DNA of 63,115 bases, from NCBI GenBank assembly GCA_035533755.1, contig DATLTC010000087.1, positions 1-63,115 on the forward strand. The letters run 5' to 3'. Source of the stretch: Gemmatimonadaceae bacterium. Lineage in GTDB: Bacteria > Gemmatimonadota > Gemmatimonadetes > Gemmatimonadales > Gemmatimonadaceae. The notes under the pieces are model-generated. The model made no database searches and had not been told where the DNA came from. It was given only the letters and a program-made list of their open reading frames with translations. The translations under genes and the position numbers were made by a program. Positions within the stretch are counted from its first letter, which is position 1; every line of letters begins with the position of its first letter. Shown here in pieces: positions 1 through 63,115 of the stretch.

Positions 1-585
1 CCCGACTACGACGCGGCCATGGACGTGGCCAAGCAGTTCGGCGAGGCGCACGGCATGGCGTTCATCAATCCCTGCCTGGGCGACATGCTGCTGGCGGGAC
101 AGGGCACGGTGGCGCTGGAGATCCTGCAGGACCTGCCCGATCTGCGCACCCTCGTGGTGTGCGTGGGCGGCGGCGGCCTGCTGGGAGGGTGCGCGTCGCT
201 GGTGCGACACGACGCGCCACACGTGCGCATCGTGGGCGCGCAGAGCGATCAGACGGCGGCCATGGCCCGCTCCATCGCGGCCGACCGTGTGGTGGAGATT
301 CCCGTGACGCCCACGCTGGCCGATGGGCTTGCCGGCCAGATCGACGAGGCCGCGCTCGACATCGGCCGCCACGCGCTGGACGACATCGTGCTGCTCACCG
401 AAGACGAGATCGCCCGCGCCATGGCCTGGCTGTACCGCGAGCACGGCGTGAAGGCCGAGGGCGCGGGCGCCGTGGCCACGGGCGCGGTGCTGTTCGGGAA
501 GACGCCGATCGGGTTTCCCGCGGGCGTGATCGTGAGCGGGGGCAATGTGGACGATGCGAGGGTGAGATCCGTGCTTGACCGATAG
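1..585 (+). CDS. Serine/threonine dehydratase-like PLP enzyme (5' end outside window)
   Basis: Probably a fold-type II PLP enzyme acting on serine or threonine (deaminase or racemase type) in the cytosol. The frame is open from base 1, so the start codon and the lysine that binds PLP lie upstream of the window; about 194 codons are present of a usual 320-400. Visible motifs are the phosphate-binding loop CVGGGGLLGG (about bases 160-190), KAEGAGAVA (about 451-477) and the terminal SGGNVD (about 535-552), all typical of the threonine dehydratase/serine racemase family. No regulatory ACT domain follows, so it is not the long allosteric IlvA form. The exact substrate cannot be read from this fragment. 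Confidence 0.85.
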   Translation, partial: PDYDAAMDVAKQFGEAHGMAFINPCLGDMLLAGQGTVALEILQDLPDLRTLVVCVGGGGLLGGCASLVRHDAPHVRIVGAQSDQTAAMARSIAADRVVEIPVTPTLADGLAGQIDEAALDIGRHALDDIVLLTEDEIARAMAWLYREHGVKAEGAGAVATGAVLFGKTPIGFPAGVIVSGGNVDDARVRSVLDR

Positions 586-586
586 T

Positions 587-672
587 AGGGTGGTAGGACG
601 GTAGGACCGTAGTTGGTAAACGGCGTTTGGCAGTCATCGGTCCTACCCCCCTACCGTCCTACCGTCCTACCG
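587..672. repeat. Palindromic repeat element, copy A (intergenic)
   Basis: Two 16-base arms are perfect inverted repeats: GGTAGGACGGTAGGAC at 592-607 and GTCCTACCGTCCTACC at 656-671. They flank a loop containing GTTGGTAAACGGCGTTTGG and CAGTCATCGGTCCTACC. The arms are themselves tandem copies of an 8-base unit (GGTAGGAC). A related element with a similar loop lies at 11943-12036. This copy fills the gap between the dehydratase stop and the ribonuclease Z start, and its right end abuts the -10-like hexamer of the latter gene. Confidence 0.85.
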
Positions 673-678
673 TATATT
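673..678 (+). promoter_or_regulatory. -10-like hexamer just upstream of rnz
   Basis: TATATT (5/6 to TATAAT) ends 8 bases before the rnz ATG, so transcription from it would give a leaderless or nearly leaderless mRNA. The stretch where a -35 box should be is part of the palindromic repeat and does not resemble TTGACA, so the promoter call is tentative. Confidence 0.35.
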
Positions 679-686
679 CCCCCGCC

Positions 687-1637
687 ATGTCTCTCGCCCT
701 CCACCTTCTCGGCACTTCCGCGTCCCGCCCCACGGTGGAGCGCAACGTCGCGTCCGTGGCGCTGGTGCGCGAGGGCGAGACGATCATGTTCGACTGCGGC
801 GAGGGCACGCAGCGGCAGATGATGCGCTACGGCGTGAGTTTCGCGCTGCAGGACATCTACTTCACGCACTTCCACTCCGACCACGTGATCGGCGTGATCG
901 GCCTGATGCGCACGATGGCGCTGCAGGGCCGCACCGAGCCGATGCGGCTGATCGGTCCCAAGGGCGGGGGCAAGCACCTGAAACGCGCCAAGGAATTCGG
1001 CGTGGACCGGGTCACCTTCCCGGTGGAGATCATCGAGCTCGACGCGGGCCAGCGCGTGGAATACGGGGAGTTCTCGATCGTCCCCTTTTCCGTGGATCAC
1101 GGGCCGTCGCTCTCGATGGGCTACGCGCTGGTGGAGCCGGCGCGGAAGGGCCGCTTCAACCCCGATCACGCCCGCGCGCTGGGCATTCCCGAGGGACCGC
1201 TCTGGGGACAGATCCACCGCGGGCTGGCGGTCACGCTCCCCGACGGCCGCGTGGTGGAGCCCGCCGAACTGGTGGGGCCGCCCCGCTCAGGTCGCACCGT
1301 GGTCATCACCGGCGATACGCGCCCCTGCGACGCCACGGTGGAGATGGCGCGCGACGCGGACCTGCTGCTGCACGAAGCCACGTTCGCCGACGAGGAGGCC
1401 GAGCGTGCGCGGGAGACCGGCCATTCCACGGCGCGCGAGGCGGCGGGGGTGGCGGCGCGCGCCGGCGTGCGCAAGCTCGTGCTCACGCACTTCTCGGCGC
1501 GCTATTCGCACGACCCGTCGGAGCTGGGGCGCGAAGCGAGGGAGCTGTTCAGCGACGTGGTGATCGGCCGCGACGGGATGATGATCGACGTCCCGTACCG
1601 CGACGCGGACGCCGGCTCAGTCGCGCCCGGTGTGTGA
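687..1637 (+). CDS. rnz: Ribonuclease Z (tRNA 3'-end endonuclease)
   Basis: Metallo-beta-lactamase-fold endonuclease that matures tRNA 3' ends. The 316-residue product fits the family length. The zinc motif THFHSDH (His61, His63, Asp65, His66) is followed by SVDHG, GDTRPCD with LLLHEATF, and a C-terminal LTHFSARY supplying the last histidine, in the order expected for RNase Z. The ATG at 687 places the conserved LLGTSASRPT strand at residue 7; an upstream in-frame ATG at 627 lies inside the palindromic repeat and is rejected. The 3' end overlaps the opposite-strand gene at 1617-1925 by 21 bases, tail to tail. Confidence 0.95.
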   Translation: MSLALHLLGTSASRPTVERNVASVALVREGETIMFDCGEGTQRQMMRYGVSFALQDIYFTHFHSDHVIGVIGLMRTMALQGRTEPMRLIGPKGGGKHLKRAKEFGVDRVTFPVEIIELDAGQRVEYGEFSIVPFSVDHGPSLSMGYALVEPARKGRFNPDHARALGIPEGPLWGQIHRGLAVTLPDGRVVEPAELVGPPRSGRTVVITGDTRPCDATVEMARDADLLLHEATFADEEAERARETGHSTAREAAGVAARAGVRKLVLTHFSARYSHDPSELGREARELFSDVVIGRDGMMIDVPYRDADAGSVAPGV

Positions 1638-1925
1638 GGAGTTGGAGCGCCATGCGTTGGGCACGGGGTCGGGACGGTACACCGGCATCGACCGGCGGAA
1701 CAACCGGGTGAGCGACTCCTGATCGAGCGACTGCTCCACGAGCTGCGGATCGAGACGCGACGTGACGCTGCGCGCTTCGGGTCCGTGGCTGATGTACCAG
1801 TTGTAGCGATCCAGCCGAGAGTGCTGCGCGTCGGGATGACGAAACAGCACGACGGCATTGCTGGACGCAGGATTGGTCACGTGCACGGTGTAGTCGACGC
1901 CGTCAGGCGAACGATAGATGAGCAT
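1617..1925 (-). CDS. Hypothetical protein, 102 aa
   Basis: I do not recognise the family. The ATG at 1925 starts MLIYRSPDGVDYTVHVTNPA; longer upstream starts would add an Arg/Pro-rich run typical of a shadow frame. The protein is hydrophilic with no signal peptide or membrane segment, and contains a compact N-terminal stretch (YRSPDGVDYTVHV, FRHPDAQHSRLDRYNWY) that looks like a small beta-rich fold. It ends with a 21-base convergent overlap with rnz and lies 35 bases downstream of the DUF2203 gene on the same strand, so the two may be cotranscribed. Function unknown. Confidence 0.6.
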   Translation of the reverse strand: MLIYRSPDGVDYTVHVTNPASSNAVVLFRHPDAQHSRLDRYNWYISHGPEARSVTSRLDPQLVEQSLDQESLTRLFRRSMPVYRPDPVPNAWRSNSSHTGRD

Positions 1926-1960
1926 GGTGATGCGATGGTCGAGGGTGGCGCGCCGCGGGG

Positions 1961-2362
1961 TCAACCCACGGGCGACGGCGAGAGGGGCTGGCGACCGCCG
2001 TAGCCGGCATCCGCCTCGTGCCAGAACTGGACTTCGGGCTCGCCCTGGCGCCAGCACAGCAGAATGCGGCGGCCGTCGAGTTCGCTGGGAAAGTCCACGA
2101 GGCCGAGCCGCGGATCCTTGAGCTCGATGCCGAGCGCTTCGAGTTCACGCTGGAAGCCGGCGATCTCGCGCGCCAACGCCTGCACCTCGCGCTCCAGCGG
2201 CAGCGGCGCGGGGTGTTGGCCCTCTGCCTGCGCGCTCGACGACGCGAGATCCAGTTCCAGGATCTTCTCCCGCCAGGCCGCGTGCTGCCGCACCACATCG
2301 GTCACGATCTTGCGAACGAGCGGGAGCGTGGCATTGGCCTGGTCGACCGTGAATAGCTTCAT
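1961..2362 (-). CDS. DUF2203 family protein
   Basis: A 133-residue cytosolic protein of the DUF2203 family, whose function is not established. Characteristic features are the start MKLFTVDQANATLPLVRKIV, a long Glu/Arg/Ala-rich alpha-helical hairpin (about residues 25-85), then GIELKDPRLGLVDFPSE and the terminal LCWRQGEPEVQFWHE with G-Y-GGRQP. The ATG at 2362 gives exactly this conserved N terminus. A -10-like TATTAT lies 5 bases upstream of the ATG. It is the first gene of a possible two-gene unit with the small protein downstream. Confidence 0.9.
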   Translation of the reverse strand: MKLFTVDQANATLPLVRKIVTDVVRQHAAWREKILELDLASSSAQAEGQHPAPLPLEREVQALAREIAGFQRELEALGIELKDPRLGLVDFPSELDGRRILLCWRQGEPEVQFWHEADAGYGGRQPLSPSPVG

Positions 2363-2367
2363 GCTTG

Positions 2368-2397
2368 ATAATAGCCGAATTCGACGGCGCGCCACAA
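2368..2397 (-). promoter_or_regulatory. Putative promoter of the DUF2203 gene (leaderless type)
   Basis: On the minus strand TTGTGG (2397-2392) is followed after 18 bases by TATTAT (2373-2368), 5/6 to the -10 consensus. Only 5 bases separate the hexamer from the ATG at 2362, so the mRNA would begin at or next to the start codon. Confidence 0.4.
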
Positions 2398-2414
2398 CGA
2401 GGTCAGCGGTCTCC

Positions 2415-2918
2415 CTACGCCTCGTCGTGCAATCGCCGCTCGGACTCGCGCTCCTCCAGCCGCAGCCGGCGGCGCTGTTCCGCGGCTTCGTAGCGGCGGA
2501 GCTCGGCGGGCGTTTCGGGCTGGAGGGCCGGGATCTCCACCGGGCGTCCGTTGCGGTCCACCGCCACGAAGGTCAGGTAGCACGAATTGGTGTGGCGCCG
2601 CCGGCCCGTGAGCAGGTCCTCAGCCTCCACGCGCACCCCCACTTCGAGCGACGTGCGCCCCACGTAGTTCACGCTGGCCTTCATCACGAGCAGGTCGCCC
2701 AGGTGGATCGGCTCCCGGAAGTCCACGCGGTCGATGGACGCCGTGACCACGGGCATGCGGCAGTGCCGGAACGCGGCGATCGCGGCCGTCTTGTCCATCA
2801 TCGACAGCACGACGCCGCCGAACACGTGGCCCATGTTGTTCGCGTCCTGCGGCATCATGAGTTGCGACGACTCGTGCTGGCTCTCCTTCACGGTCCTGGT
2901 CAGGCGATGGCTGCTCAT
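2415..2918 (-). CDS. Acyl-CoA thioesterase (hotdog fold, YciA/BFIT type)
   Basis: Predicted to hydrolyse acyl-CoA thioesters in the cytosol. The 167-residue product has the single hotdog-domain pattern: MMPQDANNMGHVFGGVVLSMMD (N-terminal strand plus the 'hot dog' helix with GG), DRVDFREPIHLGD in the middle, and SLEVGVRVEAED with TFVAVD at the end. The C-terminal 35 residues are Arg/Glu-rich and probably helical. The GTG/ATG choice is clear: the ATG at 2918 overlaps the stop of the upstream lipoprotein gene (ATGA, 4 bases), implying translational coupling to it. Substrate chain length cannot be told from sequence. Confidence 0.9.
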   Translation of the reverse strand: MSSHRLTRTVKESQHESSQLMMPQDANNMGHVFGGVVLSMMDKTAAIAAFRHCRMPVVTASIDRVDFREPIHLGDLLVMKASVNYVGRTSLEVGVRVEAEDLLTGRRRHTNSCYLTFVAVDRNGRPVEIPALQPETPAELRRYEAAEQRRRLRLEERESERRLHDEA

Positions 2919-4126
2919 GGCGACGAGGCGCGCCGGCGCGCCGGGCGCCGAGCGACGGGCAGGGGTGAGGAGCGGACGTTCGCCGCGGCGCGGAACAGCG
3001 CCCGGCCCGCGGGAAGGCGAACGCTGGCCACGCGCGCGTTGTCGTCGTAGAGCACGGCGTCGTCGAACGCGTGGAGCAGTGCGCGGCGCGTGGTGGTGTC
3101 CACGCGCGGCTGGTCGAGCCAGAACACGTGGTGCACGGGTATCTGCACCTGTCCCACGCGCCAGACGCGCCGCGCCGAGTCCACGAGGGCCACGTCCATC
3201 ACGTCGTCGGCGCCGGCCGTGGCGCGCAGCGTGTACCCCGGGCGGGTCCATTCCGCGGTGCCGCCGCGCACGGTGGTGGGCAGCGTGGGCCGCACGCCGG
3301 CCCACCACGCCTCGGAGTCCAGCGGAATGGGCGGCAACGGTAGCGCGCCGTTGCCGTCGCGGCGGCCGGCAATGCGGCCGGCAAACGAGACGGCCGGGCG
3401 TCCGCGCACGTCGGTGAGCGAATAGCTGCCGGCGTCGAACGCCACCTCGGCCAGTATCAGCCGGACCACGTCGGGCAGTTCGCGCTCGTTGGCGCGCGCC
3501 GAGTCCAGCGTGGCGGCATATGCGCGGCGGGCCTGCGCGAGCACGCGATCGCCCGCCGCCGGTCCCACCAGGCTCGCCACCGGCACGGGATGGCCCACGC
3601 GCAGGTCCACGAGGGCGCGCCACGTGGTGTGCCATCCCGGCTCCGGCCGGCGCCTGGTGTCGGCGTGGTATTCGAGCGAGAGGAACGGCCCGTGGAGGTC
3701 GAGCAGCGTGACGTCGGAGGTGGCGACGAGCGACGGGCGATCGCGGCCCGGCTCGTCGGGATCGAGCGGCGTGTCGTCGGGGTGCGCGGCGGCGTAGCCG
3801 TGGGCGATGCGGTCCACCAGCGTGTCGGTGAACACGACCGTGGAGTCATCGGTGATCAGGTCGCGCGAATACACCAGCTGCCCGATGATCAGGGCATCGT
3901 CGTACGAGTGATCGTCATCGGCCACGTACACTTCGTGGAAGCGCCCGCCGTACCGCGCCAGGACGATGGACGACCCGCGCATGCGGACGCCGTCCGGGCC
4001 GGCGGTCACCCAGTAGGTGGAGTCGCCCGAGACGAGCAGGAAGTCGGCCCGGGGCGGCCCGCCGGCCGGCGGCGCCGCGCAGGCGGCGGCGAGCAGCACG
4101 GCGAGGGTGACGAGGCGGCGGGGCAT
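2915..4126 (-). CDS. Predicted lipoprotein, unknown function (403 aa)
   Basis: The N terminus is a lipoprotein signal with lipobox LLAAACA (lipidated Cys about residue 16), so the product should be anchored to a membrane and face the periplasm. The mature part has a repeated beta-strand character (RGSSIVLARYGGRFHEVYVADDD near residues 50-75; LRVGHPVPVASLVG around 185) resembling secreted beta-propeller or DUF3298-like proteins, but I cannot assign a family. The last 25 residues are an Arg/Pro/Ala-rich tail. Its stop overlaps the thioesterase start. A -10-like TATATC lies 7 bases upstream of the ATG. Confidence 0.75.
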   Translation of the reverse strand: MPRRLVTLAVLLAAACAAPPAGGPPRADFLLVSGDSTYWVTAGPDGVRMRGSSIVLARYGGRFHEVYVADDDHSYDDALIIGQLVYSRDLITDDSTVVFTDTLVDRIAHGYAAAHPDDTPLDPDEPGRDRPSLVATSDVTLLDLHGPFLSLEYHADTRRRPEPGWHTTWRALVDLRVGHPVPVASLVGPAAGDRVLAQARRAYAATLDSARANERELPDVVRLILAEVAFDAGSYSLTDVRGRPAVSFAGRIAGRRDGNGALPLPPIPLDSEAWWAGVRPTLPTTVRGGTAEWTRPGYTLRATAGADDVMDVALVDSARRVWRVGQVQIPVHHVFWLDQPRVDTTTRRALLHAFDDAVLYDDNARVASVRLPAGRALFRAAANVRSSPLPVARRPARRRASSP

Positions 4127-4133
4127 GGATAAA

Positions 4134-4139
4134 GATATA
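4134..4139 (-). promoter_or_regulatory. -10-like hexamer upstream of the lipoprotein gene
   Basis: TATATC on the minus strand (5/6 to consensus), 7 bases before the ATG at 4126. No convincing -35 hexamer is visible at 16-18 bases. It fits the recurring close-spaced -10 pattern in this window. Confidence 0.3.
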
Positions 4140-4154
4140 GGCCAGGGGACTTGG

Positions 4155-5399
4155 TCATCCCCTGCGCAGTGCCGCCACCACCCGTTCGACGTCCGATTCG
4201 GTGGTGTAGCAACTGGCCCCGAGCCGCACCACGCCGTCCGGCGCCTGGCCCAGCCGTTCGATCACCGTGGACGCATAGAAATCCCCGTTCGAGGCGAACA
4301 GCCCCTGGCTGGCCAGGCAGTGCGCGACGTCGGTGGTGGCGCGCCCATGCACCACGAACGACAGCGTGGGCGTGCGCGGTTGGCCGGGCCGCGGCCCGAA
4401 CAGGGTGAGCCCCGGGATCGTTTCCAGTGCCGTCCAGAGTTGGGCCAACAGCGCCTCGCCGCGCGCATGCAACTCGGCGTAGGCCGCGGCGAGCGCGCCG
4501 CGACGCCCGCCCGGGGTGCCGGGCGCGGCGAGGCCGGCCAGGAAATCCACGGCCGCCGCGGCGCCCACGATCCCTTCGTGATTCTGCGTTCCAGTCTCCA
4601 GCCGCTCCGGCGATTCCTGCGGCGCCGGATCGAGCCGCGGCACGTCGGCGCGCTCGATGAGTTCGCGCCGGCCCCACAGGATTCCGATATGCGGTCCGTA
4701 GAACTTGTACGCCGAACACGCCAGGAAATCACAGCCGATGGCCTGCACGTCCACCAGCCGGTGCGGCGCGTAGTGCACGGCGTCCACGAACACGAGGGCT
4801 CCGTGGGCATGGGCCAGGGCCGTGGCGGCGCGCACGTCGCTGATCGTCCCCAGGGCGTTGGACGCGGCGCCGATCGCGAGCAGCCGAGTGCGCGGGCCGA
4901 TGACCCGCTCCAGATCGTTCCAGTCGAGCGTGCCGGTGTCCGGTTGCATGCGCACGGTGCGGACGGTCACGCCGCGGTCCACGGCCAGGGCCCGCCAGGG
5001 CGCCACGTTGGCGTGGTGGTCCAGTTCCGTCACCACCACCTCGTCGCCCGGCCCCCAGGCGCGGCCGAGCCCGCGCGCCAGATGGAAGGTGAGCGAGGTC
5101 ATGTTCTGTCCGAACGCGATCTCGTCGGGGCGGCCGTTCACGAAGTCAGCCAGCGCGGCGCGGGCTCCCGCGATGAGCGCGTCGGTCTCCTGGCTCGTGG
5201 GGTACGCCCAGTGCGTGTTGGCGTTGTGGTGCAGCAGGTAGTCGCCCACGGCGTCCACCACGCGCTGCGGCACCTGGGTGCCGCCCGGTCCGTCGAAATA
5301 CGCCACCGCATGGCCGCGGTACTGGCGGGCGAGGGCGGGAAAGCGCGAGCGGATCTCGTCCACGCTCGCCACGGGAAGTGCCTGGAGTGTCTGTGTCAT
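4155..5399 (-). CDS. Cysteine desulfurase-like protein (aminotransferase class V)
   Basis: PLP enzyme of the class V aminotransferase/cysteine desulfurase superfamily, 414 residues, full length. Landmarks: YFDGPGGTQVPQRVVDAV (about 34-51), NANTHWAYPTS (substrate loop), TELDHHANVAPWR, VFVDAVHYAPH with the PLP-ring Asp, and CSAYKFYGPHIG (about 228-239) carrying the Schiff-base lysine. The pattern matches the 'cysteine desulfurase-like' subgroup (VPQRVVDAVGDYL) rather than IscS or SufS. No Fe-S assembly genes are nearby, so a role in Fe-S supply is unsupported; substrate uncertain. It lies 13 bases downstream of the dehydrogenase gene at 5413-6303 on the same strand, so they are probably cotranscribed. 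Confidence 0.88.
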   Translation of the reverse strand: MTQTLQALPVASVDEIRSRFPALARQYRGHAVAYFDGPGGTQVPQRVVDAVGDYLLHHNANTHWAYPTSQETDALIAGARAALADFVNGRPDEIAFGQNMTSLTFHLARGLGRAWGPGDEVVVTELDHHANVAPWRALAVDRGVTVRTVRMQPDTGTLDWNDLERVIGPRTRLLAIGAASNALGTISDVRAATALAHAHGALVFVDAVHYAPHRLVDVQAIGCDFLACSAYKFYGPHIGILWGRRELIERADVPRLDPAPQESPERLETGTQNHEGIVGAAAAVDFLAGLAAPGTPGGRRGALAAAYAELHARGEALLAQLWTALETIPGLTLFGPRPGQPRTPTLSFVVHGRATTDVAHCLASQGLFASNGDFYASTVIERLGQAPDGVVRLGASCYTTESDVERVVAALRRG

Positions 5400-5412
5400 C
5401 GGTCGCTATGGT

Positions 5413-6303
5413 TCACCGGATCTCGGTATTCGCCAGCCGTTCGATCACCTTCACCGCCTCGACGTGATCGGCTTCCTCGCCCAGTTCCATGTGCGCCATG
5501 CGGAACAGCTCGGCGGTGAGCTGCAGGATGGGCGAGGGGACCTTCTGCTCGCGCGCCACGCCGGCGGCGATGCCCACGTCCTTGTCGAGCAGCGCCAGGC
5601 GGAAGGTGCGCGGGAACGCGCGGGAGAGCACGCGTTCGGGAAACAGATTCATGGACGTGTTCGACCGGCCGCTCGAGGCGTTGATCACTTCGAGGGCGAC
5701 GGCCGGATCCACGCCGGCGCGCGCCAGCGCGGCCAGGCATTCCCCGGTGGACCACACGTGGATGGCGAGCATGGCATTGTTCATGGCCTTCACGGCGTCG
5801 CCGGCGCCGATGGCGCCGCAGTGCACGATCTTCTGTCCGAAGGCCGCGAGCACGGGGCGCGCCCGCTCGAGCGCGGCGGCGTCGCCCCCCACCATCACCG
5901 TGAGGGCGCCCTTCTCGGCGCCGCTCACGCCGCCGCTCACCGGCGCATCGAGGTAGGCCACGTCGTGGCCGGCCAGCCGCTCGGCGATGCGGGCCGACGT
6001 GGCCGGATCGCCCGAGGTGCAGTCCACGAACAGGGTGCCGCGCGCGATGCCGGCCAGGATGCCGTCCGCGCCGTCCAGCAGCGACGCCACGTTCTGCGAG
6101 GTGGACAGACAGGCCACGACCACGTCGGCGCCGCGCACCGCGTCGGCGGGCGACGAGGCCGCGCGGGCCGCGGTGGTGGCCGCGAACTCGCGCGACCGCT
6201 CGCCGTTGCGGTTCCAGACGGTGAGATCGAAACCGGCATTCGCGACGCAGCGCGCCATGGGGCGGCCGATGGCGCCGAGTCCGAGAAAGGCAACGTTGGT
6301 CAT
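5413..6303 (-). CDS. NAD(P)-dependent beta-hydroxyacid dehydrogenase (HIBADH/GlxR family)
   Basis: Oxidoreductase of the 3-hydroxyisobutyrate/tartronate semialdehyde reductase family, 296 residues. The N terminus MTNVAFLGLGAIGRPMA is the Rossmann GxGxxG motif. DAPVSGGVSGAEKGALTVMVGG (about 121-142) is the substrate-binding signature, and GAGDAVKAMNNAMLA (about 167-181) carries the catalytic lysine in GxxxxxKxxNN. The C-terminal helical domain is complete. Specific substrate (3-hydroxyisobutyrate, tartronate semialdehyde, glyoxylate) cannot be told. Likely first gene of a unit with the downstream class V aminotransferase. Confidence 0.92.
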   Translation of the reverse strand: MTNVAFLGLGAIGRPMARCVANAGFDLTVWNRNGERSREFAATTAARAASSPADAVRGADVVVACLSTSQNVASLLDGADGILAGIARGTLFVDCTSGDPATSARIAERLAGHDVAYLDAPVSGGVSGAEKGALTVMVGGDAAALERARPVLAAFGQKIVHCGAIGAGDAVKAMNNAMLAIHVWSTGECLAALARAGVDPAVALEVINASSGRSNTSMNLFPERVLSRAFPRTFRLALLDKDVGIAAGVAREQKVPSPILQLTAELFRMAHMELGEEADHVEAVKVIERLANTEIR

Positions 6304-6385
6304 TCGGGAGGGGTGGAGGCGAAGGGAAGTTCGCGGGCGCGGGCGGGCGCGTCAACGGACCGTGCCGGCGTATATGTTGTGGGCG

Positions 6386-6610
6386 ATGATCACGCGCCTC
6401 GCCATCCCCGGCATGATGAGCACCCACTGCGTGACGGCGGTGTTCACCGCGCTCACCGCGGTGGAGGGAATCGCGCGGGCGGACGTCGTGATTGGCCGGG
6501 CGACGATCGAGCACGACGGGCGGGCCACGGCGGGCGCGCTGCGGGCCGCGATCGCGGTGGCGGGCTACGAGGTGGCGGAGATCGTGGAGGAGCGGCGGCG
6601 GTTGGTCTGA
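6386..6610 (+). CDS. Small HMA-fold protein with degenerate metal-binding motif (SxxC)
   Basis: A 74-residue protein with the heavy-metal-associated (ferredoxin-like) fold: MITRLAIPGMMSTHCVTAV at the start, GRATIEHDGRA in the middle and VAGYEVAEIVEE at the end. The usual GMTCxxC reads GMMSTHC here, so the first metal cysteine (residue 12) is serine while Cys15 remains. This would weaken two-coordinate Cu(I) binding, so the protein may bind metal through one Cys and His14, or act as a sensor or scaffold. An alternative ATG at 6374 adds four residues. It sits 1.2 kb from a canonical HMA protein at 7847-8053. A strong GC hairpin follows the stop. Confidence 0.7.
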   Translation: MITRLAIPGMMSTHCVTAVFTALTAVEGIARADVVIGRATIEHDGRATAGALRAAIAVAGYEVAEIVEERRRLV

Positions 6611-6617
6611 AAAAGGT

Positions 6618-6663
6618 GCGGGGGGTGCGCCCCCTTCCCGGTGCGCCCCCCCGCCGATCTTTT
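6618..6663 (+). terminator. Putative intrinsic terminator after the HMA gene
   Basis: GCGGGGGG (6618-6625) can pair with CCCCCCCGC (6646-6654), with an inner GCGCC/GGTGC stem, followed by TTTT at 6660-6663. The rest of the 6664-6860 gap shows no gene or recognisable RNA; it is GC-rich with short C and G runs. Confidence 0.45.
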
Positions 6664-6860
6664 CCCCCGTATTTCCCTGAACCTCCTGGGCGGGTGCCAC
6701 TCTGCCGTTGCCCGCAGCGGTTCATGGAGTAGAACCCCTCGACCGGAAATACGTTCCCGCGGGCGTGCCGCCGGGCCCCCGCGGGTGGGCGGGCGCGGCT
6801 TGTCGCGCTCACCGCGCGGACCTAACTTCACGCGCCTTTCACCTGGATCCTCTCGCGCGA

Positions 6861-7775
6861 ATGCCCCCCGAACGCGTGACTGCAGCGGCGTCCCCCAACA
6901 CGCGGTCGAGCACGTGGCGCGCCACGGGGCTCATCGTGGTCAGTGCCTCCGGGTTCGGCGCGATCCCGATCCTCACCACGATCGCCACCCGGTCGGGTGG
7001 GTCGCTGCTGAACATCCTGTCGTGGCGCTACCTGATGGGCACCGTCCTGCTCGCACTCCTCGCGGGCACCACGGCGTCGCTGCGGGCGCCGCTCCGGCGC
7101 CTCGCGCCGGTGTTCGTGTTCGCCGGCGGCGCCCAGGCGTTGATCGCCTTTGTCAGCCTGTCGGCGCTCGCCTACCTCCCGGCGGCGTCGCTCAGCTTTC
7201 TGTTCTATACGTATCCGGCATGGGTGGCGGTGCTCGCCACCGTCCGCGGCACCGAGCGGCTCACCGGCCCGAGGGCGGCCGCTCTGGGCCTCGCCCTCGC
7301 CGGCATCTGGGTCATGGTCGGTGGCCCACGCGTGGGATCGCTGCCCCCGGTGGGCGTGGCCCTGGCCCTGGTGTCGGCCATGGCCTACGCGCTGTACATC
7401 CCGATGATCGGCCACTACCAGGAGCAGATGTCCGAATCGATCGCGGCCGTGTACTCGGCGCTCGGCGCCGGCGTGATCCTGCTGGCGATCGACGTGCTCA
7501 CCCACCGCGCCACGCTGGCCCTCCATCCACAAACCTGGATGGCCATCGGAGCGATGGCACTCTGGTCCACGGCCATCGCGTTCATCGCGTTCCTGCGCGG
7601 ATTGCGCGTGCTCGGCCCGGTGCGCACCGCCATCGTCTCCACCGTGGAGCCATTCTGGACCGCGCTCCTCGGCACCTGGGTGCTGCGGCAGCCGCTCACG
7701 CCCACCACCCTCGGCGGGGGCGTGCTCATCGCCGCAGCGGTGATCCTGCTGCAGTGGCGGCGGGCGGCGGAATAG
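6861..7775 (+). CDS. EamA/DMT-family transporter
   Basis: Integral inner-membrane permease of the drug/metabolite transporter superfamily, 304 residues with two EamA repeats of about five helices each. Visible hydrophobic segments include GLIVVSASGFGAIPILTTIA, SLSALAYLPAASLSFLFYTYP (the conserved half-repeat signature before the Pro), VGVALALVSAMAYALYIPMI, and the second-repeat signature GPVRTAIVSTVEPFWTALLG. The ATG at 6861 gives a short hydrophilic N terminus before helix 1; upstream in-frame ATGs add Arg/Pro-rich shadow sequence. Substrate unknown. It is flanked by two small HMA proteins, but that gives no firm clue. Confidence 0.9.
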   Translation: MPPERVTAAASPNTRSSTWRATGLIVVSASGFGAIPILTTIATRSGGSLLNILSWRYLMGTVLLALLAGTTASLRAPLRRLAPVFVFAGGAQALIAFVSLSALAYLPAASLSFLFYTYPAWVAVLATVRGTERLTGPRAAALGLALAGIWVMVGGPRVGSLPPVGVALALVSAMAYALYIPMIGHYQEQMSESIAAVYSALGAGVILLAIDVLTHRATLALHPQTWMAIGAMALWSTAIAFIAFLRGLRVLGPVRTAIVSTVEPFWTALLGTWVLRQPLTPTTLGGGVLIAAAVILLQWRRAAE

Positions 7776-7846
7776 CGCCGCGCCGGCCCTACCCATCCCT
7801 CGGCGCGCCGATGCTAGATTTCGCCACGACGCAACCGGAGCACCCG

Positions 7847-8053
7847 ATGGAACAGGTGACATTCAAAATCGAAGGGATGACGTGCCATCACTGCGTGCAC
7901 GCGGTGACCAGCCGTCTGGCCAAGACGCCCGGCGTGAAAGTCGAGGACGTGAAGATCGGCTCGGCCACGGTCCTGCGCGATCCCGCGCTGGCGACGATCG
8001 ATCAGATCGAAGAGGCGATCGCGGACGAGGGGTATACCGCGTCCGTCAGGTAG
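7847..8053 (+). CDS. Heavy-metal-associated (HMA) domain protein, CopZ-like
   Basis: A 68-residue copper-chaperone-like protein: a single HMA domain with the intact motif EGMTCHHCVHAV (Cys pair at residues 13 and 16) and the terminal EAIADEGYTASV typical of the fold's last helix and strand. It should bind Cu(I) or another soft metal in the cytosol and hand it to a P-type ATPase or regulator, but neither is in the window. ATG 7847 is preceded by CGGAG; an in-frame ATG at 7811 would add 12 residues and has no ribosome-binding site. It converges on the acyl-CoA dehydrogenase gene. Confidence 0.88.
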   Translation: MEQVTFKIEGMTCHHCVHAVTSRLAKTPGVKVEDVKIGSATVLRDPALATIDQIEEAIADEGYTASVR

Positions 8054-8098
8054 GGACGCTGGACGGGGCTGGGGCGGAGCCGCGGTCGCGGATCGCCC

Positions 8099-9949
8099 TC
8101 AGTCGCCCCAGGCGCTGATCACCCCGTCTTCCAGCCACGCGTAGTCCCCCGCCAGGACCTCCTGGCTCACCCGGTAGATCGCGGCATCGTTCGGCCCCGA
8201 GAACCGGCGAAAGGTCTCGTCCACGCGCAGGCTGGCTTCGGCGCAGAACAGATCGGCCAGCGCCACGGCGCCGGGATTGCCGCGCCGCGCGTCGTCGTTG
8301 GCGCGGACGCACGCCGCCGCCATGGCGAACAGTTCGGCGCCGATGTCCACGCCGCGGAAGAGCAGTGCCTGCTTCCGCTCCAGCCGGGGGCCGTACCGCA
8401 CCATCGCGTGGAAGAGCGCGCGGGCCAGCTTGCGGGCGCGGCGCTCCACGAACCGCAGGTGCACGCCCAGCGTGCCGAACTCCCCGTAGCCCTTGAGCCC
8501 GGGCAGCCAGAGCCCCGGATACCAGAGCGCGTAGAACGGCGCCGCGCGCAACGCCGCCTTCACGCGCTGTCCGGGCGTGGAGCCGGGACCCACGATCGGA
8601 AACGCCAGCTTGAAGTGGTGGTCCACCGCTTCGCGGGCGATGAACAGCCGCATGATCTCCGACGAGCCTTCGAAGATCAGATTGATCCGTGAGTCGCGCA
8701 GGGCCCGCTCCACCGGCACCGGCCGCTCCCCGCGGCCGCGCAGCGAGTCGGCCGTCTCGTAGCCGCGTCCGCCGCGGATCTGGAGCGCGTCGTCCACGAT
8801 CTGCCACGCGGCTTCGGTGTTGTACAGCTTCGCGATCGCCGCCTCGAGGCGAATGTCGTACCCGCCCCGCTCGGCCACCGCCACGGTGAGTCGCGAGACG
8901 GCGTCCATGGCGAAGGTGTTGGCCGCCATCATCCCGATCTTCTGCGCCACCGCCTCGTGGCGGCCCACCGGCTGGCCCCACTGCACGCGCTCCATCGCCC
9001 ACCGGCGCGACACCTCGAGCATGGTCTTGCTCCCGCCCACCGTGCTCGCCGGCAGCGTCAGGCGCCCCGTGTTGAGCGTGACCAGCGCCAACTTGAGGCC
9101 GCGTCCCTCGGCCCAGAGGATGTTCCGCCTGGGCACCTGCACGTTGGTGAACCGGATGAGCCCGTTCTCGATGGCCTTGAGCCCCATGAACCGGCACCGA
9201 TGCACCACCTCCACGCCCGGCCAGCTCGCTTCGACGATGAACGCCGTGATCTGACGCCGCGGCTTGCCGTTGACGAGCTTGTCCGGCGTGCGCGCCATCA
9301 CCACGAACAGTTCGGCGCGCGTGCCGTTGGTGCACCAGAGCTTCTCGCCGTTCAGCACCCAGTGCGAGCCGTCGGCGCTGGGTTCCGCATGCGACGCCAG
9401 GTTGGCGGGGTCGGAGCCCACGTCCACCTCGGTGAGCGCGAACGCCGAGATGGCCCCCTTGGCCAGGCGCGGGAAGTACTCGCGCTTCTGTTCGTCGGTC
9501 CCGAACAGCTCGAGCGGCTGCGGCAGTCCGATGGACTGGTGCGCCGACAGCAGCGCGGCCAGCGAGCCATCCTTGGACGTCACCATCGCGATCGCCTGCA
9601 CGTAGCTGGAGTAGTGCAGGCCGAGTCCGCCGTACTCGGTGGGAATCTTGATGCCGAACGCGCCCATGGCGCGCAGCTCCTCCACGTACGCTTCGGGCAC
9701 CTCGCCCGTGCGGTCGATCATGTCGGAGTCCACGCGCTCGAGGAACGCGCGCAGTTGGGCGAGGAACGGCGCGGCGCGCGCGTCCTCGTCGGGGTCGGGC
9801 GCCGGATACGGATGGATCAGGTGGAGCGGGAATCGTCCCAGGAACAGCTCGCGCACGAGACTCGGTCCCGACCACTCACTCTCGCGCGCGGCTTCGGCAA
9901 CGTCGCGCGCCTCCTGCTCGCTGGCGGGGGACTGCGGCGCCTGGGCCAT
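8099..9949 (-). CDS. Acyl-CoA dehydrogenase (long, VLCAD/ACAD9-like)
   Basis: FAD enzyme catalysing the first step of fatty-acid beta-oxidation. At 616 residues it is longer than the usual 380-residue enzyme because of a C-terminal extension of about 170 residues, as in VLCAD/ACAD9-type proteins. Landmarks: IPTEYGGLGLHYSSY (about 99-113), AFALTEVDVGSDPA (FAD/substrate loop, about 170-183), WCTNGT, DALQIRGGRGYE, and INLIFEGSSEIMRLFIAREA (about 423-442), which contains the catalytic-base-region glutamate. The start is one base after the SURF1 stop, so the two genes are probably cotranscribed. The ATG at 9949 leaves a 30-residue hydrophilic N terminus. Confidence 0.93.
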   Translation of the reverse strand: MAQAPQSPASEQEARDVAEAARESEWSGPSLVRELFLGRFPLHLIHPYPAPDPDEDARAAPFLAQLRAFLERVDSDMIDRTGEVPEAYVEELRAMGAFGIKIPTEYGGLGLHYSSYVQAIAMVTSKDGSLAALLSAHQSIGLPQPLELFGTDEQKREYFPRLAKGAISAFALTEVDVGSDPANLASHAEPSADGSHWVLNGEKLWCTNGTRAELFVVMARTPDKLVNGKPRRQITAFIVEASWPGVEVVHRCRFMGLKAIENGLIRFTNVQVPRRNILWAEGRGLKLALVTLNTGRLTLPASTVGGSKTMLEVSRRWAMERVQWGQPVGRHEAVAQKIGMMAANTFAMDAVSRLTVAVAERGGYDIRLEAAIAKLYNTEAAWQIVDDALQIRGGRGYETADSLRGRGERPVPVERALRDSRINLIFEGSSEIMRLFIAREAVDHHFKLAFPIVGPGSTPGQRVKAALRAAPFYALWYPGLWLPGLKGYGEFGTLGVHLRFVERRARKLARALFHAMVRYGPRLERKQALLFRGVDIGAELFAMAAACVRANDDARRGNPGAVALADLFCAEASLRVDETFRRFSGPNDAAIYRVSQEVLAGDYAWLEDGVISAWGD

Positions 9950-9950
9950 G

Positions 9951-10676
9951 TCACGCTCCGGGAAGACGGGACCCCTCGCGCGCCGCCTGGCGCGCCTCTC
10001 GGTCCTTGAGGATCACGAACGTCGCGCCGCCCACGGCGATCAGCGCGAACGCGAACCATTGGATGGCGTAGCTGCGGTGCGGGCCTTCGTCGAGCGGCGG
10101 GGGGTCGATGCGCATCGGCACGCCGGAGATCACGGAGTCCTTGCCCAGCGCCACCACGTACGCATCGGCCACCGGATACGGCAGCGCGGCCGCCACGGCC
10201 GGATAGTTCACCGTGCGGAGATGCCACGGCTCCGGCGGCGGCTTGACCGGCGTCTGGAACTCCTCCACGTACCCCTCGAACGTGCTGTCGGGCGCCTGCC
10301 ATCGGAACGGTTCTATCGTGGACGCATCGGGCGCGTACACCCAACCGCGGTTCACCAGAACCGCCGTGTCGTGACCGGCCACGCGGATGGGCGTGAACAC
10401 GTACACGCCGGGCGACCCGTCGCGCGACCGGTCCACCATGTAGAACTCGTGCGCGAAGTCGGGCGTGCCGGTGACCGTGACGCGCCGGAAGTGCGTGCGC
10501 GCGCTGTCGCGGGGCAGCGCGAAGAACGGCACCGGCGTGGAGTCGATGCGCGATTCGATATACGCGTTGAGCGCGCGACGCTCATGGAGGCGGCTCAGCT
10601 GCCAGAATCCGAGCCGCGTGAACAGGGCTGCCGCCGCGGCGGCGAACAGCGCGAAGACGAAGAGGCGCCGAGACAT
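9951..10676 (-). CDS. SURF1 family protein (cytochrome oxidase assembly)
   Basis: A 241-residue inner-membrane protein of the SURF1 family, which assists heme a insertion or assembly of heme-copper oxidases. Topology matches the family: an N-terminal helix (LFVFALFAAAAAALFTRLGFWQ, about 4-25) followed by the signature LGFWQLSRLHERRALN, a periplasmic domain with VLVNRGWVYAP (the family's NRGW motif, about 110-120), and a second helix near the C terminus (YAIQWFAFALIAVGGATFVI, about 205-224). No oxidase genes are nearby. The stop is one base from the acyl-CoA dehydrogenase ATG. The ATG at 10676 puts three residues before the helix. Confidence 0.92.
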   Translation of the reverse strand: MSRRLFVFALFAAAAAALFTRLGFWQLSRLHERRALNAYIESRIDSTPVPFFALPRDSARTHFRRVTVTGTPDFAHEFYMVDRSRDGSPGVYVFTPIRVAGHDTAVLVNRGWVYAPDASTIEPFRWQAPDSTFEGYVEEFQTPVKPPPEPWHLRTVNYPAVAAALPYPVADAYVVALGKDSVISGVPMRIDPPPLDEGPHRSYAIQWFAFALIAVGGATFVILKDREARQAAREGSRLPGA

Positions 10677-10738
10677 GGGGACAAAGGTAGCGGGAATGGC
10701 CGACGCGGACGTCGGTGGGGGACGCCGCGCGCGGCCGG

Positions 10739-11545
10739 TCAGAACAGCGACATCTGTTCGCCGATCAGCGCCGGATCCACCGGGTGCTGATGCAGCAGGC
10801 GTTGCAGTTCGCGGGCCGAGGCGGGGCTGTGCCCGGAGAAGTGATTGTTGAAGTAGCCGTACACCGTGCGTCCGTCCTTCTCCAGCCGGGCCAGCACGCC
10901 GGCCCAGGCCTCCAGATCGCGCGTGCGGTCCATCTGGACGCGCGAGAAGTCCACGATCTCCCGGTTCCCCAGCCAGCGCACATAGACGAAGTCGGCGGTG
11001 AGGCGCTCGGCGAGGGCGAACACCTGCTTGCGCGGAATCCACTTGCCCTCGATGAGCGCCAGCGCCACGCCGTGCTCGGCGAGCAGCGCCAGGACGCCAT
11101 CGTAGATCCATCCCTTGTGGCGGAACTCCACGGCGCAACGGACGTCGCTGGGCAGCGTGGGCAGGAAATCGGCCAGCGCCGGCAGCTCGGTGGGCGTGAA
11201 GTCGGGCGGGAACTGCAGCAGCACGGGGCCGAGCCGGTCGCCCAACTCGCGGGCCCGATCGAAGAACTCGGCCGCCACCAGGCCGGCGTCGCGCAGCCGC
11301 CGCTCGTGCGTGACTTCCTGCGGCATCTTGAGGGCAAATCGAAAATGCGGCGGCGTGCGGTCGGCCCAGGCGCGCACCGTCTTCGCCGACGGCACCGCAT
11401 AGAACGTGGAGTCCACCTCCACGGTGTCGAACGCGCGGGCGTACACGCCCAGGAAGTCCGCCGCCCGCGTGCGCGGCGGATAGAACGGACCCACCCACGC
11501 GTCGTAGTTCCACCCCTGGGTGCCGATATGCACGATGCCCGCCAT
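10739..11545 (-). CDS. DUF72 domain protein (YecE-like TIM barrel)
   Basis: A 268-residue protein of the DUF72 family, a TIM barrel of unknown biochemical role. Recognisable segments: HIGTQGWNYDAWVGPFYPP (about 5-23), YARAFDTVEVDSTFYAVPS (about 35-53), PHFRFALKMPQEVTHERRL, LGPVLLQFPPDF, CAVEFRHKGW, and VYGYFNNHFSGHSPASAREL near the C terminus, a hallmark of the family. The ATG at 11545 is preferred; a longer frame from 11581 adds 12 residues with no support. It lies 43 bases downstream of the AttH fusion gene on the same strand and may be its operon tail. Confidence 0.93.
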   Translation of the reverse strand: MAGIVHIGTQGWNYDAWVGPFYPPRTRAADFLGVYARAFDTVEVDSTFYAVPSAKTVRAWADRTPPHFRFALKMPQEVTHERRLRDAGLVAAEFFDRARELGDRLGPVLLQFPPDFTPTELPALADFLPTLPSDVRCAVEFRHKGWIYDGVLALLAEHGVALALIEGKWIPRKQVFALAERLTADFVYVRWLGNREIVDFSRVQMDRTRDLEAWAGVLARLEKDGRTVYGYFNNHFSGHSPASARELQRLLHQHPVDPALIGEQMSLF

Positions 11546-11587
11546 ATCACCAATTGGCGCACGCCGAGCGAGCGCTGTCAAGCGCCG

Positions 11588-13150
11588 TCAGCGGTAGGTC
11601 TCGAAGAACCCGGTGCCGTCCCCCCGGATCACCTGTCCGTTCACGCGCCCCGTCAGGTGCATCGTGCCCTTCATCTGGATGAAGTAGGGCCGCGCGAGGG
11701 CGCGCGCCGCCAGGGCATCGCCGCGCTCGATGAGCGGGGTCCGGGTGTCGGTGCCGGTGGCGTCTTCCACGTCCAGCACCACGCGCAGCGTGTCGTCGCC
11801 GCGGATGTCCGCCATCTCGCCGCGCACCGGCACCTCCACGCGATGCCCGTTCACGACGATCGTCCGGCCGTCGGTATAGTGGATGTCCCGAGGGCGGAAG
11901 ACGGCAAGGAAGCCGAGCGAGTCGGTGAGGTAGACGAAGAGGGGACGTAGGACCGTAGGGCGGGAGGGAGGTTGGACGGCCACGGCGTTGCGCAGTTCAT
12001 CCGTCCTCCCCCCCTTCTGTCCTACCGTCCTACCAGCACCATCCACGCGTCCGTACAACACGCCGTACTCCCCCGCCCGGCCCGCGCCCCACTCCCACGT
12101 CACCCCGCGCCACACCCCCCAGTTGTGATCGTGGTACGAGGGCGCGGCGTCGTAGCGCTCGCAGCGTGCGGCCACGCAGATCGATCCGCTGGCGTCGGCG
12201 CGGAGCGCCGGCACCACGTAGCCCGACACCAGCGGGCCGCTCTCCACGGCGGCACCCGGGAAGTACGCGCCCGCCGACGGCGCGACGACCAGATCCAGCG
12301 TGAGTGGCGCCCCGGTCGATTCCTCGCGCGCCACGGCGCGCAGCTTGTAGCGCCCGTCGGGCAGCAGCGTGACCGACGACTGGCCGATGCGCAGGTCGGC
12401 GTCGCGGGTGGAGAACCGCACGAGCGACGAGGGCACGGAGGCCACGAACCGGCGCGACGGCCGGTCGTGGGCGTGCAGCGTCACCAGCACCTGGCCGCCC
12501 CACCGCCCGTCGGGCACGGCGCCGGCCACGATGAACGAGATGAACGCCCACCGCTGCCGGTCGGGGGACACCACGTTGAAATAGTCCCACTCCGCCCACG
12601 AGGGATCGCCGGCCGCCGCCGGCGGCGGCCGATGGAAGTGATCGATCGCGTTGCGCAGTTCGAACGGCGTGGGATCGCGCCACCGGCGGTCGAGCGAATC
12701 GTCGCCCCACGCGCCCGCGGTGAGCGCGGCCCCCGCGCCCACCGCGGCGTTGCGCGACGGAATCTGTCCGCTCGCCAGCACCGGCACCTGCCGCCCGTCG
12801 GGCAGCGTGAGGTACGCCAGCTTGCCCACGATCTGCGGCGCCGCGGCGCGCACGTCGCCGGCCAGCCGCGGCGCGGCCAACAGCTGCCGGTACACGAACC
12901 CCGCGTGATCGATGGACAGGAACATCCCACCCAGCCCGCCCGTCTTCATCACCTCGACGTCGATCCCCTCGGGCAGCACCGTGATCTCGCCGCCACCGAT
13001 CAGCCGCTCGTTGCGCGCCTGCGTGAGCATCGCCGTGCCGATCGAGAGCAGCACCACCATCACCGCCACGCCCAGGGCGTAGCCCACGAGCAGGAACGCC
13101 GTCCGCCAGGGCCGCTGCACCAGATGCCGGAACGACAGCACCGACAGCAT
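11588..13150 (-). CDS. Membrane-anchored AttH/CrtC-like protein fused to an FtsX-permease N-terminal part
   Basis: The 520-residue product has two parts. Residues 1-110 look like the first helix and start of the periplasmic domain of an FtsX/MacB permease (HLVQRPWRTAFLLVGYALGVAV, then GGEITVLPEGIDVE and AAPQIVGKLAYLTLPDGRQ). The rest resembles the lipocalin-like AttH/carotenoid 1,2-hydratase fold, with the diagnostic YHDHNWGVWRG near residues 340-350 and WEWGAG. About 30 residues between LYGRVDG and LFVYLTDS are encoded by a palindromic repeat (11943-12036) and look like an insertion. It is the last gene of an ABC cluster, 3 bases after the ATPase stop. AttH function is not firmly known; a role in lipid or polyketide handling at the envelope is only a guess. 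Confidence 0.75.
   Translation of the reverse strand: MLSVLSFRHLVQRPWRTAFLLVGYALGVAVMVVLLSIGTAMLTQARNERLIGGGEITVLPEGIDVEVMKTGGLGGMFLSIDHAGFVYRQLLAAPRLAGDVRAAAPQIVGKLAYLTLPDGRQVPVLASGQIPSRNAAVGAGAALTAGAWGDDSLDRRWRDPTPFELRNAIDHFHRPPPAAAGDPSWAEWDYFNVVSPDRQRWAFISFIVAGAVPDGRWGGQVLVTLHAHDRPSRRFVASVPSSLVRFSTRDADLRIGQSSVTLLPDGRYKLRAVAREESTGAPLTLDLVVAPSAGAYFPGAAVESGPLVSGYVVPALRADASGSICVAARCERYDAAPSYHDHNWGVWRGVTWEWGAGRAGEYGVLYGRVDGAGRTVGQKGGRTDELRNAVAVQPPSRPTVLRPLFVYLTDSLGFLAVFRPRDIHYTDGRTIVVNGHRVEVPVRGEMADIRGDDTLRVVLDVEDATGTDTRTPLIERGDALAARALARPYFIQMKGTMHLTGRVNGQVIRGDGTGFFETYR
11943..12036. repeat. Palindromic repeat element, copy B (in frame inside a coding sequence)
   Basis: Homologous to the element at 587-672. 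The loop (GTTGGACGGCCACGGCGTTG, then CGCAGTTCATCCGTCC) matches copy A apart from small gaps, and the right arm ends CCTACCGTCCTACC as in copy A. The left arm GTAGGACCGTAGGGCGGGAGG is less perfect. Read on the minus strand it stays open and adds about 30 residues rich in Gly, Arg, Pro and Val to the AttH fusion protein. The insertion keeps frame, as is known for Rickettsia palindromic elements. Confidence 0.8.
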
Positions 13151-13153
13151 GGC

Positions 13154-13849
13154 TCAGCGCGCCCGCGTATCGGACAGGATCGCGCCGTCCTTCATGTGCA
13201 CCACGCGCCGCGCGGCACGCGCCAGATCCTCGTCGTGCGTCACCACCACGATCGTCGTGCCGTCGGCGTTCAGCCGCTCGAACAGCGCGATCATCTCGGC
13301 GCCCGTGTGCGCGTCCAACTCGCCGGTGGGCTCGTCGCAGAGCAGCAGCGCCGGCCGGTTGGCCAGCGCGCGGGCAATGGCCACGCGCTGCTGTTCGCCG
13401 CCCGAGAGTTGCGACGGCCGGTGGCCCGCGCGCGACGCCAGCCCCACGTACGACAGCAGTTCCATCGCGCGGTCGCGCCGCGCGCCCCGGGGCACGCCCG
13501 CTTCGGCCATCGGCAGTTCCACGTTCTCCCGCGCCGTGAGCGCCGGCATCAGGTAGAACCGCTGGAACACGAACCCGATGTGCAGCAGCCGGAACCGCGT
13601 CGCCTCGCGATCGGTCAGCCGGTCCACGCGCTTGCCGCCGATCTCCACCGCGCCGGCATCGGGACGATCGATGGCGCCGAGCAGGTTGAGCAGCGTGGAC
13701 TTGCCGCACCCCGACGGGCCGGCGATCGCCACGTAATCTCCCGGCGCCACGTCGAGCGACACGCCGCGCAGCGCGTGCACCGGAGATTCGCCCATCGCGT
13801 AGTCGCGATGCAGATCGCGCGCGCTCAGCACCAGCGCCGGGTTGCTCAT
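13154..13849 (-). CDS. ABC transporter ATP-binding protein (LolD/MacB type)
   Basis: A 231-residue ATPase of the MacB/LolD/FtsE group that powers FtsX-type permeases. Walker A is GPSGCGKST (about 42-50), the Q-loop lies in FVFQRFYLMPALTARENVELP, the signature is LSGGEQQRVAIARAL (about 140-154), Walker B is LLLCDEPTGELD, and the H-loop is VVVTHDEDLA. Start and stop are tightly packed: the ATG at 13849 overlaps the upstream permease stop (ATGA), and the next gene begins 3 bases after the stop. The cluster resembles the attEFGH layout (ATPase, permeases, AttH), suggesting export or extraction of an envelope lipid or small molecule. Confidence 0.95.
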   Translation of the reverse strand: MSNPALVLSARDLHRDYAMGESPVHALRGVSLDVAPGDYVAIAGPSGCGKSTLLNLLGAIDRPDAGAVEIGGKRVDRLTDREATRFRLLHIGFVFQRFYLMPALTARENVELPMAEAGVPRGARRDRAMELLSYVGLASRAGHRPSQLSGGEQQRVAIARALANRPALLLCDEPTGELDAHTGAEMIALFERLNADGTTIVVVTHDEDLARAARRVVHMKDGAILSDTRAR

Positions 13850-15030
13850 GCCACCGCCTCCTCGCGCAGCGTGGTCGCGATGGGCAGCGACGCGCCCCGC
13901 CACGCCGGATAGACGCCCGCCAGCACGCCGCACACCCCCAGCAGCCCCAACGACACCCAGGCATCGCGCGGCTGGAAGAGAAAGAAATCGATCGCCGCCG
14001 GCAGCCCGGGAAAGCTCGACAGGATGCCGTTGAGATATCGCGCCGTCACCAGACCCAGCCCCAGCCCCAGCACCGATCCGGCGAGCATGATCGCCGTGCC
14101 CTCGACCAGCACCTGGAGCACGATGGACCGCGTGGCGATCCCGATCGCCCGCATCACGGCGATCTCGCCCAGCCGCTCGTTCACCGACACCGTGACCAGC
14201 GTCGTCACCAGCAGCAGACCCACCGTGAGGCTCACCGATCCGAGAATGAAGGCGAGTTGCCGGAAGTAACTCAGCCGCTCGTCCACCTGGCGCAGCGCCG
14301 TCGCCGTGGAGATCACGGTCACGCGCGGGATCGCGCGCGCCACCCACCGCTGGACCGTGGCGGGGTCGGCGCCCGGACGAAGCCGCAGCATGAACAGCGA
14401 CACCGGATCGTCCACCGTCTGTCGCATGGCGCGGAGCGTGGCGATCGGCAGCGCCACCACCCGCGGATTGGCCGGCATGTACACGAAGTGCGCCGTGCCC
14501 GCCACCACCAGGCGCCGCTCGCCGATCAACAGGCGCATCTGCGCGTCGTAGCCGCCGGCCACGCGGAGCGTATCGCCCACGCGCGCCCCCGTGGCGGCCA
14601 GGAACTGATCGCTCACCACCATCTGGTCGGCCCGCTGGATGTCGTGCCCGGCACGCAGATCGTAGTCCCCCTGCACCGCCGGATCGATGCCGATCGCCAC
14701 CGCCGCCACGGTGCCCCGCCCGAGCGCCACGTGCACCTGCCCGCCCAGCACCGGGCTCACCGTCACGATGTCGGGGTTGGCGCGCAGCTGCGCCATCACC
14801 GCGTCGGCGCTGTCGATCGTGGCCTCGGTGTCGAACGGCAGCGTCCCCTTGGGCGCCAGCCGGAGCGCGAAGCCCCGCGACTCGAGCAGCGACCGGAACG
14901 ACTCCCGCATGCCGCTCGACAGCATGACCATGTCCAGCAGCAGCGCCGCCGACACCGCCACGCCGATCACGGCCAGCGCCGTGCGGCTGCGACGGCGCCA
15001 GAGCGAGGCCCGCACGAGCGTCAGCAGCAT
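13846..15030 (-). CDS. ABC transporter permease (FtsX/MacB type)
   Basis: A full-length 394-residue permease: helix 1 (TALAVIGVAVSAALLLDMVML, about 16-36), a periplasmic domain (about 40-265), then three C-terminal helices (LAFILGSVSLTVGLLLVTTLV; VEGTAIMLAGSVLGLGLGLV; AWVSLGLLGVCGVLAGVYP), with the cytoplasmic loop ERLGEIAVMRAIG that contacts the ATPase. The ATG at 15030 begins MLLTLVRASLWRRRSR; an ORF extension to 15087 is not needed. The gene lies 4 bases after the upstream truncated permease and overlaps the ATPase by 4 bases, so the set is one operon. Confidence 0.93.
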   Translation of the reverse strand: MLLTLVRASLWRRRSRTALAVIGVAVSAALLLDMVMLSSGMRESFRSLLESRGFALRLAPKGTLPFDTEATIDSADAVMAQLRANPDIVTVSPVLGGQVHVALGRGTVAAVAIGIDPAVQGDYDLRAGHDIQRADQMVVSDQFLAATGARVGDTLRVAGGYDAQMRLLIGERRLVVAGTAHFVYMPANPRVVALPIATLRAMRQTVDDPVSLFMLRLRPGADPATVQRWVARAIPRVTVISTATALRQVDERLSYFRQLAFILGSVSLTVGLLLVTTLVTVSVNERLGEIAVMRAIGIATRSIVLQVLVEGTAIMLAGSVLGLGLGLVTARYLNGILSSFPGLPAAIDFFLFQPRDAWVSLGLLGVCGVLAGVYPAWRGASLPIATTLREEAVA

Positions 15031-15034
15031 GTGG

Positions 15035-15883
15035 TCATCGCCCGAACAGCACGAGGGGATGCACGCGGGTGAGCCGCCGCGCCGCAAAGAATCCTGCCGC
15101 CACGCCCAGCCCCAGCGACAGCGCCACCGCGAAGGCCACCACGTCGGGCGTGACGATCGTGAACGCCAGCGGCGTGCGGTACACGCCGCGGTAGTGGGCG
15201 TTCACCAGCGCCGACGCCGCCACGCCGATCCCCACGCCCAGCACGCTGCCCGCCGTCGCGACGAGCGTGGCCTCGAGCACGATCGCCTTGAGCACCGTGG
15301 CCGACGAGATGCCCATCAATCGCAGCGCCGCCACGTCGCGCCGCCGCTCGTCCACCTTGAGCAGCATGATGCAGAGCAGGAAGACGGCGCTGGCCACGAT
15401 CGTGATCACGCCGATGGCGCGGTGGAACCGGCTCACCACGAGAAACGTCTGCGACGTCTCCACCGCGATGTCGCGCGACCGGTACGCCTGGAATCCGAAC
15501 GCGGCATCGTTGATCCGGGCCAGGGCGCGATCGGTGGCCGCGGCGCCGGCCGTGGCCACCGCGAACCGGTCCACGCGGTCGCCGTATCCGATCAGCGACT
15601 GGAGCTGGTCCAGGTGCATGAGCACGCGATACTCGCCGCGCGCCACCTCAGAGGGATCGGCGCTGCGCCGCACGATCGCCCCCACGACCACGGTGTCGCC
15701 CAGGCCCGTGGGCGAGGCGCGCACCACCAGCCGATCGCCCACGCGCAGATGCGCGTCGGCGGCCAGCCGTTCGTCAATCGCGATCGTTCGGGGAGCGGCG
15801 GCCGCTGCCGCCGCGGCCCTTGGCGGGGCGGCCGGCGGGACGGCGAGTTGCAGCGCGAGCAGCGGAACGAGCAGCACCGGCAT
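15035..15883 (-). CDS. FtsX-type permease lacking helix 1 and half of the periplasmic domain
   Basis: The product resembles the C-terminal part of its neighbour permease. It begins mid-periplasmic domain (ERLAADAHLRVGDRLVV aligns with QFLAATGARVGDTLRV of the neighbour) and has the three C-terminal helices with the DERRRDVAALRLMGIS ATPase-contact loop. The missing N-terminal region (about 110-150 residues) is replaced by a signal-peptide-like start (MPVLLVPLLALQLAVPPAAPP) encoded in DNA shared with the mntR 3' end: the two same-strand genes overlap by 110 bases in different frames. The AttH fusion protein carries what looks like the missing N-terminal part. The start at 15883 is uncertain; a downstream start would also be possible. 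Confidence 0.7.
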   Translation of the reverse strand: MPVLLVPLLALQLAVPPAAPPRAAAAAAAAPRTIAIDERLAADAHLRVGDRLVVRASPTGLGDTVVVGAIVRRSADPSEVARGEYRVLMHLDQLQSLIGYGDRVDRFAVATAGAAATDRALARINDAAFGFQAYRSRDIAVETSQTFLVVSRFHRAIGVITIVASAVFLLCIMLLKVDERRRDVAALRLMGISSATVLKAIVLEATLVATAGSVLGVGIGVAASALVNAHYRGVYRTPLAFTIVTPDVVAFAVALSLGLGVAAGFFAARRLTRVHPLVLFGR

Positions 15884-16574
15884 CCGTGGAAAGTAGTTCA
15901 GGCACGGGCATCACGAGCACGTGGCGCGCCAACTCCGGCCCGATGCTCCGCTCGGCGCCGCCCACGCGCAGCGTGATCGGCCCGCCGAACGGCGCCCGCG
16001 CCACGAGGCGGATCCGCGCGCCCGGCGTGATGCCCAGCTCGGCCAGATAGCGCAGCCGCCCGGAATCGTCGTCCTCCACGCGTTGCACGCGCGTGTCCGC
16101 GCCCGGCGCGAGATCGTCCAGCGACTCCAGCCGCCGCTCGTCCACCGTTCCGTCGCGCGACGGGATGGGCGCGCCGTGCGGATCGGTGCGCGGCTCCCCG
16201 ATCGCGGCCGCCATCCGGTCCACCAACTCGTCGGACGCGGCGTGTTCGAGCCGCTCCGCCTCGTCGTGCACACGGTCCCACGGGTAGCCGAGCGCCTGGG
16301 CCAGGTAGGCCTCGATCACGCGGTGCCGGCGCAGCGTGCGCAGCGCGGCCCGGCGACCGGCGTCGGTGAGCCGCGCCCCGCGATACGGCTCGTGCTCGAT
16401 GAGCCCCTGTTCGGCCAGCCGCCGCACCATGCCGCTCACCGAGGCCGGCGCGATGCGCAGCGCCGCCGCGATCTCGTTGGTCCCGGCGGCGTTCCCCGCG
16501 CGCTCCAGCTCGTAGATCGCCTTGAGGTAGTCCTCGACCGGCGCCGTGAGCGCCGCCAGGCTGGCCGCGGTCAC
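15774..16574 (-). CDS. mntR: Metal-dependent transcriptional regulator, MntR/DtxR family
   Basis: A 266-residue DtxR-family repressor, expected to sense Mn(II) or Fe(II) and repress the transporter gene. Order: winged helix-turn-helix (VEDYLKAIYELE; IAAALRIAPASVSGMVRRLAEQGLIEHEPYRG, about 11-55), dimerisation/metal domain (RHRVIEAYLAQALGYPWDRVHDEAERLEH, about 74-102) and a C-terminal FeoA/SH3-like domain (ELGITPGARIRLVARAPFGGPITLRVGG, about 180-207). The Arg/Gly-rich tail after PVPELL overlaps the next gene by 110 bases. GTG 16574 overlaps the universal stress protein stop (GTGA). Linked to mntH in the same operon, so Mn is the likely ligand. Confidence 0.9.
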   Translation of the reverse strand: MTAASLAALTAPVEDYLKAIYELERAGNAAGTNEIAAALRIAPASVSGMVRRLAEQGLIEHEPYRGARLTDAGRRAALRTLRRHRVIEAYLAQALGYPWDRVHDEAERLEHAASDELVDRMAAAIGEPRTDPHGAPIPSRDGTVDERRLESLDDLAPGADTRVQRVEDDDSGRLRYLAELGITPGARIRLVARAPFGGPITLRVGGAERSIGPELARHVLVMPVPELLSTDAGAARSAARAATRRPAGRPAKGRGGSGRRSPNDRD

Positions 16575-17026
16575 GGCGCCGGGGTAGGCGGCCGGCGCAC
16601 GGCCGGCTTGCCCAGCACCAGCAGCACCGGCACCCGCGACGCGTGCCGTACTTCGTTGGCCACGCTGCCGTAGATCAGGTCCTTGAAGAACCGGTGCCCG
16701 TGCGTGGCCATCGCGATCAGGTCGCATCCTTCGCGCTCGGCAGCGGCGCGGATCTCGCCCGACGGATCGCCGCCGGCCAGCAGGCAGTCGGCGGGAATGC
16801 CGGCCGCCGACAGTTCGGCGGCCACGCGTTCCACGTACTCGCGGTCCTCGCGCATCTCCTCCGACTCGCGCAGCTTGAGCTCCTCCACGTTGCGCGCCGC
16901 GAAGCCGTCGGCCACGTGGATCACCAGCACCGAGGCGCCGCTCCACTTGGCGAGGTCGCGCACGTAGGCCACGATCGCCGCGTCGTAGGCCGAATTCTCC
17001 ACGGGGAGCAGGATCTTCTTGAACAT
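16571..17026 (-). CDS. Universal stress protein (UspA family)
   Basis: A 151-residue single-domain [22 protein letters not shown] at the start, VLVIHVADGFA as the second strand, DLIAMATHGH (about 108-117) and YGSVANEVRHASRVPVLLVL at the end. The usual ATP-binding G2xG9G(S/T) pattern reads G-H-RFFKDLIYG-SV, so nucleotide binding is plausible. It lies between mntH (stop overlaps its ATG by one base, TGATG) and mntR (GTGA overlap), so all three are translated as a coupled unit. A specific role in Mn homeostasis is only inferred from position. Confidence 0.92.
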   Translation of the reverse strand: MFKKILLPVENSAYDAAIVAYVRDLAKWSGASVLVIHVADGFAARNVEELKLRESEEMREDREYVERVAAELSAAGIPADCLLAGGDPSGEIRAAAEREGCDLIAMATHGHRFFKDLIYGSVANEVRHASRVPVLLVLGKPAVRRPPTPAP

Positions 17027-18414
17027 CAGTGCCCCCACCCGCGCACCGTCTGGACCAGCAACCAGGCGTTGAGCAGCGCGATGCCCACGGCCACGCTCCA
17101 GGCCAGCCCCTTGAGCCAGCGGCCGTTGACGAACTCCCCCATCTTCTCCCGCTCCGAGGTGAATCGCACCAGCGGGAACACGGCAAAGGAGAGCTGCACG
17201 CTGAGAATCACCTGGCTGAGGATGAGCAGTTGGGTGGCGCCGGACGCGCCGTATAAGATGGCGACCACGACGGCCGGCACAATGGCGATGAGCCGCGTGA
17301 TCAGCCGCCGCACCCAGGGGCGCAGGCGGATATTCAGGAACCCCTCCATCACGATCTGGCCGGCGAGCGTGCCGGTGAGCGTCGAGTTCTGGCCCGATGC
17401 CAGGAGCGCCAGGGCGAACACGGTGCTGGCGCCGGCGCCGAGGAGCGGCGTGAGCAGCTTGTACGCGTCCTGGATCTCGGCCACCTGCATGTAGCCGGAG
17501 CGGTGGAAGGTGGCCGCGGCCACGATCAGGATGGCGGCATTCACGAACAGGGCCAGCGTGAGCGCGATCGTCGAATCGATGAACGCGAACCGCACCGCCT
17601 CGCGTTTCCCGGCCGCGTTCTCCTCGTACCGCCGCGTCTGCACGATGGACGAGTGCAGATACAGGTTGTGCGGCATCACCGTGGCCCCGAGGATGCCGAT
17701 CGCGATGTACAGCATGTCCGGGTTGGTCACCACCACGCGGCGCGGAATGAATCCGAGCAGCACCGCGTGCATGGCCGGCCGCGACAGCATGATCTCGAAC
17801 AGGAAGCACACGCTGATCGTGACGATGAGTGCGACGACCAGCGCTTCGAGCGTCCGGTAGCCCCGATGCTGCAGGAACAGCAGGATGAGCACGTCGAACG
17901 CCGTGAGCGCCACGCCGATCGGCAGCGGGATATGGAACAGGAGCTGCAACGCGATGGCCGAGCCGATCACTTCGGCCAGATCGCACGCCGCGATCGCGAT
18001 CTCGGCCACCAGCCACTGGGCGATGGCGGCCGGCCTGGAATAGTGGTCGCGGCACGCCTGGGCGAGGTCGCGACCGGTCACGATCCCCAACTTGGACGCG
18101 AGCCCCTGCAGCAGCACCGCCATCAGGTTGGAGATCAGGATCACGCTGAGCAGCGTGTAGCCGAACCGCGATCCGCCCGCGAGATCGGTGGCCCAATTGC
18201 CGGGGTCCATGTAGCCCACGGCCACGAGGTACCCGGGGCCGGCAAAGGCGAGCACCTTGCGCCACCAGGACGCGCCGTTGATCGGGATGGTGCGGTACGC
18301 CTCGGCCAGGCTCGGCGCCATGCGCGCCCGGCGCCACCCTCGCTCCGCCACGGGCGGCGGTTCGGGGGTGGGCATATCGGGCGGGCCGGAACGGGTCAGG
18401 GGCGGGATGGCCAT
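17026..18414 (-). CDS. mntH: Nramp-family divalent metal (Mn2+) transporter
   Basis: Proton-coupled importer of Mn(II)/Fe(II) in the inner membrane, about 462 residues and 11 predicted helices. The metal-site motif of helix 1 reads [12 protein letters not shown] (Asp and Asn ligands); helix 6 carries [13 protein letters not shown] (the conserved MPHN/LYLHS signature with the Met ligand). The start is not certain: ATG 18414 ([10 protein letters not shown]) is given, with ATGs at 18375 and 18321 as alternatives that leave 34 or 16 residues before [10 protein letters not shown]. First gene of mntH-usp-mntR. A palindromic site at 18449-18468 just upstream is the likely MntR operator, giving metal-dependent autoregulation of the whole operon. 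Confidence 0.93.
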
Positions 18415-18438
18415 GGAGGACGGCGAGAATGCGTGTAG

Positions 18439-18468
18439 CCTAATCGCCAATTTAGGTACAACTAACTT
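18439..18468. promoter_or_regulatory. Putative MntR operator upstream of mntH
   Basis: AATTTAG (18449-18455) and CTAACTT (18462-18468) form an inverted repeat (6 of 7 pairs) around GTACAA. A second, overlapping pair CCTAA (18439-18443)/TTAGG (18452-18456) is also present. The TTAGG...CCTAA-like composition resembles DtxR/MntR-family boxes, and the AT-rich patch stands out in the GC-rich surroundings. It ends 25-35 bases before the mntH ATG, where it would block RNA polymerase. Confidence 0.6.
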
Positions 18469-18612
18469 TTCCGCAAGCCCGCCCGGGCCATCGGCCCGCC
18501 GCATCGCAGCCGGAGAGTGACCGCGGCGCCCGTGAGCGATACCTTGGTGGTCCAACCAACCCGTTGCCCGGCGCGCGACAGGTGCCGCCGGCATCCGCTC
18601 CCCGAGGCCGCC

Positions 18613-19014
18613 ATGCCCGATCCCGCCCCCACCCCCGCCGCGTTCGGCCTGTCGCGCATCGGCCAGATCGCCGTCACCGTGCACGACCTCGAACGCGCGA
18701 CCGCGTTCTATCGCGACGTCCTCGGCATGAAGCTGCTGTTCGCGGTGCCGAACCTCGCGTTCTTCGACGCCGGCGGCATCCGCCTGATGCTCGGGCGGCC
18801 GGAGACCGCCGAGCACGACCATCCCGGTTCGATCCTCTACTTCACCGTGGACGACGTGCACGCGGCGTACGAGACGCTCGCCGGCCGCGGCGTGGCGTTC
18901 GTGGATCGGCCGCACGTCGTGGCGCCGATGGCCACCGGCGATCTCTGGATGACCTTCTTCAAGGACCCGGACGACAACACGGTGGCGATCATGGCCGAGA
19001 TGCCGCGGCGCTGA
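18613..19014 (+). CDS. VOC (glyoxalase/bleomycin resistance) family protein
   Basis: A 133-residue single-chain protein with two beta-alpha-beta-beta-beta modules of the vicinal-oxygen-chelate superfamily. Landmarks are [24 protein letters not shown] (about 17-40), [33 protein letters not shown] (about 76-97) and the end [17 protein letters not shown] with the metal-ligand-position Glu. Putative metal ligands are the first-strand His and the last Glu. Substrate unknown. ATG 18613 was chosen because the preceding in-frame sequence is Arg/Pro-rich. It is transcribed divergently from mntH, with a 198-base gap holding the MntR-like operator. Confidence 0.9.
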
Positions 19015-19029
19015 CGCGCGGCCGCGGCG

Positions 19030-19644
19030 TCAGACGGCGTCGCGGTACCGGGCCACGAGCTGCCGCAGCATGAACTCCGTCATCCCCCACACCAGGAAAT
19101 CGGCGTAGCGGAACACCGGGCGCTCCTCCACGCCGAGCGTGCGGATCGTGATCGGCGCCGTGCCCCAGTTGGCCGGATCGAGCAGATCGCCGAACGGGAC
19201 CCACGTGGAGGCCGCCACCTCGCGGCTCGGCTGCACGCGCGGCGTTCCGCCCACGGCGGCCACGAACGGGCGCACGAGGATCGGCGGCAGCGCCGGCGTG
19301 CGCGGATGGATGTCGTCGAGCGTGCCGATCAGGCGCCCGTGGACGGCGAGGTCGATACCGGTTTCCTCAACGGTCTCGCGGATGGCGGTGGCGGCGAGGT
19401 CCGCGTCGTCGGGCTCCATCCGCCCGCCCGGGCAGGCCACGTGTCCGCTCCACGGATCGCGCTCCGCTTCGGCGCGGCGGATGAGCAGCACCTCGGGGGC
19501 CGACGCGCCCATGCGCAGCACCACCGAGATGGCGGCCTGGCGCACCGGGATCTCCGGGGTGATGATGCGCCCCGGATGCGCCGCCAGCGCCCGGGCCAGG
19601 CGGGCCACGTCGGGGTGGGCGAGCAGGGCGTCGAGCCGCGTCAT
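19030..19644 (-). CDS. NUDIX hydrolase, CoA pyrophosphatase-like (NudL/YeaB type)
   Basis: A 204-residue NUDIX protein. The box reads GGRMEPDDADLAATAIRETVEETGI (about 73-97), with REtvEEtG catalytic residues and the one-residue offset seen in CoA pyrophosphatases. LLIRRAEAERDPWSGHVACPGG just before it matches the PS01293-type extension 'LL..R......H.GQ..PGG' in simplified form. The product likely splits CoA or other nucleoside diphosphates linked to X. It ends 16 bases from the convergent VOC gene. It is 19 bases downstream of the rhodanese gene on the same strand and probably cotranscribed with it. Confidence 0.88.
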   Translation of the reverse strand: MTRLDALLAHPDVARLARALAAHPGRIITPEIPVRQAAISVVLRMGASAPEVLLIRRAEAERDPWSGHVACPGGRMEPDDADLAATAIRETVEETGIDLAVHGRLIGTLDDIHPRTPALPPILVRPFVAAVGGTPRVQPSREVAASTWVPFGDLLDPANWGTAPITIRTLGVEERPVFRYADFLVWGMTEFMLRQLVARYRDAV

Positions 19645-19663
19645 CGCACCGCTCCCCGTCGCC

Positions 19664-20020
19664 TCAATCCTCCACGTCGCCGCCGGCGTCCGTCCAGCCG
19701 CGGAATCCTTCGCGCAGCGACGTGACGTTCCGGAAGCCCATCATCTCGAGCGTCTCGGCGGCGAACGCCGACCGATTGCCGTTGCTGCAGTACACGATCA
19801 CCATCGCATCCCGCGGCACCAGGGCTTCGACCCTGGCCTCGAGGTTGCCGCGCGAGATCACCAGCGCGCTGGGGATCCGGCCGAGATTGGTCTCGTTGGG
19901 ATCGCGCACGTCGAGGAACACGATGTGCTCGCGCCGCCGATAGCTATCGAGGGCGCTCGCCACCGACGTCTCGCTGATGCGTGCCTTGACTTCGTTGAGC
20001 AGGTCCTGACCGGTTTTCAT
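19664..20020 (-). CDS. Rhodanese-like domain protein
   Basis: A single rhodanese domain of 118 residues. FLDVRDPNETNLGRIPSALVISRGNLEARV is the typical first half, and the active-site loop YCSNGNRSAFAAETLEMMGF carries the catalytic Cys78 with a six-residue sulfurtransferase loop. GFRGWTDAGGDVE ends the domain. Cytosolic, probably a thiosulfate or persulfide sulfurtransferase; the physiological donor is unknown. It is followed 19 bases on by the NUDIX gene. Confidence 0.92.
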   Translation of the reverse strand: MKTGQDLLNEVKARISETSVASALDSYRRREHIVFLDVRDPNETNLGRIPSALVISRGNLEARVEALVPRDAMVIVYCSNGNRSAFAAETLEMMGFRNVTSLREGFRGWTDAGGDVED

Positions 20021-20093
20021 ATTGTCGCGACTGAAGGGATGCCCGACGGTGCAAGGTAATTCCAGCAGCGGACGACGGTAAGGCGGTCCGCAG

Positions 20094-20109
20094 GCTCCAA
20101 CATTGGAGC
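20094..20109. promoter_or_regulatory. Perfect palindrome in the gap between LdcA and rhodanese genes
   Basis: GCTCCAA-CA-TTGGAGC is a 7-base perfect inverted repeat with a two-base centre in the 138-base gap 20021-20158. It could be an operator for the rhodanese gene or a small hairpin after ldcA. There is no T-run, so it is not a standard terminator. Confidence 0.35.
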
Positions 20110-20158
20110 GTCAGAGCGGGAACACGTGAACACATGAACGCCGCGACCGGTTGACGAT

Positions 20159-21061
20159 CTACGGCTCGATCGTCAACCGCCCCGCGTCCGCATCCAGTTC
20201 CCCCAGCGCGCCCAACGGCACCGTCCACTGATCCGCCACGTGCCCGATCGGCGCGCCCGCGATGCACGGCACCCGCAACTGTTCGGCCACTTCCCGCAGC
20301 ACGGCGTCGAGCGAGCGCGCGCCGCCATGGTCGGGCCGCTCCGACGGGACGTTCGTGAAGGCGCCGAAGACGATCCCGGCGCACGTGGAGAACGCGTCGC
20401 CCAGGCGCAGCGTGAGCAGCATGCGCTCGATGCGATAGACGTCCTCGTTCACGTCCTCGATGACGATGATCGCCCGGTCGTAATTGGGCGCGAACGCCGT
20501 GCCGGCCAGCGCGGCCAGCAGCGCCAGGTTGCCGCCCGTGATCCGCCCGCGCGCCCGCCCGGGGCGCAACGTTCGCGCGTCCGCCGCCGTGCCGCACGGG
20601 TCGGTGCCGCGCATCACGGCGCGCTCCAGCGAGTCGCGCGAGAACGGCGTCAGCTCGGCGCGCGCCACGGGCGCGTGGAAGGTCACGACCTCGCACCGTG
20701 AAGCGACGGCCGAGTGAAGGGCGGTGATGTCGGAATAGCCCATGATCGCGCGCGGGCGGCGGCGCAGGGCGCTGTATTCCAGCCCCTCGAGCAGGCGCAT
20801 CGCGCCGTACCCGCCGCGCAGACACCAGATGCCGTCGATGGTGTCGTCGCGCAGCGCCGCGTTCAGATCGTCCAGCCGCTGCTGATCGGTGCCGGCAAAG
20901 TACCCGTCGCGCGCCAGGGCCGACGGGCCGGGCACCGGCTCCCATCCCATGGTCCGGGCGTTGGCCATGGCCCGATCGAGGTCGGCGGGGCCGGCCAGCG
21001 GGCCCGAGGGCGCGACCAGGGCCACGCGCGCGCCGGGACCGAGCGGCGGCGGGTGCCTCAC
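20159..21061 (-). CDS. Murein tetrapeptide LD-carboxypeptidase (peptidase S66)
   Basis: A 300-residue serine peptidase of family S66 that removes the terminal D-Ala from murein tetrapeptides during wall recycling; related members act on microcin C7. Signature segments: VALVAPSGPL (N-terminal strand), DTIDGIWCLRGGYGAMRLLEGLEY, AIMGYSDITALH with the nucleophilic Ser in GYSD (about residue 110), AIIVIEDVNEDVYRIERML with the catalytic Glu, and APIGHVADQWTVPLG with the catalytic His. The start is GTG at 21061. No signal peptide, so cytosolic. The symbol ldcA would apply if recycling is its role; immunity-type function cannot be excluded. Confidence 0.92.
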   Translation of the reverse strand: MRHPPPLGPGARVALVAPSGPLAGPADLDRAMANARTMGWEPVPGPSALARDGYFAGTDQQRLDDLNAALRDDTIDGIWCLRGGYGAMRLLEGLEYSALRRRPRAIMGYSDITALHSAVASRCEVVTFHAPVARAELTPFSRDSLERAVMRGTDPCGTAADARTLRPGRARGRITGGNLALLAALAGTAFAPNYDRAIIVIEDVNEDVYRIERMLLTLRLGDAFSTCAGIVFGAFTNVPSERPDHGGARSLDAVLREVAEQLRVPCIAGAPIGHVADQWTVPLGALGELDADAGRLTIEP

Positions 21062-21142
21062 GCGGGGCAGCGGACGATGACGAACATGCGCGTGGCAGTG
21101 TAGGCGCCCACTCGCGTCCGGTCAACGCCGCGCCCACCTTTC

Positions 21143-22321
21143 GTGCGTGCGCATCGTCCCCGCGTGATCGCCGCCAGCGTGCTGCTCGCCGCGCTGCCCT
21201 GGGCGCTGGCGCCACTGGTCATCGTGGCCCGGGCCCGGCGCTCGCGCGCGCTCGCCGACTGGGCCGATGTCGTGCCGCCCCCCGCGCCCCGCGTCTCGGT
21301 GGTGATCCCGGCGCGCAACGAAGCCCGCAACATCGAGCGCTGCGCGCGTTCGGTGCTCGCCAGCAGCTACCCGGAGCTGGAGGTGATCGTCGTGGACGAC
21401 CACTCCAGTGACGGCACGGGCGAGATCGCGCGCGCCATGGCCGAGCGCGACCCGCGACTCCGCGTGATCATGCCGGCCGCGCTGCCCGCAGACTGGTTCG
21501 GCAAGCAGTGGGCCTGCGCCGCCGGAGCGGCCGTTGCCACGGGCGAGGTGCTGCTCTTCACCGACGCCGACACCGAGCACGCACCCGACCTCATTCCGCG
21601 CGCCGTGAACGCGATGCGCGAGCGGGGCGCGGACCTGCTGTCGGTGGCCGGCGCGCAGGAGCTGGGCACGTTCTGGGAGCGGGTGATCCAGCCGCAGCTG
21701 TTCGTCATGCTGCTGGCGCGCTATGGCAGCACCGAGCGCGTGAGCACGTCCACGCGCCCCAGCGAGGTGATCGCCAACGGCCAGTGCATCTTCGTGCGCC
21801 GCGACGCCTACCACGCGATGGGCGGGCACGGCGCCGTGCGCGACAGGGTGGCCGAGGACCTCGCGCTGGCCCAGCGATTCGTGGCGCACGGGCGGCGGAT
21901 CGCGCTCGTCACCGGCCTGGACCAGCTGTCCACCCGCATGTACACGTCGCTCGGCGAGATCGTGCGCGGATGGGAGAAGAACGTGTACGCGGGCGGCCGC
22001 GACGCCGCGCCGTTCGGCGCCTGGGGACGCGCGGCCTACCCCGCCCTGCTGCTCGCCGTCCCCCTGTTCGGTCTCGCGCCGCCGCTGGCGCTCGTGGCCG
22101 GACTGGCCGGCCTCGTGTCCACGACCGTGGTCCTCTGGGCGCTGCTGTGCGTGGCGTGCACGATGACGTGGTGGTGTGGCTTCTATCAGCGGGTCGGCCT
22201 GCCGCTCTGGTACGGCGTGGTCTATCCGCTGGGGTTGGCGCTCGTGCTGTACATCATCGGCGCCGCGCTGGCGCGGGGACGGCGGGTGGCGTGGAAGGGG
22301 AGAACCTACCTGGCGCGGTAG
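21143..22321 (+). CDS. Membrane-bound family 2 glycosyltransferase
   Basis: A 392-residue GT-A fold enzyme on the inner membrane. An N-terminal helix (ASVLLAALPWALAPLVIVA) precedes the catalytic domain: VSVVIPARNEARNIERC, VIVVDDHSSDGT, LFTDADTEHAPDLI with the metal-binding DxD, VAEDLALAQRFVAHGRR (the acceptor-base ED) and VRGWEKN. Two or three C-terminal helices follow (about 300-375). The profile is closest to HpnB-like and carotenoid-associated GT2 enzymes, which work on lipid acceptors, but no hopanoid or carotenoid genes are adjacent. The start is GTG 21143; a second GTG at 21164 is possible. Confidence 0.88.
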   Translation: MRAHRPRVIAASVLLAALPWALAPLVIVARARRSRALADWADVVPPPAPRVSVVIPARNEARNIERCARSVLASSYPELEVIVVDDHSSDGTGEIARAMAERDPRLRVIMPAALPADWFGKQWACAAGAAVATGEVLLFTDADTEHAPDLIPRAVNAMRERGADLLSVAGAQELGTFWERVIQPQLFVMLLARYGSTERVSTSTRPSEVIANGQCIFVRRDAYHAMGGHGAVRDRVAEDLALAQRFVAHGRRIALVTGLDQLSTRMYTSLGEIVRGWEKNVYAGGRDAAPFGAWGRAAYPALLLAVPLFGLAPPLALVAGLAGLVSTTVVLWALLCVACTMTWWCGFYQRVGLPLWYGVVYPLGLALVLYIIGAALARGRRVAWKGRTYLAR

Positions 22322-22407
22322 CGCCGCCGCCTCGGTGCGCGTTGCGTTAGCATTCCGGAGACGCATCGCTCCCGCACAGGAACAGGCTCCCCCCAGCCCA
22401 ACTCCCC

Positions 22408-24525
22408 ATGCGAACCCTTGGCCCGCGCGCGGCCCTGCTCGTCGCGGCGCTCGCGCTCCCGGCCGCCGCGCAGGATTCCACCGCGCGCGACAGCATCCGC
22501 GCGCTGCGCGGCGTCACGATCACCGCCACCCGCGCGCCGGCGCGGATCCTCACCACGCCGCTCGCCATCACCACCCTTTCGGCCCAGGATCTGCGCGGGC
22601 TCCGCGGGTTCGGACTCGACGAAGCGCTGACCATGGTGCCCGGCGTGGTCGCGCAATCGCGCTACGGCACCGGCGACGTCCGGCTGGTGATTCGCGGATT
22701 CGGCGCGCGCGGCGCCGGCGACCGGTCCAACGCCGGCACGTCCCGCGGCGTGCGCGTGCTGATCGACGGGTTCCCGGAGACCGAGCCCGACGGACGCACG
22801 TCGTTCGACCAGATCGACCTCGCCGCGGCGGACGGCGTGGAGATCATCCGCTCGAATGCCTCCGCCGTCTGGGGCAATGCCGCCGGCGGCGTGATCAACG
22901 TGCGCACCGTCCCGTCGGCGCTGGTGCCGGCGTTCGACCTGCAGCCCATGTTCGGCGCGTTCGGCCTGGCGCGCTACGCCAGCCGCGCGTCGGCGCCGGT
23001 GGGCGACGGCGTGGCATTCGTGAACTTCACCAACAGCTCGTTCGACGGATGGCGCGAGCACTCGTCGGCCCGCCGCGCGTTGATCAACGCCGGCATCGTG
23101 GGCCGCGTGGGCCCCCACACCCGCGTCGGGTTCTACGCCACCGGCGCCGACAATCTGTTCCGGATTCCCGGCCCGCTCACGCTGGCCGAGGTCGCCGCCG
23201 ATCCCCGACAGGCCAACGCCACGTATGCCTCGCGCGACGAGCGGCGCTACAACCGGATCGCGCGGCTGGGCGCCACCGTGGAACACGACGTCGATTCCAC
23301 GGCGTCGGTGTCGGGCATGGTCTTCGTGAGCCCCAAGTACCTCCAACGCTCCGAACGCGGCACCTTCCGCGACTTCACGCGCTACCACGTCGGCGCCAAC
23401 CTGATCGGCCGCAAGAGCGTGCCGCTGTCGTCCGCGGCGCAGGCGCGCGTCATCGTCGGCGTCGACGAGGCATTCCAGGACGGCGCGATCCTGTTCTACT
23501 CGCTCGTCAACGGCGAGCGCGGCACCGAACTGCGGGACAACAAGGGCGAGGGCGCCAACAACTTCGGCCTGTTCGCGCAGGGCGAGCTGGCCATCCGCGA
23601 ACGGCTGGCGGTGTCGGTGGGCGCGCGCCTGGATCAGGTGACGTATTACGCGCGGAGCTTCATCGATCCCACGCTCAATGACAGCAAGTCGTTCAGGCGC
23701 GTGACGCCCAAACTGGGGGCCAGCTGGCTCCTGAACCCCGCGGCGAGCATCTACGCCAACATCGGCGGCGGCATCGAGGTGCCCGCCGGCAACGAGACCG
23801 ACCCCGCCCCGGGGAGCGCGGGCACGTCCATCAATCCGCTGCTCGAACCCATCCGGTCCACGAGCTACGAGGTGGGCCTCAAGACGGTGGGCGCGCGCCT
23901 GGCGCCGCTCTGGGTCTCGTACGACCTGGCGCTGTACGACACCGAAGTGCGCAACGAGATCATCCCGTACAACGGCGGGCGGTTCTATCTCACCGCGGGC
24001 CGCGCGCGGCGGCGCGGCGCCGAGCTCGGGCTCAGTGTGCTGGGGTCGCATGGACTGTTCGGGGCCGCGGCGTTCACCTGGTCGCGCAACCGGTATCTGG
24101 ACTACCTCGTGGACTCCACGTACCTCGGGGCGCCGGGCGCGACGGCGAATTTCAGCGGCCACAAAGTGGTGGGCGTGCCCGACGTGATGGCCAACGTCGA
24201 GGTGGGCGCGGAGTTCCACCGCCTCCGCGCGCTGCGCGTGGCGCTGCGCCTCGAACACTCCGGCGCGTTCTATGCCGACGACGCGAATCTCGTGAACGTG
24301 CCCGGGTACAGCATCCTCAGCCTCACGGTGGAGTCGCGGCGACCGCTCGTGACCGCCAATGGCGTGGGGCTGGGCGGGTTCGTGTCGGTGCAGAATCTGG
24401 CCAACCGCCGCTACATCGGTTCGGCATTCCTCAATCCGGACTACGTGAACGGCGCGCCCCTGGCGTTCGAACCGGGGCTGCCCCGGTCGCTGGTGATCTC
24501 GCTCACCGCCAGCCGGCTGCCGTAG
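22408..24525 (+). CDS. TonB-dependent receptor
   Basis: A 705-residue outer-membrane gated porin with a signal peptide (LLVAALALPAAAQDS, cleaved after about residue 21). The plug domain runs to about residue 175: VTITATRAPARILTTPLAITTLSAQDL, LDEALTMVPGVV, VRLVIRGFGARGAG, GVEIIRSNASAVWGNAAGGVINV. The following sequence is a beta-barrel with alternating aromatics, including TSYEVGLKTVGARLAPLWVSYDLALYDTEVRNEIIPY, which is typical of siderophore/iron receptors of the FecA type. The C-terminal residue is Pro rather than the usual Phe. No substrate-specific neighbours, so ligand unknown. Confidence 0.93.
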   Translation: MRTLGPRAALLVAALALPAAAQDSTARDSIRALRGVTITATRAPARILTTPLAITTLSAQDLRGLRGFGLDEALTMVPGVVAQSRYGTGDVRLVIRGFGARGAGDRSNAGTSRGVRVLIDGFPETEPDGRTSFDQIDLAAADGVEIIRSNASAVWGNAAGGVINVRTVPSALVPAFDLQPMFGAFGLARYASRASAPVGDGVAFVNFTNSSFDGWREHSSARRALINAGIVGRVGPHTRVGFYATGADNLFRIPGPLTLAEVAADPRQANATYASRDERRYNRIARLGATVEHDVDSTASVSGMVFVSPKYLQRSERGTFRDFTRYHVGANLIGRKSVPLSSAAQARVIVGVDEAFQDGAILFYSLVNGERGTELRDNKGEGANNFGLFAQGELAIRERLAVSVGARLDQVTYYARSFIDPTLNDSKSFRRVTPKLGASWLLNPAASIYANIGGGIEVPAGNETDPAPGSAGTSINPLLEPIRSTSYEVGLKTVGARLAPLWVSYDLALYDTEVRNEIIPYNGGRFYLTAGRARRRGAELGLSVLGSHGLFGAAAFTWSRNRYLDYLVDSTYLGAPGATANFSGHKVVGVPDVMANVEVGAEFHRLRALRVALRLEHSGAFYADDANLVNVPGYSILSLTVESRRPLVTANGVGLGGFVSVQNLANRRYIGSAFLNPDYVNGAPLAFEPGLPRSLVISLTASRLP

Positions 24526-24625
24526 CGCCGGTCCGCGGCGCGGCTCCCTCGGCCCCGCGGGATTTTGCGCCGTTCCGCGAGCACGTGATGCCGGCGCCCC
24601 TCGCCGCCGCGCGTAGCGTGGCCGC

Positions 24626-27600
24626 GTGCTCACCGTTCGCACGGCGGCGGCTCTCGTCTGCGCCGCGGATTCACTCGATGCGCTCGCGGCGCTGGTCGCC
24701 GCGGTCGGCATCACGGGCGCCCCGCAGTCGCTCGATGCCCCGCACCGCGCCGAACTCAACCTTCCGGTGTCGGTGCGACACGCGCGCATTGCCGCCGGCC
24801 CCGGCCTGGCACGCGCCCTGCTCGTGCTGCTGGACGACGGCCCACCGTTGCGCGACCAACTCCCGCGTCTGGCCGCCCGCCTCCAGACGCGCGCCCCGCA
24901 CGTGTCCTGGCTGCTCGCCGTCACCGATGCCCGCGCGCCCACGGTGGCGCTCGCGGCGTGGACCGCGGAGCGCCGCCCGCCTGCCGTGCGTTGCCTCGTG
25001 GCCGACCGCGCCCACCTCGTGGACAGCGACGCCGAGACGGTGTGCGCGCTGGCCGCCGCCGCGTGCGCCGACCACGTCCTGCTGCACCTGCGGTGGACCG
25101 AGGTGTTGGGCCGCGACGCGCTCAGCCGCCGCTTCTACGGCGAATTGGAGCAGCGCGTGGCGACGATCGCCCGGTCCGCGCCCGGTAGGGTTCCGCTCGC
25201 CGAGCGCCGCGCGCTGGCGCTGCTCCACACCTCGCGCCTGCTGTTCCTCGCCTTCCTCGAAGCCAAGCGCTGGCTCGACGACGACCGGGCATTTCTGGGC
25301 AATGCGTTCGATGCCTGCATGGCGCGCAGCGGCGGATTCCACGCCCGCGTGCTGCTGCCGCTCTTCTTCGGCACGCTCAACACGCCCCGCGCGCGCCGCG
25401 CCGCCGCCGCCCGCGCGTTCGGCCGCGTCCCGTTCCTGAATGGCGGCCTATTCGCGCCCACCGCGCTCGAGCGGCGCCACCGCGATCTCCGGTTCGGCGA
25501 CGAGGCCTTCGGCGCGCTGATCGGCGGTCTGTTCACGCGCTATCGCTTCACGGCCCGGGAGGATGCCGCCACGTGGAGCGACGCCGCGATCGACCCCGAG
25601 ATGCTGGGGCATGCGTTCGAGTCGCTCATGGCCGCGGACGAGCGCCAGGACAGCGGGGCGTTCTTTACCCCGCAGCGCCTCGTGGAGCGCATCACCGATG
25701 CCGCGCTCGCCCACGCGCTCGACCAGCTCGACGTGCCCGAGCCCCAGGCCGCTCGGCTCCTCACCCAGGGCGTGGTTCCCGACGGCGACGCGGATGCACT
25801 GCGCCGGCGCCTGGCCGGCATCACCGTGCTCGACCCCGCCTGCGGATCGGGCGCGTTCCTCGTCCACGCCCTGCACCGCCTGGCGGAACTTCACGCGCGC
25901 CTCGGCGATCGCCGCGCGCTCACCGACGTGCGCCGCGACATCGTCACCCGCTCTCTGTTCGGCGTGGACCGCAATCCGATCGCCGTATGGCTGTGCGAAC
26001 TGCGGCTCTGGCTGTCGGTGGTGATCGAATGCGAGCCCGACGACCCGATGGCGGTGGAGCCGCTGCCCAACCTCGATCGCAACGTCTGCGTGGGGGACTC
26101 GCTCTCGGGCGCGGGCTTCGTCCACGCGCCGGCGGCCGGACGATCGCACGACCTCGCCCTGCTCCGCCGTCGCTACGCGCGGGCCAGCGGGACGCGCAAG
26201 GTGGCGCTCGCGCGCGTGCTCGATCGCGGCGAACGCGCCCGCGCCCTGGCGATGCTCCAACGCTCCATCGCCGGCGCGCGCCACGCGCGCGCGGAGCGCC
26301 TCGCCGCATGCCGCGCACGCGACCTGTTCGGGCAGCGCCACGGGATCTCGTCCGCCGATCGCGACGAACTGGCGGCGCTCAGACGCCGGGCCGCCGCGCT
26401 GCAACGCGAGCATCGCCGGCTGTCCGACGGCGGCGCGCTCCCCTTCTCGTTCTCCGTGCACTTTGCCGATGTGGCCGCGCGCGGCGGCTTCCACGTGGTG
26501 ATCGGCAACCCGCCCTGGGTGCGGCCGCACCGGGTGCCGGCGGCGGAGCGCGCGTCGCTCCGCCGCGCGTACACCGTGTTCCGCCATGCGGCGTGGAGCG
26601 CGGGCGCCGCGGCCGCGCATGCCAGCGCCGGATTCGCCGGCCAGGCCGATCTCTCGGCGCTGTTCGTCGAGCGCAGCGTGGCGCTGCTGCGTCCGGGCGG
26701 CGCGCTCGCCCTGCTCCTGCCGGCCAAGCTGTGGCGGTCGCTGGCCGGCGGCGGCGTGCGGCGGTTGCTCCTCGAACGCACGCGGCTCACACGCCTGGAA
26801 GATCTGTCCGACGCGCCGGCGGCGTTCGATGCCGCCGTCTATCCGTCCATCCTCGCGCTCCGGCGCGTCACCGACGGTCCGGTGCCGCCCACCACGTTCA
26901 CCGCCGCCGTGCAGCGCGGCCACGCCACCCACGCCTGGGAGCAGACACCGTCCGCCCTCGCACTGGACGATTCGCCGGGCAGCCCATGGCTGCTGCTCCC
27001 GCCCGACGTCCGGCGCGCCTTCCAGCGGCTGGACACGCATGCCACCCCGATGGCGCGGAGCGTGTTCGGGCGGCCCCTGCTGGGCGTGAAGTGCGGATAC
27101 AACGAGGCGTTCGTGGTGCGCGTGATCGACGCCCACGCCGACGTGGCGCGCATCCGCGCCGCCGACGGCCGGACGGGAGCGATCGAACGCGCGCTGCTCC
27201 GCCCCATGCTGCGCGGCGAGACCGTGGCGGCATGGCGCGCCATCCCCACCGACGAGCAGATCGTCTGGCCCTGCGACGTCCGCGGAGAACCGCTCCCGGA
27301 GCTGCCGCCGCTCGCCGAGCACTGGCTCAGGCACTGGAAGCGGCGCCTCATGGCGCGCACCGATGCCCGCCGGTCGCGCGCCTGGTGGTCGCTCTTCCGC
27401 ACCGAAGGCGCCGCCGCCGATGCGCCGCGCGTGGTCTGGGCGGACTTCGGCCGTCGCCCGCGCGCCCTCGTGCTCGCAACCGGCCACCCCGCGGTGCCGC
27501 TCAATACGTGCTACGTGGCGCGATGTCCCACCCTCGACGATGCGCGGGCGCTCGCCGCCATTCTCAACTCGTCCATCGCCGCGGCGTGGCTGCACGTGCT

Positions 27601-27835
27601 CGCCGAGCCCGCGCGCGGCAACTTCCGTCGTTATCTGGGCTGGACCATGGCCCGGCTCCCATTGCCGCGGGACTGGCCGCGCGCCCGGCGCCTGCTCGCG
27701 CCGCGCGTCGCCGAACTCGAACAGCGGCTCGATCTCGACGACATCCCGCCGGCCGAACTCACGCGCGCGGTGCTCCGGGCGTACGGACTGCAACCGCGCG
27801 CCGTGGCGCCCCTCATCGCGTGGACCACGCCGTGA
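24626..27835 (+). CDS. N6-adenine DNA methylase, Eco57I/PglX-like (1069 aa)
   Basis: A large SAM-dependent adenine methylase. Residues 1-340 are an N-terminal region containing the family's LLFLAFLEAKRWL (about 205-217) and FLNGGLF (about 270-276). DSGAFFTPQRLVERI (342-356) opens the methylase core. Motif I is VLDPACGSGAF (401-411), then LFGVDRNPIAVWLCELRLWL (444-463) and the catalytic motif IV IGNPPW (about 624-629). LLRPGGALALLLPAKLWRS follows, then a target-recognition-like C terminus with GVKCGYNEAFVV (about 817-828). I see no PD-(D/E)xK nuclease motif in the N terminus, so it seems a methylase only. Start GTG 24626. Its stop overlaps the helicase GTG (GTGA), so both are coupled. Confidence 0.9.
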   Translation: MLTVRTAAALVCAADSLDALAALVAAVGITGAPQSLDAPHRAELNLPVSVRHARIAAGPGLARALLVLLDDGPPLRDQLPRLAARLQTRAPHVSWLLAVTDARAPTVALAAWTAERRPPAVRCLVADRAHLVDSDAETVCALAAAACADHVLLHLRWTEVLGRDALSRRFYGELEQRVATIARSAPGRVPLAERRALALLHTSRLLFLAFLEAKRWLDDDRAFLGNAFDACMARSGGFHARVLLPLFFGTLNTPRARRAAAARAFGRVPFLNGGLFAPTALERRHRDLRFGDEAFGALIGGLFTRYRFTAREDAATWSDAAIDPEMLGHAFESLMAADERQDSGAFFTPQRLVERITDAALAHALDQLDVPEPQAARLLTQGVVPDGDADALRRRLAGITVLDPACGSGAFLVHALHRLAELHARLGDRRALTDVRRDIVTRSLFGVDRNPIAVWLCELRLWLSVVIECEPDDPMAVEPLPNLDRNVCVGDSLSGAGFVHAPAAGRSHDLALLRRRYARASGTRKVALARVLDRGERARALAMLQRSIAGARHARAERLAACRARDLFGQRHGISSADRDELAALRRRAAALQREHRRLSDGGALPFSFSVHFADVAARGGFHVVIGNPPWVRPHRVPAAERASLRRAYTVFRHAAWSAGAAAAHASAGFAGQADLSALFVERSVALLRPGGALALLLPAKLWRSLAGGGVRRLLLERTRLTRLEDLSDAPAAFDAAVYPSILALRRVTDGPVPPTTFTAAVQRGHATHAWEQTPSALALDDSPGSPWLLLPPDVRRAFQRLDTHATPMARSVFGRPLLGVKCGYNEAFVVRVIDAHADVARIRAADGRTGAIERALLRPMLRGETVAAWRAIPTDEQIVWPCDVRGEPLPELPPLAEHWLRHWKRRLMARTDARRSRAWWSLFRTEGAAADAPRVVWADFGRRPRALVLATGHPAVPLNTCYVARCPTLDDARALAAILNSSIAAAWLHVLAEPARGNFRRYLGWTMARLPLPRDWPRARRLLAPRVAELEQRLDLDDIPPAELTRAVLRAYGLQPRAVAPLIAWTTP

Positions 27836-30057
27836 ACTACTCCCGCGTCGAGGCGAGCGCCGCCCGCGCCCGGATCGCCCGGGCCTGGCTCGGCGCGCAC
27901 GGCCAGGCCACCGTGGGCACGATCACGCTCCACGCCCACCAGCGCGCCGCCGCCGGCCGGCTGCGCGCCCTCCTTGCCGACACGCGCGGCGCCATGCTCG
28001 CCGACGCCGTGGGCCTGGGCAAGACGTACACGGCCCTCGCCGTAGCCCGCGACGCCGCGCGATTGGTGATCGTCGCCCCCGCCTCGCTGCGCGCCATGTG
28101 GCGCGAGGCCCTCTCCGCGGCCGGCGCGACCGCCACGTTCGTGTCGTTCCAGGCGCTCAGTCGCGGCGGCGCTACGCCCGCCGCCGATTTCGTGATCGTC
28201 GACGAGGCCCACCATGCGCGCAATCCGGGCACGCGCCGCTATCGCCGCCTGGCGAGCCTCTGCGCCGACGCATCGGTGTTGCTGCTCTCGGCAACGCCCG
28301 TCCACAACCGCGCCGGCGATCTCCGCGCCCAGCTCGCGCTCTTTCTGGGCGAGCGCGCCTGGGTCGTGTCCGAGGAGGAGCTGGCCCGCCATGTCGTCAA
28401 GCGCGATGCCGCCGATCTCGAGAACACCGAGCCGGCCGGCGTACTGCCCACGGCATCCGACACGCGATGGATCGACGTGGGCGACGACGTCGATCTGCTG
28501 CGCGAGATCGTCGGGCTGCCGGCCGGCGTGCCGGTGCAGGACGGCGGCGACGCGGGCGCCCTCGTCACGCTCTCGCTCGTGCGCCAATGGGCGTCCAGCC
28601 GCGCCGCCCTCCGCGCGGCGTTGCGCCGCCGCCTGGCGCAGGCCACCGCGCTGCTCGCCGCGTTCGCCGAGGGCCGGTACCCCACGCGCGCGCAGCTCCA
28701 CGCCTGGTGCTACGCCGACGGCGCGCTGCAACTCGCCTTTCCGCAGCTCGCGGCCGATCACGTGGTGGAACGTCCCGAGGCGTTGGCCGCCGACGCCCAA
28801 CGCCATGCCGCGGGCGTGCAGGCGCTGCTGCGCCGCTTGGCCCACGCGCCCGATCCGGACGACGCGCGCGCCGATGCGCTGCTGCGCATTCGCGCCGCGC
28901 ACCCGGACGCTCCGATGATCGTGTTCGCCGAGTTCGCGGCCACGGTCAATGCACTGTATGCGCGGCTGCGCCGGTACGGCGGCGTGGCCATGCTCACCGC
29001 GCGCGGCGGCGTCGTGGCCGGCGGGCCCGTCTCGCGGCGCGAATTGCTCGCCCAGCTGGGGCCGTCGGGCGCCCGCGAGCGCGCGCCGGCGGATCGGGTC
29101 ACCATGCTCATCGCCACCGACCTGCTCAGCGAGGGCGTCAACCTGCAGGAGGCAGCCATCGTCGTGCACGCCGACCTGCCGTGGAGTCCGGCCCGGGGCG
29201 AGCAGCGGGTGGGCCGCGTGCGCCGCCTCGCCTCGCGCCACGCCCAGGTGCATGTCTACGCGCTCCGTCCACCGGCCCCCGCCGAGGAGCTGTTGCAGAT
29301 GGAGCGCCGGCTCCGCGACAAGATCGCCGCCGCGGCACGCGCCGTGGGTGTGCGCGGCACGATCATGCCGCGGCTGTTCGGCATCGCCGCCCACTCGCCG
29401 CCTATGCTGCGCGCCCAGACCGCCGTGACGGCGCTGCTCGACGGCTGGCGGTCGCCCGACCGCGCGGCCACGGCGGCCGCGCCGATCGTCGCCGCCGTGC
29501 GCGCGGAGCGCGGCGGCATGCTCGCCCTGCTCACGCGGCCCGGACGCGTGGAACTGGTGGCGGACCTCGGCCGCGGCGTGAGCGACGCGCTCGATCAGGT
29601 GCTCGACGCGGCGGGCCGCGCGGCGGGGCCCGATGTGCCGGTGGCGGATGCCGCGGTCGATGCGGCCCTGGCGCGCGTCGCCGACTGGCTGCGCGACCGG
29701 GACTCGCTGGCGGTGGTGGAGCTCGCGTCGACCGGCCCGGCGCGGGCGCGCCGCCGGCTGCTGCACCGCATCGATGCGATCGCGTCGGGCAGCCCCCGCC
29801 ATCTCCGCGGCCGCTACCTGCCGTTGGCCCGCGCCGCCCGCCGCGCCGCCACGTCCACCTTCGGCGCCGGCGCCGAACGGGTGCTGCGCGAGTTGGCCGA
29901 GGCGCGGATGCCCGACGACGCCTGGCTCAACGCCGTGCGGACGTTCGCCGATCTGCACGCGCGCGACGACGCGGACGGCACACCGTCCGCGATCGCCGTC
30001 CTGATCGTGCTCGTTCCTAGCGCTTGGGCGGCACCGGCTGCGGCGGGCCCGCCGTGA
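27832..30057 (+). CDS. SNF2-type superfamily 2 helicase partnered with the DNA methylase
   Basis: A 741-residue SF2 ATPase. Walker A is ADAVGLGKTYT (about 57-67), motif II VDEAHHARN (about 123-131), motif III LLLSATPVHNRAGDL, motif V IATDLLSEGVNLQEA (about 424-438) and motif VI EQRVGRVRRLA. This is the SNF2/RapA-like arrangement seen in helicases of DNA-modification and defence systems. The C-terminal 250 residues are helical, Ala/Arg-rich and unassigned; no PLD (HxK) or other nuclease motif is visible. GTG 27832 overlaps the methylase stop. The 3' end overlaps the convergent lipoprotein gene by 41 bases. Probably a translocase working with the methylase. Confidence 0.85.
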   Translation: MNYSRVEASAARARIARAWLGAHGQATVGTITLHAHQRAAAGRLRALLADTRGAMLADAVGLGKTYTALAVARDAARLVIVAPASLRAMWREALSAAGATATFVSFQALSRGGATPAADFVIVDEAHHARNPGTRRYRRLASLCADASVLLLSATPVHNRAGDLRAQLALFLGERAWVVSEEELARHVVKRDAADLENTEPAGVLPTASDTRWIDVGDDVDLLREIVGLPAGVPVQDGGDAGALVTLSLVRQWASSRAALRAALRRRLAQATALLAAFAEGRYPTRAQLHAWCYADGALQLAFPQLAADHVVERPEALAADAQRHAAGVQALLRRLAHAPDPDDARADALLRIRAAHPDAPMIVFAEFAATVNALYARLRRYGGVAMLTARGGVVAGGPVSRRELLAQLGPSGARERAPADRVTMLIATDLLSEGVNLQEAAIVVHADLPWSPARGEQRVGRVRRLASRHAQVHVYALRPPAPAEELLQMERRLRDKIAAAARAVGVRGTIMPRLFGIAAHSPPMLRAQTAVTALLDGWRSPDRAATAAAPIVAAVRAERGGMLALLTRPGRVELVADLGRGVSDALDQVLDAAGRAAGPDVPVADAAVDAALARVADWLRDRDSLAVVELASTGPARARRRLLHRIDAIASGSPRHLRGRYLPLARAARRAATSTFGAGAERVLRELAEARMPDDAWLNAVRTFADLHARDDADGTPSAIAVLIVLVPSAWAAPAAAGPP

Positions 30058-30550
30058 TCGCGTCGCCGATGCGCTCGCGCTGCTCGTCGCGGCGGCTGTC
30101 CAGCAGCGCGAGCAGATTGGCCGACTGGATGAGCGACCGCTCGGCGCGGATGGTCTGCGGATCGTTGTAGCCAACGAATTGCGTGGTGTCGAGCGCCGCC
30201 ACCGCCGCCTTGCGCGCCGCCGAGTCGGGAAAGAAGTACAGCGCGAGCGTGGCGCTGCCCACATGGTAGAGCACCCCCGGCGTGGCGACTCCAGGTTCGT
30301 GGGCCGCCGCCGAATCGCGCCGCACGCCGAGCCCGGCGCGGATCAGGCGATCCAGCACACTGCACTCCTTCCACCGGCCGTCGGCCGGACAGGGCGCCTG
30401 CAATGCCGCCTCACCGGCCGGCGCCTGGACGGCGCTGTCGGCCCGCGCCGCGGCCGACTTGCCAGTCGAGCCGCCGCACGCCGCGACGAGCGTCGCGCCG
30501 GCGATTGCCAGCGCGCCCGCGTGCGCGAGCTCCGCGATCGATGGTTTCAT
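30017..30550 (-). CDS. Predicted lipoprotein, 177 aa
   Basis: The N terminus MKPSIAELAHAGALAIAGATLVAACGG is a lipoprotein signal with lipobox LVAAC. The mature part has Cys-rich segment PCPADGRWKECSVLDRLIRAGLGV, then LYHVGSATLALYFFPDSAARKAAVAALD and a Pro-rich end. No family recognised; the sequence looks like a small periplasmic protein with one compact domain. The 3' end overlaps the helicase 3' end by 41 bases, tail to tail. It starts 55 bases after the phhA stop on the same strand, with a GC hairpin between. Confidence 0.7.
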   Translation of the reverse strand: MKPSIAELAHAGALAIAGATLVAACGGSTGKSAAARADSAVQAPAGEAALQAPCPADGRWKECSVLDRLIRAGLGVRRDSAAAHEPGVATPGVLYHVGSATLALYFFPDSAARKAAVAALDTTQFVGYNDPQTIRAERSLIQSANLLALLDSRRDEQRERIGDAITAGPPQPVPPKR

Positions 30551-30572
30551 CCGCGGAACATGCCACCGCGCG

Positions 30573-30595
30573 TGCGCCGGCGACAGGCCGGCGCA
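30573..30595 (-). terminator. GC hairpin after phhA
   Basis: TGCGCCGG (30573-30580) and CCGGCGCA (30588-30595) form a perfect 8-base stem with loop CGACAGG, 11 bases after the phhA stop. No T-run follows, so it may be only a pause site or mRNA 3'-end stabiliser. Confidence 0.35.
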
Positions 30596-30605
30596 GCGCG
30601 CGCCG

Positions 30606-31367
30606 TCACACCGTCGCCGGAATGCCGAGCCGCTCCGCCGCTTCCTGCGCGGCGTGGAACAGCAATCCGAACGTGTCGATCACGAACAGCACGTCCTGCA
30701 CACGATCGATCTCGAACGGCTGCGCGAGCACGGCGTCCACCGAGAACGGCCGGCGGTCGCAACCAGGCCCCAGGGCATTGGCGGAGTCGGCGTGCGACGA
30801 GATCAGCCCGCTCCCGTAGACCTTCACCTCCCCCGCCTCCTTCACGAGACCGAACTCCACCGTGAACCAGAACAGGCGCGCCATGCCCTGGATCTGCTCC
30901 TCGCGCTCGGCGCGGCAGGCGATCTGTCCGAACCGCTGCAGGTAGTCGGCAAACGCCGGGCTCGCGTGCAGCGGCACGTGGCCGAATACGTCGTGGAAGA
31001 TGTCGGGCTCCGGCAGGTAGTCCAGCTGCTCGCGCGGCCGCACGCTGACCGTGGTGGGAAAGGTCCGCGCGGCGAGGCAGCGAAAGAACTCCGGCGCCGG
31101 CAGGAAGCCCGCCACCGGGGCCGCCTTCCACCCCGTGAGCACGCTCAGCTTCTCGTTCACCACGCTTAGATCCGGCACGCAGTCGGGGCAGAGCCCGATG
31201 CGCTCGGCGCCGCGCAGATACACCTCGCTGCCATGGCGCGCCAGGTCGGCCATGCGGCGTCCATAGAGCACCGCCCAGACGTCGTGCTGTTCGGCCGTGT
31301 AGTCGTTCCACCGCTGCTCGATGAATTCGGGCTCCGGGATGCGCACCTTCTGGCTGACGTCCAGCAT
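30606..31367 (-). CDS. phhA: Phenylalanine 4-monooxygenase
   Basis: Iron- and tetrahydropterin-dependent hydroxylase converting phenylalanine to tyrosine; 253 residues, the normal size of the bacterial enzyme without an ACT domain. The iron ligands are visible: His125 and His130 in DIFHDVFGHVPLH and Glu171 in FWFTVEFGL. Substrate-site segments RPREQLDYLPEPD and KVYGSGLISSHADS are intact. The ATG at 31367 is preceded by GAGG. It lies 18 bases downstream of an intrinsic terminator (31386-31422) and 78 bases downstream of a Tyr/Trp-rich leader ORF, suggesting attenuation by charged tRNA. Its cofactor-recycling partner, pterin-4a-carbinolamine dehydratase, is at 45190-45477. Confidence 0.95.
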   Translation of the reverse strand: MLDVSQKVRIPEPEFIEQRWNDYTAEQHDVWAVLYGRRMADLARHGSEVYLRGAERIGLCPDCVPDLSVVNEKLSVLTGWKAAPVAGFLPAPEFFRCLAARTFPTTVSVRPREQLDYLPEPDIFHDVFGHVPLHASPAFADYLQRFGQIACRAEREEQIQGMARLFWFTVEFGLVKEAGEVKVYGSGLISSHADSANALGPGCDRRPFSVDAVLAQPFEIDRVQDVLFVIDTFGLLFHAAQEAAERLGIPATV

Positions 31368-31385
31368 GCTGACCTCGCGTGGGTG

Positions 31386-31422
31386 AAATAAAAAAGGCGG
31401 CCCGTGTGGAACACGGACCGCC
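31386..31422 (-). terminator. Intrinsic terminator (attenuator) in the phhA leader
   Basis: On the minus strand GGCGGTCCGTGT (31422-31411), loop TCC and ACACGGGCCGCC (31407-31396) form a 12-pair stem with one G-T wobble, followed at once by TTTTTTATTT (31395-31386). It lies 18 bases upstream of the phhA ATG rather than after a gene, as expected for an attenuator. The 3' arm's CACACGGGCCG is repeated exactly inside the leader ORF at 31481-31471, so the 5' arm has two possible partners. Confidence 0.85.
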
Positions 31423-31445
31423 TGAGGATTTGCTGCAGCGCTCGA

Positions 31446-31529
31446 CTAGCTACGCCCACGCCTCCGGCTTCGGCCCGTGTGAGAGGTCGAATACCAGTAA
31501 TAGCGATAGGCGCAGGTCGGCGTCTGCAT
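31446..31529 (-). CDS. Putative phhA leader peptide (27 aa, Tyr/Trp-rich)
   Basis: A short ORF, ATG 31529 to TAG 31446, with aromatic run AYRYYWYSTSH at residues 7-17 (Tyr8, Tyr10, Tyr11, Trp12, Tyr13) followed by an Arg-rich tail. Four Tyr codons and one Trp codon within six codons, immediately before an alternative RNA-pairing segment and a terminator, are the hallmarks of a transcription-attenuation leader. Tyrosine is the product of PhhA, so stalling for lack of charged tRNA-Tyr would logically raise phhA expression. No ribosome-binding site precedes the ATG; it may be read from a leaderless mRNA. Confidence 0.7.
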   Translation of the reverse strand: MQTPTCAYRYYWYSTSHTGRSRRRGRS

Positions 31530-31536
31530 GGGCCGA

Positions 31537-31565
31537 ACGATGGCGCGCCGGAGGCGGACTGTCAA
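31537..31565 (-). promoter_or_regulatory. Putative promoter of the leader-phhA unit
   Basis: A perfect -35 TTGACA (31565-31560), 17-base spacer, then CATCGT (31542-31537; 3/6 to the -10 consensus). The leader ATG begins 7 bases after the -10, so transcription would start at or next to it. It lies in the short gap after the upstream small membrane protein gene, allowing phhA to be transcribed on its own. Confidence 0.55.
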
Positions 31566-31570
31566 GCGCG

Positions 31571-31969
31571 TCACGAGTCGTCGGCTTCGATGTCGAGGTG
31601 GAACCGGTGCAGGAACCGGCGCGCCACCGGGGCGAGCAGCACGCCCACCGACGTGATGAACACGACGCCGCTGAACAGCGCATAGAACGACTCGAACCAC
31701 TTGCCGGCGCTGTTCGTCACCGGATTCACGGGGCCCATGCCCGACAGGATCATGCTCGCGTTCACCAGCGAGTCGAGCCACCCCAGACTCGCCGTGATGT
31801 GGTAGCCGCACACGCCGATCATCAGGGCGCCGAACACCATCCCGGTGCCGAGCACGAAATTCCGCACGAGATGGCGGACGAACGTCTGCTGTGGCGGCAG
31901 CGGCTTGTAGCGGCGCAGCCGGCGCACCGGCGCGGGGCGCGGATCGTGGAACGGCGGGGGCGAGGTCAT
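31571..31969 (-). CDS. Small membrane protein, ion-channel-like, unknown function
   Basis: A 132-residue protein with a cytosolic Arg/Pro-rich N terminus and two helices (NFVLGTGMVFGALMIGVCGYHI, about 36-57; ESFYALFSGVVFITSVGVLLAPVARRFLHRFHL, about 90-122). Between them LVNASMILSGMGPVN occupies the place of a pore loop in two-helix channels, but there is no TxGYG filter. I recognise the pattern as a widespread unannotated family of small proteins ending in RFLHRFHL; its function is unknown to me. It follows the DinB gene by 10 bases on the same strand. Confidence 0.7.
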   Translation of the reverse strand: MTSPPPFHDPRPAPVRRLRRYKPLPPQQTFVRHLVRNFVLGTGMVFGALMIGVCGYHITASLGWLDSLVNASMILSGMGPVNPVTNSAGKWFESFYALFSGVVFITSVGVLLAPVARRFLHRFHLDIEADDS

Positions 31970-31979
31970 GGATGTCGGG

Positions 31980-32459
31980 TCAGGCCGATTGGCGGGTTGC
32001 GGCCGGCGCGCCGCGGACGAAGGCGATGAAGTCGGTGGGCTGCGGCGTGTCGCCCGCGGCCCGCACCAGCGCCGCGATCTGCCCGCGATGGTACGACCCG
32101 TGCATCACCACCTGGGTCAGCATCTCCTCCACCGTCGACTCGAACTCCTGCCCCGCGGAATTCCGGTATCGCACCGAACGCGCCAGCCCCGCCGGCTCGA
32201 GCGCGCCGAGGAACGCCACGTACGCGGCGTGGTTCTCCGCCACGAGCGCGTCGCACTCCACCGCCGAGAGCGTCGGCCACACCGACATGCGCGCCGGCGT
32301 GCCGAGCATGCGATGGAGCCACACGTGCTCGGCGGCCAGCAGGTGGGCGAACAACGCGAGCGCGTGGGCGGGCAGATGCTCGCTCTCGACGAGCGACTGC
32401 AGGGTGCGCTCGTCCGCCCACTGCGCGTGGGCGTACAACCGCTTGAAATGCGCGATCAT
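31980..32459 (-). CDS. DinB family protein
   Basis: A 159-residue four-helix-bundle protein of the DinB/YfiT superfamily. The three metal-ligand histidines are recognisable: HLLAAEHVWLHRML (about 38-51) and HGSYHRGQIAALV (about 119-131). Members include metal-dependent thiol S-transferases and hydrolases; the DNA-damage link of the name does not predict function. It begins 43 bases after the alkyltransferase-like gene on the same strand and precedes the small membrane protein gene by 10 bases. Confidence 0.88.
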   Translation of the reverse strand: MIAHFKRLYAHAQWADERTLQSLVESEHLPAHALALFAHLLAAEHVWLHRMLGTPARMSVWPTLSAVECDALVAENHAAYVAFLGALEPAGLARSVRYRNSAGQEFESTVEEMLTQVVMHGSYHRGQIAALVRAAGDTPQPTDFIAFVRGAPAATRQSA

Positions 32460-32502
32460 TGAGTCTCCTCCAACGCGGTACTTTCGCGCAGGACGTTAGC
32501 GA

Positions 32503-32859
32503 TCACCGGCCCCGCGCGCGAGGCTGCCACCCGTAACGCTCCAGCGACACCCGACCGCCCCCGTCGAATCGCACGCCTTCGCGTTCCAGCAATTGCCGTT
32601 GCCGGAGCCCGGCGCCCGGCCCGGCACGCCGCGGGCTCACGCGCCCCTGGACGTTGATCACGCGGTGCCAGGGCACGCGCGTCGCGTCGCCGAGGGCCGC
32701 CATCGCGTAGCCCACCTGGCGCGCGTGCCCCGGGAGCCCCGCCAGACGCGCCACCTGGCCGTACGTGGCCACGCGTCCGCGCGGGATCTTCCGCACCACG
32801 GCATGGATGCGCTCCTGCGTGCCCTGCGGCGCGCCGGCCTTCGTCGCGTGCGCGGTCAC
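32503..32859 (-). CDS. Alkyltransferase-like protein (ATL, MGMT DNA-binding domain)
   Basis: A 118-residue protein with the DNA-binding domain of O6-alkylguanine-DNA alkyltransferase. VRKIPRGRVATYGQVARLAGLPGHARQVGYAM is the helix-turn-helix with arginine finger region. The active-site motif PCHRV of true MGMT reads PWHRV (Trp64), so it cannot accept an alkyl group. ATL proteins of this kind bind O6-alkylguanine and hand lesions to nucleotide excision repair. The start is GTG 32859. It lies 18 bases downstream of mscL on the same strand. Confidence 0.92.
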   Translation of the reverse strand: MTAHATKAGAPQGTQERIHAVVRKIPRGRVATYGQVARLAGLPGHARQVGYAMAALGDATRVPWHRVINVQGRVSPRRAGPGAGLRQRQLLEREGVRFDGGGRVSLERYGWQPRARGR

Positions 32860-32877
32860 CGGCGTCCGGCCACCGGT

Positions 32878-33264
32878 TCAGGCCGCGGTCAACTGGCTCG
32901 TGCAGTGCGGACAGCGCGAGGCCGCGATGTCCACGGTCATCCTGCAGAATTCGCAGGTCTTGGTCGTGGGCGGCCCCTTGGGCGGCGCCTTCACGAACAC
33001 CTTGCTGATGCGCCAGGCCACGAAGCCGACGATGAAGAAGTTGAGCACCGCGCTCGCCAGATGCCCGATCGGGAACTTGAACGGCCCCAGCGGCGGCGTG
33101 TAGTTCACCCAGTCGCCGCTCGGCTGCGCCACCGCCACGATCGGCATGATGACGTCGTTCACGATCGCCTGGACCACCGTGTTCAACGCCACGCCGATCA
33201 CGACGGCGATCGCCAGGCCGATCGCGTTCTGTTTGATCAGGAAATCCTTGAAGTCCTTCCACAT
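32878..33264 (-). CDS. mscL: Large-conductance mechanosensitive channel with C-terminal zinc ribbon
   Basis: A 128-residue inner-membrane channel that opens on hypo-osmotic stress. MWKDFKDFLIKQNAIGLAIAVVIGVALNTVVQAIVNDVIMPIV is the MscL N-terminal helix and TM1; TM2 is PIGHLASAVLNFFIVGFVAWRISKV (about 63-87). Instead of the usual amphipathic C-terminal bundle the tail holds two CxxC pairs (CEFC about 102-105; CPHC about 119-122), a zinc-ribbon-like module. ATG 33264 is the natural MscL start. It is 7 bases after the galactokinase stop and 18 bases before the ATL gene. Confidence 0.93.
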   Translation of the reverse strand: MWKDFKDFLIKQNAIGLAIAVVIGVALNTVVQAIVNDVIMPIVAVAQPSGDWVNYTPPLGPFKFPIGHLASAVLNFFIVGFVAWRISKVFVKAPPKGPPTTKTCEFCRMTVDIAASRCPHCTSQLTAA

Positions 33265-33271
33265 GTGACCC

Positions 33272-34630
33272 TCATGGTTGGAGGTCCGCAAGACGAAGCG
33301 CCGCCGGCCCGGCGCCCGTGTCGAACGCGTGGGCCGCCGCGCCGGCGTTGGGGAATGCCGCACGATACCGCGTCAACCAGTGGTGCGCGAACGCCTCGGC
33401 GTCCGACCGGGCCACGAGCGCCCACACGCTGCCGCCGAAACCGGCGCCGAACGCCGAAGCCGCCGCCGCGCCCAACTCCCGCGCCTGCCGCTGCAGGGCG
33501 ATCGTCTCGGCAATCTGATTGCCCAGCCAGCGCTCCACGCCGGCCTGCGACTCGTCCACCAGCACGCCGAACCGCGCCAGATCCGAGCGCGCCAGAGCCG
33601 CGTACGCCGCCGGGATGATGCGCGTGCTCTCGTCCAGGAACTGCTCGAACCGATCGAGCAGCACGCCCACCGGGTACTCGTCGTCTCCTCCGTCGCGGAT
33701 CGCGCCGCGAATGCGGTCGGGCGCGCCGGTCCCGCTCACCACGGCGTCGCCCAGCGCGCCGTCGGCACGCCCGGTGGCGGCGTTCCATCGCCGGACGATC
33801 ACCCGCGTGGCCACCGACGCCCGGTTGTATGCCTCGCGGGCGCCCCCCGCCTTCTCGGCCAGCACCCCGCTGTTGGCGATCACGAGCGTGTGGCCGGCCG
33901 GAAACGGCACCGTGCCCTCGCTCCGCACCGGACAGAAGGCGTACTGGCTCAGCGTGTGCGGCCGGCAGCAGAGAATGGCCGTCTGGTCCTCGCTCCCCCC
34001 GAACACCCCCACGCCGCGATCGCCGGCCAGCGTGCCGAAGCTCTCGCCGTTCTCCACGCATCCCACATACGAGGCCAGCGCCTCCATGCTCGTGATCTCG
34101 CGCCGGTACGCGGCCGCGTCCTCGAGATCGTTCAGCGCCGAGAGCGCCAGGAATATCGCCACCACGAGCGCGCTCGAACTGCTCACGCCGGCGCCCAGCG
34201 GCAGGTCGCTCGTGAACGCGATGTCGGCGCCGCGCCGCGCCTCGGGAAAGTTGCGCGCCAGCCGCCGCGCCACCGTCATCGGATAGTTGGACCAGTGCCC
34301 CATCGGCGGCTCGATGGCCGCGTCGAACTCGAACACCACCTCCTCGTCCACCCGCGCGTCCACCACCCGGACCTTGCGGTCGGCCCGCGGCACCGCGAGC
34401 AGGCAGACGCCGCGCTCCACCGCGCACAACAGGCTCCGGCCCCCGGCGTAGTCGGTGTGCTTGCCCAGCACCTCCACGCGGCCCGGCACGAACAGCGCCA
34501 GTGGCTGCGCGGCCTCCACGCCGCGCGCGCGCAGGGCCTGCGCCGCCGCCGCGAACAGCGGGCCCTTCGCGCGCGCCGCGTCGGGCGACATGCCCTCGGC
34601 CACCAGCCGCGCCACATAATGGTCGGTCAC
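33272..34630 (-). CDS. GHMP sugar kinase, galactokinase-like, altered sugar-binding motif
   Basis: A 452-residue sugar-1-kinase of the galactokinase group, about 60 residues longer than usual. GHMP motifs are clear: VPGRVEVLGKHTDYAGG (about 48-64), PLGAGVSSSSAL (motif 2, ATP-binding), GSEDQTAILCC with the catalytic Asp, and GAGFGGSVWALV (motif 3). The sugar signature normally reads GRxNxIGEHTDY; here Asn is Glu53 and the sugar-contacting Glu is Lys57, so the substrate may not be galactose. GTG 34630 overlaps the nucleotidyltransferase stop (GTGA). The operon order symporter, nucleotidyltransferase, kinase suggests uptake and salvage of a sugar into an NDP-sugar. Confidence 0.85.
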   Translation of the reverse strand: MTDHYVARLVAEGMSPDAARAKGPLFAAAAQALRARGVEAAQPLALFVPGRVEVLGKHTDYAGGRSLLCAVERGVCLLAVPRADRKVRVVDARVDEEVVFEFDAAIEPPMGHWSNYPMTVARRLARNFPEARRGADIAFTSDLPLGAGVSSSSALVVAIFLALSALNDLEDAAAYRREITSMEALASYVGCVENGESFGTLAGDRGVGVFGGSEDQTAILCCRPHTLSQYAFCPVRSEGTVPFPAGHTLVIANSGVLAEKAGGAREAYNRASVATRVIVRRWNAATGRADGALGDAVVSGTGAPDRIRGAIRDGGDDEYPVGVLLDRFEQFLDESTRIIPAAYAALARSDLARFGVLVDESQAGVERWLGNQIAETIALQRQARELGAAAASAFGAGFGGSVWALVARSDAEAFAHHWLTRYRAAFPNAGAAAHAFDTGAGPAALRLADLQP

Positions 34631-35457
34631 GGTCTCGCCTCCACGCCGGCCAGCCGTTCGCGCACGCTCGCGATGTCGCCGCGGCTCGACAGATCGAGCA
34701 CCCCCGCCGCCACGCGCACCACGTCGAACCGTTCACCCAGGTCGTCGATCGCGATCCGCACCGCGTCCTGCAGCTCCAGCTCGCCGCGCGACGACGGCGT
34801 CACCCGCCGGCACGCCGCGTAGATCGCCGGCGTGAACACCCACGCGTTCATGCTCACCAGCGCGTCCGGCCCCAGCGCCGCCGCCGTGGCGGCGTCCGGC
34901 TTCTCGACGATGCGGGCCAGCGATCCGTCGGCGCGGCGCGCGAGCAGCGCGTACCGCTGCACGCGTGCCGCCTCGATGTTGCTCTCGCGAATCAGGGCCG
35001 CGCGCTCGAAACCCAACAGTCCCGAACCCGCCACCGCGCGCAACGCCGAGAGCGCGCGCGGCGGATAGTAGTTGTCCGAATTCACCATCAGCACCCGGTC
35101 GCCGGCCGCGAACGCCTCGGCGGCGAGCAGCGCGTCGGCCGTCCCGCGGGGCTCCTGCTGCACGGCGAAGGCCACGCGGATGCGCGTGGGCGGCGACGTG
35201 CGGGTGTAGTGGTCGCGGATATCCGTGTGCTCGGGCCCGATCACCAGGCACGCGTCGGTGCAGCCGGCGTCGGCCAGCGCGCTGAGGGCGTAATCCAGGA
35301 ACGGCCGCCCGATCGGGATCATCGCCTTCGTGCCGCGGGCCGCCACCTCCGCCTGCGCGTCGTCCAGTGCCGCGGCGGCATCCTCGCGCCGCATGCGCGT
35401 ACCCAGGCCTCGCGCCAGCACCACGGCCTTGGTCACCGGAGCCCAGCGTGGCGTCAT
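34627..35457 (-). CDS. NDP-sugar pyrophosphorylase-like nucleotidyltransferase
   Basis: A 276-residue enzyme of the sugar-phosphate nucleotidyltransferase family, making NDP-sugar from NTP and sugar 1-phosphate. The nucleotide-binding loop is KAVVLARGLGTRMR (about 9-22), separated by an Ala/Asp-rich insertion from the usual Lys (RGTKAMIPIGRPFLDYAL, about 41-58); AVQQEPRGTADALLAAE (base-specificity loop) and MVNSDNYYP (metal-binding Asp) follow, then SLARIVEKPDA. The ATG at 35457 overlaps the symporter stop (ATGA). Works logically after the galactokinase-like enzyme encoded next. Confidence 0.87.
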   Translation of the reverse strand: MTPRWAPVTKAVVLARGLGTRMRREDAAAALDDAQAEVAARGTKAMIPIGRPFLDYALSALADAGCTDACLVIGPEHTDIRDHYTRTSPPTRIRVAFAVQQEPRGTADALLAAEAFAAGDRVLMVNSDNYYPPRALSALRAVAGSGLLGFERAALIRESNIEAARVQRYALLARRADGSLARIVEKPDAATAAALGPDALVSMNAWVFTPAIYAACRRVTPSSRGELELQDAVRIAIDDLGERFDVVRVAAGVLDLSSRGDIASVRERLAGVEARP

Positions 35458-37241
35458 GCGCCGTCCGCCGCCTCGGAACCCGGACTGGCCCACATCCGCG
35501 GCACCAGACGCAACAGCCAGAGGCCGCTGATCACGAACGTCACGGCCCACATCTCGGCCTGCGGCCGCCGCCCGTACAGGATGCTCCCCGTGCCGAACAG
35601 CGCCGAATACACGAACACGCAGCCCAGCATCCAGCCGAGCATCGCCTGCGGCAGGCTGTCGGGCGACGCCCCCACGCCCGCCTCGGCGCGGATCTTCGCC
35701 CACCCCGCCCCCGCCGGCCGCACGAGCTTGTAGAAGTTGAGCAGCGTCGCGTGGTCGCTCGGCTCGGTAAGGTAGGTCGTCACCACCCACACCACCGTCG
35801 TCGTCGCCACTGTGATCACCAGCGACAGGTCCGCCGCCACCGGATGCCCCATCTTGCCGGCCACGAAGAACCCGAGCGCCACGAGGAACGAACTCAACAT
35901 CGCCGACACCTCGCTCCAGGCGTTGATGCGCCACCAGAACCAGCGCAGGAGGTAGATGAGCCCCGTCCCCGCGCCCACCGACAGGATGAGGTCGAACGCC
36001 TCCTTGGCCGTGTCGAGTTCGAACGTGAGCAGCGCCGCGCACACCATCAGCAGCGCCGTGACCACGCGCCCCACGAATACGTAGTGGCGCTCCGTCCGAT
36101 CGCGGCGGATGAACCGACGGTAGAAATCGTGCACCAGATACGACGTGCCCCAGTTCAGATGGGTCTCGATCGTCGACCGGTAGGCGGCCAGCATCCCCGC
36201 CACCATCAGCCCCAGGAACCCCGCCGGCAGGAAGCGCAGCATCGCCGGATACGCGATGTCGTCGCCCAGCAGCTTGGGATCGAGCCCCGGGAAGGTGTGC
36301 TGGATGGACGCCAGGTTGGGATAGATGATCGTCGACGCCAGCGCGACGATGATCCACGGCCAGGGGCGTAGCGCGTAGTGCATGACGTTGAACAGCAGCG
36401 TGCCGGTGAGCGCGTCCTTCTCCGTCTTGGAGGCCAGCATGCGCTGCGCGATGTAGCTGCCGCCGCCCGGCTCCGCCCCCGGATACCACACCGACCACCA
36501 CTGGATGGTGATCGGGATGATCAGCACCGACAGCGCCACCGTCCAGTTGCCGAAGTCGGGGAGCAGGTTGAGCGTCTTCGGATCGATCTGATGGATGAGC
36601 CCCGACAGGCCGCCGATCTGCGGCTGCTTGACCGCGAAGTAGGCCACCGCGAACGTGCCCGTCATCGTGATCGTGAACTGGATGGAGTCGGTCACCAGCA
36701 CGCCCCAGAGCCCCGACACCGACGCGAAGAAGATCGTGATCACCGACGCGATCGACAGCGTCTTCCAGGGCGGCCAGCCCAGCACCACGTTCGCGATCTT
36801 GGCCGCCGCCAGGTTCACCGTGGCCATGATCACGCAGTTGAAGAACAGCCCCAGGTACACGGCGCGGAAGCCGCGCACGAACGAGGCCGCCTTGCCCGAG
36901 TAGCGCAGCTCGTAGAACTCCAGATCGGTGAGCACGCGCGACCGCCGCCACATGCGCGCGAAGAAGAACACCGTCATCATCCCGGTGAGCAGGAACGACC
37001 ACCAGAGCCAGTTGTCGGCCACGCCGTTCTCGCGCACCATGTTGGTCACGAGGTTCGGCGTGTCGGTGCTGAACGTCGTCGCCACCATCGACACGCCCAC
37101 CAGCCACCAGGGCGCGGCGCGGCCGGAGGTGAAGAACTCCGCCGTGCTCGACCCCGCGCGCTTGTAGAAGAACAGCGCCGGAAGGAACGAGACGACGATC
37201 GAGACGGTGATGATGATCCAGTCGATTCTCGCGAAATGCAT
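35454..37241 (-). CDS. Sodium:solute symporter (SSS family)
   Basis: A 595-residue inner-membrane secondary transporter of the SSS/SGLT type with about 13-14 hydrophobic segments. Family features: FFTSGRAAPWWLVGVSMVATTFSTDTPNLV (TM1-2 unwound region with the Na2-site serines), YSGKAASFVRGFRAVYLG, and GFLGLMVAGMLAAYRSTIETHLNWGTSYLVHDFYRRFI (about 335-375), the typical helix 8-9 segment. Its partner genes (nucleotidyltransferase and galactokinase-like kinase) make a sugar the likely cargo. It is the first gene of the three-gene unit; 96 bases separate it from the DUF2156 gene upstream. Confidence 0.93.
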   Translation of the reverse strand: MHFARIDWIIITVSIVVSFLPALFFYKRAGSSTAEFFTSGRAAPWWLVGVSMVATTFSTDTPNLVTNMVRENGVADNWLWWSFLLTGMMTVFFFARMWRRSRVLTDLEFYELRYSGKAASFVRGFRAVYLGLFFNCVIMATVNLAAAKIANVVLGWPPWKTLSIASVITIFFASVSGLWGVLVTDSIQFTITMTGTFAVAYFAVKQPQIGGLSGLIHQIDPKTLNLLPDFGNWTVALSVLIIPITIQWWSVWYPGAEPGGGSYIAQRMLASKTEKDALTGTLLFNVMHYALRPWPWIIVALASTIIYPNLASIQHTFPGLDPKLLGDDIAYPAMLRFLPAGFLGLMVAGMLAAYRSTIETHLNWGTSYLVHDFYRRFIRRDRTERHYVFVGRVVTALLMVCAALLTFELDTAKEAFDLILSVGAGTGLIYLLRWFWWRINAWSEVSAMLSSFLVALGFFVAGKMGHPVAADLSLVITVATTTVVWVVTTYLTEPSDHATLLNFYKLVRPAGAGWAKIRAEAGVGASPDSLPQAMLGWMLGCVFVYSALFGTGSILYGRRPQAEMWAVTFVISGLWLLRLVPRMWASPGSEAADGA

Positions 37242-37337
37242 GGGCGGAGGACCGGGAGGCGGGAGAGAACGGAAGTTGCGGCCGCGCGAACGGGGGGAAT
37301 CAACACCGGGCGCGCGGCGGCGTCCAGCGGCGATCGT

Positions 37338-38432
37338 TCACCGGCGCACGGTGTCGCGCGCGGCCTCCATCGCCCACCCCGCCTCGGTCCGCGCCGCCCC
37401 CAGTATCGCCCGGCCCACGAACCGGATCGGCGACCCGCCGCTGAACGCCGCCGCGATCGCGAACAGCGTGCGCGGCAGCGCCCGCCGGTCGTCGGCGATC
37501 GCGTACACCGGCTCCCATCGCGACGGCGCGAACTTGGCCTTGAATGCGTCCAGCCCGTCGAAGTTGTAGAACCGGCGCCCATGCGCGCGCACCCAGGCCA
37601 GCACGACCCGCAGCCACGCCGGATTCATCGTCTCGTCCAGCCGCGCCCGCCGCGACAACGGCGACAGTCCCAGCGTCGCGTACTCCGCCCCCTCGCGCGC
37701 GAACGCCCGCATCGCCGTGTCGATCAGCAGTTCGTTCGTCCCGTTGGGGGCGCCACGACCGCGGATGATCTGCTCCACCAGCCAGCCGCGCCGCCGCGGC
37801 ACCGGCGAGGCCAGCAGAAACCCCACCACGCCGCCGCCCGCCACCTCCGCCACGAACACCCGCCGGTCGTCCAATCGGCCCAGCGTCCGCGGCTCCACCA
37901 GAAAGTGCATCGGCGGCAGTCCGCGCGTCGCCCCCCACTCGCCCAGGCAGCGCCAGAGCGCGGCGTGATCGCGCGCCTCGGCCGCCGACCACTCGCGTAC
38001 CGCCACCCGCTTGTTGCGCGCCCGGTTCAGTTGCGCGCGCAGCGACGCGTGCTGCGCGATGATCGGCGGCCAGTCGGCCGGGTGCCACGCCGGCTGCGCC
38101 CCCAGCACGACCATGGCCCGTCCCCCGCGCGCGCGCAGCAGCCGTTCGAGCCGGTGTTCGGCGCCGAAGTAGCACACGTGCTGCCCGCGCACCCGGACCT
38201 CACGCTCGAACTCATCCACCACGTCCCCCAGCCGCGCCTCCGGGCACACCGGCGCCCCCGCCACGACGTACACGCCGCGCGCGCGCGCGTACCCGAGCAC
38301 GGCGTCGCCCCCGGCCGAGAACCAGTGCGCGATGCCCGGATTGAGAATCTGATAGGCAGTGGCGTTCCACCCGTGTTCCAGCACCAGCGCCCGCGCCCGC
38401 TCGAATGCCCAACCGGGAGGGGGTTCCGTCAC
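37338..38432 (-). CDS. DUF2156 protein (phosphatidylglycerol lysyltransferase C-terminal-like)
   Basis: A 364-residue protein with the GNAT-like double fold of the MprF C-terminal domain (DUF2156), which transfers amino acids from aminoacyl-tRNA to phosphatidylglycerol in MprF. Recognisable: FSAGGDAVLGYARARGVYVVAGAPVCPEARL, CYFGAEHRLERLL, LNRARNKRVAVREW, and the C-terminal YNFDGLDAFKAKFAPSRWEPVYAI, the hallmark of this domain. There is no membrane flippase part, so it is a soluble or peripheral aminoacyl or acyl transferase. GTG 38432 overlaps the SRPBCC gene's stop (GTGA), indicating coupling. Confidence 0.88.
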   Translation of the reverse strand: MTEPPPGWAFERARALVLEHGWNATAYQILNPGIAHWFSAGGDAVLGYARARGVYVVAGAPVCPEARLGDVVDEFEREVRVRGQHVCYFGAEHRLERLLRARGGRAMVVLGAQPAWHPADWPPIIAQHASLRAQLNRARNKRVAVREWSAAEARDHAALWRCLGEWGATRGLPPMHFLVEPRTLGRLDDRRVFVAEVAGGGVVGFLLASPVPRRRGWLVEQIIRGRGAPNGTNELLIDTAMRAFAREGAEYATLGLSPLSRRARLDETMNPAWLRVVLAWVRAHGRRFYNFDGLDAFKAKFAPSRWEPVYAIADDRRALPRTLFAIAAAFSGGSPIRFVGRAILGAARTEAGWAMEAARDTVRR

Positions 38433-38824
38433 CCTCGCGCGCGTTCGAGTGCGGCCGCCAGCCGCCCCAGCCGGGCCTGCCAGAACTTCTTCATCTGCGC
38501 CGCTTTCTTCGCCGTCGGGAGCAGCTCCTGATCCACCGTCACGTTGGCGCGTCCCGTCCCGCGCGGCATGATGAACACGCACACGCGCGTCGTCCCCCAA
38601 TCGCCGCGCAACGAGATCGCCGGCGTCGCGTCGGTGACCACCAACTCGTCGTTGCGCAACCACTGCGCGCGCGCGCCGCCGTCCATCCACGCCGCATACA
38701 CCCGGTCCACCGTCACGGCGATCGTGCGCGAGGCGGACATGCGAAATCCTTTCGGTGAGTCCGCCGCCCTCGCCGGAAGCTCCTTGCCCGTGGTCCCAGC
38801 GTCCAGTTGTTTGCGCTGCGCCAT
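38429..38824 (-). CDS. SRPBCC/AHSA1-like domain protein
   Basis: A 131-residue protein whose centre, GFRMSASRTIAVTVDRVYAAWMDGGARAQWL (about 27-57), is the opening of an AHSA1-type START/SRPBCC domain; a shortened beta-grip follows and ends with the helix TAKKAAQMKKFWQARLGRLAAALERA. Ligand unknown. ATG 38824 was chosen because GGAGG sits 5 bases upstream; an inner ATG at 38740 is possible. Coupled to the DUF2156 gene by a 4-base overlap. Confidence 0.82.
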   Translation of the reverse strand: MAQRKQLDAGTTGKELPARAADSPKGFRMSASRTIAVTVDRVYAAWMDGGARAQWLRNDELVVTDATPAISLRGDWGTTRVCVFIMPRGTGRANVTVDQELLPTAKKAAQMKKFWQARLGRLAAALERARG

Positions 38825-39315
38825 CTGCGCCTCCGATCTCGTGGGGGCGCGCGCCGCGCGCCCAGGGCTGCGGTCCGAGGCCGACCAACGCCCACTTGTA
38901 TAGTATGCGTCGGGGGACTGCCCATTCGCCATGCCGTCAAGAGGGCCGGCTTTTCACCGACAGACTGCTCGCCCAATGGGGGCGTTTCCGGGTCGGGATT
39001 CGAGGCGCAAACCCCATGGCCAGTTGAGGTTGGCGGTCTTCTGGCTCCCACACAATTCCACCGTTGCGCGCTATTCGGAACGCTGATACCTTTTCGCAGC
39101 GACTTCCGCGCCTAGCGTGCGGACACGTTCCACGTTCGACCTGGGGCCTGGCTTTCGCTGGGTCCTTTTTTGTCGATCGATGTCGCGCGTCACGTCCGGC
39201 AAGTGTCCGGCGCGGCGGGGGCACCGCCCATCGTGAGGGTCTTGGTCACGAACATTGTAGTCGGTATGTACGGCATCACCGGACTCCGACCACAACAACA
39301 CACAGGAGTACCGCA
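38825..39315. other. Long intergenic region before the cold-shock gene
   Basis: About 490 bases without a supported gene, between the divergent SRPBCC and cold-shock genes. A TACTAT hexamer on the minus strand near 38894-38899 could serve the SRPBCC gene. On the plus side, weak pairs such as TTGCGC/TACCTT (39064-39092) and TTGGTC/TATGTA (39242-39270) are possible cold-shock promoters, and the stretch could be a long 5' leader as in cspA mRNAs. Codon-like ORFs here are short and unconvincing. Confidence 0.4.
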
Positions 39316-39528
39316 ATGCGTACGACCGGCACCGTGAAGTGGTTCAACGACGCGAAGGGCTTCGGCTTCATCACGCCTGAGAACGGCCAGAAGGACTGCT
39401 TCGTTCACCACTCCGCCATCCAGGGCAGCGGCTTCAAGTCGCTGGCCGAGGGTGAGCGCGTCGAGTTCGACATCGTTCAGGGCCAGAAGGGTCCTGCGGC
39501 GGAGAACGTCGTCAAGCTCGGCCGCTAA
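39316..39528 (+). CDS. Cold-shock protein (CspA family)
   Basis: A 70-residue single-stranded nucleic acid-binding OB-fold protein and RNA chaperone. RNP1 is [11 protein letters not shown] (about 15-25) and RNP2 is CFVHHSAI (about 30-37); the end [12 protein letters not shown] is standard. The ATG at 39316 is preceded by AGGAG at a good distance. A strong intrinsic terminator follows 27 bases after the stop, so it is monocistronic. The unusually long upstream gap may be a regulatory 5' leader. Confidence 0.97.
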
Positions 39529-39555
39529 AGGCCATCGCGCCCTCGGGCGCACACG

Positions 39556-39591
39556 AAGCGGCCGGCTCGGGGAAACCCGGGCCGGCCGTTT
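39556..39591 (+). terminator. Intrinsic terminator after the cold-shock gene
   Basis: CGGCCGGC (39559-39566), CGGG, loop GAAA, CCCG and GCCGGCCG (39581-39588) form a 12-pair stem with single bulges, flanked by AA before and TTTCG after. The T-run is short, but the stem is very strong. Confidence 0.8.
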
Positions 39592-39671
39592 CGCATTGCG
39601 CGCCGCGCCGCCACCCTCGCGCCGGCGTCCACCCCGGCTAGAGTTCGCATAGGCGCCTTCCACCCCAGGCC

Positions 39672-40349
39672 ATGCTCCACACCATTCTGTTCGACCTCGA
39701 CGGAACGCTCATCGATTCCATCGAGCTCATCCAACGCTCCAAATCCCACGCCTTCGAATCGCGCGGGCTCCCCGCGCCCAGCGACGCCGAGTGGCTCCCG
39801 GGCATCGGCACGCCGCTCCGCGCGATGTTCACCCGCTACGCGGCGGACGACGCCGACGTGGACGCCTTCATCGGCGCCTACCGCGAATATCAGCTCGCCA
39901 ACCACGACCGCCTCGTGCGCGCCTACGACGGCGCCGCCGCCACGCTCGCCGCGCTCCGCGAGCGCGGCCACGCGATCGGCATCGTCACCAGCAAGTCGGT
40001 CGAACTCTCCGAGCGCGGGCTGGCGTACGTGGGCCTCCTCCCGTTCGTGCAGACGATCGTGGGCGCCGACTCCACCGCCCGGCACAAGCCGCACCCCGAG
40101 CCGGTGCACGTGGCCCTCGATCGCCTCGGCGGCCGCGCCGACCGCGCGCTGTTCATCGGCGATTCGGTGCACGACATGCATGCCGGCAACGCCGCGGGAG
40201 TGGGCACGGTGGCCGCGCTCTGGGGCCCGTTCTCGCGCGCCGAGCTCGCCACGGCGTCGCCGCGCTTCTACCTCGACCGCCTCGCGGACCTTCCCGCGCT
40301 CGTCGCCGGGCTCGGCGCGCCCGAAACCCGCCCCGACGCTCCGGCGTAG
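39672..40349 (+). CDS. HAD-superfamily phosphatase (PGPase/PpaX-like)
   Basis: A 225-residue haloacid-dehalogenase hydrolase with a helical cap. Motif I is LFDLDGTLIDSIELI with the nucleophile Asp (about residue 8), motif II IGIVTSKS, motif III Lys in RHKPHPEPVHVALDRL, and motif IV ALFIGDSVHDMHAGNAAG. The layout matches phosphoglycolate phosphatase and pyrophosphatase PpaX. The metabolic substrate is uncertain. A hairpin with TTTT follows, separating it from the sigma-factor operon. Confidence 0.9.
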   Translation: MLHTILFDLDGTLIDSIELIQRSKSHAFESRGLPAPSDAEWLPGIGTPLRAMFTRYAADDADVDAFIGAYREYQLANHDRLVRAYDGAAATLAALRERGHAIGIVTSKSVELSERGLAYVGLLPFVQTIVGADSTARHKPHPEPVHVALDRLGGRADRALFIGDSVHDMHAGNAAGVGTVAALWGPFSRAELATASPRFYLDRLADLPALVAGLGAPETRPDAPA

Positions 40350-40371
40350 GCCCCAAAGAGCCCCGCCGGCC

Positions 40372-40403
40372 GGAACCCGCCGCCGGCCGGGTTCCAACCT
40401 TTT
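40372..40403 (+). terminator. Intrinsic terminator after the HAD gene
   Basis: GGAACCC (40372-40378), loop GCCGCCGGCC and GGGTTCC (40389-40395) form a perfect 7-base stem followed by AACCTTTT. It ends the HAD transcript about 50 bases before the sigma-factor gene. Confidence 0.6.
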
Positions 40404-40451
40404 GCCCGCGTCGACTATCTCATCCCGTGCACGGACGGAGATCGACGACGC

Positions 40452-41021
40452 ATGACCGCTGTGGCCACACTCGAAACGCCCAACTCCAATCCGTCCGACA
40501 CCGACGTGGCGCAAGCCGCGGCGGGAGATCGGGCGGCGTTCGAGCGGCTGTATCGGCGGCACGTCGACCGGGTGTTCTCGCTCTGCGCGCGCATGGTCGC
40601 CGACCGCGCGCGCGCCGAGGAGCTCACGCAGGACGTCTTCGTACGCGCATGGGAGAAGCTGCATCTCTTCCGCGGGGAGAGTTCGTTTTCCACCTGGCTC
40701 CACCGGCTGGCCGTGAACGTCGTGCTCAACGATCGCAAGACCGATTCCCGGCGGCGGGCGCGGTTCGAGGAGGAAGACGAGGAGCAGGGCATGGATGCGC
40801 ACGCCGGCGTGGTCGGGATGACCCTCCCGCCCGGCGACCTGCTCGACCTCGAGGCGGCGATGACGCGACTGCCACCCGGTGCTCGCCGGGTCTTCACGCT
40901 GCACGATGTCGAGGGCTACAAGCACGAAGAGATCGCCGACATGCTCGGCGTCACCACGGGAGCCACCAAGGCGCAGCTGCACCGGGCGCGGCTCCTCTTG
41001 CGCGAGGCGTTGAACCGATGA
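40452..41021 (+). CDS. ECF-family RNA polymerase sigma factor (sigma-24 type)
   Basis: A 189-residue extracytoplasmic-function sigma factor. Region 2: AFERLYRRHVDRVFSLCARMV ... AEELTQDVFVRAWEKLHLFRGESSFSTWLHRLAVNVVLND (about 29-100), containing the -10-binding segment. Region 4: LPPGARRVFTLHDVEGYKHEEIADMLGVTTGATKAQLHRARLLLREAL (about 141-188), with the helix-turn-helix for the -35 box. Its stop overlaps the anti-sigma ATG (ATGA), the standard paired arrangement. It likely controls the following DUF4097 genes, and perhaps its own promoter. Confidence 0.96.
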   Translation: MTAVATLETPNSNPSDTDVAQAAAGDRAAFERLYRRHVDRVFSLCARMVADRARAEELTQDVFVRAWEKLHLFRGESSFSTWLHRLAVNVVLNDRKTDSRRRARFEEEDEEQGMDAHAGVVGMTLPPGDLLDLEAAMTRLPPGARRVFTLHDVEGYKHEEIADMLGVTTGATKAQLHRARLLLREALNR

Positions 41022-41764
41022 GCGGTCCCACCATCACCTGCGAGATCTTCAGCGACCGGCTGATGGATTTCCTGGACGGCGACCTGGACGGCGCGACGCG
41101 CGACGCCATGGCGGCGCACGCGCGCGGCTGCCTGGCGTGCGGAGCGCTGCTCGCCGACCTGCGCCGCGTGAGCGCCCGGGCCGCCGAACTCCCCGTGCTC
41201 GCGCCGTCGCGCGACCTGTGGCAGGGCATCGCGGCGCGCCTCGAGACCCCCGTGGTCCCGCTGGCCGGCCGCCGTCCGTGGTGGAGGTCGCCCGCGCTGT
41301 TGAGCGCGGCCGTGGCCGCCACGTTCGTCGTCGCGGCGGTGCTCGGCTACGCCACCACGCACCGCGCCGCGCCGCGATCCGCCGCTGGCGGACCGGCCGC
41401 GCCGGTGACCGCGCAGCGGGCCCCCGTTCCCGGGCCCGCCGACACGGCGCTCGGCGGACCGGCGCAGGCGCGCCTGGCCGCCAACCGCGCGGCGCGAGCC
41501 ACGCCCGCCGCCGTCGAGCAGTCGTACGACACGGAGATCGCCGCGCTGCATGCCGTGCTCAACGCGCGCCGGAGCCACCTCGACACCGCCACCGTGGCCG
41601 TGATCGAGAAGAACCTCACCGTCATCGACGACGCCATCGCGCAGTGCAAGACGGCGTTGGCGCGCGATCCGGCCAGCCGGTTCCTGTTGCAGTCGCTCAC
41701 GCAGTCCCTCGATACGAAAGTCCAGATCTTGCGCGTGGCGGCGGCCCTGCCGTCCGCCACCTAG
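41018..41764 (+). CDS. Anti-sigma factor with zinc-finger (zf-HC2) domain
   Basis: A 248-residue membrane anti-sigma factor. The N-terminal ZAS motif is HARGCLACGALLADLRR (H-x3-C-x2-C, about 31-47). One membrane helix follows (SPALLSAAVAATFVVAAVLGYATT, about 90-113). The extracytoplasmic part contains an Ala/Pro-rich linker and a helical domain (YDTEIAALHAVLNARRSHLDTATVAVIEKNL, about 168-198) resembling stress-sensor domains found with DUF4097 operons. Translationally coupled to the sigma gene by ATGA. Confidence 0.93.
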   Translation: MSGPTITCEIFSDRLMDFLDGDLDGATRDAMAAHARGCLACGALLADLRRVSARAAELPVLAPSRDLWQGIAARLETPVVPLAGRRPWWRSPALLSAAVAATFVVAAVLGYATTHRAAPRSAAGGPAAPVTAQRAPVPGPADTALGGPAQARLAANRAARATPAAVEQSYDTEIAALHAVLNARRSHLDTATVAVIEKNLTVIDDAIAQCKTALARDPASRFLLQSLTQSLDTKVQILRVAAALPSAT

Positions 41765-41773
41765 GACCCCATC

Positions 41774-42697
41774 ATGACACGCTCTCTGCTCCTCGGTGCT
41801 CTCCTCCTCGCCGCCGCCGCCTCGCCAGTCGCCGGCCAGACCGCCCGCCGCGACGACGGCCGCTGGTTCGATCGCGACCGTAGCGCGCGCCTCGACACCA
41901 CCGTCGCCTTCCGGCCCGGCGGGATCGTGGCCCTCACCGCGCGACAGGGCGACATCGTCGTCCGCACCGGCACGCGCCCCGAGGTCGTCGTGCACGCCAC
42001 CTCGGACCACGGGCGCATCCGGTTCGACGCCTCCGACGATCGCGTGTCGGTGGACGCCTCCGACGCCGGCGGCGACGTGCGCCTGGAGATCACCGTGCCG
42101 GCGGGCGCCCGCGTCACCGCGCAGTCGCAGAGCGGCGATATCGCCATCCGCGGCACCGGGGGCGCCGTGTCGGCGCACACCCAGAGCGGCGACGTCACCG
42201 TCCAGACCGCCGCCGGCCACATCGACTTCGGCACCCTCTCGGGCGACGTCATCGCCGATGGCCTCACAGGCGACGTCCACGCGCGGGCCGTGAGCGGCGA
42301 CATCACGCTCACCGACGTCACCGGTGACGTGAGCGCCGAGACGGTGAGCGGCAACGTGCATCTCAAGAACATCACGTCGCGGAGCGTGAGCGCGCACAGC
42401 ACGAGCAGCGACGTCAGCTTCGACGGCGCGATCGCGCCCGACGGCCGCTATGAGTTCGGCACCCACTCCGGCGACGTGATGCTCGCCATTCCGGCCAACG
42501 CCAGCGCCCAGCTCACCGTGTCCACGTGGAGCGGCTCGATCGACAGCGACTTCCCGATCACGCTCCAGCCCGGCGAGCACGGCATCGGCAGCGCCACCAG
42601 CAAGCGCTTCACGTTCAACATCGGCGGCGGTGCGGCGCGCATCAGCGCCGAGTCGTTCAGCGGCGACGTGGTCATCCACCGGCGCGGCAGCCGGTGA
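41774..42697 (+). CDS. DUF4097 secreted beta-helix protein, paralogue 1
   Basis: A 307-residue exported protein with signal peptide MTRSLLLGALLLAAAASPVAG. The body is a right-handed beta-helix made of repeated turns such as SGDIAI, SGDVTV, SGDVIA, TGDVHA, SGDITL, SGNVHL and SGDVMLA, the DUF4097 pattern. The C terminus SGDVVIHRRGS closes the solenoid. It begins 10 bases after the anti-sigma stop, so it belongs to the sigma/anti-sigma transcript. Function unknown; the family is often found downstream of ECF sigma/anti-sigma pairs. Confidence 0.9.
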   Translation: MTRSLLLGALLLAAAASPVAGQTARRDDGRWFDRDRSARLDTTVAFRPGGIVALTARQGDIVVRTGTRPEVVVHATSDHGRIRFDASDDRVSVDASDAGGDVRLEITVPAGARVTAQSQSGDIAIRGTGGAVSAHTQSGDVTVQTAAGHIDFGTLSGDVIADGLTGDVHARAVSGDITLTDVTGDVSAETVSGNVHLKNITSRSVSAHSTSSDVSFDGAIAPDGRYEFGTHSGDVMLAIPANASAQLTVSTWSGSIDSDFPITLQPGEHGIGSATSKRFTFNIGGGAARISAESFSGDVVIHRRGSR

Positions 42698-42735
42698 ACC
42701 TGGCCGCGCGCCCCACACTCTCAACGGATCCCTCC

Positions 42736-43506
42736 ATGCGCACACTCCTCGGAATTGCCCTCGTCGCCCTCGGCACGGCCTCGGCCGGCGCGCAGCAGGC
42801 CGACTTCCAATGGTCCAAGGCGGAACCCGCCGGTACCGTCGTCTCGGTGCACGACATCAACGGCGACGTGCGGTTCGCGCCGGCCGGCGGCACCACCGTC
42901 GAGGTCACCGGCCACCGGCACGGCAACACCGACGACATGTACGTGGCCGTCAAGGAGTACGCGCAGCATGTGGTGGTCTGCGTGCTCTGGAAGGACTCCG
43001 ACGAATCGTGCGACGAGGACGGCGCCCACATGCACTCGCACCACAGCAACTGGGGCGATCGCGGGACCGTGGACGTGACCGTCAAGCTGCCGGCGTCGAT
43101 GCTGGCCGACGCCCATTCGGTGAGCGGCGACGTGGCCATCGACGGCGCCCAGGGCGACGTGCGCGCGTCGTCGGTGAGCGGCGACCTGAAACTGCACGAT
43201 CTCCGCGCTTCGTCGGTGCGCGCCACCTCGGTGAGCGGCGACGTGGACGTGACCATCGCCGCGCTCACCGGCGCCGGCGACCTCTCGTTCCGGAGCGTGA
43301 GCGGCGACGTCACCGTGGCCGTGCCCGCCGCGCTCGACGCCGACTTCGCGATGTCCACGGTGAGCGGCGACCTCGACACCGACTTCCCGCTCACGCTCCA
43401 CGGCCAGGTGGGCCGCCGGAGCATCAACGCCCGCATCGGCCGCGGCGGCCGCGCCCTCTCCGTGTCCACGGTGAGCGGCGACGTCCGTTTGCGCACTCTC
43501 AAGTGA
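42736..43506 (+). CDS. DUF4097 secreted beta-helix protein, paralogue 2
   Basis: A 256-residue protein with signal peptide MRTLLGIALVALGTASAGAQQ. SVHDINGDVRFAPAGGTTVEVTG opens the domain; near residues 60-105 is a Cys- and His-rich patch (CVLWKDSDESCDEDGAHMHSHH) that could bind metal, absent from paralogue 1. Repeated VSGDV turns (at least six) form the solenoid, ending VSTVSGDVRLRTLK. It lies 38 bases after paralogue 1. Its stop region contains a -35-like GTGACA for the next gene. Confidence 0.9.
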   Translation: MRTLLGIALVALGTASAGAQQADFQWSKAEPAGTVVSVHDINGDVRFAPAGGTTVEVTGHRHGNTDDMYVAVKEYAQHVVVCVLWKDSDESCDEDGAHMHSHHSNWGDRGTVDVTVKLPASMLADAHSVSGDVAIDGAQGDVRASSVSGDLKLHDLRASSVRATSVSGDVDVTIAALTGAGDLSFRSVSGDVTVAVPAALDADFAMSTVSGDLDTDFPLTLHGQVGRRSINARIGRGGRALSVSTVSGDVRLRTLK

Positions 43507-43531
43507 CATTCCCGGCGTTCCCGGGTAGGAT
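43503..43531 (+). promoter_or_regulatory. Putative promoter of DUF4097 paralogue 3
   Basis: GTGACA (43503-43508; 5/6 to TTGACA), 17-base spacer, TAGGAT (43526-43531; 4/6 to TATAAT). The -35 overlaps the preceding stop codon. Only 7 bases (ACCTCAT) lie between the -10 and the ATG at 43539, so the mRNA would be leaderless. The 13-mer CGTTCCCGGGTAG spanning the -10 is repeated before the Bax-inhibitor gene. Confidence 0.5.
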
Positions 43532-43538
43532 ACCTCAT

Positions 43539-44339
43539 ATGCGCCGCTCCCTCGCCCTCTCTCTCGTCCTCGCCACCGGCTTTGCCGGCGCCGCGGCCCG
43601 CGCCCAGAACGCGCCCGATCAGAACACCATGACCTGGGCGTGGAAGATCCCCGACGGCCGCTGGATCACCGTGCGCAACATGAACGGCCGGGTGACCGTC
43701 CAGCGCGCCACCGGCGACAGCGTGACCGTGACCGCCACCAAGCACTGGCGCCGCGGCGATCCGAGCATCGTCCACTTCGACGTCCAGCATTTCGGCGAGG
43801 ACAATCAGGACGTGCTCCTCTGCGCGCTCTGGGGCCCCGACGCCCACTGCACGCCCGGCAGCTACGATGCGCGCTACGAGGGACACGAGCGCAACAACGA
43901 CGTCCGCGTGGACTTCGTGGTCAGCGTGCCCGCCGGCGTCAAGGTGGGCGCGCATACCGTGAACTCCGATGTCTCCGTCACCGGCGTCACGTCCGAGGTG
44001 CGCGCCAGCACCGTCAACGGCGCGGTGAACGTGGCCACCGACGGCGGCCCCGTGTCGGCCAGCAGCGTCAACGGGACGGTGCATGCGAGCATGCTCCACT
44101 ACCGGCCCACCTCCGAGATGCGATTCTCGAGCGTGAACGGCTCGGTGATCGTCGAGCTCGGCAACGACGTGGACGCCGACGTCGAGCTGTCCACGGTGAA
44201 CGGGCGCTTCATGACCGACTTCCCGGTCACGCTCAACGGCCACATCGATCCGCGCCACCTGCGCGCCACCCTGGGCAAGGGCGGCTCCCGCATCATCATG
44301 CGCACCGTGAACGGGAACGTGGAGCTCCGCAAGCACTGA
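43539..44339 (+). CDS. DUF4097 secreted beta-helix protein, paralogue 3
   Basis: A 266-residue protein, signal peptide MRRSLALSLVLATGFAGAAARAQ. WKIPDGRWITVRNMNGRVTVQRATGDSVTVTA opens the domain. A cysteine patch CALWGPDAHCTPGSYD matches the position of the Cys/His patch in paralogue 2. Here the turns read VNSDV, VNGAV, VNGTV, VNGSV, VNGRF and VNGNV: Asn-Gly replaces Ser-Gly-Asp of the other two, showing divergence after duplication. It has its own promoter-like sequence. Confidence 0.9.
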   Translation: MRRSLALSLVLATGFAGAAARAQNAPDQNTMTWAWKIPDGRWITVRNMNGRVTVQRATGDSVTVTATKHWRRGDPSIVHFDVQHFGEDNQDVLLCALWGPDAHCTPGSYDARYEGHERNNDVRVDFVVSVPAGVKVGAHTVNSDVSVTGVTSEVRASTVNGAVNVATDGGPVSASSVNGTVHASMLHYRPTSEMRFSSVNGSVIVELGNDVDADVELSTVNGRFMTDFPVTLNGHIDPRHLRATLGKGGSRIIMRTVNGNVELRKH

Positions 44340-44358
44340 GCCGCCCCCCGCGCCTCCA

Positions 44359-44389
44359 CTGGCACTCGGCCCCCGTTCCCGGGTAGAAT
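44359..44389 (+). promoter_or_regulatory. Putative promoter before the Bax-inhibitor-1 gene
   Basis: TAGAAT (44384-44389; 5/6 to TATAAT) inside the repeated 13-mer CGTTCCCGGGTAG, with CTGGCA (44359-44364; 4/6) 19 bases upstream. The start codon is 39 bases downstream and an AGGAG lies between, so this gene has a normal 5' leader. Confidence 0.4.
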
Positions 44390-44428
44390 TGGAGGCAGGG
44401 CTACTCAATTCAGGAGCTGCGTCTCACC

Positions 44429-45112
44429 ATGGGTTTCTCGTCCAGCATCGCCACACCGGTCCGGTCCGGGGTCGAACGGGCCACGCTCGTTCGCCGCACG
44501 TACGGCCTCGTCTTCGTGGGCATCGTGGTGTCGCTCCTCGGCGCCGCGTTCGCGTTCACGCAAGCGGCCCTGATGAACGCGGTGGCCGCCCACCCGTTCA
44601 TCACCATGCTCTGCTGGTTCGCGCCGCTGTGGATGGCGCAGACCCAGTCGCGCAACTATCCGCGCAACATCATCCTCACCCTGCTGTTCACGTTCATCGT
44701 GGGCGTCTGGCTCGCCCCGATGATGCTGTACTACCTCAGGATGCAGCCCGGCGTGCTCGGCGAAGCCGGCCTGCTCACCTTCTCCGCCTTCGGCATCCTC
44801 ACCCTGTACGCCACGTTCAGCCGGCGCGACTTCAGCGCCTGGGGCGGGTTCTTCACCGTCGGACTGTTCGTGCTGTTCGCCACCATGCTCATCGGCATGT
44901 TCTTCCCGAGCGTGGGCGGCTCCCTCTGGATCGCGGGCGCCGGCGTGCTCGTCTTCTCGGGGCTCCTCGTCTTCGACACCTGGCGCATCACGCGCTCCGG
45001 ACAGTTCGGCGAGAACGATTACGTGATCGCCGCGGTCACCATCTATCTCGACCTGCTCAACCTCTTCCTGTTCATCCTGAGCCTGCTCGGCGGCGGCGAC
45101 CGCCGGCGCTGA
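44429..45112 (+). CDS. Bax inhibitor-1/YccA family membrane protein
   Basis: A 227-residue, seven-helix inner-membrane protein of the TMBIM/YccA family (calcium leak or FtsH modulator in characterised members). Helices include GLVFVGIVVSLLGAAFAF, IILTLLFTFIVGVWLAPMML, LLTFSAFGILTLYATF, FFTVGLFVLFATMLIGMFF and LWIAGAGVLVFSGLLVFDTWRI, then the conserved end DYVIAAVTIYLDLLNLFLFILSLL. The ATG at 44429 has CAGGAG 13 bases upstream. A perfect 18-base terminator stem follows. Confidence 0.94.
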   Translation: MGFSSSIATPVRSGVERATLVRRTYGLVFVGIVVSLLGAAFAFTQAALMNAVAAHPFITMLCWFAPLWMAQTQSRNYPRNIILTLLFTFIVGVWLAPMMLYYLRMQPGVLGEAGLLTFSAFGILTLYATFSRRDFSAWGGFFTVGLFVLFATMLIGMFFPSVGGSLWIAGAGVLVFSGLLVFDTWRITRSGQFGENDYVIAAVTIYLDLLNLFLFILSLLGGGDRRR

Positions 45113-45128
45113 ACTCACGCGCCGAATA

Positions 45129-45173
45129 CGAAACCGGCCCGCGGGCGATAATGCCCGCGGGCCGGTTTCGTTT
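45129..45173 (+). terminator. Strong intrinsic terminator between convergent genes
   Basis: CGAAACCGGCCCGCGGGC (45129-45146), loop GATAAT, and GCCCGCGGGCCGGTTTCG (45153-45170) form a perfect 18-pair stem followed by TTT. It lies between the convergent Bax-inhibitor and pterin dehydratase genes; AAA runs at the other end could make it work in both directions. Confidence 0.9.
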
Positions 45174-45189
45174 GGTGCCGCCGCGCCCG

Positions 45190-45477
45190 CTACCCCGCGT
45201 GCGTCTTCTCGATCCTGGCCGCCAGATCCAGATCCAGCTGCGTGATGCCGCCGGCCGAATGCGTGGACAGCGCGAAACACACCTTGGTGTAGCGGATGTC
45301 GATGTCGGGGTGGTGATCCATCGCGTCGGCGATGACCGCTACCTTGGCCACGAACGCGATCCCGTCGCCGAATCGCGGGAAGCTGAACGTCTTGGTGAGC
45401 ACGTCGCCGCGCCGCGCCCAGCCCAGCAACCCACCCAGCGCGCGCTGGATCTCGAGATCGGACAGCTTCGCAGGCAT
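45190..45477 (-). CDS. phhB: Pterin-4a-carbinolamine dehydratase
   Basis: A 95-residue enzyme that dehydrates 4a-hydroxytetrahydrobiopterin, the cofactor product of aromatic amino-acid hydroxylases. The active-site motif AMDHHPDIDIRYTKVCFALSTH (about 53-74) has the essential His pair and the second His of the family. GGITQLDLDLAARIEKTH closes the fold. It is the natural partner of the phenylalanine hydroxylase at 30606-31367 although 14 kb away and not cotranscribed. The terminator at 45129-45173 would end its transcript too. Confidence 0.93.
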   Translation of the reverse strand: MPAKLSDLEIQRALGGLLGWARRGDVLTKTFSFPRFGDGIAFVAKVAVIADAMDHHPDIDIRYTKVCFALSTHSAGGITQLDLDLAARIEKTHAG

Positions 45478-45584
45478 CGGGTCCCCCCGTTCACACGTGG
45501 CACGCAGGCCGGCGGTGCCGGCCGGCCTCCAGGGATTCTATCCGCTCCAACCGCCCCGCGATATGCCCGGGCCGGCGCCGCGGG

Positions 45585-47183
45585 TCAGCGCGGCGCGGGC
45601 CCCAGCACTCCGCCGTCGGGAAACGTCGCCACCACCCGCAAGCCGAGTGCCGACGCGAGACTGTCGGGCGACACGTACGCGGGATTCGGCGCCAGAAAAG
45701 CGAGCACGACGCCGCCATGCGCCGCCAGCGTGTCGCCGAACGCACGCAGCGTCTGCGGATCCGCCGACTGCGGCAACCCCCGCGCCGGCCGTCCGAGATA
45801 GAGGTACGACACCGCCGGCCAGTTGGTGTATAGCGGGTGCGATCCGCCGTCGGCGCGCGCCCAGTCGAGGATCAGCGACTCGCGCCACGCATCGTTGGCC
45901 AGGTCCGTGCCGTGCGCCAACGCGTCGTGCGCATGGCGCCACGATGCCGCCAGCGACCCGCCGCCCCAGGCAACCAGCGCCACGAGCAGTCCGGCGCGCG
46001 CCGCGCGGCGCGCCGAGCGCCACCAGGTAGCCGCCGCCACCGAGAATGCCACGGCCACGAGCACGATCAGCGGAGCGAGCAGCCGCCCGTCGAACGTCAT
46101 GCCCCCGTCGGCGAACAGCCGCGCCGCCAGCAGCACCAGCGCGTAGCATCCCCCGAGCACCGCCGACGCGCCCAACACGCGCGCGGCGATGAGTTGCGGA
46201 ACGTTCGTGGAACTGTGCAGGGGAATGTCGGCGGGCAGCAGGCGCCACAGCCGGTACGCGCGGCGCGTGCCCACCACGAACATCGCCGCCACGCCGGCCG
46301 CCACGAGCAGCGCTACCCAGCCTGCCCCGGGCACCGCGTGCGCCGTGGGCGCGAGCCACGTGGTGAGCGTCCGGGCGCCGCCGGATATCGAGCGTTCCCA
46401 GTCGCCGTACACTCCGAGCCGGCGCACCACGTGAGCGCCGGCGCCATGGGCGGCCACCAGCCAGGCGAGCATGAGCAGCAGCGCCGGCGCCGCCGCGAGC
46501 ACGGAGCGCCGCACGCGATCGCGCGGCGCACCGCGCCGAGTGAGCGCCCACAACACCGCGGCCACCACGGCCGCGATGCCGCTGAAGCGCACCAGTAGCG
46601 CCGCTGCCGCGCTCAGTCCCGCTGCCAGCGGCTGGTCCGGGGCCGCCACCATCGTGGCCAGCGTGAATGCCATGCACGCCAGAAACAGCGGCTCGCTCAG
46701 CACCGAGAGGTGCACATCCACCGTGGCCGGCATCACGAGCAGCGCCAGGCCCAGCAGCGTCGCCGCCCCCGCCCCCGCCGCGTCGCCCACGATCGCCAGC
46801 AGCGCCGCCATGGCGATGAACGCCGACAGCGCCTCCACCAGCCGCGCCGCCTGCGCCGCCGGCAGCCCGAGCGCCGTCGGTCCCGCGATGGCCATCGAGA
46901 ATCCCGGTGGATAGTGCGTCAGCGACGACGTGCTGTCGGCCGAATTCCACGGCGCCATCGGCACCCGGAACCCGTGGCCCGACACCAGCGATTCCGCCGC
47001 GCCGAGATACGACGCCGACGCCGGTTCAAACCCCGGACCGGCCGGCTCCGTGATGAAGAGCACTCCGGAAAACGCCACGCTCGCCATCACCAGCGCCACC
47101 AGGCGCACGGCAAACAGCGAGCTTCGCCAAATCGTCGTCGCGTCGCGGCTGAGACCCAGAAGCAGCTTCACGGGGCGAAACAT
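45585..47183 (-). CDS. Polytopic membrane protein, GT-C/ArnT-like glycosyltransferase candidate
   Basis: A 532-residue protein with about ten hydrophobic segments: an N-terminal helix LVALVMASVAFSGVLFI, then a large loop containing LTHYPPGFSMAIAG (a YPPG motif often present in GT-C periplasmic loop 1), MAALLAIVGDAAGAGAATLLGLALLVM and further helices to about residue 425, followed by a soluble C-terminal domain. This layout fits GT-C enzymes using polyprenyl-phosphate sugars; the usual acidic DxD-type residue is not obvious, so it stays tentative. The ATG at 47183 is given. Divergent from the radical SAM gene, 87 bases away. Confidence 0.65.
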   Translation of the reverse strand: MFRPVKLLLGLSRDATTIWRSSLFAVRLVALVMASVAFSGVLFITEPAGPGFEPASASYLGAAESLVSGHGFRVPMAPWNSADSTSSLTHYPPGFSMAIAGPTALGLPAAQAARLVEALSAFIAMAALLAIVGDAAGAGAATLLGLALLVMPATVDVHLSVLSEPLFLACMAFTLATMVAAPDQPLAAGLSAAAALLVRFSGIAAVVAAVLWALTRRGAPRDRVRRSVLAAAPALLLMLAWLVAAHGAGAHVVRRLGVYGDWERSISGGARTLTTWLAPTAHAVPGAGWVALLVAAGVAAMFVVGTRRAYRLWRLLPADIPLHSSTNVPQLIAARVLGASAVLGGCYALVLLAARLFADGGMTFDGRLLAPLIVLVAVAFSVAAATWWRSARRAARAGLLVALVAWGGGSLAASWRHAHDALAHGTDLANDAWRESLILDWARADGGSHPLYTNWPAVSYLYLGRPARGLPQSADPQTLRAFGDTLAAHGGVVLAFLAPNPAYVSPDSLASALGLRVVATFPDGGVLGPAPR

Positions 47184-47270
47184 ACGACGATCGCGGCGAT
47201 TCTGGCGAACGCTCGCTCTTGTGGTTTCGGTATTTCTTCGGTATGCATACACCCCTGCTCACCGTCGCCC

Positions 47271-48389
47271 ATGGCCCAACAACTGTCGCTGTTTCCCGAT
47301 GGCCTCACGCGCCGGCGCGCGCTCCCCGTCATCGGCGAGCAGAAGGACATCCGCTATCACGCCACGCGGGCCCGCGAGATTCTCAACGGCCCCGGCACCA
47401 CCGGACTCGACGGCTTCTGGTCCATCAACCCGTACGTCGGATGCGCATTCGGCTGCGCGTACTGCTATGCGCGCTACGCGCATCGCTACGCCCTCGAGCG
47501 GGCGTTGGCCGCCGACCCCGGCGACGAGGCGCTGCACGAGACGGCGCGGACGCTCCCGCCCTGGCTCGCCTTCGAGCGCGCCATCCTCGTCAAGCGCAAC
47601 GCGGCCGACGTGCTGCAGCGCACGCTCTGGTACGGCGCCGATCGCTATCGCGATCTTGCGCGCGGGCACCGCATCGTCATCGGGACGGCCACCGATCCCT
47701 ATCAGCCCGCGGAGCGGCGCTTCCGCATCACGCGCGGATTGCTCGAGGTGCTGGCCCACCACGCCGATCTCCACGTGGTGATCATCACCAAGAGCCCGCT
47801 CGTCACCCGCGACACCGATCTCCTGGCGCGGCTCGCGCGCCGGTCGTCGGTCGAGGTCCACGTGTCGCTGATCACGGTCGATCGCGAACTGGCGCGCCGC
47901 ATCGAGCCGCGCGCGCCCACGCCCGAGGCTCGGCTGCGCGCCGTCGCCCGCCTGCACGCGGCGGGGGTGCGCGTGCGCGTGAACGCGATGCCGGTGCTGC
48001 CGGGCATCACCGACGATCCCGCGCAACTCGAGGCGCTGGTGGCGCGCGTGGCCGCGGCGGGCGCCGACGCGATGGTCGTCGGTTCGCTCTCCCTCCACGC
48101 CACGGCGCGCCAGCGCTACCTGCCCTTCATCGCGCGTGAATTTCCCGCCCTCGCCGCGCGCTACCGCGCCACCTTCGCGCGCGGCCACGCCATGGGGCCG
48201 AGGTATCGCCGCGGGCTGGCCGCGTGCGCACGGGAGTTGTGTGCCCGGTATGGGCTGACGTTCGGGAACGACGAGACCGCCGAGGCGGCGGATCAGACGC
48301 CGTCGCGCGCCGCGCGCCGCTCCCAGTACCCCGCGTCGGAGATCAGCACCTCGAGCGCGCGCCCCTCGGCGCCCTGCTCCGACGCGTAA
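47271..48389 (+). CDS. Radical SAM protein, SPL-like (Rv2578c family)
   Basis: A 372-residue radical S-adenosylmethionine enzyme. The [4Fe-4S] motif is GCAFGCAYCYARYAH (C-x3-C-x2-C, about residues 58-72). IGTATDPYQPAERRFRITRGLLEVLA and VVIITKSPLVTRDTDLLARLA fit the spore-photoproduct-lyase-like subgroup, whose members are mostly uncharacterised. VSLITVDRELARRIEPRAPTPEARLRAVARLHAAGVRVRVNAMPVLPGITD carries later barrel strands. The C-terminal 30 residues overlap the convergent gene at 48293-48709 by 97 bases and look low in conservation. The small ORF-free gap upstream has several AT-rich hexamers. Confidence 0.9.
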   Translation: MAQQLSLFPDGLTRRRALPVIGEQKDIRYHATRAREILNGPGTTGLDGFWSINPYVGCAFGCAYCYARYAHRYALERALAADPGDEALHETARTLPPWLAFERAILVKRNAADVLQRTLWYGADRYRDLARGHRIVIGTATDPYQPAERRFRITRGLLEVLAHHADLHVVIITKSPLVTRDTDLLARLARRSSVEVHVSLITVDRELARRIEPRAPTPEARLRAVARLHAAGVRVRVNAMPVLPGITDDPAQLEALVARVAAAGADAMVVGSLSLHATARQRYLPFIAREFPALAARYRATFARGHAMGPRYRRGLAACARELCARYGLTFGNDETAEAADQTPSRAARRSQYPASEISTSSARPSAPCSDA

Positions 48390-48709
48390 TCGGCGATGTG
48401 GATGCCCGACGTCTTCACCACCGTGCCGTCGGCCTCTTCGAGCGTGAGCCCCAGCGCGTCGCGCGACCGGTGGTAGCGCTCCAGCTTGGTCTCGTCCACC
48501 ACCCCGCCGCCGCGCCGCGGCACCGCGTCGGCGAACAGGCGGAACACGAGCTCCACCAACTCGTAACCGATGCCGGGGCGAAAGTGGCCGTGCGCCCGGC
48601 CATCCCCCGGCGACGCGTCCTCGAGTTCCGAATACCCGATCACCACGCCCGCCAGGCGCACCACGTGGCGCATGCGCGTGGACGACGCGCGCAGATCCGT
48701 GGCGCTCAC
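48293..48709 (-). CDS. Conserved hypothetical protein, 138 aa
   Basis: I do not recognise the family. The sequence has clear coding character on this strand: VVRLAGVVIGYSELEDASPGDGRAHGHFRPGIGYELVELVFRLFAD suggests a mixed alpha/beta fold with a HGHFRPGIGY loop, followed by DETKLERYHRSRDALGLTLEEADGTVVKTSGIHIADY and a final helix. Soluble, no signal. ATG 48709 overlaps the TonB-family stop (ATGA), so it is translated with that gene. The 3' 97 bases overlap the convergent radical SAM gene. Confidence 0.65.
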   Translation of the reverse strand: MSATDLRASSTRMRHVVRLAGVVIGYSELEDASPGDGRAHGHFRPGIGYELVELVFRLFADAVPRRGGGVVDETKLERYHRSRDALGLTLEEADGTVVKTSGIHIADYASEQGAEGRALEVLISDAGYWERRAARDGV

Positions 48710-49413
48710 GCTTTGCCGGGCCCCTTGGCGATGAGCGTGTCGGGTTTGGGCCGCGTGATCCGGAACGTGAACTGCTGCTCCACGAGTTGGCGCACCTTGC
48801 GGTTGCCGAGCTTGGCGGCGCGGAAGCGCATGTACGGGAGCGCCTCGCGCACGGCCTGCGAGAACCCGGGGTTGGTGGCGCTGACGATCACCAGCGACGC
48901 CGTATCGGCGAAGCCCGACGTGTCCACGATGTACTCGGTGGACACCGTCCCCTGGATGTTCTTGGCGAGCAGGTCCGGCGGATACGCCGGCGACGCGCTG
49001 TCGGGATACCGGGTGGCCGTCGAATCCACTTCCAGCACCGACAGCACGGAGTCGTCGCCCTTGGCGGCGTTCGTCACCGGGACCGAGATCGGCGCGTCCC
49101 CGGTGCCTGCCTTGGCCACCCGCGCCGCCACGGACGGCCCCTTGTTGAGAGGGGTCGGATCGAACCCCATGTTGCCCGTGGCCGGAAGCGCGATGAAGCG
49201 CAGTACCTCGGATGGGCCGTTCTGGGCAATGCGTTGGTCGGGCGGCGGAAGAAACTGCACGCGGCTGGCGATCGCCTCGCGAAGCGCTTCGGGAGCGCCC
49301 GCGGTACCGGCCACGGCGGCGCTGATGAGCAGCGCGTGCACCACCGTGCTCAGCACCACGCTGGTGCCGACAGCCGGTGGCTTGGCATAGGCGTTCATCC
49401 AGAGGCGCATCAT
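48706..49413 (-). CDS. TonB-family energy-transducing protein
   Basis: A 235-residue TonB-like protein: an N-terminal helix (VGTSVVLSTVVHALLISAAVAGTAG, about 16-40), a periplasmic linker of about 90 residues without the classic Pro-Lys repeats, and a TonB C-terminal domain YPPDLLAKNIQGTVSTEYIVDTSGFAD ... FSQAVREALPYMRFRAAKLGNRKVRQLVEQQFTF (about 142-220). It may couple the proton motive force to outer-membrane receptors such as the one at 22408-24525, or be a TonB-domain variant. The ATG is 45 bases downstream of a promoter-like sequence. ExbB/ExbD genes are not in the window. Confidence 0.88.
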   Translation of the reverse strand: MMRLWMNAYAKPPAVGTSVVLSTVVHALLISAAVAGTAGAPEALREAIASRVQFLPPPDQRIAQNGPSEVLRFIALPATGNMGFDPTPLNKGPSVAARVAKAGTGDAPISVPVTNAAKGDDSVLSVLEVDSTATRYPDSASPAYPPDLLAKNIQGTVSTEYIVDTSGFADTASLVIVSATNPGFSQAVREALPYMRFRAAKLGNRKVRQLVEQQFTFRITRPKPDTLIAKGPGKA

Positions 49414-49458
49414 GTGACCTCCCGCGCTGCGTGGCCGGCGACCGCGGCTCCCCTTGGT

Positions 49459-49487
49459 ACTCTATCGTTCCCGGTGTGGACGATCAA
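49459..49487 (-). promoter_or_regulatory. Putative promoter of the TonB-family gene
   Basis: TTGATC (49487-49482; 4/6) and TAGAGT (49464-49459; 4/6) separated by 17 bases on the minus strand, 45 bases before the ATG at 49413. The rest of the 49488-49546 gap contains a GGGCCGGCCGGCCC palindrome without a T-run. Confidence 0.45.
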
Positions 49488-49546
49488 GTAAGGGATTAGC
49501 CAACCCTTGCCCGGGCCGGCCGGCCCACACGGCTATACCGTTGGTG

Positions 49547-50068
49547 TCACGCGAGGTAGCGATCCCGGAGGATGCCGACATGGTGCAGTTCGTGGCCGGC
49601 CGCGATGTAGGCCAGCGCCCGGGCCGTCACCGGAACCGCGTTCGCCGATCCGGCGCGCCGCGAGTCCTGGGCGCCCATCGCGCCGAACAGCGCCAGCGTC
49701 GCGGCCCGCACCGCCTGGAATTCCGCCACGAGATCGGCCAGCGACCGGCGGTCCGCCTGCGCGGCCGCCACGTACGCATCCTGATCGAATCCGGCCAGCG
49801 GCGTCGCGTCGCCACGGGAGATGCGGAGCGCGCGATAGGTGAAGATCCGCTCGGTGTCCGTGATGTGGCCCACCACTTCCTTCACGCTCCACTTGCCGGG
49901 CGCGTAGCGCGAGCCCGCCTTCGCTTCGCTGAGCCCGCCGAGCAGTTCCGTCACGGCGCGGCCCTGGTGCGCCAGCACGTCGACGATGTCGCCGTCGGGC
50001 ACGCCGCCCACGTACGTGGCGTAGAACGGCGCGTACTCGTCGGCGGCGGGGCGTTCGATGGCGCTCAT
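49547..50068 (-). CDS. DinB/YfiT-like protein
   Basis: A 173-residue four-helix DinB-superfamily protein. Ligand-region motifs are SRYAPGKWSVKEVVGHITDTERIFTYRALRI (about 53-83) and AYIAAGHELHHVGILRDRYL near the C terminus, giving three histidines as in metal-binding members. This matches the DinB_2 subgroup with the PGKWS motif. Possible thiol transferase or hydrolase; substrate unknown. It is divergent from the amidase gene and distinct in sequence from the DinB protein at 31980-32459. Confidence 0.92.
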   Translation of the reverse strand: MSAIERPAADEYAPFYATYVGGVPDGDIVDVLAHQGRAVTELLGGLSEAKAGSRYAPGKWSVKEVVGHITDTERIFTYRALRISRGDATPLAGFDQDAYVAAAQADRRSLADLVAEFQAVRAATLALFGAMGAQDSRRAGSANAVPVTARALAYIAAGHELHHVGILRDRYLA

Positions 50069-50220
50069 GCTGGGATCTCCCTGTCATGGATGGTTTGCGC
50101 GGCGGCGGGGTCCGGTGCCGGCGCGCGCGGTTCGCCTGGCTGCAAAGTAATGACAAGGAGGTGGTTGTCATCGCGCCTCGGGCGCCGCAGTTTCCCCGGC
50201 GAGCCGAACCCGAGGATCTG

Positions 50221-51882
50221 ATGCGCGACCACGAGCACGCCCCCGACGATCACCAGCCACTCTCCCGCCGCGAGTTCATCGGCGCCTCGGCGCTGGCCGG
50301 TATGGCCGCGGTGGTCCACCGCGACTTGCGCCAGGCGTCGGCGCTGGTGCCTGCCGCGGCGGCAGCGCATGCACCGCCCCCACTCGAGGAACTGTCGATC
50401 GACGACGTGCAGGACGGACTGCGCTCGGGGCGGTTCACGTCGCGCGCGCTCACCGAGCGGTATCTGGAGCGCATCGCCGCCATGGATCGCACGGGCCCAT
50501 CGCTGCACGCGGTGCTCGAGACCAATCCCGACGCGCTCGCCATCGCCGACGCGCTGGACGCCGAACGCCGCGCGAAGGGGCCGCGCGGGCCGCTCCACGG
50601 CGTGCCCATCCTGGTCAAGGACAACCTGGCGACCGCCGACCGGATGATGACCACCGCCGGATCGCTGGCCCTGATCGGCGCCACGGTGCCCCGCGACTCG
50701 CACGTGATCGAGCGCCTGCGCGCCGCCGGCGCGATCGTCCTCGGCAAGACCAATCTCAGCGAGTGGGCCAACTTCCGGTCCACCCACTCGTCCAGCGGGT
50801 GGACGGGGCGCGGCGGGCAGTGCCGCAATCCGTACGCCCTCGACCGCTCGCCGTCGGGATCGAGCTCCGGCACCGGCGCCGCGGTCGCGTCCAACTACTG
50901 CACGGTGGGCATCGGCACCGAGACCGACGGCTCGATCCTCGCGCCGTCGTCCGCCAACTCGCTCGTCGGAATCAAGCCCACCGTCGGACTGGTGAGCCGG
51001 GCCGGCATCATCCCCATCTCGCACAATCAAGACACCGCGGGCCCGATGGCCCGGAGCGTGCGCGACGCGGCCATCCTGCTCGGCGCCATCGCCGGCGCCG
51101 ACCCGCGCGATCCCGCCACGGCCACCAACCGCGGCCACGTCGAGGCGGACTACACCAGGTTTCTCTCGGCGGGCGGCCTCAAGGGCGCGCGCATCGGCGT
51201 GGCCCGCGAGCGCTACATGGGGTACAGCCCGGCCACGGACGCGCTGGTCGAGGCGGCCATCGCCCAGATGAAGAGCGCCGGCGCGATCGTCATCGACCCC
51301 GCCAACCTCGCCACCGCCGGCCAGTACGGCGATTCGGAATGGGACGTCCTGGCCTACGATTTCAAGGCCGACGTCAACGCCTATCTCGCCGGCCTCGGGC
51401 CGTCGTCGCCGGCCAGGACGCTCGCCGACCTCATCGCCTTCAACGAGGCCAACCACGAGCGCGAGATGAAATACTTCGGGCAGGAGACCTTTCTCACCGC
51501 GCAGAAGAAGGGCCCGCCCGACGCCGAGTACGCCAAGGCGCTGGCCAAGAACCACCGCATGGCCCGCACCGACGGCATCGACGCGACGATGAACAAGTTC
51601 CGGCTCGACGCGCTGATCGCGCCCACGTCGGGCCCGGCGCCGCTCATCGACCTCGTGAAGGGCGACCCCGGCGGCGGCGGATCCAGCACCACGCCCGCCG
51701 CGGTGGCGGGGTATCCGAGCATCACGGTGCCGTGCGGCTACGTGTTCGGCGTGCCGGTGGGGCTCTCGTTCTTCGGCCGCGCCTATAGCGAGCCCGTGCT
51801 CCTGCGGATCGCCTATGCGTACGAACAGACCACGAAAGCGCGCGTGGCCCCGCGATACTTGCCCACGGCCGATCTCGATTGA
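50221..51882 (+). CDS. Amidase (amidase signature family), Tat-exported
   Basis: A 553-residue amidase with a twin-arginine signal (LSRREFIGASALAGMAAVV, about 16-34), so it folds in the cytosol and is exported. The Ser-cisSer-Lys triad is in HGVPILVKDNLAT (catalytic Lys), SPSGSSSGTGAAVASN (cis-Ser region) and GTETDGSILAPSS (nucleophile region). ATG 50221 is used. A perfect AAGGAGGTG ribosome-binding sequence lies further upstream (about 50154-50162), serving perhaps a short ORF from 50150 whose stop overlaps this ATG (TGATG). Substrate, such as a peptide amide or aryl amide, unknown. Confidence 0.92.
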   Translation: MRDHEHAPDDHQPLSRREFIGASALAGMAAVVHRDLRQASALVPAAAAAHAPPPLEELSIDDVQDGLRSGRFTSRALTERYLERIAAMDRTGPSLHAVLETNPDALAIADALDAERRAKGPRGPLHGVPILVKDNLATADRMMTTAGSLALIGATVPRDSHVIERLRAAGAIVLGKTNLSEWANFRSTHSSSGWTGRGGQCRNPYALDRSPSGSSSGTGAAVASNYCTVGIGTETDGSILAPSSANSLVGIKPTVGLVSRAGIIPISHNQDTAGPMARSVRDAAILLGAIAGADPRDPATATNRGHVEADYTRFLSAGGLKGARIGVARERYMGYSPATDALVEAAIAQMKSAGAIVIDPANLATAGQYGDSEWDVLAYDFKADVNAYLAGLGPSSPARTLADLIAFNEANHEREMKYFGQETFLTAQKKGPPDAEYAKALAKNHRMARTDGIDATMNKFRLDALIAPTSGPAPLIDLVKGDPGGGGSSTTPAAVAGYPSITVPCGYVFGVPVGLSFFGRAYSEPVLLRIAYAYEQTTKARVAPRYLPTADLD

Positions 51883-51956
51883 TCACGCGGCGCCACTAGG
51901 TTCACGCGACCGTTCGCAGTATTCTTCATCGACTTCGCGAAGACGTGATCACGGAC

Positions 51957-52352
51957 ATGGCCAGACAACGGGCGAACCCAGCGAAGAAGCGCGGCGCCAA
52001 GCGGGGCCGGCCCCCGAAAGGCGCCGAATCCGCCTACTACGTGCAACCCGGCAAGCGCGGCGCCGTCGTCGTGCTCCGCAAGGCGTGCGGCAACCGGGCC
52101 ACGCCCAAGGTGTGCGGCGTGATGCCCAGCCGCGGCCACGCCAAGGCCCTGGTCGATCAGCTCGAGCGCGCCGAAACCGCGGTGAACGACCTGTTCTACG
52201 AGGCCACCGACGACGGCATCGAGGCGCTGGAGGCCGTGCTCGCCGCGTGCCGCGACGCCGTACTCAAGAAGATGCCGGTATCGGCCGCGCGCACCGAGGA
52301 GTTGCGGGGATCGGACCAATCGGGAGCACTGCCCGACACGCCGCCAGGATGA
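51957..52352 (+). CDS. Small basic protein with AT-hook-like motif, unknown function
   Basis: A 131-residue hydrophilic protein. The N terminus is strongly basic with PAKKRGAKRGRPPKGAES, in which KRGRPPK matches an AT-hook-like minor-groove binding motif. A middle part (YYVQPGKRGAVVVLRKACGNRATPKVCGVMPSRGHAKALVDQLE) and a helical, acidic C-terminal half follow. ATG 51957 is given; a GTG at 51945 would add four residues. It stands 74 bases after the amidase and converges on the K+ channel gene. DNA-binding is inferred only from the motif. Confidence 0.65.
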   Translation: MARQRANPAKKRGAKRGRPPKGAESAYYVQPGKRGAVVVLRKACGNRATPKVCGVMPSRGHAKALVDQLERAETAVNDLFYEATDDGIEALEAVLAACRDAVLKKMPVSAARTEELRGSDQSGALPDTPPG

Positions 52353-52379
52353 CGCCGGCGGCGCGCGGCGCCGGCGGCC

Positions 52380-53474
52380 CTAGCTCTGCGACGACGGCGG
52401 GCGGCCCGACCGCGTCGGCCGCTCCCCCGGAGGCACCGGAGGCGGGGCGAACCCCGTGAAGTGTCCCGTGTGGTGCCAGGTGGCCGTGTCGGTGGGGAGC
52501 CCCGGATCGGCGTCGGACACCCGCACGATCTCGCCCAGCCGCGACACGTCGATGCTCTCCGATCCGTCGGCGGCGCGCGGATTGTAGATGTTGGCGAACC
52601 GCGCGCCGACCACGATCTCGTCCGCCTTGTACGAGGTGCGCGCGTGCACGGTCTGCGCGAACGTCTCGTCGATGCCGCTGAGCAGGATGAGCAGTTCGGC
52701 GTCGCAGGCCCGCAGGTCCTCCTGGGAGAGCCCGAACAGCGGGCTCGACGCGTCGATCGGGTGAACCACCGTCCAGCTCAGCGGAAAGAACACCACGTGC
52801 GTGCGTTCCAGTCTGAGCTGATCGTAGGCCCGCAGGCGCATGCCCCCACGCTCCGTGATGCGCGAGAAGAGCACCTTCACGTCGAGCTCGATCAGTTGGC
52901 TCGACCGTCCGTTGACGAGGCGGAACATGAATCCCGTGCCGCCGCGATAGGGCGCGACCACCGCGAGGTCACTGAAGATGATCCGCGCCGTGGGACGCGC
53001 GAACCGCGAGAACAGCACGCCGGTGGACAGCGCGAAGCCGAGCAGGCCGACGATCGTCTCCCCCGTGACGAGGACGTTGGCCGGCACGCCCACGGGCACG
53101 ACGTTGCCGTAGCCGATCGTGGCGAAGGTGTGCACGCTGAAGAAGAACGCGCGCGCGAAGTTCCCGCCCATCGTGGCCGCGGCGGCGCCGCCCAGCGCGC
53201 CCGGCCCGCAGGCCATGAACGCCGCCGCGAACAGCAGGTTCACGAACAGGTAGCCGCCCACGAGCAACCCGATGAACCGCGGCCACGACAGGCTGAGCAG
53301 GGCGTGGTACAGACTGAGCGACGCCAGGCTGGGCAGGCCGCCGCGCTTGACGTTGAACGACCCGTCGCGGTTGAGCAGCCGCTGGGCGTGCTCCTGCCCC
53401 ACGACAGTGCCGAATCCGAGATCCTTCGGCTCCTCCGCCGGGTTCGCCGGCCCGCCCACTTCGGCCGGCGTCAC
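52380..53474 (-). CDS. Inward-rectifier potassium channel (KirBac type)
   Basis: A 364-residue homotetrameric K+ channel of the Kir superfamily. The first helix is FIGLLVGGYLFVNLLFAAAFMA (about 67-88), followed by the pore with selectivity filter TIGYG (residues 119-123) and the second helix ETIVGLLGFALSTGVLFSRFARPTARIIFS. The C-terminal cytoplasmic immunoglobulin-like domain runs to about residue 335 (FMFRLVNGRSSQLIELDVKVLF, HARTSYKADEIVVGARFANIY). The Pro/Arg tail is disordered. The start is GTG 53474. It follows the S9 peptidase gene by 22 bases on the same strand. Confidence 0.95.
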   Translation of the reverse strand: MTPAEVGGPANPAEEPKDLGFGTVVGQEHAQRLLNRDGSFNVKRGGLPSLASLSLYHALLSLSWPRFIGLLVGGYLFVNLLFAAAFMACGPGALGGAAAATMGGNFARAFFFSVHTFATIGYGNVVPVGVPANVLVTGETIVGLLGFALSTGVLFSRFARPTARIIFSDLAVVAPYRGGTGFMFRLVNGRSSQLIELDVKVLFSRITERGGMRLRAYDQLRLERTHVVFFPLSWTVVHPIDASSPLFGLSQEDLRACDAELLILLSGIDETFAQTVHARTSYKADEIVVGARFANIYNPRAADGSESIDVSRLGEIVRVSDADPGLPTDTATWHHTGHFTGFAPPPVPPGERPTRSGRPPSSQS

Positions 53475-53496
53475 GTCGCGCGCCCCTCCGTGGGGG

Positions 53497-56400
53497 TCAT
53501 GGCTCGCGCGCGCCGCCGGCCGCCTCGCGCGAGGCGGCGAGACTCGAGTCCACGCGGGCGCGGATGGCCTTGAGCTCGGCGTCCATCTTGAGCCGCGGCA
53601 CCCCGTTCACCATCCAGTCGGGCGCCGGCGCGCCCTTGAGGTAATGGTCGAAGAACTGCGCCATGCGCATGGCGTAGTCGCGCTGGTTCACCGGCTTGGC
53701 CAGTCCGTGGTTCTCGCCCACGTACGTGAGGAGGATGACGTTCTTGCCCGCGTTGCGCAGATCGTTGTACCAGGTGATGCCCTGGTTGAAGTCCACGGCG
53801 CCGTCCTTGTCGTCCGAGAGGATCATCAGCGGCGTCGTCACGTTCTTGGTGTGGAAGGCCGGCGAGTTGCGCACGTAGGCGTCCCAGTTGTCCAGGAAGC
53901 TGCCCTTGAACCGGCCCTGGCTGGATTCGAAGATCTGGGCGTCGCCGATGCCGGCGTTCCAGTACACCGACCCATACATGCTCACCATGTCGGTGAGCGG
54001 GGCGCCGGCGATCGCCGCCGCGAAGATGTGCGTCTGCGTCACCAGAAACGCCGTCTGGTAGCCGCCCCATGAGTGCCCGTGCAATCCCACGCGCGCCGGA
54101 TCGACGATGCCGGTGGCGATCGCCGCTTCCACCGCCGGGACCACGCACCACACCGCCGACATCCCGGGATCGTTCACGCGGTACACGATGTCCGGTTCGA
54201 GCACCGCGTAGCCCCGGCTGGTGTACACGCTGACATCCGGCGCCCGCGTATCGCTGGGCACCGTGTAGTTGTGCATCCCCTGCGACTCCTTCTCGTAGAT
54301 CTCCACGAGGAGCGGGTACTTCTTGCCCGGCGTGTAGTGCGCCGGCAGGACCAGCGTGCCCTGCAGCTTGTCGCCCTTGGCGCTGGTGTAGTCGATGAGC
54401 CGCGTGCCGCTGGTCCACGCGAACTCCTTCTGCTGCGGATCGGCGTCGGTGAGCCGCGTACCCCCCGAGAACGACGCATTGGCCAGGTACCAGTCGGGGT
54501 AGTCGCGCGCCGTGGACCGCGAGTAGAGCACCACGGCGGCGTCCTTGGCCTTGAGGAAGTTGAACGCCGCGTCGTCCCACATGAGACGCACCGCCCCGCC
54601 CTTCTCGCCATCCACGCGCGACAGGCCGGCCTTCTTGGTCCATTCGCCGTAGGTCTGGAAGTACAACGGCGCGGACAGATCGATGCTCTTCTCGTCGGCG
54701 GCCACGAGCGCGCGGCGCTGATAGCGGATCTGGTCCCTGCGCCCGTCGCCCGTGAGGTTCACCGCGGGCGCCCCGGTGGCCGACACCTTCCACACGTCCC
54801 ACCCGTCGGAGAGCAGCACCCAGGCGCCGTCCGACGACCAGCCCACCACCGGCTCGGGCGGCTGCACGAGGTTGTAGTGGTCGTCCTCCACATTGGCAAA
54901 GGTCACCGGCAAGCCGGCGGTGAGATTGCGCTCCTCGCCGGTGGCCATGTCGATGAGGTGCCAGTTGGCGTCCATCCCCCAGTACAGCAGGTGCGACCCG
55001 TCGGATGAGGGAACGACGCGCGTGATGACCTTCCGCACCGGACGGCGTTCGGCCCCCGTGCGCAGATCGATCGTGTAGATGTCCACGAACGCGCGCCCGG
55101 TGATGCTCTCGTCGCGCTGGTACGGCGCGTTGCCCATCGCGTAGGCAAAGCGATCGTGCGGGGCGATCGAGACGTCGCGCAGCGAATCGTTGGCCAGCCG
55201 GATCACCCGGTTGTCGGCCAGCCGGTACTCGGCCAGGTAGCTGTAGCGCTTGTCCTGCTGCTCCTGCACGATCTGCTGCGACTGGAGGCGCGGATCCTTC
55301 CAGTGCCACATGATGAGGGACGGAAGATCCTCGTCCGACGGCGCGCCCGTCTTGGGCTGATTCACGGTGCCGCCCATGCCCGGCGCGCCGGGCTTGATGA
55401 GCGACTGCATGTCGTTGCCCCGCCCGGCGCCGCGCGGCAGCGGCTTGGGCGCGTCGCGCAGGCCGAAGTACAGCGTGCGCAGGTCCTCCGACCAGGTGGG
55501 ACCGCGGTCGGGACTGATCGCCAGCCCGGTCGGCGCGTCGGCGCGGCCGGCCAGATCGAGGTCGGTCTGCGTCGGGCCGCCGGGCCCGAAGCCCGTGAAC
55601 GCCACCACGCTCACCGCCGTGTCGCGCGCCGCGCTGTCGGGCACGAGGCGCAGCGCCGCGAGCGCGAGGCCGCTGTCGGCCCACGCCAGCCGGCGGTAGA
55701 TGGCGCGGTCGCCGTCGAGCGCGCGCACGACGCTGGTGCGCAGATCGCGGAGCTGGATGCCGTCGCCCGTGCGGTCACGCGTCTCGATGGTGTACGCCAG
55801 ATACGTGCCCGTCTTGTCGAACCCGAAGTCGCTCACGTTGCCGATGTTCACGATCTCGCCCGACGACAGGTTGTAGAGCAGCAGATCCGAGGCGTCGATG
55901 CGCGCCGGCGCCGCGCCGTCTGCCGCGCCGCCGCGCCCGCCGCCCGCCGCTTCGGCCGCGCCGGCCGCCGCCTCCGGGGCATCGGTGTACAGCGCGATCC
56001 ATTCGGGGTGGTCGCCCGCGAACGCGTAGCGGCGAATGCGCGGGAACCGCTGCTCCTTGCCCGTGGCCAGGTTCACCAGCGCCGCCTGCGATTCGGCGGG
56101 GCGGTGCGTTGCCCGCAGACGTTCCGCTTCACGCGTCGTGGGGGCAACCGCGAACAGCGCCCATCGGGAATCGCCGGAGATCGTGATCGCCGCCGGCCCG
56201 CCGCCGCGGCCGAAGCCCGCGGCCGCCACCACGCCCACCGGGAATCGGTGCTCGGTGTCGCCGGTCGTGGACCGGATCACCACCGAGGCGTCGCCGTCGT
56301 TGGGCACGAGCTGGTATGCCAGCCAGCGGCCGTCGGGCGAGACCGCCTGGCCGCGAATGGATTTCCACGCCCGCAGATCGGCGATGGACATCTGCGCGGT

Positions 56401-56502
56401 GCCCGGCGCGGGCGGCTGCTGCGCGACCGCCCGCTCCGGCGCCGCCGCCAGGGCGGCGACGGCCAGCACTGCGACGACGAGAGTTGGTGAACGGCGACTC
56501 AT
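53497..56502 (-). CDS. S9-family (prolyl oligopeptidase-like) secreted peptidase
   Basis: A 1001-residue serine peptidase exported by a signal peptide (LVVAVLAVAALAAAPERAVAQ). The N-terminal 650 residues are a beta-propeller of DPP/ACPP type; the alpha/beta-hydrolase domain has GLHGHSWGGYQTAF with the nucleophile Ser near 810, SDDKDGAVDFNQG with Asp near 898 and YVGENHGL with His near 930. Likely degrades peptides in the periplasm or outside the cell. Such secreted S9 enzymes are multiplied in Gemmatimonadota-like genomes. First gene of a probable unit with the K+ channel gene. Confidence 0.94.
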   Translation of the reverse strand: MSRRSPTLVVAVLAVAALAAAPERAVAQQPPAPGTAQMSIADLRAWKSIRGQAVSPDGRWLAYQLVPNDGDASVVIRSTTGDTEHRFPVGVVAAAGFGRGGGPAAITISGDSRWALFAVAPTTREAERLRATHRPAESQAALVNLATGKEQRFPRIRRYAFAGDHPEWIALYTDAPEAAAGAAEAAGGGRGGAADGAAPARIDASDLLLYNLSSGEIVNIGNVSDFGFDKTGTYLAYTIETRDRTGDGIQLRDLRTSVVRALDGDRAIYRRLAWADSGLALAALRLVPDSAARDTAVSVVAFTGFGPGGPTQTDLDLAGRADAPTGLAISPDRGPTWSEDLRTLYFGLRDAPKPLPRGAGRGNDMQSLIKPGAPGMGGTVNQPKTGAPSDEDLPSLIMWHWKDPRLQSQQIVQEQQDKRYSYLAEYRLADNRVIRLANDSLRDVSIAPHDRFAYAMGNAPYQRDESITGRAFVDIYTIDLRTGAERRPVRKVITRVVPSSDGSHLLYWGMDANWHLIDMATGEERNLTAGLPVTFANVEDDHYNLVQPPEPVVGWSSDGAWVLLSDGWDVWKVSATGAPAVNLTGDGRRDQIRYQRRALVAADEKSIDLSAPLYFQTYGEWTKKAGLSRVDGEKGGAVRLMWDDAAFNFLKAKDAAVVLYSRSTARDYPDWYLANASFSGGTRLTDADPQQKEFAWTSGTRLIDYTSAKGDKLQGTLVLPAHYTPGKKYPLLVEIYEKESQGMHNYTVPSDTRAPDVSVYTSRGYAVLEPDIVYRVNDPGMSAVWCVVPAVEAAIATGIVDPARVGLHGHSWGGYQTAFLVTQTHIFAAAIAGAPLTDMVSMYGSVYWNAGIGDAQIFESSQGRFKGSFLDNWDAYVRNSPAFHTKNVTTPLMILSDDKDGAVDFNQGITWYNDLRNAGKNVILLTYVGENHGLAKPVNQRDYAMRMAQFFDHYLKGAPAPDWMVNGVPRLKMDAELKAIRARVDSSLAASREAAGGAREP

Positions 56503-56547
56503 GTTCCCGCTCCATGCTGGAGAATCGAAGGGCGATCGGCCCGCGCG

Positions 56548-56576
56548 AATGTATCACCCGGTCGCGGGGGTTTCCA
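56548..56576 (-). promoter_or_regulatory. Putative promoter of the S9 peptidase gene
   Basis: TGGAAA (56576-56571; 4/6) and TACATT (56553-56548; 4/6) with a 17-base spacer on the minus strand; TG two bases before the -10 (TGATACATT) would add an extended -10. The ATG is at 56502, 45 bases on. Confidence 0.4.
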
Positions 56577-56613
56577 TCGGCAAGCGGTTGCGAATGGGCG
56601 CCGGCGACGCGCG

Positions 56614-58998
56614 TCACATGCGGAACAGATAGCTCAGCTTCACGAAGAAGGCGTCGGCCTGCCGGAATCGGGTGTCGGTGAGCTGCCCCACCTGCAGCGC
56701 GTCGGGAACCGACGTACTCCCGTAGCCCGCGTAGAACACGGTGCCCGGCGACGGCTGGTAGGCGAGCAGCCAGTCCACGCGGAAGTTGTTGAGCCGGTAC
56801 GCCCCCAACGGCGTGTAGGTGCCGTCCGGGTTGCGCACGAGCAGCGCGCCACCGGTGCGCGACTCATCCACCAGCGTCAGGCGGTTGGTGGTGGTGTACT
56901 GTCCCACGAGGCGGAGAAACAGGGGCCGCGCCAACTGGTACTCCGTCTCGATTCGCGTGATGCGCGTCGCGTTCTCCCAGCTGTGGTCGGAGGCGCGCCC
57001 GTACGCCTGCAGCGTGAACGACGGCGTGATCCGCAGCTTGCCCGTGGGCCGCACCAGTCCGCTCGCGGTCACCAGCTGGATGCGCGACGACGCCCACTCG
57101 TCGAAGTCCTCGTCCTGCCCCCAAACGTACATCAGGTTGCCGCTGAACCATTGCCAGCCCGGCGAGTTGAGCGTCACCACCCAATCGCGATTCGGCAGGC
57201 GCGGCGTGCCCGTGAACGCCACCGTGTCGCCGCCCTGTTGCGGCGGCCGGGCCACGTAGACGTGCTGGTACAGCTGGGGATCGTAGCCGAACGTCTCGAG
57301 CAGGAGCGCGGCGCCCACCGACCACCCGCCGCGCAGCGCGAGGTTGCCATTGAGGTGGAACTTCTTCTCGATGGCGTCGCGCCCGTGGAACAGATGGTCG
57401 TACTTCCAGGTGAGGTCGTAGATCGGATTGAAGGTGAAGCTCTCCACCGCGCCGCCGGGCGCGCCGAACCAGGTGAACCGTTCGTTGACGTCGAAGTCGG
57501 CGATGCCCCCGCGGCCGATGAACCCGGCGCCGGCCACGAACGCGGTGTCCAGCCCCTTGAACGAGTAGCTCGCGCCGTACCGGCGGCCGTTGCGACGCAG
57601 CGTCGCGCCCCAGAGCGGGGCCGTGGTGATGCCCGTGGCGCTCACGGTGCGGCTGGCCGCCGCCTGGAAGTTGGCCGTGTACAGCGTGCCCAGCACCACG
57701 CGGCCGTCGACGTCGGCCACGCGGTTGGAGTACTGCACGTCTTCCTTGTCGGTGTACGTGACGCCCACCTGCGACGCCGTGCCCAGATCGCGCTGCACGC
57801 GCAGGATGTTGAACAGCGGATTGTGGCCGCCGCGGCCCGTGAGCGGATCGTACGCCAGCGACGTCGTGCGGTCGTCGAGCGCCGAGAGGAACGCGATCGT
57901 CGTGCCCGACACCTTGCCGGTGAGCTTGGCCGCGAACGTGGGCTGCTGGATGCGCCGCGTGTACACCAGATTGCTGGGCGTCGTGAAGCCGTCCATGCCG
58001 TCGAGAAAGAACGGCCGCTTCTCCGCGAAGTAGAGCGCCTGGCGTGGATCGAACACCGCCTGGGCGGCATCCGATTCGACCTGCGAGAAGTCGGGCTTGA
58101 TCGTGGCATTGAGGGTGAGGTCGGCGGTGACCCCCCACCGCGCGTTGCCGCCCAGTTGGGGCGCGCCGGCGTCGTACCGCCAGCGGGACGACGGATCGGC
58201 CGGGTTGGCGGGCGCCCCCGACGCGCGCTGCGTGAACTCGGGGTTGAGATCCACCACGAGCCCCCGCTCGAGGCCGTGCAGCCCGTCGAGCGTGCCCTCC
58301 TGCGACAGGAAACCCGCCGCGGCCAGACGCACCGGCGTCCACGTGTCCTCGAACCCCGAGTGCTGCACGTGCCGGATCACGTTGATCCCCCAACTCTGCT
58401 CGGGCAGCGATTGATAGCGCAGCGACTTGAACGGAATGCGGATCTCCACCGAATAGCCCCACGGGGTCACGCGCCCCTTGGACTGGAACACGAAATCCTG
58501 GCTCAGGTCGGCCTGCGGCCGCGCCTGCACGCCGTTGGCGAACCCGCCGCTCACCGACGTGATCTCGGTCATCGTGCCGTCCATCTGGACGCCCAGCGGA
58601 TTCACGCCGAACACCAGGGCCTGGCGCCCATCGTTGAACGTGCTCAACAGGATCTGCACGTTGTCGTCGGCGCCGATCGCGTCGCGGTCGGCCAGCGTGG
58701 CGTGCGGCGCGCCGTGCGCCTCGTACGCCCGCACCCCGAAGTAGATGGCCGAGGGCGAATACCACACCAGCACCACGGTGGAATCGTTGGCCGGCACGCC
58801 GTCCACGGGGGTGATCTGCGAGAAGCCCGTGAGGCGCGCCGCCTTCGCCCACATGGGCTCGTTCATCACGCCGTCGATCGTGGCTTCGGCCACGATGCGC
58901 GGCGGCCGCGCGTGCGTGGCGCCGCGACGGCCGTTGTACGTGGCGCCGGAGTCGGCGAGCGTGAGCGCGGACACCAGGGAGAGCGCGAGAGCGAGCAT
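56614..58998 (-). CDS. DUF5916 / CBM9-like domain outer-membrane protein
   Basis: A 794-residue exported protein with a carbohydrate-binding-module-9-like N-terminal domain (IDGVMNEPMWAKAARLTGFSQITPVDGVPANDSTVVLVWYSPSAIYFGVRAYE, about 43-95) and a long beta-barrel C terminus (DUF5916), including NPEFTQRASG, LTLNATIKPDFSQVESDAAQAVFDPRQALYFAEKRPFFLDGMD and the terminal SYLFRM. This architecture is common in Bacteroidota and Gemmatimonadota; the function is unproven, probably outer-membrane binding or transport of polymers or peptides. The start at 58998 (MLALALSLVSALTLADSG) gives a clean signal peptide. Confidence 0.9.
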   Translation of the reverse strand: MLALALSLVSALTLADSGATYNGRRGATHARPPRIVAEATIDGVMNEPMWAKAARLTGFSQITPVDGVPANDSTVVLVWYSPSAIYFGVRAYEAHGAPHATLADRDAIGADDNVQILLSTFNDGRQALVFGVNPLGVQMDGTMTEITSVSGGFANGVQARPQADLSQDFVFQSKGRVTPWGYSVEIRIPFKSLRYQSLPEQSWGINVIRHVQHSGFEDTWTPVRLAAAGFLSQEGTLDGLHGLERGLVVDLNPEFTQRASGAPANPADPSSRWRYDAGAPQLGGNARWGVTADLTLNATIKPDFSQVESDAAQAVFDPRQALYFAEKRPFFLDGMDGFTTPSNLVYTRRIQQPTFAAKLTGKVSGTTIAFLSALDDRTTSLAYDPLTGRGGHNPLFNILRVQRDLGTASQVGVTYTDKEDVQYSNRVADVDGRVVLGTLYTANFQAAASRTVSATGITTAPLWGATLRRNGRRYGASYSFKGLDTAFVAGAGFIGRGGIADFDVNERFTWFGAPGGAVESFTFNPIYDLTWKYDHLFHGRDAIEKKFHLNGNLALRGGWSVGAALLLETFGYDPQLYQHVYVARPPQQGGDTVAFTGTPRLPNRDWVVTLNSPGWQWFSGNLMYVWGQDEDFDEWASSRIQLVTASGLVRPTGKLRITPSFTLQAYGRASDHSWENATRITRIETEYQLARPLFLRLVGQYTTTNRLTLVDESRTGGALLVRNPDGTYTPLGAYRLNNFRVDWLLAYQPSPGTVFYAGYGSTSVPDALQVGQLTDTRFRQADAFFVKLSYLFRM

Positions 58999-59144
58999 GT
59001 GCGGCGAGGAGGGGAGGGCAACGCGATGCGACCCGAAGGCGCGGAGGATCGCTCCGCCGGCGGTCGGGTTCAAGGGCCCGCGTGTCTGGTTTGTGTTCTG
59101 GGGGGCGGCGCCTATGTTGAGGCCTCGGTGCCGGGAGGCGCGTC

Positions 59145-59537
59145 GTGGTTCGCTCGGTCCTTGCGATCGTGGTGGGAAGCGCGGTGATCTTCGCTCTGGG
59201 CGGGATGGGCACCGCCGTCGTGTTCCACGACCGGGGGGCCCCGCTCGTGCCCTCGGTGCCGCTCCTGCTGCTGCTCCTCGTGATGCGCGGCCTCGCCGCG
59301 ATCGCGGGCGGGTATGCCGCCGCCGCCCTGGCGCGCCGGCGCCCGCTGGTGCACGGAGTGCTGGCCGGATCGCTGTACGTGGGTGCGCTCGCCTGGGCGC
59401 CGGACGCCGTGGTGCGCGGCATGTCCGTGCCCACGGGCCAGCCGCTCGCGTACGGCGCGGTGGCGGTGGGGCTGGCGCTGGTGGGCGGCGCCCTGGGAGG
59501 TCTGGCGCGCGCCGAAATACGCCGCGGAGGCAGCTGA
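59145..59537 (+). CDS. Small integral membrane protein, 130 aa
   Basis: A hydrophobic protein with about four helices (VRSVLAIVVGSAVIFALGGMG; VPLLLLLLVMRGLAAIAGGYAAAALA; GVLAGSLYVGALAW; YGAVAVGLALVGGALGGLA). No family recognised with certainty; the Gly/Ala-rich helices resemble small DUF-type membrane proteins. The start is GTG 59145 with GGGAGG upstream. It precedes the GntR-family gene by 55 bases on the same strand, and the operator-like palindrome lies between them, so it may or may not be cotranscribed with the regulator. Confidence 0.65.
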   Translation: MVRSVLAIVVGSAVIFALGGMGTAVVFHDRGAPLVPSVPLLLLLLVMRGLAAIAGGYAAAALARRRPLVHGVLAGSLYVGALAWAPDAVVRGMSVPTGQPLAYGAVAVGLALVGGALGGLARAEIRRGGS

Positions 59538-59558
59538 CGCCTCGCAGCCGCCGTTGTA

Positions 59559-59586
59559 TTGCTCTAGTGTACTAGGGCACTAGATT
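59559..59586 (+). promoter_or_regulatory. Promoter and overlapping palindromic operator of the GntR gene
   Basis: CTAGTG (59564-59569) and CACTAG (59578-59583) form a perfect inverted repeat around TACTAGGG, with an extra CTAG in the middle. The arrangement overlaps TTGCTC (59559-59564, -35-like) and TAGATT (59581-59586, -10-like), 16 bases apart. GTG 59593 begins only 6 bases after the -10. AT-rich operator within a promoter next to a GntR gene strongly suggests autoregulation. Confidence 0.65.
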
Positions 59587-59592
59587 ACTACC

Positions 59593-59967
59593 GTGGACTT
59601 CGAACTCGATCCCGCCGACCGCCGGTCGATATTCCTCCAGATCGCCGACGCCGTCCGCGCCGCCATCGCCCGCGGCGATCTTGCCACCGGCAGTCCGCTG
59701 CCCCCCGTCCGCGCCCTCGCCGCCCAGCTCGGCGTCCACCCCAACACCGTCCTCCAGGCCTACCACGAACTCGCCCTCCACGGCACGGTCCAGTCGCGCC
59801 GCGGCAGCGGCACCTTCGTGCGGGCAGCCCCGCCCGGCGACGGCGAACGCCGCGTCATGGCCGACGAGGTCGCCGATCGCGCCCTCCGCGATGCCTACGC
59901 CCACGGCCTCACCGCCCCCGACCTCGGTGCCGCCCTCGACCGCGCCGCCCGGCGCGGCGCGCCCTGA
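59593..59967 (+). CDS. GntR-family transcriptional regulator (YtrA subfamily)
   Basis: A 124-residue short GntR protein: an N-terminal winged helix-turn-helix (IFLQIADAVRAAIARGDLATGSPLPPVRALAAQLGVHPNTVLQAYHELALHGTVQSRRGSGTFV, about 13-76) and a 45-residue helical tail, too small for a ligand-binding FadR or UTRA domain. That is the YtrA type, which usually controls an adjacent ABC transporter; none is present here. The start is GTG. The palindromic operator overlapping its promoter suggests autorepression. It ends 9 bases before a convergent methyltransferase gene. Confidence 0.92.
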   Translation: MDFELDPADRRSIFLQIADAVRAAIARGDLATGSPLPPVRALAAQLGVHPNTVLQAYHELALHGTVQSRRGSGTFVRAAPPGDGERRVMADEVADRALRDAYAHGLTAPDLGAALDRAARRGAP

Positions 59968-59976
59968 GCACCGGCT

Positions 59977-60723
59977 CTACGACACGTAGCCGGCGCGGAC
60001 GTTGAGCGGCCACCGCGCCTCGCGCCGAGCCCCCGCACGGCCCCACCGCGGCTCGAGTTGCGCCCGCAGCGCCGGGATCGGATCGGTGCCCGTGGCCCGC
60101 ACGTACCGCGTGGTGGACGACCAGCTGGCCAGATAGGCGAGCAGCTGATCGAGCGTGTACGGCACGCGCATCTCCAGCCGCGGCGGCTCTACCTCGCGCA
60201 GCGGAAATGGGATCGTCGCGTATCCCTCATCGACGTACCGGCGTTCGGGCGGCCAGTACGGCCCCACCACCTCCCGCTGGAATTCGCGCACGACGGGATC
60301 GAGCTCGGCGTCCACGCACACATTGCCGTAGCTCCACGCCACGAGCAGCCCGCCCGGCACCAGCACGCGCTCCACTTCGCGGTAGAACGCCTCGAAGTCG
60401 AACCAGTGCAGCGCCGTCGCCACCGTGATCGCGTCCACCGACCCAGCCTCGAGCCCGCTGCGCTCGGCGCTCGCCACCCGGTATTCCACGCCGTTCTGCG
60501 GCGGCGCCTGGGCCAACTGCTGCTCGCTGGCGTCGGTGGCCACGACGCGCGCGAAGTAGCGCACCAGATCGCGCGCCGCCTGGCCGTTGCCGGTGGCGCA
60601 GTCCCACGCCAGGCGCCGGGCCGGCGCCCGGTCGGCCACGAAGCGGAACAGCGCGTCGGGATACGTGGGGCGCGCAGCCGCGTACGCCGCGGCGGCACCC
60701 GTGAAGTGATCCTTGAACGTCAT
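59977..60723 (-). CDS. Class I SAM-dependent methyltransferase
   Basis: A 248-residue methyltransferase (Methyltransf_11/UbiE-like Rossmann fold). Motif I is AWDCATGNGQAARDLVRYF (about 39-57), motif II VVATDASEQQLAQA, and the post-motif segment ITVATALHWFDFEAFYREVERVLVPGGLLVAWSYG (about 98-132). LASWSSTTRYVRATGTDPIPALR resembles the C terminus of the family with LHWFD, often called 'class I SAM methyltransferase, trans-aconitate-like'. Acceptor unknown. ATG 60723 is used. Confidence 0.9.
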   Translation of the reverse strand: MTFKDHFTGAAAAYAAARPTYPDALFRFVADRAPARRLAWDCATGNGQAARDLVRYFARVVATDASEQQLAQAPPQNGVEYRVASAERSGLEAGSVDAITVATALHWFDFEAFYREVERVLVPGGLLVAWSYGNVCVDAELDPVVREFQREVVGPYWPPERRYVDEGYATIPFPLREVEPPRLEMRVPYTLDQLLAYLASWSSTTRYVRATGTDPIPALRAQLEPRWGRAGARREARWPLNVRAGYVS

Positions 60724-60793
60724 CTCACGCCGAATGGAGACCCGGCCCGCCCGCGCGGCATCGTGCCCCGGCGGCCAGGTTCACGCCCGCGGG

Positions 60794-61480
60794 CTAGTGC
60801 TTCCTGAACTGCAGATCCGTGATCGCGACGTCGGAGTTGTGGTTCACGCGGAACCCGAAGCTCCCCGACAGATCGCCCAGCGCCGCGCGTGACAGCGCCG
60901 CCACCTGCGTGCCGTTGGCCAGGAAGCGCACCGAATCGGCGCCCACGGCAATGGACAGGACGTTCGTGGCCTTGCCCGCGCCGTCCTTGCCCTTCACGGC
61001 CGCGTTCGACGTCCAGTTCACCAGCTTGTGCACGGCCATGCCCGCGCGGTGGTTGATGAGATAGTCGTCGCCGCCGCGGACCACGAAGTACACGTACGAT
61101 TGCTTGTCGGCGCTGGTCAGGTCGCGCCCCGCCACCACCAGCCCATAAGCCTCGCCGTGCCCGCCCGGCGCCTTGAGCTGAGAGAACGTGGCCGTCACGG
61201 TATAGCTGCCGTTGGGCGCCGAGTCCTTGTCGGTCCAGTAGATCCCCGCCGGGCCCGTCGTCACGTGGTAGCTGTCGCCCGCCATCGTGAAGCTCAGATC
61301 CTTGACCGTCATGTGGTCGAACCGGTTGGGATCGAGGAACACGTGCCATCCACCCGGAAACACGCCGCTGCCGGCCACGCGCATGGTCGGGTCGTTGTTC
61401 CCGGCGCGCTGGGCGGCGGCGGGCGTCGCGAGCGGCGTGGTCAGCGCGAGGAAGAGAACGGCGAGCGTTGTCCGGCGCAT
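60794..61480 (-). CDS. Secreted LamG/DUF1080-like protein
   Basis: A 228-residue exported protein, signal peptide MRRTTLAVLFLALTTPLATPAAAQ. The mature part looks like a concanavalin-type jelly roll as in DUF1080 and LamG domains: GWHVFLDPNRFDHMTVKDLSFTMAGDSYHV, TATFSQLKAPGGHGEAYGLVVAGRDL, VYFVVRGGDDYLINHRAG, SIAVGADSVRFLANGTQVAAL and GSFGFRVNHNSDVAITDLQFRK. Such domains bind sugars or act as glycoside-binding modules; no catalytic motif is recognised. ATG 61480 was chosen over upstream in-frame starts because it gives a clean signal peptide. Confidence 0.82.
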   Translation of the reverse strand: MRRTTLAVLFLALTTPLATPAAAQRAGNNDPTMRVAGSGVFPGGWHVFLDPNRFDHMTVKDLSFTMAGDSYHVTTGPAGIYWTDKDSAPNGSYTVTATFSQLKAPGGHGEAYGLVVAGRDLTSADKQSYVYFVVRGGDDYLINHRAGMAVHKLVNWTSNAAVKGKDGAGKATNVLSIAVGADSVRFLANGTQVAALSRAALGDLSGSFGFRVNHNSDVAITDLQFRKH

Positions 61481-61588
61481 GGGAGACTCCCGAGCATGAA
61501 GGGGGGCGGTGCATTCGATGGGCGCGACGGACGCGCCGTCCATGGCAATAATACCCGCGCTCGGCGCCAACGGACCAGATCGCCGGCG

Positions 61589-62191
61589 TCAGGAATCGAT
61601 CAGCGCATCGAGGTCGGCACGGGTGTCCACGTCGCGCGGCATCGCGAAATCGAAGTCCACGTACGCCACGCGCGATGGATCGCGCGCCACCACCTGCCGC
61701 GCGCCCACGTCGCCGCGCAGCGCGTCGAGCTCGGGAAATACGCGGCGCGCGAACAGCACCGGCAGCCCCTGCACCCCCGCATATCGGGGCGCCACGATCG
61801 CCGCGTCATCGCCACCGAATCGCGCCACCAGCGACGGGATCACCTCGTCACGATCGATCGGCTGGTCGCCCAGCGCCACCACCATCGCCACGGCGTGCGG
61901 CGGCACGGCCGCGAGCCCGGTGCGGAGCGACTCGCTCATCCCCTGATCGGCACGCGGATTGACGACGATCTGCACCGGCAACCCGGTGAGCGCGCGGCGC
62001 ACCGCATCGGCATCGTGGCCCACGACCACGATCGTCGTCTCGGGGCCGGCCGCGAGCACGCGCTCCACGCTGGCCCGCACCAGCGGCACCCCGCCCACCG
62101 ACGCCACGAGCTTCTGCGAGCCGAACCGCCGCGCCGCGCCGGCGGCCAGCACCACGACGGCCAGCGATCCCGCGCCGTCCGCGGGGCTCAC
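61589..62191 (-). CDS. MobA-like NTP transferase (molybdenum cofactor cytidylyl/guanylyltransferase type)
   Basis: A 200-residue nucleotidyltransferase: VVVLAAGAARRFGSQKLVASVGG (about 11-33, NTP-binding loop with Lys), VVVGHDADAVRRAL, VVNPRADQGMSESLRTGLAAV (about 84-104), VALGDQPIDRDEVIPSLV with the metal Asp, and GVQGLPVLFARRVFPELDALRGDVGARQVV. This is the MocA/MobA family that adds CMP or GMP to molybdopterin. GTG 62191 overlaps the XdhC-type gene's stop (GTGA); the two are typical partners in maturation of molybdenum hydroxylases. Confidence 0.9.
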   Translation of the reverse strand: MSPADGAGSLAVVVLAAGAARRFGSQKLVASVGGVPLVRASVERVLAAGPETTIVVVGHDADAVRRALTGLPVQIVVNPRADQGMSESLRTGLAAVPPHAVAMVVALGDQPIDRDEVIPSLVARFGGDDAAIVAPRYAGVQGLPVLFARRVFPELDALRGDVGARQVVARDPSRVAYVDFDFAMPRDVDTRADLDALIDS

Positions 62192-63115
62192 GCGCGCGGC
62201 GCCTGGCCGGCGCGCACGGCCACCAGCTCGGCGGCGATGCTCACCGCCACTTCGGCCGGCGTGCGGGCCCCGATCCGGAGTCCGATGGGGGTATGGAGGC
62301 GCGCCAACTCCTCGGCCGTGAACCCTTCCCCGGCCAGCACCTCGCGCAGCTTGGCGCCGCGCGTGCGGCTGGACATGAGGCCCACGTAGCCCACCGGCGA
62401 GCGCAGCGCATGGCGCAGCACCGGCAGTTCGAATTTGTAGTCGTGCGACACGATCACGACGAACGTCTGGGCCGTGGCCGGCAGTTCGGCGGCGACGGCG
62501 CCGGGATCGCCCACGCGAATCTCGTCGGCAAGCGGAAACCGCGCGCGGGTGGCATAGCGGGCGCGCGCGTCCACGACGACCGTGCGGATGCCCAGCTCGC
62601 GGGCAAGGCGCGTGAGCACCACCGCCACCTCGCCGCCGCCGTACACCACCGCGGTCACCGGCGGCGCGAAGCACTCCACGAAGTACTCCCGGCCGCTGGT
62701 GTCGTCGCGGACCACCCGCGGCCCGGTGCGCGCGCCATCCAGGGCGAGCGCCGCGACGCGCGCATCCACGGCGGCGTCGCCAAGCGACCCGCTCCGCGCG
62801 CCGTCGGCGTCCACGACCAGGCGAGGGCCGGCGTCGAGGAGCGCGCCGATGACCAGGGCGCGTCGCCCCTTGGCCACCGCCCGTTCGGCGATCGCGTAGG
62901 CGGCCACGGCCGGGTGTGCGCGCCCCCCGAAGTCGACCGCTTCCACGAGCAGGCGCACCGTGCCGCCGCATCCCAGCCCCAGATCCCAGGCGTCCTCGTC
63001 GGCGAGCGCGATGTCCACCAACTCGGCGCTTCCCGTACGCAGCACGCGGTCACTCGCTTCGGCGGCGCGCGCATCCAGGCACCCGCCGATCGTCACCGCG
63101 CCCACGATCTCGCCG
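62188..63115 (-). CDS. XdhC/CoxI-family molybdenum hydroxylase maturation protein (5' end outside window)
   Basis: The frame is open to the right edge, so the N terminus is missing. Visible: GAVTIGGCLDARAAEA (the XdhC GG-C motif, Cys in GGCLD), LGLGCGGTVRLLVE (second Cys motif), and the Rossmann-like C-terminal domain VTAVVYGGGEVAVVLTRLARELG, FVVIVSHDYKFELPVLRHAL and YVGLMSSRTRGAKLREVLAGEGF, ending with LHTPIGLRIGARTPAEVAVSIAAELVAVR. XdhC binds the molybdenum cofactor and sulfurates it for xanthine dehydrogenase-type enzymes. The catalytic subunits, if present, lie beyond the window. Confidence 0.9.
   Translation of the reverse strand, partial: GEIVGAVTIGGCLDARAAEASDRVLRTGSAELVDIALADEDAWDLGLGCGGTVRLLVEAVDFGGRAHPAVAAYAIAERAVAKGRRALVIGALLDAGPRLVVDADGARSGSLGDAAVDARVAALALDGARTGPRVVRDDTSGREYFVECFAPPVTAVVYGGGEVAVVLTRLARELGIRTVVVDARARYATRARFPLADEIRVGDPGAVAAELPATAQTFVVIVSHDYKFELPVLRHALRSPVGYVGLMSSRTRGAKLREVLAGEGFTAEELARLHTPIGLRIGARTPAEVAVSIAAELVAVRAGQAPRA

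What the first reader, a model, noticed from the sequence alone, without database searches (positions are those of the whole stretch)
31367..31565. Tyrosine-codon attenuator upstream of phenylalanine hydroxylase
The gene for the enzyme that makes tyrosine is preceded by a full set of attenuation parts. These are a promoter with a perfect TTGACA, a 27-codon leader ORF with Tyr8, Tyr10, Tyr11, Trp12 and Tyr13, and an intrinsic terminator with TTTTTTATTT ending 18 bases before the phhA ATG. The terminator's 3'-arm sequence CACACGGGCCG occurs again inside the leader ORF (31481-31471), starting 10 bases after the last Tyr codon. A ribosome stalled on Tyr codons would leave that copy free to pair with the terminator's 5' arm and so prevent termination. 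The logic (low Tyr turns on Tyr synthesis from Phe) is coherent. I do not know of a described attenuator on phhA. A weak point is that a ribosome at the leader stop does not fully cover the antiterminator copy, so the off state may need another pairing.
Basis: partly seen in the sequence, partly recalled or inferred. Interest (0 to 1): 0.86.

Follow-up and report, generated by a model that had tools for sequence, protein, structure and literature searches.

The report
Tyrosine-sensing attenuator before phenylalanine hydroxylase
A short tyrosine-rich reading frame and a conditional stop signal sit in front of the gene that makes tyrosine from phenylalanine, so that the gene is probably read only when tyrosine runs short; relatives across a little-studied bacterial phylum keep the same device and swap its codons to suit other amino-acid genes.

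Summary
The window is from a Gemmatimonadota genome. The same unit precedes phhA in 40 further non-redundant loci: Tyr-rich leader ORF, copy of the terminator's 3' arm inside it, and intrinsic terminator 20-38 nt after the leader stop. Antiterminator and terminator both show covariation. The leader ATG lies where transcription should start (TTGAC about 36 nt upstream, almost no Shine-Dalgarno), so the leader mRNA is probably leaderless. A covariance model trained only on phhA leaders finds siblings whose codon runs follow the gene: Tyr+Phe before DAHP synthase, Phe before pheA, Thr before aspartokinase, His before hisG. This genome has Tyr leaders before phhA and before a DAHP synthase-chorismate mutase-TyrA operon, and a His leader before hisG. 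No Rfam match; no described phhA or tyrosine-leader attenuator in the papers searched. The mechanism is known; target, amino acid and phylum appear new. There is no experiment, and the modelled off state is leakier than in E. coli trp.

The parts
31560..31565 (-). -35 element TTGACA
   Evidence: Sequence. TTGAC starts 35-38 nt before the leader ATG in 31 of 41 phhA leaders and 41 of 60 sibling leaders; background 2 in 8394 positions.
31537..31542 (-). -10 element CATCGT, 17-nt spacer, 7 nt before the leader ATG; predicted transcription start at the ATG (leaderless leader mRNA)
   Evidence: transcription start is inferred, not measured.
31446..31529 (-). leader ORF, 27 codons plus TAG, MQTPTCAYRYYWYSTSHTGRSRRRGRS
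   Evidence: conserved as a Tyr-rich ORF in 41 non-redundant loci.
31491..31508 (-). control codons Tyr8, Tyr10, Tyr11, (Trp12), Tyr13
   Evidence: Tyr is 13.2% of residues over 42 leaders, Phe 0.9%, Trp 1.4%.
31464..31497 (-). protector hairpin (helix 1:2): CUGGU.UUCG.CCU with GGG.CGAA.GCCGG; sequesters the copy
   Evidence: fold; helix 1:2 covariation, 83% of cells paired, 19 compensatory cells against 7.6 in shuffles.
31471..31481 (-). copy CACACGGGCCG (segment 2): pairs with the terminator 5' arm to form the antiterminator
   Evidence: dG -24.3 with the arm; helix 2:3 covariation, 86.6% paired, 6 pairs with changes on both sides against 2.0 in shuffles.
31411..31423 (-). terminator 5' arm (segment 3)
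31395..31407 (-). terminator 3' arm (segment 4)
   Evidence: helix 3:4 covariation, 10 of 14 pairs with changes on both sides.
31385..31394 (-). U-tract TTTTTATTTC
30606..31367 (-). phhA, phenylalanine 4-hydroxylase, 253 aa
   Evidence: Pfam Biopterin_H E 3.2e-44.

Best explanation
It is a ribosome-mediated transcription attenuator that lets phhA be transcribed when charged tRNA-Tyr is scarce. A transcript starts at or next to the leader AUG and a ribosome loads on it. With enough tyrosine, the ribosome runs through the Tyr codons and over the copy; the copy is covered or folded into the protector hairpin, the terminator forms and RNA polymerase stops near 31386. When tyrosine is short, the ribosome stalls on codons 8-13 and covers the 5' arm of the protector; the copy (31481-31471), just beyond the ribosome's leading edge, pairs with the terminator 5' arm before the 3' arm is made, and polymerase reads on into phhA, which makes tyrosine from phenylalanine. 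Shown by sequence and comparison: all parts, their spacing, three covarying helices, and codon identity following the downstream gene. Inferred: transcription start, termination in vivo, response to tyrosine, kinetic order of folding.
For: Parts present and exact. Forty-one non-redundant phhA loci keep the Tyr run, copy and terminator; the paired copy starts 6-15 nt after the last Tyr codon in 40 of 41, and stop to terminator is 20-38 nt. Covariation of helices 1:2, 2:3 and 3:4 exceeds shuffles and slid registers. The L002/L003/L111 group changed copy and arm together to different words, and L030, L144 and L142/L159 read the copy in another frame while keeping it as RNA. Codon choice follows the gene: Tyr:Phe is 143:10 before phhA, 198:72 before DAHP synthase, 3:32 before pheA; Thr runs before aspartokinase, His runs before hisG. 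Modelled stalling on Tyr raises antiterminator pairing from 0.24 to 1.00 in the window and does not lower it appreciably in any of the 41.
Against: No transcript or reporter data. The model's off state is leaky: antiterminator pairing averages 0.58 in free RNA and 0.71 with a ribosome at the stop codon, whereas E. coli trp gives 0.06 in both; in the window a ribosome at the stop gives 0.71-1.0 whatever footprint is assumed. At equilibrium the terminator wins in free and stalled RNA alike, as it does for E. coli trp, so the switch has to be kinetic. The protector region alone is no more stable than GC-rich shuffles. Some phhA genes of the phylum have no such element. The -10 element is weak.
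Confidence: 0.88

Rival explanations
1. A ribosome-controlled attenuator whose true signal is wider than tyrosine: general slowing of translation, or the whole aromatic pool, rather than charged tRNA-Tyr alone.
For: In the window's genus Trp codons sit among the Tyr codons (YWY in all four members). Closely related attenuators before DAHP synthase mix Tyr, Phe and Trp codons. Leaders that sense stalling more generally, such as the one before whiB7, are known (PMC13236596).
Against: Outside the genus Trp is rare and Phe almost absent before phhA (Phe 0.9% of residues), whereas pheA leaders are Phe-rich and Tyr-poor, p 6e-24 by a test that ignores relatedness. Thr and His siblings show that codon identity is what changes between genes.
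Confidence: 0.07
2. An ordinary terminator of the gene upstream (31969-31571), with an incidental short ORF; phhA has another promoter.
For: The terminator lies between two genes, and the -10 element of the proposed promoter is weak.
Against: The unit stays with phhA while the upstream sequence differs between loci; the promoter-to-ATG spacing, Tyr run, copy and protector are conserved and covary; the same skeleton precedes four other kinds of amino-acid gene.
Confidence: 0.02
3. An arrest peptide or a small functional protein: the Arg-rich leader peptide itself stalls the ribosome or acts in trans.
For: The C-terminal GR..RRxR pattern recurs in many leaders, and Arg is 20.5% of residues. A trp leader peptide is reported to act in trans in Sinorhizobium (PMC7298713, listed).
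Against: In L030, L144 and L142/L159 the same bases are read in another frame, so the RNA rather than the peptide is kept. The Arg codons largely coincide with the copy and with the tail that pairs with the leader's 5' half in 27 of 41 folds.
Confidence: 0.03

Closest known systems
E. coli trp attenuator (trpL), and the his, phe, thr, leu and ilv leaders of Proteobacteria
   Same: Short leader ORF with repeated control codons, protector 1:2, antiterminator 2:3, terminator 3:4; codon identity matches the pathway; stalling raises antiterminator pairing in the same calculation.
   Different: Senses tyrosine, target is phhA, phylum is Gemmatimonadota, leader probably leaderless, copy lies inside the leader ORF, modelled off state is leakier; no Rfam match.
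Leaderless polycysteine uORF attenuators of mycobacteria (Canestrari 2020, as cited in PMC9031893)
   Same: AUG at the 5' end of the transcript and a run of control codons for one amino acid.
   Different: Cysteine; described in PMC13236596 as translation attenuation, whereas here there is an intrinsic terminator.
Actinobacterial leader-peptide attenuators (trp, leuS, ilvB; PMC1262725)
   Same: Classical attenuators outside Proteobacteria in GC-rich genomes.
   Different: That survey found no conserved structure before tyrosine or phenylalanine genes and named T-boxes as the RNA control of tyrosine genes elsewhere.
Predicted attenuators before tyrA operons (Merino database, in PMC1173090)
   Same: Attenuators predicted before tyrosine genes, for example aroA-tyrA in Vibrio.
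   Different: The passages read show no Tyr-codon leader and no phhA target.
PhhR control of phhABC in Pseudomonas (PMC1173090)
   Same: Regulates phhA.
   Different: Sigma-54-dependent activator for Phe/Tyr catabolism; here RNA control with a biosynthetic logic.

Membership tests
Ribosome-mediated (trp-type) transcription attenuator | short leader ORF with a run of codons for the amino acid made by the regulated gene | tested here: met
   Four Tyr codons in the window; Tyr 13.2% over 42 phhA leaders; codon runs follow the gene in siblings.
Ribosome-mediated (trp-type) transcription attenuator | intrinsic terminator between leader ORF and structural gene | tested here: met
   13-bp stem with U-tract; covariation.
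Ribosome-mediated (trp-type) transcription attenuator | mutually exclusive antiterminator freed by a ribosome stalled at the control codons | tested here: met
   Copy 6-15 nt after the last Tyr codon in 40 of 41; duplex -24.3 kcal/mol in the window; covariation; modelled stalling. Anatomy only; not shown in vivo.
Ribosome-mediated (trp-type) transcription attenuator | protector helix that hides the antiterminator segment when the ribosome does not stall | tested here: met
   Helix 1:2 covaries; not more stable than shuffles by energy alone.
Ribosome-mediated (trp-type) transcription attenuator | tight off state in replete conditions | tested here: inconclusive
   Pairing model: free RNA 0.58 and ribosome at stop 0.71 on average, against 0.06 for E. 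coli trp.
Ribosome-mediated (trp-type) transcription attenuator | expression responds to the cognate aminoacyl-tRNA | not testable with these tools
   Needs term-seq or a reporter.
Rfam amino-acid leader families | match to a covariance model at gathering score | tested here: not met
   No match in the window; no leader family even at E up to 1 for the window element and six siblings.
T-box (Tyr) | Rfam T-box model match | tested here: not met
   No match.
Leaderless uORF attenuator (mycobacterial type) | transcription starts at the leader AUG | tested here: inconclusive
   Predicted from TTGAC at 35-38 nt and a Shine-Dalgarno-like motif in only 1 of 41; no mapped 5' end.
Leaderless uORF attenuator (mycobacterial type) | cysteine codon run | tested here: not met
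   Tyr run.

The most novel reading that the evidence does not exclude
Gemmatimonadota use one inherited, probably leaderless attenuator skeleton as a plug-in sensor. The RNA words (copy, protector, terminator) and promoter-at-AUG geometry stay, and only the codon run is exchanged, giving Tyr for phhA, Tyr/Phe/Trp for DAHP synthase, Phe for pheA, Thr for aspartokinase and His for hisG: a phylum-wide set of attenuators evolved by codon swapping, with tyrosine sensed by a leader peptide.
Probability: 0.6. Interest if true: 0.75.

Novelty: new variant of a known kind. Interest (0 to 1): 0.63.

Why it matters
Leader-peptide attenuation is textbook for Trp, His, Phe, Thr and the branched-chain amino acids in Proteobacteria. 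[quoted passage not shown] This would add tyrosine sensing by a leader peptide, a new target (phhA, elsewhere mostly studied as catabolic), and a phylum with almost no known RNA regulation. The natural codon-swap series lets one ask how attenuators arise and change specificity. A genome whose single contig has the length I recall for Gemmatimonas aurantiaca T-27 (4,636,964 bp) carries a Tyr/Phe version before DAHP synthase, so a test in culture seems possible.

Tried and rejected
RNAalifold on the whole alignment returned only the terminator; the alternative helices had to be tested by naming them. A small GCG/CGC hairpin at the end of the leader showed no covariation. Single-sequence stability of the protector region is no better than shuffles. 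The consensus promoter scan found nothing because the -10 is weak. The weak R1 hits at window 45041-45321 lie on both strands at a GC-rich inverted repeat and were discarded. The trpE upstream region of this genome has no leader peptide or terminator that I could see. Miscounted structure strings cost three failed calls.

Full report
OBSERVATION. The gene is a biopterin-dependent aromatic amino acid hydroxylase (Pfam Biopterin_H, E 3e-44).

CONSERVATION. phhA relatives were taken from named genomes and from whole genomes of the phylum; record titles place them mostly in Gemmatimonadota. Forty-two leaders were curated; one (L107) is too divergent and was left out of the alignment of 41. In these 41 the copy can pair with the terminator 5' arm at -13 to -31 kcal/mol, the paired copy starts 6-15 nt after the last Tyr codon in 40, and the terminator starts 20-38 nt after the leader stop. 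Tyr is 13.2% of residues, Phe 0.9%, Trp 1.4%; TAT and TAC are both used (69 and 77), so the residue and not the base sequence is kept. Some phhA genes of the phylum have no such unit (L004, L006-L010, L013, L084, L012, L021, L050, L088). Four leaders come from contigs titled Acidobacteriales or Acidobacteriaceae (L016, L017, L028, L029); transfer or mis-binning was not resolved.

STRUCTURE. Three helices were tested by name. Helix 3:4 (terminator): 89% of cells paired, 10 of 14 pairs with changes on both sides. Helix 2:3 (copy with 5' arm): 87% paired, 6 of 10 pairs with changes on both sides, shuffles 2.0. Helix 1:2 (the segment right after the last Tyr codon with the copy): 83% paired, 19 compensatory cells against 7.6 in shuffles, though the number of pairs with changes on both sides (4 against 3.2) is not unusual. 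In all three, pairing falls sharply when the helix is slid by one column. Relatedness inflates shuffle-based tests, but the slid controls keep it. Helix 1:2 exists in quite different words: CGCG.CCCG/CGGG.CGCG in most, UUCG.CCU/GGG.CGAA in the window's genus, AGCU.UCGG/CCGG.AGCU in L002, L003 and L111. Its 5' arm is what a ribosome stalled on the last Tyr codons would cover. In untranslated RNA the whole window leader plus terminator folds with z -6.2, and the leader's tail pairs with its 5' half in 27 of 41 folds.

PROMOTER. TTGAC begins 35-38 nt before the leader ATG in 31 of 41 phhA leaders; further upstream in the same DNA it occurs twice in 8394 positions. A Shine-Dalgarno-like motif precedes the ATG in 1 of 41. 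With a 17-nt spacer and a -10 element ending 6-8 nt before the ATG in most, the transcript should start at the ATG. This is inference.

SWITCH MODEL. With the 5' arm out and the 3' arm not yet made, antiterminator pairing averages 0.58 in free RNA, 0.83 with a ribosome stalled on the last Tyr codon, 0.47 with a ribosome over the copy and 0.71 with one at the stop; for the window 0.24, 1.00, 0.61 and 0.98. E. coli trp under the same protocol gives 0.06 free, 0.71 stalled, 0.06 at stop. Once the 3' arm is out the terminator wins at equilibrium whether or not the ribosome stalls, for E. coli trp as well, so anti-termination has to be kinetic. The off state is leakier than in trp under this simple model; that is the main weakness.

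SIBLINGS. A covariance model trained only on phhA leaders found two more strong elements in this genome: G000:C44:1997-2143, 99.9 bits, leader MNRDPRSYAYYYRTARSTGRERRRMRG before DAHP synthase, followed by a chorismate mutase-like and a TyrA-like ORF; and G000:C62:28371-28516, 53 bits, leader MATIRTHHDTHHHHGITGRGRARVRG before hisG. In the phylum sample 165 of 395 genomes have a hit at E 0.001. Sixty further hits were fetched and read. Grouped by downstream gene, leaders before DAHP synthase carry on average 3.9 Tyr, 1.4 Phe and 0.4 Trp; before pheA 4.0 Phe and 0.4 Tyr; before aspartokinase 10 Thr; before hisG 7 His; before phhA 3.5 Tyr and 0.2 Phe. Tyr:Phe is 143:10 for phhA against 3:32 for pheA (Fisher 6e-24, relatedness ignored). 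Classes were assigned by protein motifs, with Pfam confirmation for one DAHP synthase, one amino-acid kinase and phhA; the prephenate dehydratase fragment scored just under its cut-off and the 61-residue hisG fragment gave no Pfam match, so hisG and the TyrA and chorismate mutase ORFs rest on the sequence as I recognise it.

KNOWN OR NEW. Rfam has no match for the window, and at E up to 1 no leader family for the window element or six siblings. [quoted passage not shown] A 2005 survey found nothing before Tyr genes in Actinobacteria and named T-boxes for tyrosine (PMC1262725). Attenuators of unstated type are predicted before some tyrA operons (PMC1173090). Searches for Tyr-codon leaders, Gemmatimonadetes attenuators and phhA attenuation found no description. 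Only open-licence papers are held, so absence there is not proof.

VERDICT. A real, well-conserved, trp-type attenuator with a tyrosine sensor on phhA, part of a wider set in the phylum. Known mechanism; new amino acid, target, phylum and probably leaderless start.

Noticed in passing
L175 / L272 (G000:C44:1997-2143 and downstream): A second Tyr-leader attenuator in the same genome, before a DAHP synthase - chorismate mutase - TyrA operon, so both routes to tyrosine appear to be under Tyr leaders.
   Followed up: yes
L176 (G000:C62:28371-28516, minus); L270: His-codon leaders with the same skeleton before hisG.
   Followed up: partly
L215, L228, L252, L261: Thr-run leaders (for example MTSAAICTTCTTTTTTTRVTGRGRECLRR) with the same skeleton before aspartokinase.
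   Followed up: partly
L216, L230, L231, L234, L238, L239, L241, L259: Phe-rich leaders with the same skeleton before prephenate dehydratase (pheA).
   Followed up: partly
genome G000: No prephenate dehydratase (PF00800) found in a 98% complete genome, while all 14 control genomes have it: possible Phe auxotrophy or an unrecognised enzyme, which bears on why phhA is tyrosine-controlled.
   Followed up: no
L276 (G000:C26:117812-119206): trpE of this genome shows no leader peptide or terminator upstream, unlike the aromatic genes above.
   Followed up: no
L030, L142, L144, L159: Leaders shifted by one base within the ORF that keep the copy as RNA but read it as a different peptide.
   Followed up: yes
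L124 (G352:C579): The attenuator lies some 260 nt from the phhA coding match, further than usual, with extra sequence between terminator and gene.
   Followed up: no
L016, L017, L028, L029: Same phhA attenuator on contigs titled Acidobacteriales or Acidobacteriaceae: horizontal transfer or mis-binning.
   Followed up: no
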